From Artocarpus heterophyllus (taxonomy: Eukaryota > Streptophyta > Magnoliopsida > Rosales > Moraceae): a stretch of 64,000 nt of DNA. The notes beneath the pieces are model-generated. The model did no database searches, was not told where the DNA came from, and was given only the letters and a program-made list of their open reading frames with translations. The translations under genes and the position numbers were made by a program. This document shows, one piece after another, positions 1-64,000 of this stretch. Within the stretch, counting starts at the first letter, position 1. Each line of letters starts with the position of its first letter. The stretch covers positions 24,264,392 to 24,328,391 of the forward strand of contig CM046338.1 of the NCBI GenBank assembly GCA_025403435.1, in the 5' to 3' direction.

Positions 1-330
1 CAAAGCCAACTGTACTCCATTCATATTTGCGACAACATATTATCGCAAATAGTTTTCAATTGGCGCATAATTTCTCACGCCAGGGTGCCTTTTTGCGCCT
101 TTGTTATTTACGACTACATATTGTCGCAAAAAGTGAAGGATATTTTACAAATTTTTTTTGCGACAATTTGTCGTCGCTAATACATGTACATTGTGTGACG
201 ACATGTCGTTGCTTTTATTATTTGCAACGGCATTTTCCCAATGTCATTGCTATTAGTTTTTGCAACTACATGTCGTTAGAAATACTGAAATTAATAGCGA
301 TGATAGGTTGTTGTTCTTAAAGGCCTAATT
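1..330. repeat. CACTA-like subterminal repeat block, truncated
   Basis: At least six imperfect palindromic units resembling TGCGACAACATATTGTCGCA occur near 29-53, 110-130, 156-178, 194-215, 222-250 and 257-280. Dense arrays of short GCGAC/GTCGC palindromes are typical of subterminal regions of plant CACTA (En/Spm) transposons. The block runs off the left edge. A clean CACTA/TAGTG terminus is not visible; the stretch near 325-336 is only vaguely similar. The longest open frame here (97 codons) is judged spurious. Confidence 0.4.
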
Positions 331-640
331 TTTAGTACGGAGAATCAAGGTCCCAGTAAAAGGAGGAAAAAGAAAGAGAAATTCTTACTGCACTAGTCTA
401 TTTCTTTTATCAAAACTTTCTATTTCAAAGACTAAATACTTCTTTGTAGCAATATATTATTGTGCTCCTTTCTTTTTCTTTTTCTCTTATTTTGTGATAC
501 AAGTAAGATCAAGATCAAGCATCACGTGCTTTGGTAAGATGGACATTAGCATTTACATTAGAGACAGTCTAATCAAATATTACAATATGCAAAGTATGAC
601 AAGCAAGCTAGCTACCTAATTAATAAAGTCCTATAGCCTC
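331..640. other. Unassigned flank of the outer nest
   Basis: Low-complexity AT-rich sequence between the CACTA-like block and Copia A. No coding or structural signal was recognised. It is the left flank of the Copia A insertion site and continues, after the CTAAT duplication, at 26725. Confidence 0.5.
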
Positions 641-645
641 CTAAT

Positions 646-2166
646 TGTTAGTGATGTGCCCTAGGCCAATTATGTAATGATCACATTTTGACTTCGTTAC
701 ATTTGCATTTTATAAATAAAGAGGAATTTTCATTATTTTATTGATTCTAGTTCCATAAATAGTTAATTTTGCCTAAGATCATCAAGTATGTGACTTGATA
801 GTAAAACTCTTAGGTAAAAATTGAATTCTATTCTAAATTATCCCTAGTCAGTCATTATTATTGGGATAATAATGAATGAAGACTAGTATGAAGTTTGACT
901 GATGATTATGTTTTACTAATCATGTATATGAGATACTAAGTTAACTCATAGATACATATTTGAGAAATGATGTGATGGATCGACCTGTTATGAGAATACT
1001 GCATGGATAATTGTCAAAAGTGATTCTCATCACAATAGTATTATTTTAGTCCTCTGACCTAAAATCACCATTGTTTCTTACATGACAAGTTCTATATTTT
1101 GACACATTCTAATGTTATCTTTAACAGGATGATGGAATGGATTGTTGCTGGATATAAAGTGAATCATGTGAGGAATGTGAGTGATTAAGAAAGAATTTGT
1201 CCCTCACTTATTATGAGAAAAATATCTATGGGCCCCTCGATAAGTTAGACTGAAGAAAATGTATGGCCATACTGGTATGAATTGATAAGGGTTATCAATA
1301 TCAGTCTACTTAAGATTGAGAAATAATATGATTCAATAGTATAAGGATGACATAAACTATGCCTTATGTTCAATCAAGGTATCTAGTGACAAAAGGACTT
1401 TAATACTTATTGTATATTAGGTTATATCGGATTATTGACATTCGTATAACTTGGGTAATCATAATGTCTTGCTAGAGGCTGCTTATGATTTGTGGGCCAA
1501 AAATAGAATTTCAAGCCCACTACCAACGTTATGTGAACCTACAGGGTCGCATGCATAGAACAGACCAAAAATGAATTTTGGGTTTGCTGTGTCTAGCTTC
1601 AATGAACCTGATAATGTCTAGATTTGATGTACCAGATATGTCTAGGTTCATTAAATTTGACATTGTCTAGATTATATAAATTATATTTGAATTACAGTTT
1701 ACCTTAGTTAAAATATGACTCTTTCTCAAAGTCAATATATATATATATATATATCTGTTTTAGGGTTTCTGGCCAAAACATTAGAAGAGAAAAGGCATTC
1801 TCTTATTCTAAAAGGCAAAAACATTAAAAACTCTAAAATTAGAGAGAGTCATTTAACGCAAGGAAAGAGTGCTAGCACACCAATTTGGTTTTTGAGAGAG
1901 TCTATTTGTGTGGATACCTGTAGAGGCATTGCTCTATGTAACAACGCCTGAATCCGATCCCAAATACAAAAAGCTTGAGTTAGAGTGTCACTAGAGTGAA
2001 CCCGCTCTCTTCCTTCCAGCAATCTTGCCCCTTTTGTCATTCTAGTAAGATTCTTTGACTTTCTTATCAATCTCATCAAATTGCATGGACCCTGCGAGGG
2101 TATTGTGGGAATCAATTTTGAGTTTTTGCTGCTTATTTAAATCACAAAATCCAACAAAACCCAACA
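646..2166 (+). repeat. Copia A 5' LTR
   Basis: It begins TGTTAGTGATGTGCC and ends CCCAACA, matching the 3' LTR at 25221-26719 along its length with scattered differences. Length is about 1.52 kb. A candidate TATA box (TATATAAA) lies near 1673-1680. An (AT)n run at 1735-1754 is shared with the 3' copy in interrupted form. Confidence 0.92.
1735..1754. repeat. (AT)n microsatellite in Copia A LTR
   Basis: Uninterrupted AT dinucleotides inside the 5' LTR. The 3' LTR equivalent near 26300-26318 is interrupted by a C, as expected for slippage after insertion. Confidence 0.9.
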
Positions 2167-2167
2167 G

Positions 2168-2179
2168 TGGTATCAGAGC
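2168..2179 (+). other. Copia A primer-binding site (tRNA-iMet)
   Basis: TGGTATCAGAGC starts 2 bp after the LTR end. This is the usual plant complement to the 3' end of initiator methionine tRNA, used to prime minus-strand cDNA. Confidence 0.92.
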
Positions 2180-3715
2180 GACTTGTAACTTTGATTAAAT
2201 TGATTTTATATGGTTTTGTATATATGTGATATGCATGGATACTATTTATACATTAATTAGATTAATGTGTTTAAGGTTTTATTTGATTAAACATTTTACC
2301 GTGTTAATTTGATTAATACGTTTATTGTTTCTTGTAACCTGTTGTTATTAATTTGATTAATATTACAATTTAATAAGAATCTAGTAATCTATTTTAAGAA
2401 AATTAATCGATATACTATGAATTTGGTTTCGGTTTTATTAAGGTGACAGACTGTTTAAATGTTAAACAATGATAATCTGCTTTGAACAGATTAATATATA
2501 TCATAGGGTCTATTTAATTGTTAAACAAGGATGATCGATTTAGAATAGATCAATAAATTTCATGAATCTGTTTAAGTGTTAAACAAAGATTAATTAATTC
2601 TGTTATGAACAGATTAGGTAATCTAATTAATTAAAATTAATGGATTTAGGTAATCTGACTAGCGAGACCACCGCCAGGGGCGCTACTCCTTGACCTCGAA
2701 TTGATTCGTCACATAAATAGTTTTGGTCATAATAAAAATTTAACTATAATAAAATTATATTATTATGTTTATATGTTTAGTGTGAATTACATGGTGCATA
2801 GCATGGCCTTTTTATGTCAATGTGATTGGCAGGTTTTATTTAATTTTATTTTGGGTTTGTAATTTTAAATGTGGCCTGCATGTTGTTTTTCAATTTGTTG
2901 TAATTTATTTATTTATTTAGTAGAAATAGAATAGTTTAGATTGCAATTTGTAATGTAAAATCAAAGCCCGATGTCAAGATAGATGGAGGTTCAAGATGGA
3001 GGTCCAAGATAGAGTCCATTCGTGGCAATCTATGGAAATCCATGCAGATGAAGATTACCTAGGATTGACATTAACCTTTATATTGGCTTATGAAGATCAA
3101 TCTAGATTTGGGCCATGCTATGACACGCTTATTGTGTTATTATTATGCTATGTATGTGATGCTGTGTATATGATGCTATGTATGTGATGCGACATAATAA
3201 TAAACTATAAAATAAAATTAAAATCTTGATATTAAGTCATTAAAATGCCTCATATAATTCAACACTTGTCAAGACTTGGATTGCTAAATATAGGTTCTGC
3301 CAAAGCAGGGTGTGTTAAGCTATCTATGTAAGACAAGATGGATAATAGTGATATCCATATGTTTGAAATGGTTAGACTTAACTAGGTTATCAAAATAGTT
3401 TTGGAACTAGGGCATTAGATGGGATTTTAATTAGCCGAGACATGTGATGTCAAATCCCATATTTATCCAAGAGTTACATAAGGTGTAATTGGTAAAGTGT
3501 TACCTACCTAAATAACCATACTTTAGGTGATAAGCCAAAGCTTACTTAAAGTGAGGTGAAATATGAATCTTGGCTCACTAAAATTACAATTGTTGTGATT
3601 GTCAAATAATATTGAGGGTTATTAATTTGATAAAATTAGTGGGATTTAAATTATGCCTCGTTAAAAATTGTTTAATAAAATGCTAAGTACTCTGTGTATA
3701 TATTTGTTGTAGATA
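2180..3715 (+). other. Copia A untranslated leader
   Basis: About 1.5 kb without a credible gene between the PBS and gag. It is AT-rich and contains a short imperfect tandem repeat of TATGTGATGC/TATGATGCTATG type at about 3146-3190. Small open frames here have no recognisable domain. Confidence 0.6.
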
Positions 3716-5153
3716 ATGGCATCAAACGCCATATCTAACTTGTCACTATGAATGATCCTTGAGAAGGATAAGCTCAATGGGACTAACTTCCTTGACTGGT
3801 ACAGAAACTTGAGAATTGTTCTTAAGCAAGAATACCAAAGATGTTTTGATGGTTAATAAAGGGAAAGGTATGAAAAGGAAAGGAAAGGGTAAGAACAAGA
3901 ATAAGGCTCCCAAGGACTTTAAGAAGCCCAAGCCTAACCCCAAGCCCAATCTTGAACCTAAGGCTAAACCACCAAAGGAGGGAGTATGCTTTTTCTACAA
4001 TGAGCTTGGTCATTGGAAAAGAAACTACAAGCTCTATTTGGATGACTTGAAGAGGAAAAAGAGTAGTACAACTACTCCTTTAGGTATTTATGTTATAGAA
4101 GTCAATTTGTCTACTTCTGACTCCTGGGTATTAGATACTGGATCTGGATCTCACATTTGTACTTATGTGTAGGGTCTTAAGAGGAGTAGAATCTTGGCTA
4201 AAGGCGAAGTGGACCTACAAGTTGGAAATGGAGCAAGAGTTGTTGCTTTAACTATAGGAATATATGAGTTGACTTTGCCTAGTGGACTTGTTTTAAGTTT
4301 AGAAACTTGTTATTATGCACCTACTATAAGTAGGAATATTATTTCTATTTCTTGTTTAGACAAGGAACGTTTTGAGTTTATTATTAGGAATAATAAATGC
4401 TCCATTTACCATGATAATATTTTCCATGGATATGCTCCACTAACAAATGGTCTTTATGTTCTAAACATTGAAAACACAAACGAAAAGTCCATCTATAATG
4501 TTAATACAAAGAAGTTTAAATCTAAAGATTTAAACTCTACCTATCTTTGGCACTGTCGTTTGGGCCATATAAATGAGAAATGCATTTCAAAACTCCATCA
4601 ACATGGGCTTTTGAATTCATTTGATTTTGAATCATTTGAAGTATGTGAGTCTTGTTTATTAGGCAAAATGACTAAGACACCTTTTACTTGACATAGTGAA
4701 AGGGCTACTGATTTATTGGGCCTTGTGCATTCTAATGTATGTGGACCATTAAGTTCCACTGCTAGATGATTTCAGTAGCTATGGCTATCTCTATCTAATG
4801 GAACAAAAATCTAAATCTTTTGAAAAGTTCAAAATTTTCAAAAATAAAGTACAAAATCAACTTGGTAAAAGTATTAAAGCACTTTGATCAGATCAAGGTA
4901 GTGAATACTTAAACCAAGAATTCACTGATCATCTTAGAGAGTGTGAGATAGTCTCACAATTAACTCCACCAGGAACACCACAATGGAATGGTGTGTCTGA
5001 ACGAAGAAATTGAACTTTGTTGGATATGGTTCGATCTATGTTGAGTTAGTCAGATCTTCCAATATCCTTTTGGGGATATGCTCTAGAAACTGCTATATTC
5101 ATACTGAATAGAGTTCCATTAAAAGTGATTCAAAAGGCACCATATGAGATGCG
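3716..5153 (+). pseudogene. Copia A gag-protease-integrase, broken N-terminal part
   Basis: The gag start is at 3716 (MASNAIS...), with the typical DWYRNLRIVLKQE block. An in-frame stop and a large internal gag deletion near 3833-3855 follow: the sequence jumps straight to the Lys-rich zinc-knuckle region. The knuckle is decayed (CFFYNELGHWKRNY has lost two Cys). A protease motif DTGSGSH lies near 4137, then the GAG-pre-integrase HCRLGH block near 4551. The integrase core extends to 5158 with several stop codons. Integrase is cut here by the Copia B insertion and resumes at 23201. It is inactive. Confidence 0.88.
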
Positions 5154-6592
5154 GACCATGTTAGACATGTATGCCCTAAGGAGTAAAAATGTAATAAGTT
5201 TTTAGAGACATTTTTATCAATAAAGAATTTATTCATTATTTATATACTAAATATTGTCCTCTTTACATTCATATTTGTTGAATGTATGTTAAGCAAACAA
5301 TAGCCTGAGACTGTCGGTCTAAACCTTAAGAATTGGGCATATGATGGACAGATTATAAAAAAGACACGATTCTTAAGATGATGGTCTAAATCATAAGATC
5401 CGCAATCGAGGGAATACAATTGGGCACTTTATTCATGTAAAGATTGTTATGTTGGATATATCCCTATTGGGAGATGGTTTGTCTTGGCCATCGGAGGTGG
5501 ACTCCGTGAATAGAAACATTGGCACGTTGTCATAGGTGACGTTGTGTTGGATCGAGACATAAAGTGAATTGATTTGGATTAATAATTCTATCTTGATAAA
5601 TCGATTTACTTTAGACAATCATTTGTATTTATCTTAATCCTGAGGTGAATAGTGGACCCGTTGTCTTGACTTGTGTCTTTTGATGTACCAAAGGGTGACA
5701 CCTACATCTTAATAGTGGTATGCATGCCGTACATTGGAGGCATGACTCTTGATAGCGTAGACTTGTTATTCATAGATATAGAATCCATAGCTCCTCTTTA
5801 GGAGTAATGATATCATCTTATATGCGTTATCCTGTAATTAGAAAACTAGAGCGTTCAACCATTTGGATACATAGGTGTAACTAAATAGTATACTATCTTT
5901 GGATGGTAAGTTTTTCGATAGTGCGATGATGAAACATAAGATAAAAATAATTAGGAAGGTAAGATAGAACTTGTTCTTAAGCCGATTATGGATTATCATA
6001 TGGGGATACGATACACTATGAAATGTCATGGAGACTTAGCTATACGGGCTTCGTAATTCTATGTAATTCGAGAGTGCAGCTCCAAGCTTTTAGTGGAGTA
6101 GCGTTGGAGTTGATAATTATGAAATGTATATATGGGATATTGGGTTTTGTAATTATCGGGAGCTTGAACTATGTAGGTCCATTTGGTCTCCTTTGCTAGC
6201 TCACAACATCCTATAATGATACGGCGTGCTTTTTCAATAATTGGTGACTTATGTTGGATTTATCAGATTGGTTAAAATTTGGAAGAATTAAATAATTCAT
6301 GCCTGTTTAGCGGTTGAATTAATTTTGTGATAAAATTAATTCAAGATAAACTTGTTGAATTATTGGATCAGATAATTCTGTTTTGTTTATCCGTTGATTT
6401 AATTTTGGATAAATTAGATCAAGATAAACTTGTAAAATTATTGGGAATTCATTTATTTTCTTAGAGATTATCTAGATAAAGTTTTTTTGATCAGATAACT
6501 TGTCTATTGGGTTATTTGAATTAAAACTGAGACTTTATCCTATAGAATCTCGATTGAAAAATAAAAGATTCGTAGAGATTTTTATTCGATAG

Positions 6593-6694
6593 TTCAGCCT
6601 ACCGATACACATGTTTGGCCTGTCGATACACGTGTTTGGCCTGCCGATGGGCGTGTTTGGCCTGTCGATTTAGCTGTTAGGCCTGTCGATGAGC
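6593..6694 (+). repeat. Array of GGCCTGCCGAT units upstream of LTR TATA box
   Basis: About five units of roughly 20-23 bp share GGCCTGCCGAT or GGCCTGTCGAT. The block lies about 110 bp upstream of the TATA-like box and recurs at the same place in the other LTRs of the family (22605-22685, 39556-39620, 44969-45035, 61267-61345). The position suggests an upstream promoter element; this is inference. Confidence 0.75.
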
Positions 6695-6804
6695 GAAGGA
6701 TAAGATCACGCGTTTTGAGCAGATCTTATCAGATATTGATCCAAATTTGATTCTGATCCAAATTTTGAGACCTTATCTGATAAGGACTGACCCTAGGACC
6801 AACC

Positions 6805-6815
6805 TTTATAATAGG
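6805..6815 (+). promoter_or_regulatory. Candidate TATA box, Copia B 5' LTR
   Basis: TTTATAATAGG aligns with TTTATAAATAAGG at 22797, GTATAAAAAGG at 39735 and CTATATAAAGG at 45148 and 61469 in sibling LTRs. Conservation of this spot supports it as the core promoter defining the U3/R border; this copy looks weakened. Confidence 0.6.
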
Positions 6816-7204
6816 GAGTGATTCTCACAAGTTACTTAGATCAATTGAGAGAATAAGAGTGATACTCTACTACTAAGAATCTGCAAACTCCCTAAGAGCT
6901 TTTATTCACAAATCATGAACACTTGCTTTAGGTTCTCTTGATTGGTTGGTAGGAGAGTCAGCGGTGGAAGAGCTATATGTGTGAGCTCACACTCACTCCG
7001 ATCGTGGATAGAGAATAACAAAGAAGACCAGTTGGTTGAGGCTCTTCTAAAACATTACTTCTCTTCACAGATTGCGAAGGTTCTTTGGCACACAAAAGTT
7101 AGTAAGATCTGGTTAATTTACACATATAGCATGTCAAACTTGTGTTTTTGAAAATACTCTGATGAAAATTTTTAAAATTTCGTTGCGTACTGTTTTCCAA
7201 CAAT

Positions 7205-7217
7205 TGGTATCAAAGCC
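7205..7217 (+). other. Copia B primer-binding site
   Basis: TGGTATCAAAGCC starts 2 bp after the LTR. It is one mismatch from the iMet-type TGGTATCAGAGC. Confidence 0.85.
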
Positions 7218-8866
7218 ATGGTTTTTACATAAATTTATGAGTTTGTGATCATGTTATATGTGTAAATTTTATGATCTTAATCTCTCCTATGCTTGAATTT
7301 AATTTTATAGAGAGTTGGCACTCTTGGTTTCTATACATTTTATGTTGCCATGGATTATGTGGTGAATGTTTATTAATTAATTATAGTTGATTAAATTGTT
7401 ATTTAATTAATTATTAATTAATTAATACTAGTTATGGTTCCTTAGAGGTTAGAATGTGTATCTAGGTTTTTTATGTAATTAAATGGCGGACTATCATCTC
7501 CGTCTAGGGATTATTATTTATTTTTAATTTGTAAAAATTTTATAATTAAATAATTATTTAGAGAAGACGAATCTAGAAGGCGGATCTAGAAGAATGATGA
7601 TGGCGCTTCTAGGTATTTCCTGAGTTCTAATTTTATGTTTTTGAATTGTTGAAAATAAAACTGATGAATTGCATTAAAAATTATATTTTCTGGAATAGGT
7701 GATTTTTGCTTAGTCGGCATGCCGAACCCACCAATTCGGCAGGCCGATGGTCACAGATCAGCAGGCCAGACATGTGGTTCGGTAGGCCATCAGTGGGATA
7801 GAAATTGGGTGGCTGTGGCGGCAAGCCTAACTTCCAATTCGACAGGCCGAACTTGCATGATCGGTAGGCCGATAACCCAGATCAGCCTACTGATTGAGAG
7901 CTAAAAAAAAATTTCCAAAAAAGGTGCAGTTTTTTCGGTGCAGTTTTAATTTTATTTTTATGATGATTCTAAGAAACATTAAGTTTGGATATGACCAAAA
8001 ATATGAAGTATTTGATTCATACGAGATTGAAGACTTGAAGATGGGGATTACATGAAGAAGGATACAACTTGACGATTCAAGGATGAAGAATCGATATATG
8101 TCTCGATTATTCTCTTGTAATCTTAGTTTTCTATTCTCTAGAATGGAGCCATAATATTATGGTTATTTATTATTTTGCTTGTAGCTTTGCTTAATTGCTT
8201 TGCTTGTTTGCATTATAATATGATTTGCCATGTATATTGATAACATGTCATATAAAATAGGGAGTGCCGCTTATATTAAAATTCTTCATGCATGATCTTA
8301 AAATAAAACCTTGATTTCAAAAGATTGAGTGGGAGAAGGTTTTCGAAGAGAGGACCTAAGGCCTCCATCGTTGGTCCATAGGCTAAACATGGTGGTCCCG
8401 ACCCCTAGGAAGGGATTTCTATCATGTACCAGATTGGATCTTTGAAAGGATAAGGTATTCTAGCATGATTTATGGTTGCACACCCCTAGGTGGTGATTAT
8501 AAATCATGGATAAAATATTGAAACGATAGTTATACACTCACATTAATTTTGTTATTAACCTCCCCTAGGAGCTCTGTTAATAAAATTAATGGCCAAAGAA
8601 ATGATTATTAATATATGTTGGATCATATGGATCCTAGATGGCATATATTAATCAAGAGGGGATCCATGTTCTTGATTGAATTTGGCATGACTCCCCTAGG
8701 AGCTTGTTGAATTCTGAGTTGGAAATTGTCATTGTAAGGTTGTGATATTTTCAAGGTTTTGACACATAAATACATTTGTATATTTTTACATGATTGTGTT
8801 CACTTACTAAATTATTATTATATGTTTGCTTATGTTTGGTATATGATTCTTTATTGTAGATTAAAA
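7218..8866 (+). other. Copia B untranslated leader with two repeat motifs
   Basis: No gene. At 7710-7895 there is an array of TCGGCAGGCCGA-type palindromic units, the inverse form of the units in the LTR promoter region. At about 8392-8705 the hexamer CCTAGG, mostly as CCCCTAGG, occurs four times in small stem-like contexts such as CACCCCTAGGTGGTG. Both features recur in the leader of Copia D (46060-46262 and 46760-47075). Such structured leaders could act in packaging or dimerisation of genomic RNA; that role is inference. Confidence 0.65.
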
Positions 8867-11204
8867 ATGTCTAAAAACGCTTTATCATCGATACTTGACA
8901 AAAACCTGTTAACTGGAGAAAATTATAATGATTGGAAATGGAACCTGGATATCGTTTTGTCCTTTAACAAACTGAAATATGTGCTGACAACCCCTTGTCC
9001 TCCCGAGCCTACGGGAGACTCAACTAATGAGCAATTTCAAGCGTATGATTGCTAGAAAGATGCTAATGATCAGGCCCGCTACTATGTTATGGCTAGCATA
9101 AACAACGTGCTGTAGGCACAACATTAGGATTATGAGACTGTGAATCAGATCTTGGATAATCTTGAGGATATGTTTGGAGGCCAAGCCATAACAAAGCGGC
9201 AAGGGGCACTTTGAAAACTCTTAAACTGTAGACAGAGGCTGAGGACATCTGTAAAGGAGCACATGATGTTGGTCATGGGTTACCTTGTTGAGGCTCAAAC
9301 CAATGGAGCCGACATCGATGCTGAAACTCAGATGACTATGGTCTTTAAGACTCTGTCTAAAGAATTTATTCCATTTAGAGCTACTTTTAATTTAAGTAAT
9401 AGACGAGATATGACCTTGACATTATTAATGAAATAGTTACAGGAGTTCGAACAGCTGATCAGGAAGTCTCCTACGGGTGGAGAGGCCAACATGGTAGCTG
9501 CTTCTGGTTCTAATCACAACTCTGGGAATGGAAAGAAGCAACGGGCCAAAAATAGGAAGGCTTTTATTCCTGCTACCACCAAGAGCAGGAAGAAGAAGAT
9601 GAAGAACCCAAAGAAGCTTAAGTGCTTCTTCTATGGAAAGGTCGGGCATATTAAGAAGTATTACAAGGACTTCCTTTCCAAAGGATGTAGGTGTGATCTT
9701 CTATATTTAGAAACTTGTTTGGTTGAGGAATCTAGTGACATTTGGGTAATAGATTCTGGTGCAACTAATCATGTTTGTGCTTCTCTGATAGGGTTCAAAG
9801 AAACGAGAAGTCTACTACATGAGGACTTCACGCTTTGGATAGGCGATGGATCTTGGTCTCAGCGAAAGCAGTAGGAGACATCCTTCTTTATGTTGATAAT
9901 TATAGGAATTTATTTTTGCAAGATTATTTTTATGTTCCTAAATTTAAAAGGAATTTAATTTATGTAGTTTGTTTATTTAAAGCTCCTACTTGGTTTCTTT
10001 TAATGCTGAAGTGGTGATTCGTAAAAACAAATCTTTTATCTGTTCTAGATGAATGCAAAATAATCTATATTTTATCAAACCTAAGATGGACTTATTGCTT
10101 AATGCTGATATGATTGATAATAACTCTAAAAGACTTAAAACTTCTCACTCTAATAAGACTTATCTTTGGCATTTGCGCCTTGGTCATATTAACCTGAATA
10201 GGATTCAAAGGTTGGTAAGGGATGGACCTTTAAGTCACTTAAAGGTGGAATCTATACCTCAATGTGAATCTTGTTTGGAGGGTAAAATGACCAAAAGACC
10301 ATACGGGTCTAAAGGCAATAGGGCCGAAGGGGTTCTAGAACTTGTGCATAGTGATGTTTATGAACCGATGAACATTTGGGCACGAGGAGGGTATGAGTAC
10401 TTCATCACTTTTATTGACGATCACTTAAGGTATGAGTATGTGTAACTGATACACCACAAAAGCGAAAATTTTAAGAAGTTCAGGGAGTTTCGGGCTGAAG
10501 TGGAAAAGCAATTGGGTGACCCATAAAGGCACTTCGATCCGATCGAGGTGAGGAATACCTTTCTGATGAGTTCTTGGGACACTTATTGGAGAATGGGATT
10601 TTATCCCATTTGACTGTGTCGGGCACTCCGTAGTAGAATGACGTAGCGGAGAAAAGGAATAGGACTTTGTTAGACATGATTAAGTCCATGATGAGTTATT
10701 CATCATTGCCTTTATCCTTTTGGGGATATGCACTGCAAACCGCATGTTATCTTTTGAACAATGTGCCTTCAAAATCGGTCCCTAAAACTCCTCACGAGTT
10801 GTGGACAGGTAGGAAGACACCCTTAAACCATATTTGCATATGGGGATGTCCAGCTCATGTCCTATTTAAGGATTGGAATAAGTTGGAAGCACGTTCAAAA
10901 GTTTGCATGTTTGTAGGATATCCAAATGGGACTAAAGCGGGTTATTTTTATAACCCAAAGGAAAATAAAGTTGTGGTTTCAACTAATGTAACTTTCCTTG
11001 AGGATAGTTACAGGGACGACTTTAAACCTTGGAGCAAAGTGGTGCTTGAGGAGTTAAAGAGTGATTCGATCACTTTGGAGGTTCTGAATGAAACCGTTTC
11101 GATCTATGTAGAAAAACCAAACGAACCTGAGCAACAACCTAAGGGGCTTTGGCATAGTGGGAGGATCGGGCATCAACCTGAGAGGTATATGTTCAATGGG
11201 GAGG
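8867..11204 (+). pseudogene. Copia B gag-protease-integrase, broken
   Basis: Gag starts MSKNALSSILDKN at 8867, giving the capsid-like NYNDWK and DNLEDMFGG blocks with several stops. A Lys-rich segment follows, then a decayed zinc knuckle (CFFYGKVGHIKKYY lacks two Cys) near 9622-9663. The protease motif DSGATNH is near 9751. GAG-pre-integrase (LWHLRLGHINLNR) starts near 10162, with integrase at about 10340-10760 (frameshifted) and its C-terminal region to 11204. Frame is lost at several points. LOG-RT copy 1 sits immediately downstream, and RT resumes at 19550. It is inactive. Confidence 0.88.
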
Positions 11205-13173
11205 TGTGACACCCGTTATTCTCCTAACGGGTATTGAGGTAATTAAATTAATTTTTAATGTATAAAAAAAAATTGCTTCATTTAAATTTATTTTATAATA
11301 TTTACTTTTATCTATTTTTAAGTTTGCTAAAATTCTCCTATATTTATTTAGTATGATTACTAAAAAGCCTTAGAACTTCTAATAAATATCAAAAATGTCA
11401 TATTGACATTATGTGTGTTAAAGTCTTTAGATGAGACATAAGGATATCTTTTCCAACTACTCTTGACCCTCATTTTCTTTATTTCCTCCGTGACATGCTT
11501 CAACATGTCTCCTCTATAATTGTTTCTATCACTTCTTTTCAAAGACTTCATCTTTTCTTCCTTTCTCTTCCACGGTTCCCACACTCTTCTTCTCATTTCT
11601 TTGCTGAAGCAAAATACTTAGAGAACTTCTTCAAGGCAGCCATAAAAATCAGCCACCATCACCTCCATTTGAGCAAGAATTTCAGTCATACCGAAGTAAA
11701 GGAACCTGTTTTGAAGCCATTTCAAGCTTCCAACTAACCATAATCCGAGGTTAGAATCTTATGAACAAATTTAGTCTTTCATTTATAAATTTTCTTTTAT
11801 ACTAAAGGATTATTCAAATTTGCGTTCTTAAACCTAAGTATATGTTTGTTGCTATTTTGGAGCATATGTATGAAGTCTAAGTGTATATGCCCTAGACAGA
11901 AAATTTATATTGTTAAACTTTATAATACCTCTATGGGCAGTGGTTATTTCTTGAAATTCTAAGATTAAATTAAAATAAATCTTATGAATGTAGTTGTATG
12001 TTGTGCTTTAGTTTTAATTGTCCTTATGCACGCCTTAGGATCAAGGGAGTATGGAGCTAACGTTAATTGATTCCAGGATTAAGAGACTGTTGATAAGCTT
12101 AAAAGGTAGGGATTCTATTACTCATCTTTTGTGAGGTTTTTATAGAATTAAAATTGATTGTTTTGCCGCAATATATATATATCTATGTTGAACTGATATT
12201 ATATGTGTATCACATATGAAACTATGACATGGACTCGTCTTGTATTGTACGGCGAGGAACATAATGAATTGACACATGTTATAAATTGAGAAGCATGGTT
12301 AGGAAAATTAACTCTATTAATAATGATTTAATATAGAGAAATTGTGAGACATGAAAAGGGCGACGGTTACGTCCTTGGGCATGAATACCCTAAAAGGTAA
12401 AATAGGGGGAAGGTGATGACGCTTCCTTGGGTTGAAAGTCCCAGAACACACTGTACAGGAATTGATTTGGTGAGGACTCGGGGCTTGATGTCCCCTCACC
12501 GGAACACCCTTGGAATGTTTATAGGGTGATCAAGTGCGCCCATTTGGGTTTCGATGAGTTGAGTGATACTCAATTTAACATGGATACCTAGGAATAATGA
12601 TTGGTAATATTTGTATAAATGTGTAATTATGACACTTGGTAATGATTAACTACGGTATCCATAAGATGTGATCATAATAAACCTCATAATCTGGAATATG
12701 ATGTAACCTACTAACCATGCAGATTTTAATGTGGTAATGATAAAAACCTAAAGGTGAGTAATGGCTTTCTCTACTGAGCATAGTGTTGCTCATTCCCTTA
12801 TGTTTATATCTTTTCAGGACTCACTAAGTGTGAGGTGGCTACGAGAAATATAGTTGAGGAAGCGATGTAACTATATTACATTGGGACTGCTCAATTGTAA
12901 AGAATGTTCTTCATGATAATGTAAGCATCAATTGTTACTTTCTGTGACTGTATTACAATGTGATGAGGGTTAAAATGATGATGACAACAGTTTATATTAT
13001 TAAATTTAAGGTGCTACATTAAACTGTGGTTTAATTGTCGTTTATATTTTTATTTTTGAGTTGAGAGTTTTCATTTAAGTCCCGGGCAAATTTTATTTTT
13101 AAGGTGTTACTTTTATTATTTATTTTTATTTTATCTCATTAAAAACTGTTAACCCCCATATAGGGGCGTTACA
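11205..13173 (+). repeat. LOG-RT copy 1, 5' LTR
   Basis: Length is 1969 bp; it is near-identical to 17574-19544. Relative to the LTRs of copy 2 it lacks about 384 bp (equivalent of roughly 52308-52692). The lost segment is bounded by the short repeat TTATGAAT, suggesting deletion in an ancestor. It contains a Tekay-like block ending CTTTTCAGGACTCAC near 12810-12827. Opposed 78- and 80-codon open frames inside all four LTRs are treated as spurious. Confidence 0.95.
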
Positions 13174-13180
13174 GAATTTT

Positions 13181-13192
13181 TGGTATCAGAGC
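13181..13192 (+). other. LOG-RT copy 1 primer-binding site (tRNA-iMet)
   Basis: TGGTATCAGAGC lies 7 bp after the LTR end and is identical in copy 2 (57712-57723, minus strand). It shows that the element is replicated by reverse transcription. Confidence 0.95.
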
Positions 13193-14797
13193 CTAGGTTC
13201 GGTTAACCTAGGGAGTGTAGCACCACTTTAAAAAAATATATTTTTGAGATGGTTTTGAAACTGAATTTTCATTGTCATCATCAAAATGAACCTTCACATT
13301 GATTTATACAGTCTAGAAGGATGTAACATGGAAAGGCCATAGAATGAAAATATTAATAGTTATATGAGTACAATAATTATATAGAAGGAAAGTATTAATA
13401 GTTATAAGGGAATGATAATTATATGGAATGAGTTTATAAGTAGAATGCTTACGAGAGATTCGTATAATATTAGGATCTATAAGCATATCTAATTCGTATA
13501 AACGATGAGAAATTCGTGTAGATACGAGGATTTAAGAGCCTTTTGTCTCGTGAAAAACAATAAAAAAAAAATATAAGGCTTGATTTATTGATTTTAAAGT
13601 TTGGCATAGATATGCCAAATTTTTCGTAATTGATTCAAACCTAAGTAATGATTATGTGTGGATTCGATGGAGCACATAAGCGTCAATATCTTTTCTTAAA
13701 AGTTCTATTTATTTGAGGAATATGATATAAGTTGGGAATCATGGTGTTGAATTTTGAGAGAGATAAATGTTAGACTTTTGGTCTGTTGAGACTGTGTAAA
13801 GTCTAGAATGCATGAATCTCAAAATTGGAATATTTTGTTACGTACATTGTATTTAAGTGTATCAGTGAATCTTTATATATAGATGCAATAGAAAAATGAT
13901 CAATAGGAGTTTCCTTAAGTAAATCATAATACTTAAGGCACTTATAATAATTTTGGATAATTACGATAAAATGTTTAAGTTTTAGATGTTTAGATGTGAA
14001 TCTTTTGGTTACCTAAGGTTTTGTTATATGAGGAAATTATATATTGTATAAGTAGAATTGTGAGGATTGTAGATGTTCTTAAGTAGTAACATCAAGTGTC
14101 TTTGTTCGTTGATATGGTCTACGTTGAAAGACGTAAATCGTATTGATTTCAAGGTTAGTCACATTCTAAACCCTTGGTAGCAATGATGATGAATCCATTG
14201 ATAGATGTTAAGTATTATGAATAACATATGGGTGTATGTATTGTTCAATAAGGTTTTGATTAAAACAAAATTATTTGAGTTGCTGGAAGATTATGTTGTT
14301 ATGAAATGATTTTAAATATCATTCAAGAAGATCCTTGTTGTCGTTAAATTAGATTTGTTGTTTATAGTTAACTTTATCTATAGTGGGCTTTGAATTGGGT
14401 TTAAGATTCATACGAATTGGTTTTCAATTTTATGTTTGTTATTTAACTCGTTCTAAATGTGTTAAGGCTCGAAACAACCTGACCATTTTCAACTTAGAAC
14501 ATTTGGGCCTAGTTCAAATCCTAAATCAGTTTGATTCACACTGTCTCTCCCACGTGGTCTCTATACGTGTCATATACAGTGGTTTAATTATTGTTTACAT
14601 ATACGTTTACTGTACATAAGAGCTTATTTCTCCGAGTTCACTTTTTCTCTCTTAATTTGTTATTTTCTCTCTAAATCGCAAATCCTCTTCTTTTTCATTA
14701 AAAATTCTTCTTTTCCTCAAAAAGAAGAAGGAATTCTAGGATTCTGCAATTTACTATCTTAATTTTTCCTTTCTATTTACTCTTCTTTCATCTCATC
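13193..14797 (+). other. LOG-RT copy 1 leader with possible internal promoter
   Basis: 1.6 kb with no gene. It is alignable to 56241-57711 of copy 2, which lacks about 134 bp corresponding to roughly 13870-14003, between two GTGAATCTTT repeats. The last 170 bp before ORF1 are pyrimidine-rich (TTTTCTCTCT, CTCTTCTTTTTC), like a plant gene 5' UTR. A small 78-codon frame at 14383-14619 is not intact in copy 2 and is not called. Confidence 0.65.
14551..14556 (+). promoter_or_regulatory. G-box upstream of ORF1
   Basis: A CACGTG core (context CCACGTGG) lies about 245 bp upstream of the ORF1 start and is conserved in copy 2 at 56482-56487. G-boxes bind bZIP/bHLH factors. Together with the pyrimidine-rich stretch before the ATG it could mark a promoter inside the element; that is inference. 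Confidence 0.4.
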
Positions 14798-15319
14798 ATG
14801 GACCCAAAGTACCAACACCTGAGAAAGTATTTCCCATCACTCTCCCAAAAGATTCTCAGAAAGAAATACAAGGCTAGAATTACTCGGTTGTGGATTCTTA
14901 TGCGTTTTGGTATCCCTTGTGATGTGAGAATGTTAATAGAGGGAAAAATCCGTCCGAGTGACTTTAGTCAAGATGTCGGTTTACCAGGAACAGGTACCAG
15001 TCGTAGTGCAATGAAAAGAAGAGCTCGTGCCATCGTGGTCACTTATAACAAATGTGGAAGACAAAATTGTAACGGTAAATGTACTTCACCTGGTTATATG
15101 TCTACGAATAGAGAGGATAAAATAAGGTTTTGTAGGAATGGACTTTCAAAGGAGAACTTGGATAGCATCCATCCTCCTCTCCACGGTCACCCTAGTGGAT
15201 ATGTTCAAGGAGCTATTTTTAAACTCTGGCCTAAATTTTATACAGAAAGACAACGCCTCAGGAATATGGTATTTCTAGATCCTGTTTGCCAAGCCATAAG
15301 AAAACTGGATGGGGAATAA
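14798..15319 (+). CDS. LOG-RT ORF1: basic cysteine-cluster protein (copy 1)
   Basis: 173 residues. The start ATG has A at -3 and G at +4. Residues 1-35 are Lys/Arg-rich, an IPCDVRMLIEGKI block is at 39-51, and a basic run SAMKRRARAI is at 70-79. A Cys cluster follows: Cys86, Cys91, Cys95, with a fourth Cys at 83 in copy 2 (CX2CX4CX3C) that is Tyr here. PGYMSTN is at 98-104. The last 60 residues have HPPLHGHPSGY but no recognised domain. The order (helical PxDVxxLI block, RSxxAxKRRA, Cys cluster, PG) resembles the small cysteine-rich nucleic-acid-binding proteins of carlaviruses, judged by pattern only. It is longer than those proteins. It occupies the gag position but has no gag features. It is open in both copies, differing at 5 residues. 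Function is unproven; nucleic-acid binding is the best guess. Confidence 0.75.
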   Translation: MDPKYQHLRKYFPSLSQKILRKKYKARITRLWILMRFGIPCDVRMLIEGKIRPSDFSQDVGLPGTGTSRSAMKRRARAIVVTYNKCGRQNCNGKCTSPGYMSTNREDKIRFCRNGLSKENLDSIHPPLHGHPSGYVQGAIFKLWPKFYTERQRLRNMVFLDPVCQAIRKLDGE

Positions 15320-15966
15320 GTCATCGCTCTATAAAGGTTATTTAGTCTTTACTTATTTGAAGCAGTTTTAGCTGATGTTCAACAGTTTGTGTTTTTCTTT
15401 TACTCAGAATATTTGCTTTTGTGTTTGAAATAATTGTGATTATTAGATTGATACAGTAAGTGTTAATATCTTATTTAATTTATGATTTTCTTAAATATAT
15501 ATATATATAATAAAATATATTATCTTATCAGACACGTCACATACGGTACAGTAATATGTTTGAATTTTGAAAAACTTATCCAGATATTTCAAGATTTCTG
15601 TCTCAAATTTCAAAAGTTCTACAGTATTTGTCGTTTATATTAAATTTCTAGACTTGGTGTATATTTGTCAAAAAGTCTACAGTTGTGTCATGAGGGTCTT
15701 CTGTCGAATTGTTCTCAATTGTCAAAAGTTATACAATTAGAGTCTAATCTTTTTCAAAAAGTGAATCAGATTTTCTGTAAACTATCAATCACCTTATCTT
15801 ACTTTCTTATCCGCACAAGATTTTGTTTAAATCTTTGGATTACCTTTTCATTACCTACTCGTCTATCTCTTTAGCCCTTTTTGTATATTTCTCATCTTTA
15901 AAAACTTATGTAGAACCCGAAGTCTAAGTGGAGCAGACATTAAGCAACCACTTCTATAAACCAAAT
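15320..15966 (+). other. Spacer between ORF1 and LOG in copy 1
   Basis: About 650 bp, AT-rich, with a short (TA)n at about 15496-15510. It is very similar to 55076-55718 of copy 2. A 69-codon frame (15665-15874) is present in both but has no recognised domain and non-ATG initiation, so it is not called. No clear splice signals tie ORF1 to LOG; how LOG is expressed is unknown. Confidence 0.55.
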
Positions 15967-16545
15967 ATGTCTACCTCCCAGTCCACGAAGAAAATAAAGA
16001 ATGTCTGTGTCTTTTGTGGTTCCAGCCTTGGAAAAGATAAAGCTTATTTAGAAGCTGCAAATCACTTAGGGCAAGTCCTAGCACGCAAGAAGATTAACAT
16101 AATCTATGGGGGTGGTAGTATAAAAATGATGGTAAATATGGCACTAGCAGCTAGGTCTAGTGACGCTACTGATGTAAGAATTTGGCCTCATATTCCAGTT
16201 GAAGGAAACCTTTGTAAGGAAGCCATAGGTAAGGGAGAAGGAGTCAGGAGTATCCCTAAAAATTTTAAAGACATAATCTATAATTCTGATGCTTTTATAG
16301 CATTACCTGGTGGTCTAGGCACTCTTGAGGAAATATTTATAGTTGCTTGTGGGCAATTGTTGGGCTTTTATTCCAAACCTTTGGGACTGCTGAACGTAAA
16401 GGGTTTTTATGACGGTCTTTTGAAATTTCTAGATTACGCTGTGGAAGAAAACATCACTACAGAATCGGAGAGACAAATCTTTGTTACTGCTTCAACAGCT
16501 GAGGAATTGATAGATAAAATGCAAATCATACATCCAGAATCCTGA
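15967..16545 (+). CDS. LOG-like protein carried by retroelement, C-terminally frameshifted (copy 1)
   Basis: 192 residues from the first ATG (15967); an upstream in-frame GTG at 15928 is not a plausible plant start. LOG enzymes (cytokinin riboside 5'-monophosphate phosphoribohydrolases, Rossmann-like, cytosol/nucleus) release active cytokinin base. Seen here: VCVFCGSS at 13-20, YGGGS at 47-51, SDAFIALPGG at 107-116, the signature PGGLGTLEE at 114-122, and KPLGLLNVKGFYDGLL at 137-152. The catalytic Glu of PGGxGTxxE is kept. The Arg-Lys usually 16 residues before PGG is replaced (PKNFKDII), and the loop after YGGGS lacks the usual glycines. A 1-bp T insertion at about 16543 creates a stop that removes the family's C-terminal SKLxWE segment, which copy 2 retains. 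Introns of host LOG genes are absent, pointing to RNA-mediated capture. Activity is doubtful. Confidence 0.88.
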   Translation: MSTSQSTKKIKNVCVFCGSSLGKDKAYLEAANHLGQVLARKKINIIYGGGSIKMMVNMALAARSSDATDVRIWPHIPVEGNLCKEAIGKGEGVRSIPKNFKDIIYNSDAFIALPGGLGTLEEIFIVACGQLLGFYSKPLGLLNVKGFYDGLLKFLDYAVEENITTESERQIFVTASTAEELIDKMQIIHPES

Positions 16546-17559
16546 CACTGCAACATCCAAGCTTGAATGGGAAAGGGAAAGCCGGGAGCGGCCAATTGAT
16601 TTGAATCTCCATCTGTAATCTTTTTGTTTTATCTTTGGCATGTAGGCATGTGTGTCCGTATTTCGTGTGTTACGAATAACCGTTTGCCTTGTATTCTGTG
16701 TTTCTTGTGGTACGTTGTTGTTCAATCTTTTAGATTCATTGAGCCTAATGCCGGGATGGCTGGATACGGAGTACTTGATGCTCTCGAAACGCATCCTTCT
16801 TAAGGTCCGATCTTTTGTTTATCGATGTTTTTGTATCCTCTAAGCATGCATGATATGGATAGCTGGTATACGGAGTGCCTTGTACTCTCGAAACGTATCT
16901 GTATTATGTTTGTAATGTGTAATATTCTGTTAATATTATGTGGAAGTACCAGAGTCAGTTATGGGGATATTCCATATGAAATATGAGTATATTATTTGGG
17001 TTGAATTTTTGTGTCATGAGGATAGCTGTTTAATGAAAAATATGTCGGGTATGTTTGCAACTCTGAGATTCCGTTTAATATCTCTATGAGTAAGTTTAAT
17101 GTATAGTTTTGAATAAAAGTGTTTGTGATATATGTTTTATGATTATGTTTTAGTTTATTAGTTGAGGTATGAAATCAAATATATTTGACTTTTCCTTACT
17201 CAAAAAGGAAAAGGAACCTAAAGATGAAGTATATAAAATTTCTCTGGCAATCTCCTTAAATGTGATTGTAAATCACAGTCCATGGACAATGAAGGACTGG
17301 AATCATGGTATGGTCAATATGTAGGCCTGATCAGATTCTTAGACTATTATACGGTGTTATAAGTTGAAACTTGTCAGAAATACTCTCATTGAGGGATTTA
17401 GGAGTAAGATTTATTATGCAAGTAAATAAGTGGAGATACGATAACTTAAATTTGGAGGACAAACAACATTAACGGTTTAGACTCAGAATTGGAATCATAG
17501 TGGAATCATAATTTTTACTAGTATTGCTAGAATTGAAATTTCGAGGACGAAATTTCTTT
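16546..17559 (+). other. LOG-RT copy 1, 3' untranslated region and gypsy-type end
   Basis: There is no further gene. The lost LOG C-terminal codons lie at 16546-16617 in another frame. Two imperfect direct repeats of about 38 bp (ATACGGAGT...CTCTCGAAACG...ATC) lie at about 16758-16796 and 16862-16900. Near the end, 17535-17556 (AATTTCGAGGACGAAATTT) resembles the terminal coding/PPT-proximal segment of Tekay/Del gypsy elements. Confidence 0.7.
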
Positions 17560-17573
17560 AAGGGGGGTAGAGC
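17560..17573 (+). other. LOG-RT copy 1 polypurine tract
   Basis: AAGGGGGGTAGAGC lies directly before the 3' LTR. It is the plus-strand priming site and is identical in copy 2 (53471-53484, minus strand). Confidence 0.92.
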
Positions 17574-19544
17574 TGTGACACCCGTTATTCTCCTAACGGG
17601 TATTGAGGTAATTAAATTAATTTTTAATGTATAAAAAAAAAAATTGCTTCATTTAAATTTATTTTATAATATTTACTTTTATCTATTTTTAAGTTTGCTA
17701 AAATTCTCCTATATTTATTTAGTATGATTACTAAAAAGCCTTAGAACTTCTAATAAATATCAAAAATGTCATATTGACATTATGTGTGTTAAAGTCTTTA
17801 GATGAGACATAAGGATATCTTTTCCAACTACTCTTGACCCTCATTTTCTTTATTTCCTCCGTGACATGCTTCAACATGTCTCCTCTATAATTGTTTCTAT
17901 CACTTCTTTTCAAAGACTTCATCTTTTCTTCCTTTCTCTTCCACGGTTCCCACACTCTTCTTCTCATTTCTTTGCTGAAGCAAAATACTTAGAGAACTTC
18001 TTCAAGGCAGCCATAAAAATCAGCCACCATCACCTCCATTTGAGCAAGAATTTCAGTCATACCGAAGTAAAGGAACCTGTTTTGAAGCCATTTCAAGCTT
18101 CCAACTAACCATAATCCGAGGTTAGAATCTTATGAACAAATTTAGTCTTTCATTTATAAATTTTCTTTTATACTAAAGGATTATTCAAATTTGCGTTCTT
18201 AAACCTAAGTATATGTTTGTTGCTATTTTGGAGCATATGTATGAAGTCTAAGTGTATATGCCCTAGACAGAAAATTTATATTGTTAAACTTTATAATACC
18301 TCTATGGGCAGTGGTTATTTCTTGAAATTCTAAGATTAAATTAAAATAAATCTTATGAATGTAGTTGTATGTTGTGCTTTAGTTTTAATTGTCCTTATGC
18401 ACGCCTTAGGATCAAGGGAGTATGGAGCTAACGTTAATTGATTCCAGGATTAAGAGACTGTTGATAAGCTTAAAAGGTAGGGATTCTATTACTCATCTTT
18501 TGTGAGGTTTTTATAGAATTAAAATTGATTGTTTTGCCGCAATATATATATATCTATGTTGAACTGATATTATATGTGTATCACATATGAAACTATGACA
18601 TGGACTCGTCTTGTATTGTACGGCGAGGAACATAATGAATTGACACATGTTATAAATTGAGAAGCATGGTTAGGAAAATTAACTCTATTAATAATGATTT
18701 AATATAGAGAAATTGTGAGACATGAAAAGGGCGACGGTTACGTCCTTGGGCATGAATACCCTAAAAGGTAAAATAGGGGGAAGGTGATGACGCTTCCTTG
18801 GGTTGAAAGTCCCAGAACACACTGTACAGGAATTGATTTGGTGAGGACTCGGGGCTTGATGTCCCCTCACCGGAACACCCTTGGAATGTTTATAGGGTGA
18901 TCAAGTGCGCCCATTTGGGTTTCGATGAGTTGAGTGATACTCAATTTAACATGGATACCTAGGAATAATGATTGGTAATATTTGTATAAATGTGTAATTA
19001 TGACACTTGGTAATGATTAACTACGGTATCCATAAGATGTGATCATAATAAACCTCATAATCTGGAATATGATGTAACCTACTAACCATGCAGATTTTAA
19101 TGTGGTAATGATAAAAACCTAAAGGTGAGTAATGGCTTTCTCTACTGAGCATAGTGTTGCTCATTCCCTTATGTTTATATCTTTTCAGGACTCACTAAGT
19201 GTGAGGTGGCTACGAGAAATATAGTTGAGGAAGCGATGTAACTATATTACATTGGGACTGCTCAATTGTAAAGAATGTTCTTCATGATAATGTAAGCATC
19301 AATTGTTACTTTCTGTGACTGTATTACAATGTGATGAGGGTTAAAATGATGATGACAACAGTTTATATTATTAAATTTAAGGTGCTACATTAAACTGTGG
19401 TTTAATTGTCGTTTATATTTTTATTTTTGAGTTGAGAGTTTTCATTTAAGTCCCGGGCAAATTTTATTTTTAAGGTGTTACTTTTATTATTTATTTTTAT
19501 TTTATCTCATTAAAAACTGTTAACCCCCATATAGGGGCGTTACA
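17574..19544 (+). repeat. LOG-RT copy 1, 3' LTR
   Basis: Length is 1971 bp. It is identical by eye to the 5' LTR apart from two extra A in the run near 17632-17642. Near-zero LTR divergence indicates recent insertion. Confidence 0.95.
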
Positions 19545-19549
19545 GGAGG

Positions 19550-21160
19550 TCTTTTGGCTGAACCAGATGAACATGATAGAGATCCTTATACTTACACAGA
19601 AGCTATGGAGGATGTTGATTCAAAACTCTGGACAGAGGCCATGAATGTAAAGATGAAGTCTATGGAGACTAATCAGGTCTGGGAGCTTATGGATCTTCCT
19701 GAAGGGGTAAAACCCATAGGGTGTAAGTGGATCTACAAGAGAAAAAAGGGAGTGGATGGAAAGGTCGAAACCTTTAAGGCTAGACTGGTAGCTAAGGCTT
19801 ATACACAAAAGGAAGGAATTGATTATGAGGAAACCTTTTCGCCTGTAGCTATGCTTAAGTCCATCCAAATTCTCTTGTCAATAGCTACCGCTCTCGACTA
19901 CGAGATTTGGCAGATGGATGTCAAGACGGCTTTTCTGAATGGCTATCTTGATGAGTCCATCTATATGGAACAACCAGATGGGTTCAAGGTCACGGGTCAA
20001 GAGGGTAAGGTTTGTAAGCTGCTAAAGTCAATTTATGGACTTAAGCAGGCTTCTCGTTCTTGGAACATAAGATTTGCTCAAGTGATCAAAACTTATGGGT
20101 TCTCACAAAATGTGGATGAACCATGTGTTTACAAACACATTAAGGATGGGAAGGTGGTTTTTCTACTGCTCTATGTAGATTACATTCTGCTAATTGGTAA
20201 TGACGTTGGGGCATTACCATCGGTCAATTATGGTTGACCAAGTAGTTTGACATGAAGGACTTGGGTGAGGCTAATTTTGTTCTCGGTATCCAGATCTTTC
20301 GGGATATGAAGAATAAAATGATAGCTTTGACACAGGCCACCTACATAGATAAAATTCTCAGGAGGTTTACAATGCAAGATTCCAAGAAAGGTGGGCAACC
20401 ATCTAGGTCTGGAATTACTCTTTCTAAGAGAGACTCTCTAAAGTCTAAGGAAGAAAGAGAATACATAAAGAAGGTCCCTTATGCTTCGGTAGTGGGTAGT
20501 CTCATGTATGCCATGCTTTGTACATGACCGGATATTAGTTATACGGTCAGGATTGTAAGTGGATTTCAGGCGGATCAAGGACCGAACCATTAGGTTATGG
20601 TAAAGCATATTTTCAAGTACCTAAGAAGGACTCGAGGGTATATGCTTGTATATTCGGGTGAGGACTTGACTCCTCTAGGATACACTAACGTGGATTTTCA
20701 ATCCTGTCTGAATTCTAGGAAATCGACTTCGGGTTTTGTGTTTACTCTGGGCAGCGGTGCCATCAGTTAGAGAAGTGTTAAGCAAGATTGCACTTTGGAT
20801 TCAACGATGGAAGCCAAGCATGTGGCAGCTAGTGATGCTTCAAAAGAAGCAGTGTGGCTCCACAAGTTCTTTGGGGATCTTAAGGTAGTTCCTGGTATAG
20901 ATAAGGAGGTATCACTATACTGTGATAACAGTGTGGCGGTAGCTAATGCTAAGGAACCAAGATTTCACAAGAAGAGTAAACATATTGATCGAAAGTATCA
21001 TGTGATAAAGGACTTCATAGAAGGCGGGCATGTCACGGTGTGCAAGATCGCATCAGAGGACAATTTAGCTGATCCATTTATGAAGACACTTACTTGGAGA
21101 GTCTTTGAGAAACATGTGAAAGCTATGGGAATGCAAAATTTGTTATATTTACTCACTTAG
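19550..21160 (+). pseudogene. Copia B reverse transcriptase-RNase H, broken
   Basis: It continues the Copia B polyprotein after LOG-RT copy 1. RT blocks [29 protein letters not shown] and [11 protein letters not shown] are intact. The catalytic YVDD box is altered to YVDY near 20175. A frame break occurs near 20230, and stops interrupt the connection region. RNase H shows DSTMEAKHVAASDA, YCDNSVAVANA and KHIDRKYHVIKDF before the stop at 21158-21160. A Tyr in place of a catalytic Asp, plus the stops, rules out activity. Confidence 0.9.
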
Positions 21161-21174
21161 TGCAAGTGGGAGAT
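21161..21174 (+). other. Copia B polypurine tract
   Basis: TGCAAGTGGGAGAT lies directly before the 3' LTR. The same string precedes the 3' LTRs of Copia C and D. Confidence 0.88.
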
Positions 21175-23195
21175 TGTTAGACATGTATGCTCTAACGAGT
21201 AAAATGTAATAAGTTTTTGGAGACATTTTTATCTATAAAGAATTTATTCATTGTTTATATACCAAATATTGTCCTCTTTACGTTCATATTTGTTGAATGT
21301 ATGTTAAGCAAACAATAGTCTGAGACTATCAGTCTAAACCTTAAAAATTAGGCATATGATGGACAGATTATGCGAAAGACACGATTCTTAAGATGATAGT
21401 CTAAATCATAAGATCCGCAATCGAGGGAATTAAAGTTGGGCACTTTATTCATGTAAAAATTGTTATGTTGTCTATATCCCTATTGGGAGATGGTTTATCT
21501 TGGCCATCGGAGGTGGACTCCGTGAATAGAAACATTGGCATGTTGTCATAGGTCACAATGTGTTGGATCGGGACATAAAGTGAATTGATTTGGATTAATA
21601 ATTCTATCTTGGCAAATCGATTTATTTTAGACAATCATTTTATTGTATCTTAATCCTGAGATGCATAGTGGGCCTGTTGTCTTGACTTGTATCTTTTGAT
21701 GTACCAAAAGGTGACACCCACATCTTAATAGTGGTATGCATGCCGGTACGCTGGAGGCATGACTCTTGATAGCGTAGACTTGTTATGATATGGAATCTAT
21801 AGCTCCTCTTTAGGAGTAATGACATCCTCTTATATGCGTTATCTTGTAATTGGAAAACTGGAGTGCTTAACCATTTCGATACATAGGTGTAACCGAATGG
21901 TATACTATCTTTGGATGGTAAGTTTTTCGATGGTAAGATAATAAAACATAAGAAAAAAATAATTGGCAAGGTAAGACAGAACTTGTCCTTAAGCCGATTA
22001 TGGATTATCATATGGGGATACGATACACTATGATATGTCATAGGGACTTACTTATACGGGCTTTGTAATTCTATGTAGTTCGAGAGTGCAGCTCCAAGCT
22101 TTTAGTGGAGTAGCGTTAGAGTTGTTAATTATAAAATGTATGTCTGGGATATTGGGTTTTGTAATTATCGGGAGCTTGACATATATAGGTCCATTTGGTC
22201 CCCTTTGCTAGCTCACAACATCCTATAATGATACGGCATGCTTTTTCAATAATTGGTGACTTATGTTGGATTTATCAGATTAGTTAAAATTTAGAAGAAT
22301 TAAATAATTCATATCTGTTTATCGGTTGAATTAATTTTGTGATAAAATTAATTCAAGATAAACTTGTTGAATTATTGGATCGGATAATTCTTGTCTGTTT
22401 ATCAATTGATTTAATTTTGGATAAATTAGATCAAGATAAACTTGTAGAATTATTGGGAATTCATTTATTTTCTTAGAGATTATCTAGATAAAGTTGTTTT
22501 GATCAGATAACTTCTCTATTGGGTTATTTGAATTAAAACTGAGACTTTATCCTATAGAATCTCGGGTGGAAAATAAATAATTCGTAGAGATTTTTATTCG
22601 GTAGTTCAACCTGCCGATACATGTGTTCCGCCTGCCGATGGGCTTGTTCGGCCTGCCGATCTAGCTATTCGGCCTACCGATGAGCAAAGGATAAGATCAC
22701 GCATTTTTACACGGATCTTATCAGATATTGATCTGAATTTGATTTTGATCCAAAATTTGAGACCCAATCTGATAAGGACTGACCCGAGGACCAACCTTTA
22801 TAAATAAGGAGTGATTCTCACAAGTTACTTAGATCAATTGAGAGATTAAAAGTGATACTTTGCTACTGAGAATCTGCAAACTCCCTAAGAGCTTTTGTTC
22901 ATAAATCGTGAACACTTGCTTTGGGTTCTCTCGATTGGTTGGAAGGAGAGTCATTGGTGGAAGAGCTGTACGTGTGAGCCCACACTCACTCTAGTCGTGG
23001 ATAGAGAATAGCAAAGAAGACTAGTTGCTTGAGGCTCTTCTGGAACATTACTTCTCTTCGCGGATTGTGGAGGTTCTTTGGCACACAAAGGTTAGTAAGA
23101 TCTAGTTAATTTATACATATAGCATGTCAAATTTGCGTTTTTGAAAATACTCTGATGAAAATTTTTAAAATTTGCTACGCACTATTTTTCCAACA
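21175..23195 (+). repeat. Copia B 3' LTR
   Basis: Length is about 2.02 kb, the partner of 5159-7202. A GGCCTGCCGAT array is at 22605-22685 and a TATA-like TTTATAAATAAGG at 22797-22809. It ends CCAACA at 23195, followed by GACCA. Confidence 0.94.
22797..22809 (+). promoter_or_regulatory. Candidate TATA box, Copia B 3' LTR
   Basis: TTTATAAATAAGG sits at the position conserved across the family, about 110 bp downstream of the GGCCTGCCGAT array. Confidence 0.6.
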
Positions 23196-23200
23196 GACCA

Positions 23201-25206
23201 AGAAGTCGCCTAGTTTGTCTTTTCTTAAGATTTGGGGATGTGAGGCTTATGTGAAGCATCAAATTTCAGATAAATTGGCACCCAAATCAGACAAATGCCC
23301 TTTTGTGGGATATCCTAAAGAAACTAAAGGATATTACTTCTATAATGCTTCTGAGAACAAAGTGTTTGTTGCTCGGAATGGTGTCTTTTTAGAAAGAGAA
23401 TTCATTTCTAAAGGAACTAGTGGAAGTAGAGTTCAACTTGAAGAAATTCAAGAACCACAAAATAGCATTGAACCACCTATGGAATCTTAACTGGATCAAC
23501 AAGTAGTTGTTGAGCCAACACACTTAGCACAAGGCCCGAGGAGGTCTGGTAGGACACGTCAGAGCCCTGAGAGATATGTATTTCTCTTAACTGATAATAA
23601 TGATGTGAAGATTGTGGATCAAAATGAGCCCACATCCTACCAAGAGGCCATGAATAGCCCTGACTGTGCTAGATGGCTAGAAGCCATGAAGTCAAAGACG
23701 CAATCCATGTATGATAATCGAGTATGGACTTTGATTGATCTTCCTGATTGTTTAAAGACTATTGGGTGCAAATGGGTTTTCAAAAAGAAAACAGACATGG
23801 ATGGCAATGTGCATACCTTTAAGGCAAGACTGGTTGCAAAAGGTTTCAAGTAAACACATGGTATAGACTATGATGAAACTTTTTCACCAGTTGCTACGCT
23901 TAAATCCATTCAGATTCTCCTCGCCATAGCTGCATACTATGATTATGAGATTTGGCAAAAGAATGTCAAAACAACATTTCTTAATGGAAACCTACTTAAG
24001 GATGTGTATATGACACAACCCGAGGGTTTTGTTAGTCTTGAGAATTCTGGAAAGGTTTGCAAGCTTCAAAGATCCAGTTATGGATTAAAGCAAGCATCTC
24101 AGAGTTGGAATCTTCATTTTGATGAAGCAATCAAAGAGTTCAGTTTCATTAAAAATGAAGATGAGCCTTGTGTTTACAAGAAGGTTAGTGGGAGCACAAT
24201 AGTCTTTCTAGTGCTATATGTCGATGACATATTACTTATTGGAAACGATATCCCTACTCTACAAAATGTTAAATCATGGTTAGGGAATTGTTTCTCAATG
24301 AAAGACTTAAGAGAAGCTGCCTATATTCTAGGCATTAAGATCTATAGGGATAGATCTAAAAGACTTATTGGCCTAAGTCAGAGTACATACATTGACAAGG
24401 CATTGAATAGGTTTAGTATGCAAGATTCCAATAGGGGATTATTGCCAATGTCACATGGAATTAGTCTTAGCAAGACTCAGTGTCCAATGACACAGGATGA
24501 ACAAAACCGCATGAATGAGATTCCATATGCTTCTGCCATTGGATCTATCATGTATGCAATGTTATGTACTCGACTTGTTGTCTCATATGCCTTAAGCATA
24601 ACCAGTAGATACCAATCAGATCTAGGTAAAAGTCACTAGACAGCAGTCAAGAATATCCTTAAATATTTGAGAAGAACTAAGGATGCATTCTTATTGTATG
24701 GAGAAAGGAAAATGAGCTTATTGTAAGTGGTTACACAGATGCTAGCTTCCAATCTAACAAGGATGACTTTCAATCGCAGTTAGGTTATGTGTTCTATTTG
24801 AATGGAGGTGTATTGAGCTGGAGAAGTTCCAAGTAAGACACCGTTGTTGATTCTACAACAGAAGCTGAGTATATAGCTGCCTCAAAAGCAGCTAAGGAAG
24901 CAGTTTGGATCAAAAAGTTTATTAATGGATTGGTGTTGTTCCTAGTATATCAGATCTGGTAGACTGTATTGTGATAATAACGGGGCCACAGTACAGGCTA
25001 AGGAACCTAGATCACATCAGCGATCCAAACACATACTCAAACGTTATCATCTCATTTGAGAAATCATTGAGAGAGGAGACGTGAAGATATACAAAGTACC
25101 TATAAATGACAATGTTGCTGATCCACTCACTAAGCCTCTTCCACAGTCTAAGCATGAGAGTCATACTAGGTCAATGGGTATTAGATACAATATTGATTGG
25201 GCATAG
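23201..25206 (+). pseudogene. Copia A integrase end, reverse transcriptase and RNase H, broken
   Basis: It resumes exactly after the GACCA duplication, with the integrase C-terminal region (IWGCEAYVK, CPFVGYPKETKGYYFY). RT follows with [22 protein letters not shown] then a stop, FLNGNL, YGLKQASQSWN and an intact YVDDILLIGND near 24220. RNase H is frameshifted from about 24640 (DASFQSN, STTEAEYIAASKA, then a shift before the DNxxA block), ending at the stop at 25204-25206. The region is much closer to consensus than the gag part but is still defective. Confidence 0.9.
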
Positions 25207-25220
25207 TGCAAGTGGGAGCT
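25207..25220 (+). other. Copia A polypurine tract
   Basis: TGCAAGTGGGAGCT immediately precedes the 3' LTR. Confidence 0.88.
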
Positions 25221-26719
25221 TGTTAGTGATGTGCTCTAGGCCAATTATGTAATGATCACATTTTGACTTCGCTACATTTGCATTTTATTAATAAAGAGGC
25301 ATTTTCATTATTGTTTTTTATTTTAATTCCATGAATAGTAAGTCTGTCTAAGGTCATCAGTATGTGACTTGATAGTAAAACTCTTAGGTAAAAATTGAAT
25401 TCTATTCTAAATTATCCCTAGTCGGTCATTGTTATTGGGATAATAATGAATGAAGACTAGCATGAAGTTTGACTAATGATTATGTTTTACTAATCATGTG
25501 TATGAGATACTAAGTCAACTCATAGATATATATTGAGAAATGATGTATTGGATCGACCTGCTATGAGAATACTGAATAGATAATTGTCATAAGTGATTCT
25601 CATCATAATAGTATTGTCCTAGTCCTCTAACCTGAAATCACCATTGTTTCCTGCATGACAAGTTCTATATTTTGACACATTCTAATATTATCTTTAACAG
25701 GATGATGGAATGGATTATTGTTGGATATAGAGTGAATCATGTGAGTAATTAAGAAGGAATTTGTCCCTCATTTATTATGAGAAAGATATCTATGGGCCCC
25801 TCGATAAGTTAAACTGAAGAAAAATATATGACCATATTAAAATGAATTGATAAGGGTTATCAATATCAGTCTACTTAAGATTGAGAAATAATATGATTGA
25901 ATAATATAAAGATGACATAAACCATGCCTTATGTTCAATCAAGGTATCTAGTGACAAAAGGACTTTAATACTTATTATATATTAGGTTATGTCAAATTAT
26001 TGACATTTGCATAACTTGGGTAATCATAATATCTTGCTAGAGGCCGCTTATGATTTGTGGGTCAAAAACAGAATTTCAAACCCACTACCAACATTATGTG
26101 AACCTAAAGGGTTGCATACTTAGAACAGACTAAAAATAAATTTTGGGTTTACTATGTCTAGGTTAAATGAACCTGATAATGTCCAGATTTGATGTACTAG
26201 ATATGTCTAGGTTCATTAAATCTGACATTGTCTAGATTATATGAATCATGTTTAAATTACAATTTACCCTAGTTAAAATCTGACTCTTTCTCAAAGTCAA
26301 TATATATACATATATATATCTGTTTTAGGGTTTCTAGCTAAAAAATTAGAAAAGAAAAGGCAGTCTCTTATTCTAAAAGGCAAAAACATTAAAAACCCTA
26401 AAAATAGAGAGAGTCATTTAATGCAAGGAGAGGGTGCTAGCATACCAATTCGGTTTTTTTGAGAAAGTCTGTTCATGTAGATACCTGTAAAGGGCATTGC
26501 TTTATCTGATCCCAAATACGAAAAGCTCGAGTTAGGGTGTCACTAGAGTGAACCCGCTCTCTTCCTTCAAGCAATCTTGCCCCTTTTATCATTCCTGATA
26601 AGATTCTATGACTTTCTTATCAGTCTAATCAAATTGCATGGATCCTGCGAGGGTTTTGTGGGAATCAATTTTGATTTTCTGCTGCTTATTTGAATCACAA
26701 AATCCAACAATACCCAACA
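25221..26719 (+). repeat. Copia A 3' LTR
   Basis: About 1.5 kb, partner of 646-2166, ending CCCAACA before CTAAT. Divergence from the 5' LTR is visibly larger than for the other pairs. Confidence 0.92.
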
Positions 26720-26724
26720 CTAAT

Positions 26725-28778
26725 AGAATCTCTCTCACAGCTGGAGAGCATGTTTGGTTCACAAAGGAGTTAATGTACCTATCTACCAACTTCTAACAAA
26801 TTTAATCCCTATAATTATTAATTAGAGGACAATAGCCTAATAACACATTTGAACGTCCCCGGTAATCTCTATATTAGTAACATAATTTTTGAGCCTTAGA
26901 TATCGTGTTTCTTCTCCTCGATCTTTTAGACCGGGGCATAATTATTTGTACATCATGATCTCCTCAAGCTTCCTTCTTTTTTTTTTTTTTCCTTTTTGTA
27001 GATCAATTAGTGGGCAAGTGAAGGCAATAAAAGAATCAGTTTGTGAGCAGGTGTGGTTGAACAACAAATGAAATAGTACCAAACTTAATTATGGACCACA
27101 GTTTTTGTTTCACATATAGATTTGGCTTCATTATGTATTATGATCTCACCTGATTCCTAGACAGATAAGCATGACCCAATAATGTCTGGGTAGAAATGCT
27201 TCTTCAACTATTTCAATATCCGTAAATAGTGGCTCAAGAGCAACATATTGGACAGATATCTGAAACTGAAAATTGAGTCAAATGAAATTAAGAAGCCGGT
27301 GGAGTAGCTGAGAAATTTTAAGTGATTCCCCCTTTCTTGTTGGGTCAATTTCTGGGAGATTGGATCAAATTAGTCCTTTTCTGTCAAAACAAGATGTCTT
27401 TATTTCGAATCAAATTAGGACTTCATGCTTTTATTGTTTCTAAAAGGGCAAAACAGCATCAACATAGGACCCTTTCCGTTGTTAAAACTCATAGTCACTT
27501 GTTCTTAGAAAGTTTGCATTCTTTTAAACTTATAGGTCTAATTCTTTTCTCGGCCATTTATGATTGGAAGTTACCTACCACGTTGGTAATTGTTTCCAGC
27601 TAGGGCAAAAACGATCAGATTTTCCGACTGCATTTAAGACAAGAAATAAATTAGAAACCAATCATTTTAGTTTTTTGATACGGTGAGACTTCAAGATTGA
27701 TTTCTTTAGCTGTCGAGTCAAGTGAAAATCTATATATTGTGCCCATTGCAGGTTAGGATATATGTCTAGTGGCTCTTCTATGTATGACGTATAACTTCGA
27801 TAGCTTTTGAAACAGTTACTCTTGGCTATCCACATGAACACTTATTTCAAACGTCTTGTGAAACACCACTTGAGTTTTCATACCCGTATTATAGCGATCA
27901 AAGCGTTTGTTTGTGAGGCCAATGTACCAGAAGGCTAGGGACCACTCTATTTAGCTAATTAGCTGGTTCTAAAAAGAAAGAGACTCATACGATACTAAAA
28001 TCCTCACATTCCAATTGGGATTTTCTTCCATGAAGAGTATAAAAGGGTACCCTCAGCTCTTAAAATAATTCTCAAGGGTCCAGTCCAAACGTGATATATA
28101 TTCCGACACCAATTAAAGCATAAGTGTATATTTCGTATAAAATGTACTACACTTGGAAACTGAAATTATGAATACTTTCTACCGGAAAAGAGACTATACT
28201 CTTTGATTTTTCTTTTAAACTTTTTACAGATGCATGCCCATTAATTTGTGTATGCGTTTGCATGCTTTTGGCAAACCAAATTGGAATCTTCATCTCCAAC
28301 CAATTGCTGATAAGATTAAACAAAATTCACTCAATTTAAAGGTGCATCCCTCTATATGACGGATCTGATGCTTCTTATTAAGCAGCTTGAAGTTTACATT
28401 CCGAATTTTCATGGACAAACTCTATTTTTAAGACAAAATTAGCTTTTTTTGTCTTGGAAGAAAGTTTGTTTAAATTTTGATGATGGTATTCTTAGCAGCC
28501 AAAGTTCTAGTTGTCGAACAAAGCTCCGTTGAAGACTTCTACTTGCAATTTTATTATTATAGAGGCTCTGGGTATAATTTTCTTGAGACAGTGGTACTTT
28601 TTCTGTTGTTGAAGGCTCTACGTGGTTACTTTATTTCTTTTGGGCCTCGTCTGTCTGGACTTTATGATGATTTTTTCCCCAAAAGTATACGGCATCTTCG
28701 GGATATTTGCTCTTCTATCAATGTTTCGATTACTCTAAGCAATAATTTGTTGGTGCTATTTATTTGTGTTACTGTGTG
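26725..28778. other. Unassigned sequence between elements
   Basis: Right flank of the Copia A insertion. It is AT-rich with no LTR, domain or RNA gene recognised. Two open frames (27322-27603, 93 codons; 28477-28779, 100 codons) lack recognisable motifs, codon pattern or context. It may be low-copy host intergenic DNA. Confidence 0.4.
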
Positions 28779-30164
28779 AGACCTAACAAACATAACAAAT
28801 GGTGTTCTGTGTATACAAAACATGTTAATAGTAACAAGCGTAAATAATAACCAAATATAAATGTTGTTTAATGTAAAATTGTGGAAATTAAAAAGATGAA
28901 CACAGCGATATGATTATTTATCATGGTCAAAAACCTTTGCGGTAAAATACCACGTGCGCTACTCATACCAAAGATAAGGAGAATTCACTAATACCTAATT
29001 AGGGTTGCACATATTGGAATTACAAGTATGCCTAAAATTTACATCAGCACTGGAACCCACGATACCCCTTTTGTGACCCACTTTTAGACCCCTTCTCATA
29101 CTTCAAGTCAACTTTGCTCGTCTTCCCTCTAACTAACATACTCTGAGTCTTCAATCCATAAACAGCTCCTCCATGGACTTTCTAGATTGGAACAATTGTG
29201 CTAAGGCAGGTTTAAGAGCAACATGTTGAAGTCTAAAAGCTCTAATATTTTCACTCTAATTTTCTCTCACTTTGAAGTCCGCTAGAAAGTCACAAGTCGA
29301 CCTCCTTAAATAAGCAAAATATATGCATGAGATGTGTCCAGGTACATCCACTAATCCTATGGACAGATCTTAACTAATTCAACATGAAGATAAAACTCAG
29401 TTGCGAAAAACATGCAAGATTTATGTGAACTGCAATTCTGAAATGGGCATACCAATAGTGTGCAATCTTCACGGGTGTAGCCAAGTGGATGATATTTGCA
29501 AACTGTATCTACATGTTGCTGAAAAACTGAAATTTAAAAGATTCAAAAATGCATGATGAAATCCTTTATTTTTTTCAATTAAATCTCAAATAAAATTTGA
29601 TCTTATCATTAAAAATACTTGAAGAAACTCCACAGATTAAGTTAAGCCAATTAATAATGAATGTAGACTCAATTAAGCGCAAATTTAACATAATAAAAAT
29701 TTGAATTTAAAAGATATACAAATTTAGAGTACAAATTCGAATTTAAATACCACACAACCTTCGGCTAACTCATTCAGATAATCCTCACAATATTTTTTTT
29801 GCAAACAAACGAAGCAATCCAAATTTTACACAAAATTTGAAATGCCTTGTCATGCAAGCAATCAACAAATCGGATTATCATAATTTGAAATTTAAACATC
29901 TAATCTGATTAACAAGCCACACAGCATATCCGAACAAGTCATATGAAAATTAAACACAAAGAATCTGGCATCAAAAAAGAATTAACTTAACAACCAAGTA
30001 ATCAACTAATCCAAATGAAAACATTTAAAATTCAACCTCAAGTAATCTCGATAAACATTCAAACTTGCAGGAAAATGAAGAGTAAAAACATGCCACTTGG
30101 ATCCCTGTAAGTCAACCAAATATACATATAAAGTTGTATACGTGGAAGGGTCAAAACCCTAACA
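28779..30164 (-). repeat. Probable 3' LTR of the Sirevirus-like relic
   Basis: Reading the minus strand, it starts TGTTAGGGTTTTGACCC right after a purine tract. It carries a U5-like end (CGCAAAGGTTTTTGACCATG, then TTTTAATTTCC). The 3' border near 28779 (CTCACACA) is approximate because no partner LTR is present. Confidence 0.5.
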
Positions 30165-30178
30165 ATCATCCCCTTTGA
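30165..30178 (-). other. Polypurine tract of the Sirevirus-like relic
   Basis: On the minus strand, AAAGGGGATGAT immediately precedes TGTTAGGG. This is the classical PPT position. Confidence 0.5.
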
Positions 30179-30523
30179 CTTCATTGGAATCAAAACTCAA
30201 TTTTTTGCAAAAACATAGTTAGCTCAAGAACAATTGAACGAGAAAAATTTGACAGTACAATGAGAAACTGTGAACAAAAACCTCCGGCATAGGATTGGTC
30301 AAGTCTACCCCTAATGAAAGATAAGCTACTCCCCTAAGCAAAAGAACTCCTACTTGTTTTTCTCCCTCGTTTTGACACAAAGAGGTCAAAGCAAAGATAG
30401 AATGTAACACCCTCCGAGTAGAATTAGATAAATAGAACGGCCTAAAAGATGCAATAAGAAAACTGAGTAAAATAATGTCTTGGCCGGAGAAATATTAAAA
30501 AAAAAAAAGTAAAGAGAAAGAGA

Positions 30524-32799
30524 TCATTTGAGGCGTTTGGATCTTTTGTTTGCTGGTACTGCAGCTACCTCATTCTTATTCTCTGTTTTCTTCTCTTTAG
30601 CAGGGCAATCTACATAGTATATAATGGAACATGAACTGTCTATATATATGGAGCTGGAGGAGGATCTGTTTGCACAGGAGCAGAAGATTTTTCAGAATCT
30701 ACCTCTGTCTTGTCAGTTGACTATTCCTCTTTTTCCATAGGTCTATCATTATATTCTTTTTTTGATTCAGAATTGGACTATCCTTCTTCTCAATTGGTTG
30801 CTCAAGAGAAGAAGTGGCTGCAGTCACAACAAATTGGTCAGACTTGATCGTTTCGGCAGAGCCTTCTGGTGGAGCCATCATCACTTGCTTCTTCATAGTT
30901 CAAACTGTCTTGTTCAGTTTCTTCTTCTGAGCCTTCTTCCTCTGACTCTTATTCTTTCTTCTTGTCAGCTGTAGCTACTTCTTTCTTCTTCTCGGCTAAA
31001 ATAACTCCTTTCTTCTCTTCCACAGAAGGTGGAGCTGGTCTTGTGGTCGTAGGTTGTGGCTTGGCTTCAACCGCTAAAGTAATGGCAAGAATCTTAAGGT
31101 ATAACTACCAATACCTCAAGCTGCCTAATCATTCCCTTAAGCTCATCATTGACAGCCTTAATGGTACTAACTGCATTATTCAAGTGAACAGTGTAGGATA
31201 GCAGCTTATTTATGCCCTGCCTGAGACTTTCCTCCACGGCCCTTAATCCAATCAACAATTGCTTTTGGAACTCAACATCGTCGACGTGCTTTTTCTCCAA
31301 TGTAGCTGTTAAAAAATGTAAACCTTGTTCTCTAACTATCGAAACAACTCTCCATCAACTGAGGTTTCTTGCGGCTGTGTAAACGACTCTCTTTCAGGTG
31401 CAACTGTAGCTTTAGATGACTTAGAAGTTCTGAAGCTGGCTGGGGTTAACATGGGTAGCATAAGAATTTTTCTCTTATGTTTGTAGAGACATACTGCGAA
31501 TGAGACAAGGGAATGACAGGATCTTTCTACTGTAACCTCTACATGTACCCTCTGCAATCATCTTATCTCAGACTATCTCCCCAATGTTCAAACGGGCACG
31601 TGCCCCCCCAACAAATGTAAATCTAGCCCTATCCTCAAAAATAGTGGTTGCGTGTTTGGCAGGGAACGAGTTGCTCATGGTGATTCGGTGTATAATCTTA
31701 TGCTTCTCCCTCAACAGTGCCTTGGTCAGCTTTTTGTTCCAGCTAGTTTTCTTTCTTAGTAACTCGCTTTCCCATTTATGCTACTATGCTAACGCATTTG
31801 TCAGTCTCACCAAATGGTCTAGCATTACAAATCCCTAGAAATTTATTAATCCTTTCACTCGAAATATCCAATAGACTCCCCCTCAAGCAGACACTATATT
31901 GAAAATAATTAAATTTGTTTGCTACTCTAGAGTCCATATTGGAATAAAACTCTTTAACCAAACTCAGTCATGGATTAATAGTATAAGAAACAGTTTTCAA
32001 CCCGCCTAAATTCTCAATCAATTTTGTAAGACTTAGATCCTCAAAATCATCAAGCTTAACCCTAATTTTATGTACCACAACGCTTGTTTATTTTTTCATT
32101 ATACTAGGTCTCAACTTTCTTATAAACAAATTTAGATAAGATTGGGTCCATTGAAGGGGGCTTTTGGATAAATGGCTTTAACAAAAAAAATTTTTAGACA
32201 AATGACTTCTTTTTTTTTTTTTGCATAAAAAATCAATCTTTCTTAGCAGAAAAATCGCTTTAATTTTTATTTTTTTCATTTTGTTGAGGTTCCTTTTCTT
32301 GTCAGGGTATTTTTTTCATCTTTCTGAAAAAAAAAACTAGAGCAGTTTTTCTTTCCATTAGGCTTGATTTTTGTGCCAAAAAAAAAAAAAACCCATTTCC
32401 TCAATTAAAACTTTTGGGCGGCTCTTTTTTCAAATTCTTCCCCATTGAAGCCTTACCCATCGTGACGACTGCTCAATTGATTTCTTCTTTGGTCTCAAAT
32501 TTCTCAGGGCTTTGTTGTGTAGACATTTGGTGCTTGGTGCTTTCATTTTGTTTTTTGTTCGACATTTTGAGGAATGATTTTGTCAACTTCATTCTCTGAT
32601 TTCTTGGATTTCTTGGTTGGGTTTCTCTTTTTTCTTAGAACCAGCTTCTATCTTCTTCATCTTTTCCTTCTTTTTCTCGGCCTTCTTTGGGTTTTTGTTC
32701 TTGGTGGAAGAGGGGTCTACTCTGACGGTCTAAGAGACCTCTTGACCATGAGGCTTGTTAGATGTCAACAGTGATTTTCTTTATGCTTTTGGAGGCCAT
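30524..32799 (-). pseudogene. Env-position / 'putative plant transposon protein' ORF, decayed
   Basis: It reads from an ATG at 32799 (MASKSIKK) but is quickly stopped and shifted. A Lys/Glu-rich N-terminal segment covers about 32700-32550. A conserved block with EFYSNMDSRV and LRGSLLDISSERINKFLG lies at 31961-31800. The next block (NIGEIV, then CRGYSRKILSFPCLI) lies around 31590-31500 in shifted frame. A coiled-coil-like stretch (EESLRQGINKLLSYT) is at 31300-31094. The tail is acidic/Lys-rich, ending KRSKRLK at 30524. The EFYxN...RG...IN block matches the plant-wide 'putative plant transposon protein' domain (Pfam Transposase_32, from memory). Its position between pol and the LTR is where Sirevirus env-like ORFs lie. 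It is non-functional. Confidence 0.6.
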
Positions 32800-34439
32800 G
32801 GTCAATTTTAGAAAAAGAAGAACACAAGAAAAAGAATTCTTTAGAAAGAGAAAGTTAGAGTTCGATGAGTAAGAGAATGAGAGAGGGAAAGAGAATCCAA
32901 GCTATGAAAAAAATTGATGAAGAGTGTTGATGTGAACCTGATGATATATTTAAATGAGAAATGTTAGAGTTTAGAAATAAATCTCGAATTTGTATTCTAA
33001 CAAGGTGTTTGAAAGGGTGATAGGATCTATTGGTTAAAATCATTTTTACTGTAATATGTAAAAGCTTTTATATTGTAGTGATTTTTTTTTATTGTTATTG
33101 TAACAGGTAAGAACTTTACAATGTTTACAACCAAAAAAACGATGGAAATTACTTTTACCAAACATGGGGTAAATATAAAACATTTGAGATTTTTGGATTT
33201 TCTCTTTCTTTTTCTTGAATTTTCCAACCTGTATGCACTGAGCAATTAGAAGATTTATTTGATGCATCTGCCGCATGTCAATAAGCCTCTTCAAAGCACT
33301 ATAAGTAATGATTGAATTGTGCAGATCATTGAAGTTGTAGCAACAATAGTGTTAACTAGTGCAATGTGTAAACAAGACAATCATCTTCCAAAAGAACAAT
33401 GTTGAAGATAGTATGACTGAGTGCAATGTGTGGACAGTGGAGGTTGGCATGGATTGTACATACAGTTGATGAAATATTTTCATGAGTTAGCCACTTGAAC
33501 TACACAATCATAAAGCAAGAGTTTTCTCCCGTATTTAATCTAACCGTTTAAAGTGCACAAAAACACTTCACTTTATCATTCAACCTAAGTTTGAAGCAAT
33601 TCAACTTATGCACTTTCAAGGGGTGTGTGTTAGAGAATAATATTACATCATTGACAAGACTCACAAATCGAAGGCATTTAAATGATTTTTCAAAAATAGA
33701 AATACACCTTGATATTTTAAACCAACATAGTCTTCTATAGTTAGGGTGAATAATCCTCAAGTGAATTACAGCAGAATATCTGTGAAGTGTTGACGTGATT
33801 ACCCTTTTCTTTCACCTTTTCTCACACATCTTTCTTTTTCCCAAATAACAAAATTTATCTTTTCTAATGAGAATTCAAGTTTCCCCCATTTAGTTTGCTC
33901 ATTCTTTTGCCCATTTTTCTATATTTCACATTTTCCTAATTGTAGGCGTATTTTGTTCCTTTCATATTGTGTGAGAATAGTTTGATATGTTTGTACCTTT
34001 CATTCTTTTTGTTTTTGCACATTCCTCTCTCTTTCCTTTTATACTCTTTGTTTTCATTTTCAAACCAGCGTTTATGACTACATGTATATCATAGAATGCT
34101 ATAGTTCAAGATTTAGTAGTCCTTCTCTGTTGCATGTCCTGTGACTTTGGCTTGAGAATCATCCTACCATCTAAACAGCTGCTATAGGTTATTAAGATAC
34201 ATCCCTATCTAGTAAAGATAAAACATGTTATTGTTTGCTTGCATGTATTATTGCTGGTACAAATCATCTTAAGGTGTGCAAAAAGAAACATTAGAAGAAT
34301 TATAACAAACACATGTTATGTGAACAAATCAGAAATATTAGCGTTGTCATCATACTTAGAAGAAAAAATGAAAGCAAATTTAGAATTATAACAAGCACAA
34401 TGTAGTGTTTTTCATTTCCAACACTCAATCATTTAATGT
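32800..34439 (-). other. Spacer of the Sirevirus-like relic
   Basis: 1.6 kb between pol and the env-position ORF. It is AT-rich with no recognised domain; overlapping short frames at 33027-33294 and 33548-33760 have no family features. Some could be inserted DNA of other origin. Confidence 0.4.
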
Positions 34440-35467
34440 ATAGATCTTGGTGACTTCCTGAGGTGTATAAATTATACAGAGTTAAGTGCTTTAGTGAACG
34501 AATCAACAAATTGTTTTTCTGTTTGAACAACTCAATAGAAACCACTTTATCATCAACTTCTCTTATGAAAAGATACTTTATGTCCATGTGCTTGTATGTG
34601 AGTGTTGAATAGGATTTTTTGAAATGTTAATTACGTTTATGTTATCAAAATACCTTACCATAGTATCTTGTTCAATCCCATAGTTAGACAGCATTTGTTG
34701 CAATGTATTATGCTTTACTTGTGGATAGGAAGATTGAGTTCTGCTTCTTGTTGAGCCAGCCCACAAAATTGTTACCTATGTAAAAGCTCCCTCTAGACTT
34801 GCTTTTTCGATCATTCAAGTTTTCTAGCTTTGTCTGTATTGCTTTAACCTAAAGACAAGAACTAGTATCATTTGTAACTAAATACCATGGTCAGAGGTGC
34901 CACTTACATATCTTATGATTCGCTTAACAACTACAAGATATGACTCCTTTAGATCTTCCTGGAAGCATGCACACACTCTGACACTGAATGCGCTATCTAG
35001 ATAGCTAGCTATTAAGTATCGTAGGCTATGATCATGCTTCGATATAAGCTTTGGTCTATCGATTTTCTGTTCTCATCTATACTAAGCTTTACTTGGAGGC
35101 TCATGTTTGGATCTTGCATACTTGGATTAGGAAATAAAAATCTCATCATTTTTTTCCTAAATTTATAGCGAGAAAGAATTTAACTCACCAACCATGCTCA
35201 TCGCAAATTCATTTTACATGAGTTTGATGAAGTCTTGAGCATTCTTCTCTAATGTTGACCTAAAGACAATGTCGTCTATATAGATTTGGGCTATTATGAT
35301 GTCTACATGATGTTAGCGCCTCACTTTGTGTATCCTTTTTCCAAAAGGTACTTGGTTAGTCATTCATACCATGCCCTGGGAGCCTATTTTAGTCCGTACA
35401 AAGCTTTCTTCAACTTGGACACATATTTAGGATGCCTTAGATCTTCAAATCCATTAGGTTGCCCAAC
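34440..35467 (-). pseudogene. Sirevirus-like reverse transcriptase C-terminal part and RNase H, decayed
   Basis: Minus-strand fragments in order: GFEDLRHPKYVSKLKKALYG (about 35455-35395), a palm motif YIDDIVF (about 35275-35255), an EKNDEIFIS-like block near 35150, a connection region near 34990, and FYIGNNFVG then RNase H blocks (QQMLSNYGIEQ, INISKNPIQHSHT) at 34766-34578. Many stops and deletions are present. The upstream end is abrupt at about 35467, where similarity to RT stops. Confidence 0.72.
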
Positions 35468-36480
35468 AGAAAGTGTGCGAAATTTTTTTATTTTTGCTCC
35501 CAATTTTGTGTTTTGTAAATTTTTTTTTTTGTGTGTTATTTTTTAAGCTTGTGTGAGTTACAAAATTAAAAAAATATATTGTAAAATATTAGCTTCTTCG
35601 TAATTAATGTGTTAATATTTTGTTTTTATTTTGAGTTTCATATTAATATAATATCATTTTTTTATTCTTTGAATTTTTTAACTTTATGGACTCTCAAAAC
35701 TTTGGCTTTATTTAACATTTTAATGTGTTTATTCAAAGTGTTTGTAAGCCATTCTTTTCACACACTCACTATAGTGCTTAATTGTGGTAATAAGTCAAAG
35801 CTATGAATACTCGAATTTTGTTATTTTATGAAAATGAACAATTAAAGGCAATAATATTTTCAAAAGTAATTAACTAATTTTAAACAGTAATTAACTAATT
35901 AATTAAAAAAAGAGATAAAAAGAACTATAAATAAATAGTAACTAATTATGTAAATTAATGAATAAGCTGGATAAGTTTGGCTTTGTAGTCTCTTTAACTT
36001 GAGTAAGTAAGTTCTAATAGGTGCTTCAATAGCAAATATCTTAGGCCAACTGGTTTGGAAGTTATTAACCTAAAGCTCGTTAAATAGATTATGGAGAAAA
36101 CTTAAGGGAGTCAAACATTGTACTATTTATAGCTGTTGTAAAGTTTAATTTTTGTATATATTTTTTCTTTAAGTTTTTATTCTTAATTGTTCTAAAAAAT
36201 AAATTTGAAGTGTTCTACCAGCAGGAGCGATTTGAATCAAATATCATAACAATTTTATTCTTAGCTTTTGATGAAACTTCATAATTATTCATTATCCTTT
36301 TTTGTACTAAGCCTGGCTTGCATACATTTTATTAAATAGGATATAAACTATTTTAAATAAGATTTTTGTTTTGTTAGTGTATTTAGTTATGTGAGTCAAA
36401 TTAAAGTCAAATGGTTTGCATTGTGTGAATATTCTAAAAAATATTTCAAAATTCTATCACTTTAGTTGCTCAAGACTAAC
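35468..36480. other. AT-rich unassigned stretch
   Basis: About 1 kb of very AT-rich sequence beyond the break of the Sirevirus-like relic. Short open frames only; nothing recognised. Confidence 0.4.
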
Positions 36481-37132
36481 AATAAGCTAGTTGGGGGTGT
36501 GATGAGACTATAAAAATACACATTTCTTAAGCTTAAATATCATTATTTTGCATTAACATTTCTCGTTAAATTCTCTAATTTATAGCATTTTTGTCTTAAT
36601 AAGTATTTTTCCACCTTAGTTTACAAATGTATTTAAAAATACATTTTTAGCGTGTTTTTATGTTTAGTAATATTTTTAAAAAAAATTTAAAGTCGTTTCG
36701 GTATGTTAAATATATGTTTAGTTTGTAAATAATTAAAACCGTAAAAATAAATGGTGGTTATTTTATTTTTAGTCAAAGAATATTTGTAAATATATTTTTA
36801 GCTTGTAAATGTAACACCCTTTTGCAGAAGTTACAAATATCTTTACTTTACTATTGTTATCATTATGTTTAAGATAAACCATTTAAATAAAGAAAAGTTT
36901 AATAAACTTATCCCAAGACCATGCGTACATTTTTTTAAAACTACTAGTATTTTGTTTAAAGAATTTATCAATACCAAAATAATGAAACCATAATTTAAAT
37001 AAAATTTAAAACAATTTCTCAAATCTGTTTTGTTAGTTCAATAGGCCGAACTTCATACACTGACAAGTTGAACATGACTAGCAGTCCAAGCTTCAACCAT
37101 CGGCAGGTCATCCGATAATGATCAGTAGGCCG
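36481..37132 (+). repeat. Possible gypsy PPT/LTR fragment and copia-leader fragment
   Basis: AAGCTAGTTGGGGGTGTGATG near 36487-36507 resembles the PPT followed by a TGATGAG LTR start seen in Tat/Athila-type gypsy elements. At about 36819 TGTAACACCC looks like another gypsy LTR start. From about 37030 to 37132, GGCAGG/TAGGCCG motifs resemble the leader array of the Copia B family. All are fragments without confirmed partners. Confidence 0.3.
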
Positions 37133-38122
37133 TGTTAGAAGAATAGTACGCAGCAAAATTTTAAAATTTTTTATATCAAAATATTTTTCAAAACACAAGT
37201 TTGACACACTATATGCATAAATTAACCAGATCTTACTAACCTTTGAATGCCGAAGAGCTCTTGCAATCCGTGAAGAGAAGTAATGTTCCAGAAGAGTCTC
37301 AACCAACTGGTCTTCTTTGCTATTCTCTATCCACGATCAAAGTGAGTGTAGGCTCACATTGTTCAGCTTTTCCACCAGGTGACTCTCCTTCCAACCAGTA
37401 GAGAAATACCCAAAGCTATTCATGATTTGTGAATGATAGCCTTTTAGGGAGTTTTAGAGTCTCACTCTAAATTTCTCAACTGATCTAAATAATAATGAGA
37501 CTCCTTCACTTTTACAGAAGTTGGGCCCAAGAATCAGTCTCTATCAGATAAGGCCTCAAAAATTCAAATCAGAATCAATATTTGATAAAATCCGCATGAA
37601 AACGTGTGATCCTTTTATCGCCTGATCGGCAGGTCAAACTGACAAACGGTCTGCCGAACCTACTCAATCGGCAGGCCGAACTTAAAGATCGGTCTGCCAA
37701 ACCTCTAATAAAATATCCTTGCGAATCTTTATTTTCCACCCGAGATCCTTAGGATAGAGCCTCAATTTTAATTCAAATAACCCAATAGAGAAGTTATCCG
37801 ATTAAAACAGTCATATCTAGATAATCTATAAGAAAATAAATATTCTTGATAATTCAACAAATTTATCTTAAATTAATTCAAAATTAATCCAAACGATAAA
37901 CAGACATGAATTATCTGATCCTGATAATTCAACAATTTTATCTTGAATTAATTTTATCAGAAAATTAATTCAATTGATAAACAAATATGAATTATCTAAT
38001 TTAACTGAATTTCAGCCAATCTGATGAATCTGACATAAGTCACCAATTATTGAAAAAGCACGCTGTATCGTTACAAAATTTTTATGAGCTAGCAAAGAGG
38101 ACTAAATGGACCTATATAGTTC

Positions 38123-40135
38123 TGTTAGACATGTATGCCCTAAGGAGTAAAAATGTAATACATTTTTGGAGACATTTTTATTAATAAAGAATTTATTCAT
38201 TTATATATACCAAATATTGTCCTCTTTACGTTCATATTTGTTGAATGTATGATAAGCAAACAGTAGTCTGAGACTGTTAGTCTAAACCTTAAGAGTTGGG
38301 CATATGATGGACTGATTATGCGGAAGACACGATTCTTAAGGTGATGGTCTAAATCATATGATCCGCAATCGAGGGAATAAAGTTGGGCACTTTATGCATG
38401 TAAAGATTGTTATGTTGTCTATATCCCTTTTGGGAGATGGTTTGTCTTGGCCATCGGAGTTGGACTCCGTGAATAGAAACATTGGCACGTTGTCATAGGT
38501 GACGATGTGTTGGATCGGGACATAAAGTGAATTGATTTGGATTAATAATTCTGTCTTGGCAAATCGATTCACTTTAGACAATCATTTGTATTGTATCTTA
38601 ATCCTGAGATGAATAATGGGCCCGTTGTCTCGACTTGTGTCTTTTGATGTACCAATGGGTGACTCCCACGTCTCTATAGTGGCATGCATGCCGGTGCGTT
38701 GGAGGCATGACTCTTGATAGCGTAGACTTGTTATTCATAGATATGGAATCCATAGCTCCTCTTTAGGAGTAATGATATCCTCTTATATGCGTTGTCATGT
38801 AATTGGAAAACTGGAGCGCTCAACCATTTGGATACATAAGTGTAATCGAATGGTATACTATCTTTGGATGGTAAGTTTTCTAATGGTGAGACAATGGAAC
38901 GTAAGATAAAAATAATCGGGAAGGTAAGACAGAACTTGTCCTTAAGCCGATTATGGATGATCATATGGGGATGCGATACACTATGATATGTCATGGAGAC
39001 TTAGCTACACGAGCTTCGTAATTCTATAAAGTTCGAGAGTGCAGCTCCAAGCTTTTAGTGGAGTAGCGTTGGAGTTGATAATTGTGAAATGTATATCTGG
39101 GATATTGGGTTTCATAATTATCATGAGCTTGAACTTTATAGGTCCATTTTGGTCCCCTTTGCTAGCTCACAAAATCCTGTAACGACACGGCGTGCTTTTC
39201 CAATAATTGGTGACTTATGTCAGATTTATCATATTGGTTTAAAATTTATAAGAATCAAATAATTCATGTCTGTTTATCGGTTGAATTAATTATGTAAGAA
39301 AATTAGTTCAAGATGAACTTGTTGAATTATTGCGTTCGGGTAATTCTTGTCTGTTTATCGGTTGTTTTAATTTTGGACAATTAGAACAAGATAAACTTGT
39401 AGAATTATTGTGAATTGATTTATTTTCTTAGAGATTATCTTGATAAAGTTTGTTTTGATCAGATATCTTTTCTATTGGGCTATTTGAATCAAAACTGAGA
39501 CTTTATCCTTTTGAATCTCGGGTGGAAAATAAAAGATTCGCGGAGATTTTTTCTTGGCAGTTTGGCCTGCCGGATGACGTGTTCGGCCTGCCGAACTGGC
39601 CAGTTCGGCCTACCTATCAGCGCATATAAGATTACGCATTTTTCACGCATATCTTATCAGATATTGATCCGAACTTGATTCTGTTTCGATTTTTGAGACC
39701 TAATCTGATATGGACTGACCCCAAGGACCAATAGGTATAAAAAGGAAGTAAGTCTAATGATTTACTTAGATCAATTTGAGAGATTAAGAGTGATACTCTT
39801 TGAGTGAGCATCTGAAAACTCCCTGGGAGCTTTTGTTCACAAATCACGAACACTAGCTTTGGGTTCTCTCTATTGGTTGGAAGGAGAGTCACCGGTGGAA
39901 GAGCTGTACGTGTGAGCCCACACTCACTCCGGTTGTGGATAGAGAATAGCAAAGAAGACCAGTTGGTTGAGGCTCTTCTGGAACGTTACTTCTCTACACA
40001 GGTCGCGGAGGTTCTTCGGCACACTGAGGTTAGTAAGATCTGTTTAATTTATACATATAACATGTCAAACTTGTATTTTGAAAAATACTCTGATGAAAAA
40101 TTTTTAAAATTCCGCTGCGCACTTTGTTTCCAACA
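38123..40135 (+). mobile_element. Solo LTR of the Copia B/C/D family
   Basis: A complete 2.01-kb LTR (TGTTAGACATG...CCAACA) flanked by AGTTC duplications (38118-38122 and 40136-40140) with no internal region or second LTR. This is the product expected from LTR-LTR recombination after insertion. It contains the GGCCTGCCG array (39556-39620) and a good TATA box (GTATAAAAAGG, 39735-39745). Confidence 0.95.
39735..39745 (+). promoter_or_regulatory. Candidate TATA box in solo LTR
   Basis: GTATAAAAAGG lies at the family-conserved site. The promoter is in principle free to read rightwards into Copia C antisense. Confidence 0.6.
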
Positions 40136-41148
40136 AGTTCAAGCTCTCAATAATTATGAAACCCAATATCCCAGATAAAAAATTCATAATTATCAACTCC
40201 AACGCTATTCCATTAAAAGCTTAGAGCTGCACTCTCAAACTATATAAAATTATGAAGCTCAAATAGCTAAGTCTTCATGACATATCATAGTGTATCATAT
40301 TCCCACAGGATTATGCACAATTGGCTTAAGGACAAGTTCTGTCTTACATTCTCAATTATTTTTATCTTACGTTCTATTATCTTATCATCAAAAAACTCAC
40401 CATCCAATGATGGTGTACCATTTGGTTACACCTATGTATTAAAATGGTTGAGCGCTCTAGTTTTTCAATTATAGGATAACGTATATAAGAGGATATCACT
40501 ACTCCTAAAGAGGAGCTATGGATTCCATATCTATGAATAATAGGTCTACGCTATCAAGAGTCGTGCCTCCAATGTACCGACATGCGTACCAGTATAGAAT
40601 ATGGATGTCACCCTTTGGTACATCAAAAGACATAAGTCAAAACAACGGGCCCATTATTCATCTCAGGATTAAGATACAATACAAATGATTGTCTAAAGTG
40701 AATCAATTTGCCGAGATAAAATTATTAATCCAAATCAATTCACTTTATGTCCCGATCCCACACATCGTCATCTATGACAATGTGCCAATGTTTCTATTCG
40801 AGGAGTCCACCTCTGATGGTCAAGACAAACCACCTCCCGTTAGGGATATTGACAACATAACAATCTTTGCATGAATAAAGCACCCAACTTTATTCCCTCG
40901 ATTGCGGATCTTATGATTTAGACCGTTACCTTAAGAATCGTGTCTTTCGCATAATATGTCCATCATATGCTCAATTCTTAAAGGTTTAGAACACAGTCTC
41001 AGGCTTTTGTTTACTTAACATATATTCAACAAATATGAACGTAAAGAAGACAAGATTTGGTATATAAATAATAAATAAATTCTTTATTGATAAAAATGTC
41101 TCCAAAAACCTGTTACATTTTTACTCCTTAGGACATACACGCCTAACA

Positions 41149-41163
41149 ATCTCCCATTTGCAC
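41149..41163 (-). other. Copia C polypurine tract
   Basis: On the minus strand GTGCAAATGGGAGAT precedes the LTR start TGTTAG; same tract as in B and D with one change. Confidence 0.85.
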
Positions 41164-43533
41164 TAAGTAAGTAAATATGAGAAATCTCACATCCCATAGC
41201 TTCCATATGCCTCTTGAAGACTCTTCCACTAAGTGTTTTCGTGAATGAATCAGCTAAATTGTCCTCTGACGTGATTTTGCACATTGTGATTTTGCACATT
41301 GTGATCTGCCACCCTCGACAAAGTTCTTTATCATATGATACTTTTGATCAATATTCTTGCTCTTCTTGTGAAATCTTGGTTCCTTAGCATTCGCTACCAC
41401 CGTATTGTTATCATAGTATCTATACCAAGAACAACTTCAAGATCTCCAAGGAATTTGTGGAGCTGCACTACTTCTTTCGAAGCATCACTAGCTGCCATAT
41501 ACTTGGCCTCCATTGTTGAATCCAAACTGCAATCTTGCTTCACACTTCTCCAATTGATGGCACCGTTGCCCAAAGTAAACACAAAACCAAAAGTCGATCT
41601 CCTAGAATCTAGACAAGATTGGAAGTCCAAATCAATATATCCTAGAGGAGTTAAGTTCTCACCAAATATACAAGCATATACCCTCGAGTCCTTCTTAAGT
41701 ACTTGAAAATATGTTTTACCACAACCTAGTGGTTTAGCCTTAGATCCGCCTAAACTTGACTTACAATCCTAACCGCATAATAAATATCTGGTTGTGTACA
41801 AAGCATGGCATACATGAGACTACCTACTGCCGAAGCATAAGGCACCTTTTTCATGTATTCTCTTTCTTCCTCAGACTTTGGAGAGTCTTTCTTAGAAAGA
41901 GTAACTCCAGACCTAGATGGTTGCCCATCTTTCTTGGAATCCTGCATTGGAAACCTCTTGAGAATTTTATCTATGTAGCTAGCTTATAACAAAGCTATTA
42001 ATTTGTTCTTCCTATCCTAAAAAATCTGGATACCGAGAACAAAATTAGCTTCACTCAATTCCTTCATATCAAACTACTTGGTCAACTATAATTTGACTGA
42101 TGACATGCCCGAGCATCATTACGAATTAGCAGAATGTCACCTACATAGAGTAGTAGAAAAACTACCTACCCATCATTAATGTGTTTGTACACACATGGTT
42201 TATCCACATTTTATGAGAACCCATAAGTCTTAATCACTTGATCAAATCTTATGTTCCAAGAATAGGAAGCTTGCTTAAGTCAATATATTGACTTTAGCAG
42301 CTTACAAACCTTACCCTCTTGAACCTTAACCTTCAACCCATCTGGTTGTTTCATATAAATGGACTCATCAAGATAGCCATTTAGAAAAGACGTCTTGACA
42401 TCTATCTACCAAATCTCGTAATCGTGAGTAGTAGCTATGGACAAGAGAATCTAGATGGACTTAAGCATGGCTACAGGCGAAAAGGTTTCCTCATAATCAA
42501 TTCCTTCATTTTGTGTGTAACCCTTAGCTACCAGTCTAGCCTTAAAGCTTTCGACCTTTTCATCCACTCCTCTTTTCCTCTTGCAGATCCATTTACACCC
42601 TATGGGTTTTACCCTTTTGGGAAAATCCACAAGCTCCTAGACTCGATTAGTCTCCATAAACTTCATCTCTGTGTTCATGGCCTCTGTCCAGAGTTTCGAA
42701 TCAACATCCTCCATAGCCTCTACGTAAGTATAAGGATCCTTATCATGTTCATCCGGTTTAGCCAAGAAGGCCTCACCATTGAACATATACCTCTCAAGTT
42801 GATGCCCGATCCTACCACTACCCTTAAGCCCTTTAGGTTGTTGTTTAGGTTTGTTTGGTTTTTCTACACCGATTGGAGTGATTTCTACTGGAACCCCCGG
42901 AGTGATTGAGTCACTCCTTAACTCCTCAAGCACCACTTTGCTTTGAGGCTTAAAGTCGTCCATGTAACTCTCATCAAGGAAAGTTGCATGAGTTGAAACC
43001 ACGACTTTATTTTCCTTTAGGTTATAAAAATAACCCCTTTTAGTTCCTTTTGGATATCCTACAAACACGCAAATTTTTGAATGTGTTTCTAAATTATTCG
43101 CATCCTTAAACAGAACATGAGCCGGGCATCCCCATATGCGAATATGGCTTAAGGATGTCTTCTTGCCCATCCACAACTTGTGAGAAGTTTTAGGGACCAA
43201 TTTGGAAGGCACGTTATTCAAAAGATAACATGCGGTTATAGTGCATATCCCCAAAAGGATAAAGGCAATGATGAATAACTTATCATGGACTTGACCATAT
43301 CCAAAAAAGTCCTATTTCTTCTCTCAGCTATACCATTCTACTGCGGAGTGCCTAGCGTAGTCGAATGGGATAAACTCTCATTATCCCATTCTCTAATAAG
43401 TGTCTCAAGAACTCATTACAAAGATATTCTCTACCTCGATCAGATCGAAGTGCCTTTATGGGTCTACCAAGTTGCTTTTCTACTTTAGCTTGAAACTCCC
43501 TGAACTTGTCATAAGTTTTGTTTTTGTGATACA
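41164..43533 (-). pseudogene. Copia C integrase end, reverse transcriptase and RNase H, broken
   Basis: Reading minus: integrase from 43533 (KTYDKFREFQAKVEKQLGRP, SDRGREYL), FWGY region and C-terminal domain ([26 protein letters not shown]) to about 42750. RT follows with blocks around 42640-42090 in broken frame. The connection region is DSKKDGQPSRSG at 41947-41750. RNase H has DSTMEAKYMAASDASKE near 41530, ending near 41164. The other half of integrase lies at 61865 onward, beyond Copia D. Frameshifts and stops abolish function. Confidence 0.9.
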
Positions 43534-43538
43534 TTAGG

Positions 43539-45544
43539 TGTTAGACATGTATGCCCTAAAGAGTAAAAGATGTAATAAGTTTTTGGAGACATTTTTATCA
43601 ATAAAGAATTTATTTATTATTTATATACCAAATCTTGTCCTCTATATGTTCATATTTGTTGAATGTATGTTAAGCAAACAAACATCTAAGACTGTCGGTC
43701 TAAACCTTAAGAATTGGGCATATGATGGACGAATTATGTGGAAGACACGATTCTTATGGTGATGGTCTAAATCATAAGATCTGCAATCAAGGGAATAAAT
43801 TTGGACGCTTTATTCATGCAAAGACTGCTATGTTGTCTATATCCCTTTGGGAGATGGTTTGTCTTGACCATCGGAGGTGGACTCCGTGAATAGAAACATT
43901 GGCACGTTGTCATAGGTGACGATGTGTGAGATCGGGACATAAAGTGGATTGATTTGGATTAATAATTATGTCTCGGCAAATTGATTCACTTTAGACAATC
44001 ATTTGTGTTGTATCTTAATCCTAAGATGAATAGTGGGCTCGTTGTCTTGGCTTGTGTCTTTTGATATACCAAAGGGTGACATCCACATCCTAATAGTGGT
44101 ATGCATGCCGGTACGTTGGAGGCATGACTCTTGATAGCATAGACCTGTTATTCATAGATATGGAATCCATAGCTCCTCTTTAGGAGTAATGATATCCTCT
44201 TATATGCGTTATCCTGTAATTGGAAAACTAGAGCGCTCAACCATTTGGATACATAGGTGTAACCCAATGGTATATTGTCATTGGATAGTAAGTTTTCTGA
44301 TGGTGAGATAATGGAACGTAAGATAAAAATAATCGGGAAGGTAAGACAGAACTTGTCCTTAAGCCGATTATGGATTATCATATGGGGATACGATACACTA
44401 TGATATGTCAAGGAGACTTAGCTATACGAGCTTCGTAATTCTATGTAGTTTGAGAGTGCAGCTCCAAGCTTTTAGTGGAGTAGCATTGGAGTTGATAATT
44501 ATGAAATGTATATCTGGGATATTGGGTTTCATAATTACCGAGAGCTTGAACTATATAGGTCCATTTGGTCCCCTTTGCTAGCTCACAAAATCCTGTAACG
44601 ATATGGCATGCTTTTTCAATAATTGGTAACTTATATCAGATTTATTAGATTGGTTGAAATTTGGAAGAATCAAATAATTCATGTCTGTTTATCGGTTGAA
44701 TTAATTTTGTGATAAAAATTAATTCAAGATAAACTTGTTGAATTATAAGGATCGGATAATTCTTGTCTGTTTATCGGTTGATTTAATTTTAGATAAATTA
44801 GATCAAGATAGACTTGTAGAATTATTGGGAATTAATTTATTTTCTCAAAGATTATCTAGATAAAGTTGTTTTGATCAAATAAATTATCTATTGGGTTATT
44901 TGAATTAAAACTGAGACTTTATCCTATAGAATCTCGGATGGAAAATAAAATATTCGTGAGATTTTTCTTCGGCAATTCGGCCTGTCGATTGACGTGTTCG
45001 GCTTGCCGATCAGGTGGTTCGGCCTGCCAATCAACGAAGGATAAGATCACGCATTTCCACGCGGATCTTATCAGATACTGATCCAAACTTGATTCTGTTC
45101 TAGTTTTTGAGACCTAATCTGATAAGGACTGACCCCAAGACCAATCTCTATATAAAGGAAGTTTTAAGAGTTACTCAGATCAATTGAGAGATTAAGAGTG
45201 ATAATCTGCTAGTGAGAATCTGAAAACTCCTTGAGAGCTTTTGTTCACAAATCATGAACACTTGCTTTGGGTTCTCTCGATTGGTTGGAAGGAGAGTCAC
45301 CTAGTGGAAGAGCTATACGTGTGAGCCCACACTCACTCCGATCGTGGAAAGAGAATAGCAAAGAAGACCAGTTGGTTGAGGCTCTTCTGGACCATTACTT
45401 CTCTTCACGTTTTGCAAGGGTTCTTCAGCACACAAAGGTTAGAAAGATCTGGTTAATTTATGCATATAGCATGTCAAACTTATGTTTTAGAAAATACTCT
45501 GATGTAAAATTTTTAAAATTCCACTGCGTACTATTTTCTCAACA
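43539..45544 (+). repeat. Copia D 5' LTR
   Basis: 2.0 kb, TGTTAGACATG...CTCAACA. The GGCCTGCCGAT array is at 44969-45035 and the TATA box CTATATAAAGG at 45148-45158. Confidence 0.94.
45148..45158 (+). promoter_or_regulatory. TATA box, Copia D 5' LTR
   Basis: CTATATAAAGG is the best TATA match among the family LTRs; an identical one occurs in the 3' LTR at 61469-61479. Confidence 0.68.
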
Positions 45545-45546
45545 AT

Positions 45547-45558
45547 TGGTATCAGAGA
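45547..45558 (+). other. Copia D primer-binding site
   Basis: TGGTATCAGAGA starts 2 bp after the LTR; iMet type with a change at the last base. Confidence 0.88.
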
Positions 45559-47233
45559 CAGGTTTTTACATAAATTTACAAGTTTGTGATCATGTTATAT
45601 GTATAAATTTTGTGATCTTAGTCTCTCCTTTGCTTGAATTGAATTTTATAGAGAGTTGGCACTCTAGGTTTCTATATAATTTTATGTTGCCATGGATTAT
45701 ATGGTAAAAGTTTATTAATTAATTATGATTAATTAAATTGTTATTTAATTATTTATTAATTAATTAATTTGTACCGGTTATGGTTCCTTAGAGGTTAAAA
45801 TATGTATATAGGCTTTTCATGTAATTAGATGGCGGACTATCATCTCCATCTAGGAATTGTTATTTAATTTTAAATTTATAAGAATTTTCTAATTAAATAA
45901 TCATTTGGAGAAGACGGATCTAGAAGGCAGATTTAGAAGATGGATGATGGCGCACCTAGGTATTTCCTGAGTCTCAAATTTTTGTTTTTGAATTGTTGAA
46001 AATAAAATTGATGAATTACATTAAAAATTGTATTTTCTAAAATTGGAGATTTCTACTCGGTCGGCATGCCGAACCTCACAGTTCTGCAGATCGATGGTCA
46101 CAGATCGGCAGGCTGAACATGAGGTTCGATAAGCCGTCAGTGGGGCAGAAATCAGGTGGCTTTGGTGGCAGGCCGAACTTTCATGAGTCGACAGGTCGAT
46201 CTTCCTAATCGGTAGGCCGATGAAGCATGACCGGCAGGCCGATTATCCAGATCGGCCTACCAACTGAGAGTTGAAAAATTTTCAGAAAAGGTGCAGTTTT
46301 TTCGATACAGTTTTAATTTTATTTTTGGGATAATTATGAGAAACATTAAATTTGGATATGACCAGAAATATGAAGTATTTGATTCATACGGGATTGAAGA
46401 CTTGAATATGGGTATTATATGAAGAAGGATACAGCTTGAGGATTCAAGGTTGAAGAATCGATTACATGTCTCGATTATTCTCTTGTAATCTTAGTTTTCT
46501 ATTCTCTAGGGTGGAGCCATAATATTACGGTTATTTATTATTTTGCTTGTAGCTTTGCTTGATTGCTTTGCTTGTCTGCATTATAATATGATTTGTCATG
46601 TATATTGATAACATGTCATATAGAATAGAAAGTGTCGTTTATATTTAAATTGTTCATGCATATTCTTAAAATAAAACCTTGATTTCAAAAGTTAAGTGGG
46701 AGAAGGTTTTCGAAGAGAGAACCTAAGACCTCCATAGTTGGTCATAGGTAGAACATGGTGGTCCCGACCCCTAGGAAGGGATTTCTATAATGTACCAGAT
46801 TGGATCTCTAAGAAGATAAGGTATTTTAGCATGATTTATGGTTGCACACCCCTAGGTGGTGGTTATAAATCATGGATAAAATATTGAAACGATGGTTATA
46901 CACTCACATTAAATTTATTATTAACCTCCCCTAGGAGCTCTGTTAATAAAATTAATGGCCAAAGAAACGATTATTAATATGTGCTGGATCATACGGGTCC
47001 TGGATGGCATATATTGATCAGGAGGGATCCGTGTTCCTGATTGAATTTGGCATGACTCCCCTAGGAGCTTGTTGAATTCTGAGTTAGGAATTATCGTTGT
47101 AAGGTTGTGATATTTTCAAGGTTTTGACACATAAACACATTTATATTTTTTTTACATGATTGTGTTATCTTACTAAATTAATTATTATATGTTTGCTTAT
47201 ATTTGGTATATGATTCTCTATTGTAGATTTAAA
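45559..47233 (+). other. Copia D untranslated leader
   Basis: Counterpart of 7218-8866. The TCGGCAGGCCGA palindrome array is at about 46060-46262 and four CCTAGG motifs (mostly CCCCTAGG) are at about 46760-47075. No gene. Confidence 0.65.
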
Positions 47234-50200
47234 ATGTCTAAAAATGCTTTATCATCGATACTTGACAAAAACCTATTAACCGGTGAGAATTATAATGATT
47301 GGAAAGGGAACCTAGATATCGTCCTGTCCTTTGAGAAACTGAAATATGTACTGACAATCTCTTGTACTCCTAAGCCTACGTGGGACTCAACTAATGAGCA
47401 ATTCCAAGCGTATGATCGTTGGAAAGATGCTAATGATTAGGCTTGCTGCTATGTTATGGCTAGCATGAATAACATGCTGCAGGCTCAACATCAGGATTAT
47501 GAGACTACGAAGCAGATCTTGGATAATCTTGAGGATATGTTTGGAGGCCAGGCCATAACAAAGCGGTAAGAGGCGCTTCGGAAACTTCTTAACTATAGAC
47601 AGAGGCCAGGGACATCTGTAAAGGAGCATATGATGTTGGTCATGGGTTACCTCTCTGAGGCTCAAACCAATGAAGCCGACATCGATGCTGAAACTCAGAT
47701 GACTATGGTCTTTGAGACTCTATCTAAGGAATTTATTCCGTTTAGAGCTACTTTTAATTTAAGCAATAGACAGGATATGACCTTGATGGAATTGATGAAA
47801 CAGTTACAGGAGTTTGAACTGCTGATCAGGGAGTCTCCTGCGGGTGGTGAGGCCAACATGGTAGCTGCTTCTTGTTCCAATCTCAACTCTGGGAATGGAA
47901 AGAAGCAACAGGCCGAGAACAGGAAGTCTTCTATTCCTGCTAGCACCAAGAGCAAGAAGAAGAAGAAGAAGAACCCAAAGAAGCTTAAGTATTTCTTCTG
48001 TGGAAAGGTCAAGCATATCAAGAAGCATTGCGAGGACTTCCTTTCCAAATGAGGTAGGTGTGATCTTTTGCACTTAGAAACTTATTCGGTTGAGGAATTC
48101 AGTGACATTTGGGTCATAGATTCTAGTACAACTAATCATGTTTGTGTTTCTCTGCAGGGGTTCAAAGAAACGAGAAGTCTACTGCATGAGGACTTCACGC
48201 TTTGGATAGGCGATGGATCCTTGGTCTCAGTGGAAGCAGTGGGAGACGTCCATCATTACTTTGATAATTATAGGAATTTATTTTTGCAAGATTGCTTTTA
48301 TGTTCCTAAATTTAAAAGGAATTTAATTTCTGTAGCTTGTTTATTTAAAGACTCCTACTTGGTTTCTTTTAATGATAAAGTGGTGATTCGTAAAAACAAA
48401 TCTTTTATCTGTTCTGGATGGATGCAAAATAATCTATATTTTATCAAACCTAAGATGGACTTATTGCTTAATACTGAGATGCATGATAATAACTCTAAAA
48501 GACTTAAAACTTCTCACTCTAATAAAACTTATCTTTGGCATTTGCGCCTTGGTCATATTAACCTGAATAGGATTCAAAGGTTGGTAAAGGATAGACCTTT
48601 AAGTCAGTTAAAGGTGGAATCTATACCTCAATGTGAATCTTGTTTGGAGGGTAAAATGACCTAAAGACCATTCAGGTCTAAGGGCAATAGGGCAGAAGAG
48701 GTCCTAGAACTTGTGCATAGTGATGTTTGCGGACCGATGAACATCCGGGCATGAGGAGGGTATGAGTACTTCGTCACTTTTATTGACGATTACTCAAGAT
48801 ATGGGTATGTGTACCTGATGCACCATAAAAGTGAAACTTTTGACAAGTTCAAGGAGTTTCAGGCTGAAGTGGAAAAGCAATTAGGTAGACCCATAAAGGC
48901 ACTTCAATCCGATCGAGGTGGGGAATACCTTTCTGATGAGTTCTTGGGACACTTATTAAAGAATGCGATTTTATCTCATTTGACTGCGCCGGGTTCTCCG
49001 CAACAAAATGGCATAACGGAGAAAAGAAATAGGACTTTGTTGGACATGATTAGGTTCATGATGAGCTATTCATCATCGCCTTTATCCTTTTGGGGATATG
49101 CACTACAAACCGCATGTTATCTTTTGAACAATGTGCCTTCAAAATCGATCCCTAAAACTCCTCACGAGTAGTGGACGAGTAGGAAGACATCCTTAAACCA
49201 TATTCGCATATGGGGATGTCCGACTCATGTCCTGTTTAAGGATCCGAATAAGTTGGAAGCATGTTTGGAAGTTTGTATGCTTGTAGGATATCCAAAAGGA
49301 ACTAAAGGGGGTTATTTCTATAACCCAAAGGAAACTAAAGTCGTGGTTTCAACTAATGCAACTTTTCTTGAGGAGAGTTACATGCACAACTTTAAACCTC
49401 GAAGCAAAGTGGTGCTTGAGGAGTTAAGGAGTGATCCGATCACTCCAAAGGTTTCGAATGAAACCATTCCGATCAGTATAGAAAAACCAAAAAAACTTGA
49501 ATAACAACCCTAGGGGCTTCGGCGTAGTGAGAGGATTGGGCATCAACCTGAGAGGTATATGTTCAATGGGGAGGTCTTTTTGGCTGAACCGGATGAACAT
49601 GACAAGGATCCTTATACTTATGTAGAAACTATGGAGGATGTTGATTCAAAACTCTGGATAGAGGCCATGAACATTGAGATGAAGTCTATGGAGACTAATT
49701 AGGTCTGGAAGCTTGTGGATCTTCTCGAAGGGGTAAAACCCATAGGGTGTAAGTGGATCTACAAGAGGAAAAGAGGAGTGGATGGAAAGGTCGAAACCTT
49801 TAAGGCTAGACTGGTAGCTAAGGGTTATACACAAAAAGGAAGGAATCGATTATGAGAAAACCTTTTCGCCTGTAGCCATGCTTAAGTCCATCCGGATTCT
49901 CTTGTCCATAGCTGCCGCTCTTGATGACGAGATTTCATAGATGGATGTCAAGATGGCTTTTCTGAATGGCTATCTTGATGAGTCCATTTATATGGAACAA
50001 CCAAACGAGTTCAAGGTCACGGGTCAAGAGGGTAAGGTTTGTAGGCTGCTAAAATCAATTTATGGACTTAATCAAGCTTCTCATTTTTGGAACATAAGAT
50101 TTGATCAAGTGATCAAGACTTATGGGTTCTCACAAAATGTGGATGAACCATGTGTTTACAAACACATTAAGGATGGGAAGGTGGTTTTTCTGCTGCTCTA

Positions 50201-51117
50201 TGTAGATGACATACTGCTAATTGGCAATGACGTTGGAGCATTGTCATTAGTCAAATTATGGTTGACCAAACAGTTTGACATGAAGGATTTGGGTGAGGCA
50301 AATTTTGTTCTCGATATCTAGATCTTTTGGGATATGAAGAATAAAATGATAGCTTTGTCCCAGGCCAGCTACATAGATAAAATTCTCAAGAGGTTTGCAA
50401 TACAGGATGCCAAGAAAGATAGGCAACCATCTAGGTCTAGAATTACTCTTTCTAAGAAAGACTCTCCAAAGTCTTATGAAGAAAGAGAATATATGAAGAA
50501 GGTGCCTTATGCTTCGGCAGTGGGTAGTCTCATGTATGCCATGCTTTGCACATGACCGGATATTAGTTATATGGTCTGGATTGTAAGTCGATCTCAGGTG
50601 AACCTAGGACCGAACCATTGTGTTACAGTAAAGCATATTTTCAAGTACTTGAGAAGGACTCGAGGGTATATACTTGTATATTTGGGTGAGGACTTGACTC
50701 CTCTAGGATATCTTGACTCAGATTTTCAATCCTGTCTAGATTATAGGAAATCGACTTCGAGTTTTGTATTTACTATGGGCGGCGGAGCCATTAGTTAGAG
50801 AAGTGCTAAGCAATATTGCACTTCAGATTCAACGATGGAGGCCGAGTATGTGGCAGCTAGTGATGCTTCGAAATAAGCAGTATGGCTCTGCAAGTTCCTT
50901 AGGGATCTTAAGGTAGTTCCTACTATGAATAAGGTGGTATCACTGTACTATGATAACAGTGCAGCGGTAGCCAATGCTAAGGAACAAAGATTTCACAAGA
51001 AGAGTAAGCATATTGATCGGAAGTATCATGTGATAAAGGACTTCGTTGAGGGCGAGCCTGTCACGGTGTGCAAGATCACGTCAGAGGACAATTTAGTTGA
51101 TCCATTTACAAAGACAC
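47234..51117 (+). pseudogene. Copia D gag-pol up to the LOG-RT insertion, broken
   Basis: Gag starts MSKNALSSILDKN at 47234 with stops near 47440 and 47567, then is open for 140 codons (47630-48052). The knuckle is decayed (YFFCGKVKHIKKHC lacks the first Cys). The protease box DSGATNH is changed to DSSTTNH. GAG-pre-integrase has LWHLRLGHINLNR. The integrase catalytic-triad blocks are recognisable (HSDVCGP, SDRGGEYL, ITEKRNR) with stops between. RT has MDVKMAFLNGYL and an intact YVDDILLIGND near 50200. RNase H shows YDNSAAVANA and KHIDRKYHVIKDF to 51117, where LOG-RT copy 2 interrupts; the last codons are at 60089-60159. At least eight disabling changes. Confidence 0.9.
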
Positions 51118-53470
51118 TGTAACGCCCCTATATGGGGGTTAACAGTTTTTAATGAGATAAAATAAAAATAAATAATAAAAGTAAAACCTTAAAAATAAAA
51201 TTTGCCCGGGACTTAAATGAAAACTCTCAACTCAAAAATAAAAATATAAACGATAAATAAACCACAGTTTTAATGTAGCACCTTAAATTTAATAATATAA
51301 ACTGTTGTCATCATCATTTTAACCCTTAACACATTATAATACAGTCACAGAAAGTAACAATTGATGCTTACATTATCATGAAGAACATTCTCAACGATTG
51401 AAGCAGTCCCAATGTAATATAGCTACATCACTTCCTCAACTATATTTCTCGTAGCCACCTCACACTTAGTGAGTCCTGAAAAGATATAAACATAAGGGAA
51501 TGAGCAACACTATGCTCAGTAGAGAAAGCCATTACTCACCTCTATCATTACCACATTAAAATCTGCATGGTTAGTAAGTTACATCATATTCCAGATTATG
51601 AGGTTTATTATGATCACATCTTATGGATACCGTAGTTAATCATTACCAAGTGTCATAATTACACATTTATACAAATATTACCAATCATCATTGTTCCTAG
51701 GTATCCATGTTAAATTGAGTATCACTCAACTCATCGAAACCCAAATGGGCGCACTTGATCACCCTATAAACATTCCAAGGGTGTTCCGGTGAGGGGACAT
51801 CAAGCCCCGAGTCCTCACCAAATCGATTCCTGTACAGTGTGTTCTGGGACTTTCAACCCAAGGAAGCGTCATCGCCTTCCCCCTACTTTACCTTTTAGGG
51901 TATTCATGCCCAAGGACGTAACCGTCGCCCTTTTCATGTCTCACAATTTCTCTATATTAAATCATTATTAATAGAGTTAATTTTCCTAACCATGCTTCTC
52001 AATTTATAACATGTGTCAATTCATTATGTTCCTCGCCGTACAATACAAGACGAGTCCATGTCATAGTTTCATATGTGATACACATATAATATCAGTTCAA
52101 CATAGATATATATATATTGCGGCAAAACAATCAATTTTAATTCTATAAAAACCTCACAAAAGATGAGTAATAGAATCCCTACCTTTCAAGCTTATCAACA
52201 ATCTTTTAATCTTGGAATCAGTTAACGTTAGCTCCATACTCCCTTGATCCTAAGGCGTGCATAAGGACAATTAAAACTAAAGCACAACATACAACTACAT
52301 TCATAAATAAATCATGTGTAAACCTATCTTACTAGTATGCCATTAAAGCTTTTATATAAATCTCTTTCGAATACCACAGTAAACAATTTTTGTCTTAACA
52401 CAATATAAAATGTGAACAAGTAATCTATATGTTTTAGTCCCTAATAAGATTCATCAATCACTTAGGATAATATTGGAAAGGTTGCAAGACATTAAAGAAT
52501 TAGGTGGTGAGCAAAGATGGGTTCTTGGTTCAGGTTAGCAGCTGGTATACCATAACAAACTGGCAGATTTACTAGTTTCCAATACAAAAATTAAATAATT
52601 CTTAGAAAATAAAATACAACTCCGATTTAGGTTTATGATAGCTCGTTAGAAAGCCTAGGATGCTACTTTTCAAATATGCAAACCAATTCATAAAATTCAT
52701 TTTAATTTAATCTTAGAATTTCAAGAAATAACCACTGCCCATAGAGGTATTACAAAGTTTAACAATATAAATTTTCTGTCTAGGGCATATACACTTAGAC
52801 TTCATACATATGCTCCAAAATAGCAACAAACATATACTTAGGTTTAAGAACGTAAATTTGAATAATCCTTTAGTATAAAAGAAAATTTATAAATGAAAGA
52901 CTAAATTTGTTCATAAGATTCTAACCTCGGATTATGGTTAGTTGGAAGCTTGAAATGGCTTCAAAACAGGTTCCTTTACTTCGGTATGACTGAAATTCTT
53001 GCTCAAATGGAGGTGATGGTGGCTGATTTTTATGGCTGCCTTGAAGAAGTTCTCTAAGTATTTTGCTTCAGCAAAGAAATGAGAAGAAGAGTGTGGGAAC
53101 CGTGGAAGAGAAAGGAAGAAAAGATGAAGTCTTTGAAGAGAAGTGATAGAAACAATTATAGAGGAGACATGTTGAAGCATGTCACGGAGGAAATAAAGAA
53201 AATGAGGGTCAAGAGTAGTTGGAAAAGATATCCTTATGTCTCATCTAAAGACTTTAACACACATAATGTCAATATGACATTTTTGATATTTATTAGAAGT
53301 TCTAAGGCTTTTTAGTAATCATACTAAATAAATATAGGAGAATTTTAAAAAAATTTAAAAATAGATAAAAATAAATATTATAAAATAAATTTAAATGAAG
53401 CAATTTTTTTTATACATTAAAAATTAATTTAATTACCTCAATACCCGTTAGAAGAATAACGGGTGTCACA
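51118..53470 (-). repeat. LOG-RT copy 2, 3' LTR
   Basis: 2353 bp, TGTGACACCCG...GGGCGTTACA on the minus strand; same length as 57731-60083 and no difference noticed by eye. Segment absent from copy 1: about 52308-52692. Confidence 0.95.
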
Positions 53471-53484
53471 GCTCTACCCCCCTT
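53471..53484 (-). other. LOG-RT copy 2 polypurine tract
   Basis: Minus strand AAGGGGGGTAGAGC, adjacent to the 3' LTR. Confidence 0.92.
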
Positions 53485-54424
53485 AAAGAAATTTCGTCCT
53501 CGAAATTTCAATTCTAGCAATACTAGTAAAAATTATGATTCCACTATGATTCCAATTCTGAGTCTAAACCGTTAATGTTGTTTGTCCTCCAAATTTAAGT
53601 TATCGTATCTCCACTTATTTACTTGCATAATAAATCTTACTCCTAAATCCCTCAATGAGAGTATTTCTGACAAGTTTCAACTTATAACACCGTATAATAG
53701 TCTAAGAATCTGATCAGGCCTACATATAGACCATATCATGATTCCAGTCCTTCATTGTCCATGGACTGTGATTTACAATCACATTTAAGGAGATTGCCAG
53801 AGAAATTTTATATACTTCATCTTTAGGTTCCTTTTCCTTTTTGAGTAAGGAAAAGTCAAATATATTTGATTTCATACCTCAACTAATAAACTAAAACATA
53901 ATCATAAAACATATATCACAAACACTTATATTCAAAACCATACATTAAACTTATTCATAGAGATATTAAACGGAATCTCTGGTTGCAAACATACCCGACA
54001 TATTTTTCATTAAACAGCTATCCTCATGACACAAACATTCAACCCAAATAATATACTCATATTTCATATGGAATATCCCCATAACTGACTCTGGTACTTC
54101 CATATAATATTAACAGAATATTACACATTACAAACATGATACGGATACGTTTCGAGAGTACAAGGCACTCCGTATACCAGCTATCCATATCATGCATGCT
54201 TAGAGGATACAAAAACATCGATAAACAAAAGATCGGACCTTAAGAAGGATGCGTTTCGAGAGCATCAAGTACTCCGTATCCAGCCATCCCGGCATTAGGC
54301 TCAATGAATCTAAAAGATTGAACAACAACGTACCACAAGAAACACAGAATACAAGGCAAACGGTTATTCGTAACACACGAAATACGGACACACATGCCTA
54401 CATGCCAAAGATAAAACAAAAAGA
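53485..54424 (-). other. LOG-RT copy 2, 3' untranslated region
   Basis: Counterpart of 16618-17559. It contains the Tekay-like pre-PPT segment (about 53489-53510) and both CTCTCGAAACG direct repeats (about 54146-54185 and 54247-54286). No gene. Confidence 0.68.
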
Positions 54425-55075
54425 TTACAGATGGAGATTCAAATCAATTGGCCGCTCCCGGCTTTCCCTTTCCCATTCAAGCTTGGATGTTGCAGTGTCG
54501 GATTCTGGATGTATGATTTGCATTTTATCTATCAATTCCTCAGTTGTTGAAGCAGTGACAAAGATTTGTCTCTCCGATTCTGTAGTGATGTTTTCTTCCA
54601 CAGCGTAATCTAGAAATTTCAAAAGACCGTCATAAAAACCCTTTACGTTCAGCAGACCCAAAGGTTTGGAATAAAAGCCCAACAATTGCCCACAAGCAAC
54701 TATAAATATTTCCTCAAGAGTACCTAGACCACCAGGTAATGCTATAAAAGCATCAGAATTATAGATTATGTCTTTAAAATTTTTAGGGATACTCCTGACT
54801 CCTTCTCCCTTACCTATGGCTTCCTTACAAAGGTTTCCTTCAACTGGAATATGAGGCCAAATTCTTACATCAGTAGCGTCGCTAGACCTAGCTGCTAGTG
54901 CCATATTTACCATCATTTTTATACTACCACCCCCATAGATTATGTTAATCTTCTTGCGTGCTAGGACTTGCCCTAAGTGATTTGCAGCTTCTAAATAAGC
55001 TTTATCTTTTCCAAGGCTGGAACCACAAAAGACACAGACATTCTTTATTTTCTTCGTGGACTGGGAGGTAGACAT
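54425..55075 (-). CDS. LOG-like protein carried by retroelement, full length (copy 2)
   Basis: 216 residues from the ATG at 55075, within the usual LOG size (about 210-230). It is the same protein as copy 1 except Ala to Thr at residue 178. It runs through the site where copy 1 is frameshifted, ending SDTATSKLEWERESRE... The SKLxWE element is characteristic of plant LOG C-termini, so this is the intact form. The PGGLGTLEE signature is at 114-122, VCVFCGSS at 13-20 and YGGGS at 47-51. As in copy 1, the Arg-Lys upstream of the signature and glycines after YGGGS are replaced, so true phosphoribohydrolase activity on cytokinin ribotides is uncertain. It is single-exon, unlike host LOG genes. Expression would come from the LTR or an unseen internal promoter. 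Confidence 0.9.
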   Translation of the reverse strand: MSTSQSTKKIKNVCVFCGSSLGKDKAYLEAANHLGQVLARKKINIIYGGGSIKMMVNMALAARSSDATDVRIWPHIPVEGNLCKEAIGKGEGVRSIPKNFKDIIYNSDAFIALPGGLGTLEEIFIVACGQLLGFYSKPLGLLNVKGFYDGLLKFLDYAVEENITTESERQIFVTASTTEELIDKMQIIHPESDTATSKLEWERESRERPIDLNLHL

Positions 55076-55718
55076 ATTTGGTTTATAGAAGTGGTTGCTT
55101 AATGTCTGCTCCACTTAGACTTCGGGTTCTACATGAGATTTTAAAGATGAGAAATATACAAAAAGGGCTAAAGAGATAGACGAGTAGGTAATGAAAAAGT
55201 AATCCAAAGATTTAAACAAAATCTTGTGCGGATAAGAAAGTAAGATAAGGTGATTGATAGTTTATAGAAAATCTGATTCACTTTTTGAAAAAGATTAGAC
55301 TCTAATTGTATAACTTTTGACAATTGAGAACAATTCGACAAAAGACCCTCATGACACAACTGTAGACTTTTTGACAAATATACTCCAAGTCTAGAAATTT
55401 AATATAAACGACAAATACTGTAGAACTTTTGAAATTTGAGACACAAATCTTGAAATATCTGGATAAGCTTTTCAAAATTCAAACATATTACTGTACCGTA
55501 TGTAACGTGTCTGATAAGATAATATATTTTATTATATATATATTTAAGAAAATCATAAATTAAATAAGATATTAACACTTACTGTATCAATCTAATAATC
55601 ACAATTATTTCAAACACAAAAGCAAATATTCTGAGTAAAAGAAAAACACAAACTGTTGAACATCAGCTAAAACTGCTTCAAATAAGTAAAGACTAAATAA
55701 CCTTTATAGAGCGATGAC
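55076..55718 (-). other. Spacer between ORF1 and LOG in copy 2
   Basis: Counterpart of 15320-15966, nearly the same length (643 vs 647 bp). No recognised gene. A 69-codon frame at 55168-55377 is again open with one residue change, but has no motif. Confidence 0.55.
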
Positions 55719-56240
55719 TTATTCCCCATCCAGTTTTCTTATGGCTTGGCAAACAGGATCTAGAAATACCATATTCCTGAGGCGTTGTCTTTCTGTATAA
55801 AATTTAGGCCAGAGTTTAAAAATAGCTCCTTGAACATATCCACTAGGGTGACCGTGGAGAGGAGGATGGATGCTATCCAAGTTCTCCTTTGAAAGTCCAT
55901 CCCTACAAAACCTTATTTTATCCTCTCTATTCGTAGACATATAACCAGGTGAAGTACATTTACCGTTACAATTTTGTCTTCCACATTTGTTACAAGCGAC
56001 CACGATGGCACGAGCTCTTCTTTTCATTGCACTTCGACTGGTACCTGTTCCTGGTAAACCGACATCTTGACTAAAGTCACTCGGACGGATCTTCCCCTCT
56101 ATCAACATTCTCACATCACAAGGGATGCCAAAACGTATAAGAATCCACAACCGAGTAATTCTAGCCTTATATTTCTTTCTGAGAATCTTTTGGGAGAGTG
56201 ATGGGAAATACTTTCTCATGTGTTGGTACTTTGGGTCCAT
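55719..56240 (-). CDS. LOG-RT ORF1: basic cysteine-cluster protein (copy 2)
   Basis: 173 residues, 97% identical to copy 1 (changes at residues 8, 35, 82, 83, 114). It carries the complete cluster CNKCGRQNCNGKC at 83-95 (CX2CX4CX3C), preceded by the basic SAMKRRARAI. This suggests a zinc-binding nucleic-acid-binding module; copy 1 lacks the first Cys. The layout resembles viral cysteine-rich nucleic-acid-binding proteins (Carla_C4 / Viral_NABP families), judged by pattern only. The alternative is an unrecognised host gene fragment captured with LOG. It lies 643 bp upstream of LOG on the same strand. Confidence 0.77.
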   Translation of the reverse strand: MDPKYQHMRKYFPSLSQKILRKKYKARITRLWILIRFGIPCDVRMLIEGKIRPSDFSQDVGLPGTGTSRSAMKRRARAIVVACNKCGRQNCNGKCTSPGYMSTNREDKIRFCRDGLSKENLDSIHPPLHGHPSGYVQGAIFKLWPKFYTERQRLRNMVFLDPVCQAIRKLDGE

Positions 56241-57711
56241 GATGAGATGAAAGAAGAGTAAATAGAAAGGAAAAATTAAGATAGTAAATTGCAGAATCCT
56301 AGAATTCCTTCTTCTTTTAGAGAAAAAGAAGAATTTCTAATGAAAAAGAAGAGGATTTGCGATTTAGAGAGAAAATAACAAATTAAGAGAGAAAAAGTGA
56401 ACTCGGAGAAATAAACTCTTATGCACAGTAAACGTATATGTAAACAATAATTAAACCACTGTATATGACACGTATAGAAACCACGTGGGAGAGACAGTGT
56501 GAATCAAACTGATTTAAGATTTGAACTAGGCCCAAATGTTCTTAGTTGAAAATGGTCAGGTTGTTTCGGGCCTTAACACATTTAGAACGAGTTAAATAAC
56601 AAACATAAAATTAAAAACCAATTCGTATGAATCTTAAACCCAATTCAAAGCCCACTATAGATAAAGTTGACTATAAACAACAAATCTAATTTAACGACAA
56701 TAAGGATCTTCCTGAATAATATTTAAAATCATTTCATAACAACATAATCTTCCAGCAACTCAAATAATTTTGTTTTAATCAAAACCTTATTGAACAATGC
56801 ATACACCCATATGTTATTGATAATACTCAACATCTATCAATGGATTCATCATCATTACTACCAAGGGTTTAGAATGCGACTAACCTTGAAATCAATACGA
56901 TTTACGTCTTTCAACGTAGACCATATCAATGAACAAAGACACTTGATGTTACTACTTAAGAACATCTACAATCCCCACAATTCTACTTATACCATATCGA
57001 ATTTCCTCATATAACAAAACCGTAGGTAACCAAAAGATTCACTGATACACTTAAATACAATGTACGTAACAAAATATTCCAATTTTGAGATTCATGCATT
57101 CTAGACTTTACATAGTCTCAACAGACCAAAAGTCTAACATTTATCTCTCTCAAGATTCAATACCATGATTTTCAACTTATATCATATTCCTCAAATATAT
57201 AGAACTTTTAAGAAAAGACATTGACACTTATGTGCTCCATCGAATCCACACATAATCATTACTTAGGTTTGAATCAATTGCGAAAAATTTAGCATATCTA
57301 TGTCAAACTTTAAAATCAATAAATCAAGCCTTATATTTCTTATTGTTTTTCACGAGACAAAAGGCTTTTAAATCCTCGTATCTATACGAATTTCTCATCG
57401 TTTATACGAATTAAATATGCTTATAGATCCAAATATTATACGAATCTCTCATAAGCAATTTACTTATAAACTCATTCCATATAATTATCATTCCCTCATA
57501 ACTATTAATACTTTCCTTCTATATAATTATTGTACTCATATAACTATTGATATTTTCATTCTATGGCCTTTCCATGTTACATCCTTCTAGACTGTATAAA
57601 TCAATGTGAATGTTCATTTTGATGATGACAATAAAAATTCAGCTTCAAAACCATCTCAAAAATATATTTTTTTTAAAGTGGTGCTACACTCCCTAGGTTA
57701 ACCGAACCTAG
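56241..57711 (-). other. LOG-RT copy 2 leader
   Basis: Counterpart of 13193-14797 with one 131-134 bp deletion (junction near 57035 at GTGAATCTTTT). The conserved G-box (56482-56487) and pyrimidine-rich stretch before the ORF1 ATG are present. No gene; the 74-codon plus-strand frame at 56790 is not supported. Confidence 0.62.
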
Positions 57712-57723
57712 GCTCTGATACCA
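57712..57723 (-). other. LOG-RT copy 2 primer-binding site (tRNA-iMet)
   Basis: Minus strand TGGTATCAGAGC, 7 bp from the LTR. Confidence 0.95.
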
Positions 57724-57730
57724 AAAATTC

Positions 57731-60083
57731 TGTAACGCCCCTATATGGGGGTTAACAGTTTTTAATGAGATAAAATAAAAATAAATAATAAAAGTAAAAC
57801 CTTAAAAATAAAATTTGCCCGGGACTTAAATGAAAACTCTCAACTCAAAAATAAAAATATAAACGATAAATAAACCACAGTTTTAATGTAGCACCTTAAA
57901 TTTAATAATATAAACTGTTGTCATCATCATTTTAACCCTTAACACATTATAATACAGTCACAGAAAGTAACAATTGATGCTTACATTATCATGAAGAACA
58001 TTCTCAACGATTGAAGCAGTCCCAATGTAATATAGCTACATCACTTCCTCAACTATATTTCTCGTAGCCACCTCACACTTAGTGAGTCCTGAAAAGATAT
58101 AAACATAAGGGAATGAGCAACACTATGCTCAGTAGAGAAAGCCATTACTCACCTCTATCATTACCACATTAAAATCTGCATGGTTAGTAAGTTACATCAT
58201 ATTCCAGATTATGAGGTTTATTATGATCACATCTTATGGATACCGTAGTTAATCATTACCAAGTGTCATAATTACACATTTATACAAATATTACCAATCA
58301 TCATTGTTCCTAGGTATCCATGTTAAATTGAGTATCACTCAACTCATCGAAACCCAAATGGGCGCACTTGATCACCCTATAAACATTCCAAGGGTGTTCC
58401 GGTGAGGGGACATCAAGCCCCGAGTCCTCACCAAATCGATTCCTGTACAGTGTGTTCTGGGACTTTCAACCCAAGGAAGCGTCATCGCCTTCCCCCTACT
58501 TTACCTTTTAGGGTATTCATGCCCAAGGACGTAACCGTCGCCCTTTTCATGTCTCACAATTTCTCTATATTAAATCATTATTAATAGAGTTAATTTTCCT
58601 AACCATGCTTCTCAATTTATAACATGTGTCAATTCATTATGTTCCTCGCCGTACAATACAAGACGAGTCCATGTCATAGTTTCATATGTGATACACATAT
58701 AATATCAGTTCAACATAGATATATATATATTGCGGCAAAACAATCAATTTTAATTCTATAAAAACCTCACAAAAGATGAGTAATAGAATCCCTACCTTTC
58801 AAGCTTATCAACAATCTTTTAATCTTGGAATCAGTTAACGTTAGCTCCATACTCCCTTGATCCTAAGGCGTGCATAAGGACAATTAAAACTAAAGCACAA
58901 CATACAACTACATTCATAAATAAATCATGTGTAAACCTATCTTACTAGTATGCCATTAAAGCTTTTATATAAATCTCTTTCGAATACCACAGTAAACAAT
59001 TTTTGTCTTAACACAATATAAAATGTGAACAAGTAATCTATATGTTTTAGTCCCTAATAAGATTCATCAATCACTTAGGATAATATTGGAAAGGTTGCAA
59101 GACATTAAAGAATTAGGTGGTGAGCAAAGATGGGTTCTTGGTTCAGGTTAGCAGCTGGTATACCATAACAAACTGGCAGATTTACTAGTTTCCAATACAA
59201 AAATTAAATAATTCTTAGAAAATAAAATACAACTCCGATTTAGGTTTATGATAGCTCGTTAGAAAGCCTAGGATGCTACTTTTCAAATATGCAAACCAAT
59301 TCATAAAATTCATTTTAATTTAATCTTAGAATTTCAAGAAATAACCACTGCCCATAGAGGTATTACAAAGTTTAACAATATAAATTTTCTGTCTAGGGCA
59401 TATACACTTAGACTTCATACATATGCTCCAAAATAGCAACAAACATATACTTAGGTTTAAGAACGTAAATTTGAATAATCCTTTAGTATAAAAGAAAATT
59501 TATAAATGAAAGACTAAATTTGTTCATAAGATTCTAACCTCGGATTATGGTTAGTTGGAAGCTTGAAATGGCTTCAAAACAGGTTCCTTTACTTCGGTAT
59601 GACTGAAATTCTTGCTCAAATGGAGGTGATGGTGGCTGATTTTTATGGCTGCCTTGAAGAAGTTCTCTAAGTATTTTGCTTCAGCAAAGAAATGAGAAGA
59701 AGAGTGTGGGAACCGTGGAAGAGAAAGGAAGAAAAGATGAAGTCTTTGAAGAGAAGTGATAGAAACAATTATAGAGGAGACATGTTGAAGCATGTCACGG
59801 AGGAAATAAAGAAAATGAGGGTCAAGAGTAGTTGGAAAAGATATCCTTATGTCTCATCTAAAGACTTTAACACACATAATGTCAATATGACATTTTTGAT
59901 ATTTATTAGAAGTTCTAAGGCTTTTTAGTAATCATACTAAATAAATATAGGAGAATTTTAAAAAAATTTAAAAATAGATAAAAATAAATATTATAAAATA
60001 AATTTAAATGAAGCAATTTTTTTTATACATTAAAAATTAATTTAATTACCTCAATACCCGTTAGAAGAATAACGGGTGTCACA
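57731..60083 (-). repeat. LOG-RT copy 2, 5' LTR
   Basis: 2353 bp, matching 51118-53470 with no visible difference, implying very recent insertion. Confidence 0.95.
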
Positions 60084-60088
60084 GACAC

Positions 60089-60159
60089 TTACTAGGAGAG
60101 TCTTCGAGAAGCATGTGGAAGCTATAGCGATACGAGATTTGTCGTATTTACTCACTTAG
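60089..60159 (+). pseudogene. Copia D RNase H C-terminal remnant
   Basis: It resumes after the GACAC duplication with the last codons of the Copia D polyprotein (VFEKHVEA then a stop at 60157-60159), homologous to 21090-21160 in Copia B. Confidence 0.85.
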
Positions 60160-60173
60160 TGCAAGTGGGAGAT
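60160..60173 (+). other. Copia D polypurine tract
   Basis: TGCAAGTGGGAGAT precedes the 3' LTR. Confidence 0.87.
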
Positions 60174-61859
60174 TATTAGACATGTATGCCCTAAGGAGTA
60201 AAAATGTAATAAGTTTTTGGAGACATTTTTATCAATAAGAATTTATTTATTATTTATATACCAAATCATGTCCTCTATACGTTCATATTTCTTGAATGTA
60301 TGTTAAGCAAATAAAAGTCTGAGACGAATAGTGGGCCCGTTATCTTAGCTTGTGTCTTTTGATGTACCAAAGGGTGACACCCACATCTTAATAGTGGTAT
60401 GCATGCCGGTACATTGGAGGCATGACTCTTGATGGCATAGACTTATTATTCATAGATATAGAATCCATAGCTCCTCTTTAGGAGTAATGATAACCTCTTA
60501 TATGCGTTATCCTATAATTGAAAAACTAGAGCGCTCAGCCATTTGGATACATAGGTGTAACCCAATGGTATACTGTCATTGGAAAATAAGTTTTTTGATG
60601 GTGAGATAATGGAATGTAAGATAAAAATAATTGGGAAGGTAAAACAAAACTTGTCCTTAAGCCGATTGTGGATTATCATATGGGGATACGATACACTATG
60701 ATATGTCATGGAGACTTAGCTATACGAGCTTCGTAATTCTATGTAGTTCGAGAGTGTAGCTTCAAGCTTTTAGTGGAGTAGCGTTGGAGTTGATAATTAT
60801 GAAATGTATATCTGGGATATTGGGCTTCATAATTATCGGGAGCTTGAACTATATAGGTCCATTTTGTGCCCTTTGCTAGCTCACAATATCCTGTAACGAC
60901 ACGACGTGCTTTTCTAATAATTGTTAACTTATGTCGGATATATTAGATTGGTTGAAATTTGGAAGAATCAAATAATTCATATATGTTTATCGGTTGAAAT
61001 AATTTTGTGATAAAAATTAATTCAAGATAAACTTGTTGAATTATAAGGATTGGATAACTCTTGTTTGTTTATCAGTTGATTTAATTTTAGATAAATTAGA
61101 TCAAGATAAACTTGTAGAATTATTGGAAATTGATTTATTTTCTTAGAGATTATCTAGATAAAGTTGTTTTGATCAGATAACTTATCTATTGGGTTATTTG
61201 AATTAAAACTAAGACTTGATCTTATAGAATCTTGGATGGAAAATAAAAGATTCGTGAGATTTTTATTCAGTAATTCGTCCTACCGATGGACATGTTCGGC
61301 CTGCCGATGGGGCCTGTTCGGCCTGTCGATCAGGTGGTTCGGCCTGCAGATCAGCGAAGGATAAGATCACGCATTTCCATGCAGATCTTATCTGATATTG
61401 ATCCGAACTTGATTCTGTTTCGAGTTTTTGAGACCTAATCTGATAAGGACTGACCCTAGGACCAATCTCTATATAAAGGGAGTAAGTCTTAAGAGTTACT
61501 CAGATCAATTAAGAGATACTCTGCTAGTGAGAATCTAAAAACTCCCTGAGAGCTTTTGTTCACAAATCACGAACACTTGCTTTGGGTTCTCTCGATTGGT
61601 TGGAAAGAGAGTCACCTAGTGGAAGAGCTATACGTGTGAGCCCACACTCACTCCGGTCGTGGTAAGAGAATAGCAAAGAAGACCAATTGGTTAAGGCTCT
61701 TTTGGAATGTTACTTCTCTTCACGTTTTGTGAGGGTTCTTCAGCATACAAAGGTTAGTAAGATTTGGTTAATTTATGCATATAGCATGTCAAACTTGTGT
61801 TTTGGAAAATACTCTAATGTAAAATTTTTAAAATTCTGCTGCGTACTATTTTTCCAACA
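60174..61859 (+). repeat. Copia D 3' LTR, internally deleted
   Basis: 1686 bp. It starts TATTAGACATG (terminal G changed to A) and ends CCAACA. Compared with 43539-45544 it lacks about 320-335 bp at a junction near 60325 (equivalent to about 43692-44028). The GGCCTGCCGAT array is at 61267-61345 and the TATA box at 61469-61479. Confidence 0.92.
61469..61479 (+). promoter_or_regulatory. TATA box, Copia D 3' LTR
   Basis: CTATATAAAGG, same as in the 5' LTR at 45148. Confidence 0.65.
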
Positions 61860-61864
61860 TTAGG

Positions 61865-63442
61865 TATAGATACCCATACCTTGAGCAATTGTCAATAAAA
61901 GTGACAAAGTACTCATACCCTCCTCATGTCCAATGTTCATCGGTCCGCAAACATCACTATGCACAAGTTCTAGAACCACTTTGGCCCTATTGCCCTTAGA
62001 TCCGAATGGTCTTTTGCTCATTTTACCCTCCAAACAAGATGCACATTGAGGTATAGATTCCACCTTTAAGTGACTTAAAAGTCCATCTCTTACCAATCTT
62101 TGAATCCTGTTTAGGTTAATATGGCCAAGGCGAAAATGCAAAAGATAAGTCTTATTAGAGTGAGAAGTTTTAAGTCTTTAGAGTTATTATCATTCATCTC
62201 AACATTAAGCAGTAAGTCCATCTTAGGTTTAAAAAAATATAGATTATTTTGCATCCATCTAGAATACATAAAAGATTTGTTTTTATGAATCACCGCTTTA
62301 TTACGAAAAGAAACCAAATAGGAGTCTTTAAATAAACAAGTTACAGAAATTAAATTCCTTTTAAATTTAGGAACATAAAAACAATCTTGCAAAATAAAAT
62401 TCCTATAATTATCAAAATATAGATGGACATCTCCCACTGCTTCAGCTAAGACCAAGGATCCATCGTCCATCTGAAGCGTGAAGTCTTCATAAAGCAGACT
62501 TCTCTTTTTTTGAACTGCTGCAAAAAAACACAAACATGATTAGTTGCACCAGAATCTATGACCCAAATGTCACTAGATTCCTCAACCAAACGAGTTTCTA
62601 AATACAAAAGATCACACCTACCTCCTCGGGAAAGGAAGTCCTTGTAATTCTTCTTAATTTGCCCGACCTTCCCGCAGAATAAGCACTTAAGCTTCTTTGG
62701 GTTCTTTTTCTTCTTTTTTTTTTTGCTCTTGTTGTTAGCAGAAACAGAAGATTTCCCATTCTTGGCCTGTTGTTTATTTCCATTCCTAGGATTGGGATTG
62801 GAACTAGAAGCAACTGCTAAATTGGCCTCACCACCTGTAGGAGATTCCCTGATTAACAGTTTGAACTCCTATAATTGTTTCATCAACTCTGTTAAGGTCA
62901 CATCCCGCCTATTGCTCAATTGAAAGTAGCTCTAAACGGGATAAACTCCTTAGATAGAGTCTCAAAAACCATAGCCATCTAAGTTTTAGCATTAATATTG
63001 GCTCCATAGGTTTGTGCCTCAGCAAGGTAACCCATGACCAACAACATGTGCTTCTTTATAGATATCCTTGATCTCTGCTTACAGTTTAAGAGTTTTTGAA
63101 GCGCCCTTTGCCACTTAGTTAAAGCTTCACCTCCAAACATGTCTTCTAGATTATCCAAGATCTGCTCAATGGTCTTATAATCGTCGTGTTGAGCCTGTAG
63201 TATGTTATTCATGCTAGCCATAACATAGCAGCAGGCCTAATCATTTGCATCTTTCCAACAATCATATGCTTGGATTTGATCGTTGGCGGAATTTCCCATA
63301 GGCTCGGGAGGACAAGGGGTTGTAAGCATAAATTTAGTTTCTCAAAGGAGAGAATGATATTCAGGTTCCATTTCCAATTATTATAATTCTCTCCGATTAA
63401 TTGGTTTTTGTTAAGTATTGATCACAAAGCGTTTTTATACAT
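61865..63442 (-). pseudogene. Copia C gag-protease-integrase start, broken
   Basis: Reading minus from the ATG at 63442: gag with NYNxWKWNL and an open stretch 63221-62979 (DNLEDMFGGEAL). A Lys-rich region and a zinc knuckle near 62690-62650 have lost the His and last Cys. The protease region is near 62560 (WVIDSGATNH). After a frame break comes the segment 62533-62111 (ILQDCFYVPKFKRNLISV). GAG-pre-integrase and the integrase start (RLGHINLNR, LVHSDVCGP) reach 61865, where Copia D interrupts; it continues at 43533. Several stops; inactive. Confidence 0.88.
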
Positions 63443-64000
63443 TTTTAATCTACAATAAAGAATCATATACCAAACATAAGCAAACATAGCATAATAATTT
63501 AGTAAGACAACACAATCATGAAAGAAAAAAAGATACAAATGTGTTTATGTGTCAAAACCTTGAAAATATCAGAACCTTACAACGATAATTCCCAACTCAT
63601 AATTCAACAAGCTCCTAGGAGAGTCATGCTAAACTCAATCAGGAACACAGATCCCCTCTTGATTAATATATGCCATCCAGGACTCGTATGATCCAGCATA
63701 TATTAATAATCATTTCTTTGGCCATTAATTTTATTAACAGAGCTCCTAAGGGAGGTTAATAATAAAATTAACATGAGTATATAACAATCGTTTCAATATT
63801 TTATCCATGATTTATAATCACTACCTAGGGATGTGCAACCATAAATCATGCCAAAATACCTTATCTTCATAGAGATCCAACCCGATACATGATGAAGTTC
63901 CTTCCTAGGGGTTGGAACCACCATGTGCTATCTTTGGACCAACGATGGAGGCCTTAGGTCCTCTCTTAGAAAACCTTCTCTCACTCAATCTTTTGAAATC
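63443..64000 (-). other. Copia C untranslated leader (partial)
   Basis: Homologous to the B and D leaders, with CCTAGG motifs near 63615, 63826 and 63906. No gene; runs off the window. Confidence 0.7.

Follow-up and report, generated by a model that had tools for sequence, protein, structure and literature searches.

The window analysed here, a 64,000-nucleotide stretch of the Artocarpus heterophyllus genome, contains an LTR retrotransposon with a reading frame that resembles the LONELY GUY (LOG) enzymes of plants. This raises the question of whether the element spreads a cytokinin-activating enzyme, as the original prediction proposed, or carries a LOG-family gene of another kind.

Structure of the Element and Its Copies in the Host Genome

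The window contains two full copies of the same family, with the following features:

11200..11204, no strand: left target-site duplication (TSD), GGAGG
11205..13173, plus strand: 5' LTR of 1969 bp, with ends TGTGACACCCG...GGGGCGTTACA
13181..13192, plus strand: primer-binding site (PBS), TGGTATCAGAGC
14798..15319, plus strand: ORF1 of 173 aa, grouped with plant proteins akin to the nucleic-acid-binding (Carla_C4/Viral_NABP) proteins of carlaviruses
15967..16545, plus strand: ORF of the LOG family, which reads 192 aa here
17560..17567, plus strand: polypurine tract (PPT), AAGGGGGG, shortly 5' of the 3' LTR
17574..19544, plus strand: 3' LTR of 1971 bp
19545..19549, no strand: right TSD, GGAGG
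51118..60083, minus strand: second full copy, with 2353-bp LTRs without mismatch and GACAC on both sides
54425..55075, minus strand: the second copy's LOG frame of 216 aa, whose start was chosen manually on the basis of the open frame
55719..56240, minus strand: the second copy's ORF1, with a start chosen manually in the same way

Paired LTRs, a TSD, a PBS and a PPT, which together define an LTR retrotransposon, were all located at 11205..19544, in agreement with the original prediction; the LTRs, described there as perfect, are near-identical and differ solely by a two-base indel in an A run. The PBS is presumably of the initiator-Met type, and we take it, together with the LTR ends, to suggest a Ty3/gypsy lineage for an element that itself contains no reverse transcriptase. 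The insertion site lies inside a copia-type pol frame (Pfam: SH3_retrovirus on the left and RVT_2 on the right). When the 4.4-kb interior was surveyed as stop-to-stop frames of at least 45 aa, ORF1 and LOG were the only frames longer than 108 aa, and no gag- or pol-like frame was recognized by eye, as had been predicted (the Pfam scan covered ORF1 and LOG only). Judged by eye, the element does not have the gag and pol that an autonomous Ty3/gypsy element contains between its LTRs.

At least 150 host loci were identical to the window LOG over 192 residues (the best 150 of 5968 first-look candidates were scored, and those listed lie on contigs C1–C9). Twenty plus-strand loci picked from these were fetched, 17 of which had two LTRs with 0–5 mismatches between them; a perfect 5-bp TSD flanked 15 of these 17, and LOG read 216 aa at all 20 loci, compared to 192 aa in the copy at 11205..19544. 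The window family is young, recently inserted and multi-copy. The paired LTRs at 17 of the 20 loci also bear out the association with LTRs at other copies that had been proposed as a check, and the possibility that the LOG frame occurs at one locus only is ruled out. In 3 of the 20 fetched copies, whose LTRs show 0–1 mismatches, ORF1 shares a cut to 137 aa, so that an element can evidently do without an intact ORF1 in cis.

The ORF1–LOG Cassette in Other Elements

The ORF1–LOG order of the window element is also found in L033, a complete element of the same genome, and in L032 and L036, which were recovered without the LTRs. L033 contains gag and protease in addition to the ORF1 and LOG frames, has terminal repeats of ~2.1 kb with ATGAA on both sides, and its PBS, TGGCGCCGTTGC, is presumably of the Athila type. 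L031 has an integrase followed by an ORF1 relative, and L037 is an older relative of the window element that is ~79% identical to it and has LOG. ORF1 is no longer open in three of the four fetched relatives (L032, L036 and L037, the fourth being L033). In the careful LOG tree of 41 rows, the window LOG grouped with the LOGs of L032/L033 with support of 100/98, at ~50% identity to the LOGs of this retroelement family. In the ORF1 tree, the window ORF1 grouped with those of L033/P0002/P0003 with support of 100/99. ORF1 and LOG form a cassette, i.e., a gene pair found in two unlike LTR shells with concordant sister trees.

ORF1 Probably Belongs to a Family of Virus-Type Zinc-Finger Proteins

The second ORF had been noted in the original prediction without being recognized. 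Judged by profile matches across its family, ORF1 probably groups with plant proteins akin to the zinc-finger nucleic-acid-binding proteins of carlaviruses. Among 16 ORF1 family members scanned at E up to 1, Carla_C4 (PF01623) was matched by 15 (best 3.5e-7) and Viral_NABP (PF05515) by 14 (best 1.9e-7). The ORF1 relative of L031 scored 34.2 bits against Viral_NABP (cut-off 23) and 19.8 bits against Carla_C4, which is below the cut-off of 20.9. The window ORF1 alone reached E-values of only 0.85 and 0.049 for the two domains, respectively, both short of the cut-off, with a match that spans residues 63–118 of 173 and leaves the remainder unmatched, and L033 ORF1, in which Phe replaces one motif Cys, matched neither domain at E 0.001. 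The family has a basic stretch and a four-Cys motif: KRRARAIVVTCNKCGRQNCNGKC was found in 14 of 17 sampled ORF1 copies, and each of the 17 has the complete set of four Cys, while the window copy has Tyr in place of the first. ORF1 relatives are also present in Populus, Xanthoceras, Acer, Hibiscus, Rhamnella and Orobanche among named plants. Scans of viral_contigs gave no relatives. The predicted ORF1 model (pLDDT 48) was too poor for a fold search. A match of ORF1 to a short-chain dehydrogenase profile (NF006528, E 0.00086), which scored 18.8 bits where the cut-off is 430, was rejected as chance.

The LOG-Family Protein and Its Active Site

The intron-free LOG frame of this mobile element was predicted correctly. 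The protein matched TIGR00730 with 131 bits, above the curated cut-off of 96.35, in line with the profile check that had been proposed, as well as Pfam Lysine_decarbox (E 6.7e-22) and PDB 2a33 (AtLOG3; E 8e-41, about 41% identity). Its predicted model (pLDDT 81.2) adopts a LOG fold, with 2a33 as the top Foldseek match (E 2.8e-17). Against the equivalog NF058542 it scored 86 bits (cut-off 300), in a comparison run with no plant LOG as control.

Further analyses revealed that the active site is altered. SIPKNFKDI replaces DMHQRKAEM, KMMV replaces GLMG, and WPHIP replaces IPKTL. Asn occupies the position of the catalytic Arg, the pocket motif (M-H-x-R-K) has lost its M, H and K as well, and the adenine/prenyl pocket residues of AtLOG3 are replaced; the Trp of AtLOG3 ITW is also missing, as it is from the LOG of L037. 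PGGLGTLEE is retained with both glutamates. Of the two residues by which a cytokinin-activating LOG is recognized, i.e., the Arg and the Glu of PGGxGTxxE, only the Glu is present. The catalytic Arg is retained in the LOGs of the same-genome relatives L032, L033, L036 and L037, and its loss is not unique, given that 9 of 121 other LOG rows (P0016 left out) also lack it. The equivalent Arg is one of two proposed catalytic residues, and alanine exchange of active-site residues, with the exception of S19A, was reported to result in near-complete loss of activity (PMC4979012). Given the loss of the catalytic Arg and nearby motifs, cytokinin activation is not supported for the window subfamily, whose LOG may no longer make hormone.

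Net-zero frameshifts were also considered as an explanation for the unusual active-site half. Allowing for frameshifts in alignments with four relatives brought no gain in score, nor did it in three controls, and this explanation was rejected at the setting used (a penalty of 12 per shift).

Selection on ORF1 and LOG

Between the window element and L033, dN/dS was 0.26 for LOG and 0.13 for ORF1. These ratios are rough, given that the dS values of 1.5 (LOG) and 2.7 (ORF1) are close to saturation or beyond it. The LOGs of L032 and L033 gave a dN/dS of 0.52, and pN/pS of ORF1 was 0.22 over pairs of 15 copies. Over deep splits, synonymous change exceeds nonsynonymous change in both genes. Among 16 copies picked by their non-coding leader, recent LOG changes comprised 13 synonymous and 24 nonsynonymous ones, with no departure from neutral (p 0.20); these copies were used instead of a count of 0 nonsynonymous to 11 synonymous changes, which was set aside because its loci had been chosen for identical protein. 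Relative to L037, dN/dS of the window LOG was 1.15 over residues 51–107 and 0.11 over residues 108–160, and the middle (51–107) differed from the rest with a p of 0.0008, calculated from rounded counts for a split chosen after the alignment was viewed.

Possible Explanations

We consider it fairly likely that the window family is a young, multi-copy, non-autonomous LTR element without gag and pol that carries a cassette of a small, basic, carlavirus-related C4 zinc-finger protein (ORF1) and a LOG-family protein, for which the following roles are proposed. The gag-pol proteins would be supplied in trans by a Ty3/gypsy partner. ORF1 may serve the elements as a nuclear nucleic-acid-binding helper that interferes with silencing or changes transcription, activities reported for the proteins of carlaviruses, and LOG may have been recruited to shift the cytokinin state toward dividing cells. 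The LOG of the window subfamily would then probably be a non-hydrolytic relative with the LOG fold that might, for instance, bind a nucleotide or act together with host LOG. More tentatively, the pair may be a portable anti-host module, in which LOG is coupled to a zinc-finger protein of viral type that suppresses silencing or acts as a transcription factor, and which was handed on intact from one kind of LTR shell to another. The zinc-finger part would be dicot-wide, and in one branch LOG would have become non-enzymatic as its active-site half changed rapidly. If true, plant retrotransposons and RNA viruses would have a counter-host gene in common, which the retrotransposons pair with a hormone-pathway protein, and the tuning of cytokinin state or silencing by transposable elements in the cells where they jump would become testable.

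The spread of an active cytokinin-activating enzyme, as originally proposed, appears quite improbable. The predicted LOG fold, the TIGR00730 match, both glutamates of PGGLGTLEE and the Arg kept by L032, L033, L036 and L037 are consistent with it, but the Asn at the Arg position, the missing GLMG, pocket M/H/K and Trp of ITW, the near-abolished activity after alanine exchanges (PMC4979012) and the contrast in dN/dS between residues 51–107 and 108–160 all argue against it. We also regard it as unlikely that ORF1 and LOG are useless passengers of a LARD-like element, with frames that are open through youth alone. The deeper splits with L033 show low dN/dS for both genes, as do residues 108–160 of LOG relative to L037, and the two genes have stayed together in two dissimilar shells, although 0–5 LTR mismatches imply little time for mutations to arise, recent LOG variation looks neutral, elements whose ORF1 is cut have moved all the same, and ORF1 is broken in three of the four fetched relatives. 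That the window element captured a host LOG gene once and recently would fit an intron-free LOG frame within an LTR element, but this is very improbable and was rejected on the LOG tree, where, among the LOGs included, the window LOG groups with those of retroelements (100/98) and not with AtLOG3, AtLOG8 or Spirodela LOG; moreover, the older relative L037 already has LOG, and YgdH-bearing gypsy elements were reported from other plants.

Neutral-looking recent LOG changes, cut or closed ORF1s and the weak viral-domain scores of the window ORF1 were counted against the preferred reading of a non-autonomous element with a cassette.

Comparison with Known Systems

The original prediction knew of no described LOG-bearing LTR retrotransposon, but LOG (YgdH) domains in gypsy consensuses of Citrus and Populus are in print (PMC9289625, which cites Steinbauerova 2011), and such elements are thus already known in kind. 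These likewise have a LOG-type domain inside dicot LTR retrotransposons. However, they were found via their reverse transcriptase, while the window family is without gag and pol, has a virus-type partner gene in addition and has lost the catalytic Arg; the section of PMC9289625 on the Citrus and Populus elements names no partner. The AlkB gypsy elements of Phalaenopsis have similarly acquired an extra domain of a type that some plant RNA viruses encode, in their case a single enzyme that accompanies a Gag-Pol ORF and is active in vitro (PMC9289625). The pol-less Athila elements of Arabidopsis are non-autonomous, with extra ORFs under purifying selection and recombination across families, and L033 resembles them in general form, i.e., in having gag, protease and extra ORFs (PMC2410132). 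The extra genes of Athila are env-like, whereas those found here encode a putative zinc-finger nucleic-acid-binding protein and LOG, and the window family is also gag-less. The carlavirus cysteine-rich/nucleic-acid-binding proteins (PMC12172455) combine a basic stretch with a cysteine cluster that comes after it, as in the ORF1 family, but only residues 63–118 of the window ORF1 are matched. The window LOG has in common with AtLOG3 (2a33) the fold, PGGxGTxEE and ~41% identity, and differs from it at the catalytic Arg and the adenine/prenyl pocket. No earlier description of the virus-like partner, the two-shell cassette or the altered active site was found in the literature searched.

Some plant LOG/LOGL gene models may be retroelement genes, which matters for annotation because LOG genes are taken as hormone genes. 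The matches listed in the search for host LOG genes were taken up by single-exon copies.

Structure and copy number of the element

The LTR retrotransposon proposed in the original prediction is real, mobile and multi-copy, and re-examination of its LTRs, TSD, PBS and PPT showed that the coordinates hold to single-base precision. The LTRs (1969 and 1971 bp) differ only by two bases in an A-run, the TSD is GGAGG, the PBS is TGGTATCAGAGC and the PPT is AAGGGGGG. The element interrupts a copia-type pol frame, with SH3_retrovirus to its left and RVT_2 to its right. Its 4.4-kb interior contains two notable frames, ORF1 and LOG, and the remaining stop-to-stop frames do not exceed 108 aa. The features are:

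11205-19544, LTR retrotransposon, first copy
14798-15319, ORF1 (173 aa)
15967-16545, LOG frame (192 aa)
51118-60083, minus strand, second full copy (LTRs 2353 bp, 0 mismatches between them)

Compared with the LTRs of the first copy, those of the second copy each carry 387 bp of inserted sequence. A large share of the window has the look of copia-type elements inserted into one another and present as several related copies, and the direct and inverted duplicates within it are mostly 76-90% alike.

When the host genome (985 Mb, 334 contigs) was searched at the protein level with the window LOG, at least 150 LOG loci were found, those listed being all identical over 192 residues and stop-free; the number is a lower bound because 150 were scored of 5968 first-look candidates. 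All 150 listed loci are on contigs C1-C9, and the window's own copies (C12) lie outside this listing. Association with LTRs at other LOG loci, the check proposed in the original prediction, was found in 17 of 20 plus-strand loci fetched from the 150, where paired LTRs differ by 0-5 mismatches; 15 of the 17 have a perfect 5-bp TSD. LTRs of ~1.97 kb (11 pairs) and ~2.36 kb (6 pairs) were both found among these loci, and therefore two sublineages were recently active. LOG is 216 aa long in all 20 loci. ORF1 has 173 aa at 14 of them, is shorter (137 aa) at three and longer (180 aa) at one, and two loci lack it. In three of the copies (L017, L020, and L022) ORF1 ends at an identical stop at codon 138 and the LTRs have only 0-1 mismatches; thus, a sublineage with a cut ORF1 kept moving. 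A query with the non-coding leader gave 2053 first-look candidates, of which the best 40 were scored, each 98-100% identical, and the 216-aa LOG frame was present in 14 of 16 copies chosen by leader rather than by LOG.

The window copy itself is slightly damaged. Relative to the second copy, one extra base truncates its LOG early, unlike in the 20 fetched loci, all of which have the longer tail, and the first Cys of the ORF1 zinc motif, kept in 17 of 17 sampled copies, is replaced by Tyr. We also noticed four same-strand LOG matches on contig C9 near 16.537-16.558 Mb, whose spacing of 6.62-6.66 kb approximates one LTR plus one interior; judged by this spacing, the cluster resembles elements arranged in tandem with common LTRs.

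The LOG protein and its active site

The LOG identity of the frame was confirmed by a TIGR00730 match of 131 bits (cut-off 96.35), and its similarity to AtLOG3 has an E-value of 8e-41. A predicted model (pLDDT 81.2) also points to LOG, as its best structural matches are LOG structures (2a33, E 2.8e-17). The PGGLGTLEE motif is intact, but the rest of the active site has diverged: Asn stands in place of the Arg of DMHQRKAEM, KMMV in place of GLMG and WPHIP in place of IPKTL. In an alignment of 123 rows (120 listed database matches, the window LOG and two Arabidopsis LOGs), this Arg is found in 112, whereas Asn occurs only in the window LOG and its database twin P0016, and Lys, Gln, Pro or Cys in 9 others. 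According to PMC4979012, Arg99 and Glu122 are the proposed catalytic residues of a Corynebacterium LOG-type enzyme, and alanine exchange of crucial residues, S19A excepted, almost wholly abolished activity. With these replacements, the proposed production of active cytokinin is unlikely for the window subfamily. A hormone role may apply to relatives in which the catalytic residues are kept; four LOGs of the same genome (L032, L033, L036, and L037) retain the Arg.

ORF1, a probable relative of virus-type zinc-finger proteins

The ORF1 profile search matched 856 proteins at E ≤1. Among the matches listed, the precomputed annotation of all 120 ORF1 relatives, judged by eye, includes Carla_C4 (PF01623), and the named relatives are from Populus, Xanthoceras, Acer, Hibiscus, Rhamnella, and Orobanche. 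On its own, the window ORF1 scores weakly (Carla_C4, E 0.85; Viral_NABP, E 0.049). Across 16 family members scanned at E ≤1, Carla_C4 was found in 15 and Viral_NABP in 14 (best 3.5e-7 and 1.9e-7, respectively). K73, R74, C86, and C91 are among the invariant columns of the ORF1 alignment. According to PMC12172455, carlavirus proteins of this type act as silencing suppressors, and that of chrysanthemum virus B acts as a transcription factor and induces hyperplasia.

The cassette in other shells

We searched the host genome with the Spirodela LOG P0135, and the best 150 of 5575 candidates were listed. They comprise at least 150 further single-exon LOG places at 45-52% identity, 111 of the 150 without internal stops by hand count, and form a second, more diverged population of such frames. 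Gag/protease frames adjoin three of the four places fetched, with LTRs shown for one, and the fourth lies in an older member of the window family.

The L033 element is 11.9 kb long, with terminal repeats of ~2.1 kb (91-98% identical across compared pieces), ATGAA on both sides and the PBS TGGCGCCGTTGC. Gag and aspartic protease are followed by ORF1 and LOG, and no reverse transcriptase or integrase frame was seen in this element. L036 is 90.7% identical to L033 across 7.1 kb, and L032 has the same gene order as L033; in L032 and L036, the ORF1 frame is broken, and the element ends lie beyond the fetched stretch. L037, the older window-family member, is 77.7-81.3% identical to the window element over matching pieces, with the same LTR start, a similar PPT and direct repeats 91% alike; its ORF1 has three stops, and its LOG is open with the catalytic Arg. 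On appearance, TGGCGCC as a PBS and the integrase end of L031 (described below) are Athila-like, and the LTR ends of the window element are chromovirus-like.

Direct comparison revealed no long similarity between the window and L033 LTRs. Despite this, the cassette genes of the two shells are sisters in trees (LOG, 100/98; ORF1, 100/99, its bootstrap being unsettled), and therefore the genes either moved jointly between shells or stayed joined while their surroundings were exchanged.

No ORF1-LOG pair was directly seen outside the host genome. For the ORF1 relative P0149 and the LOG relative P0074, the longest contig given has the same length, 8723 bp, and the two may thus lie on one contig of another plant. 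In the 3330-bp contig L031 (DAIEQH010000041.1), an ORF1 relative comes after an integrase frame with rve and H2C2 domains; the contig is filed under a Candidatus Nomurabacteria MAG, but its content is plant-like, and it is probably plant contamination of that MAG.

Relation to described elements

The original prediction knew of no described LOG-bearing LTR retrotransposon. Such elements are, however, already published: in PMC9289625, gypsy consensuses from two Citrus species, and also from Populus trichocarpa when a filter is omitted, carry YgdH (LOG-type) domains, and Steinbauerova 2011 is cited alongside them. New relative to the papers searched are the lack of gag-pol, the virus-type partner, the cassette in two shells and the altered active site. 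By comparison, pol-less Athilas have selected gag and env and show inter-family recombination (PMC2410132). Among the matches listed in open-licence PMC text, judged by title and abstract start, no report of paired ORF1-LOG genes in LTR elements was found, and term searches for YgdH, lysine decarboxylase, cytokinin and carlavirus found none in PMC11963269 (Retand elements) or PMC7264820 (extra ORFs).

Selection on the cassette genes

Between the window and L033, dN/dS is 0.26 for LOG and 0.13 for ORF1, with dS near or past saturation. The pN/pS of ORF1 is 0.22 across pairs of 15 open copies, and LOG dN/dS is 0.52 between L032 and L033. Between the window and L037, LOG dN/dS is 0.45 overall, and 0.35, 1.15, 0.11, and 0.33 for residues 1-50, 51-107, 108-160, and 161-192, respectively. 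Residues 51-107 differ from the rest (p 0.0008, from rounded counts and with a split picked after viewing the alignment), and the value of 1.15 alone does not show positive selection. Given that dN/dS in these residues is only 0.31 between L037 and L033, the burst falls on the window branch. The recent changes among the 16 leader-picked copies (13 synonymous and 24 nonsynonymous) are indistinguishable from neutral (p 0.20), as expected for dead-end copies.
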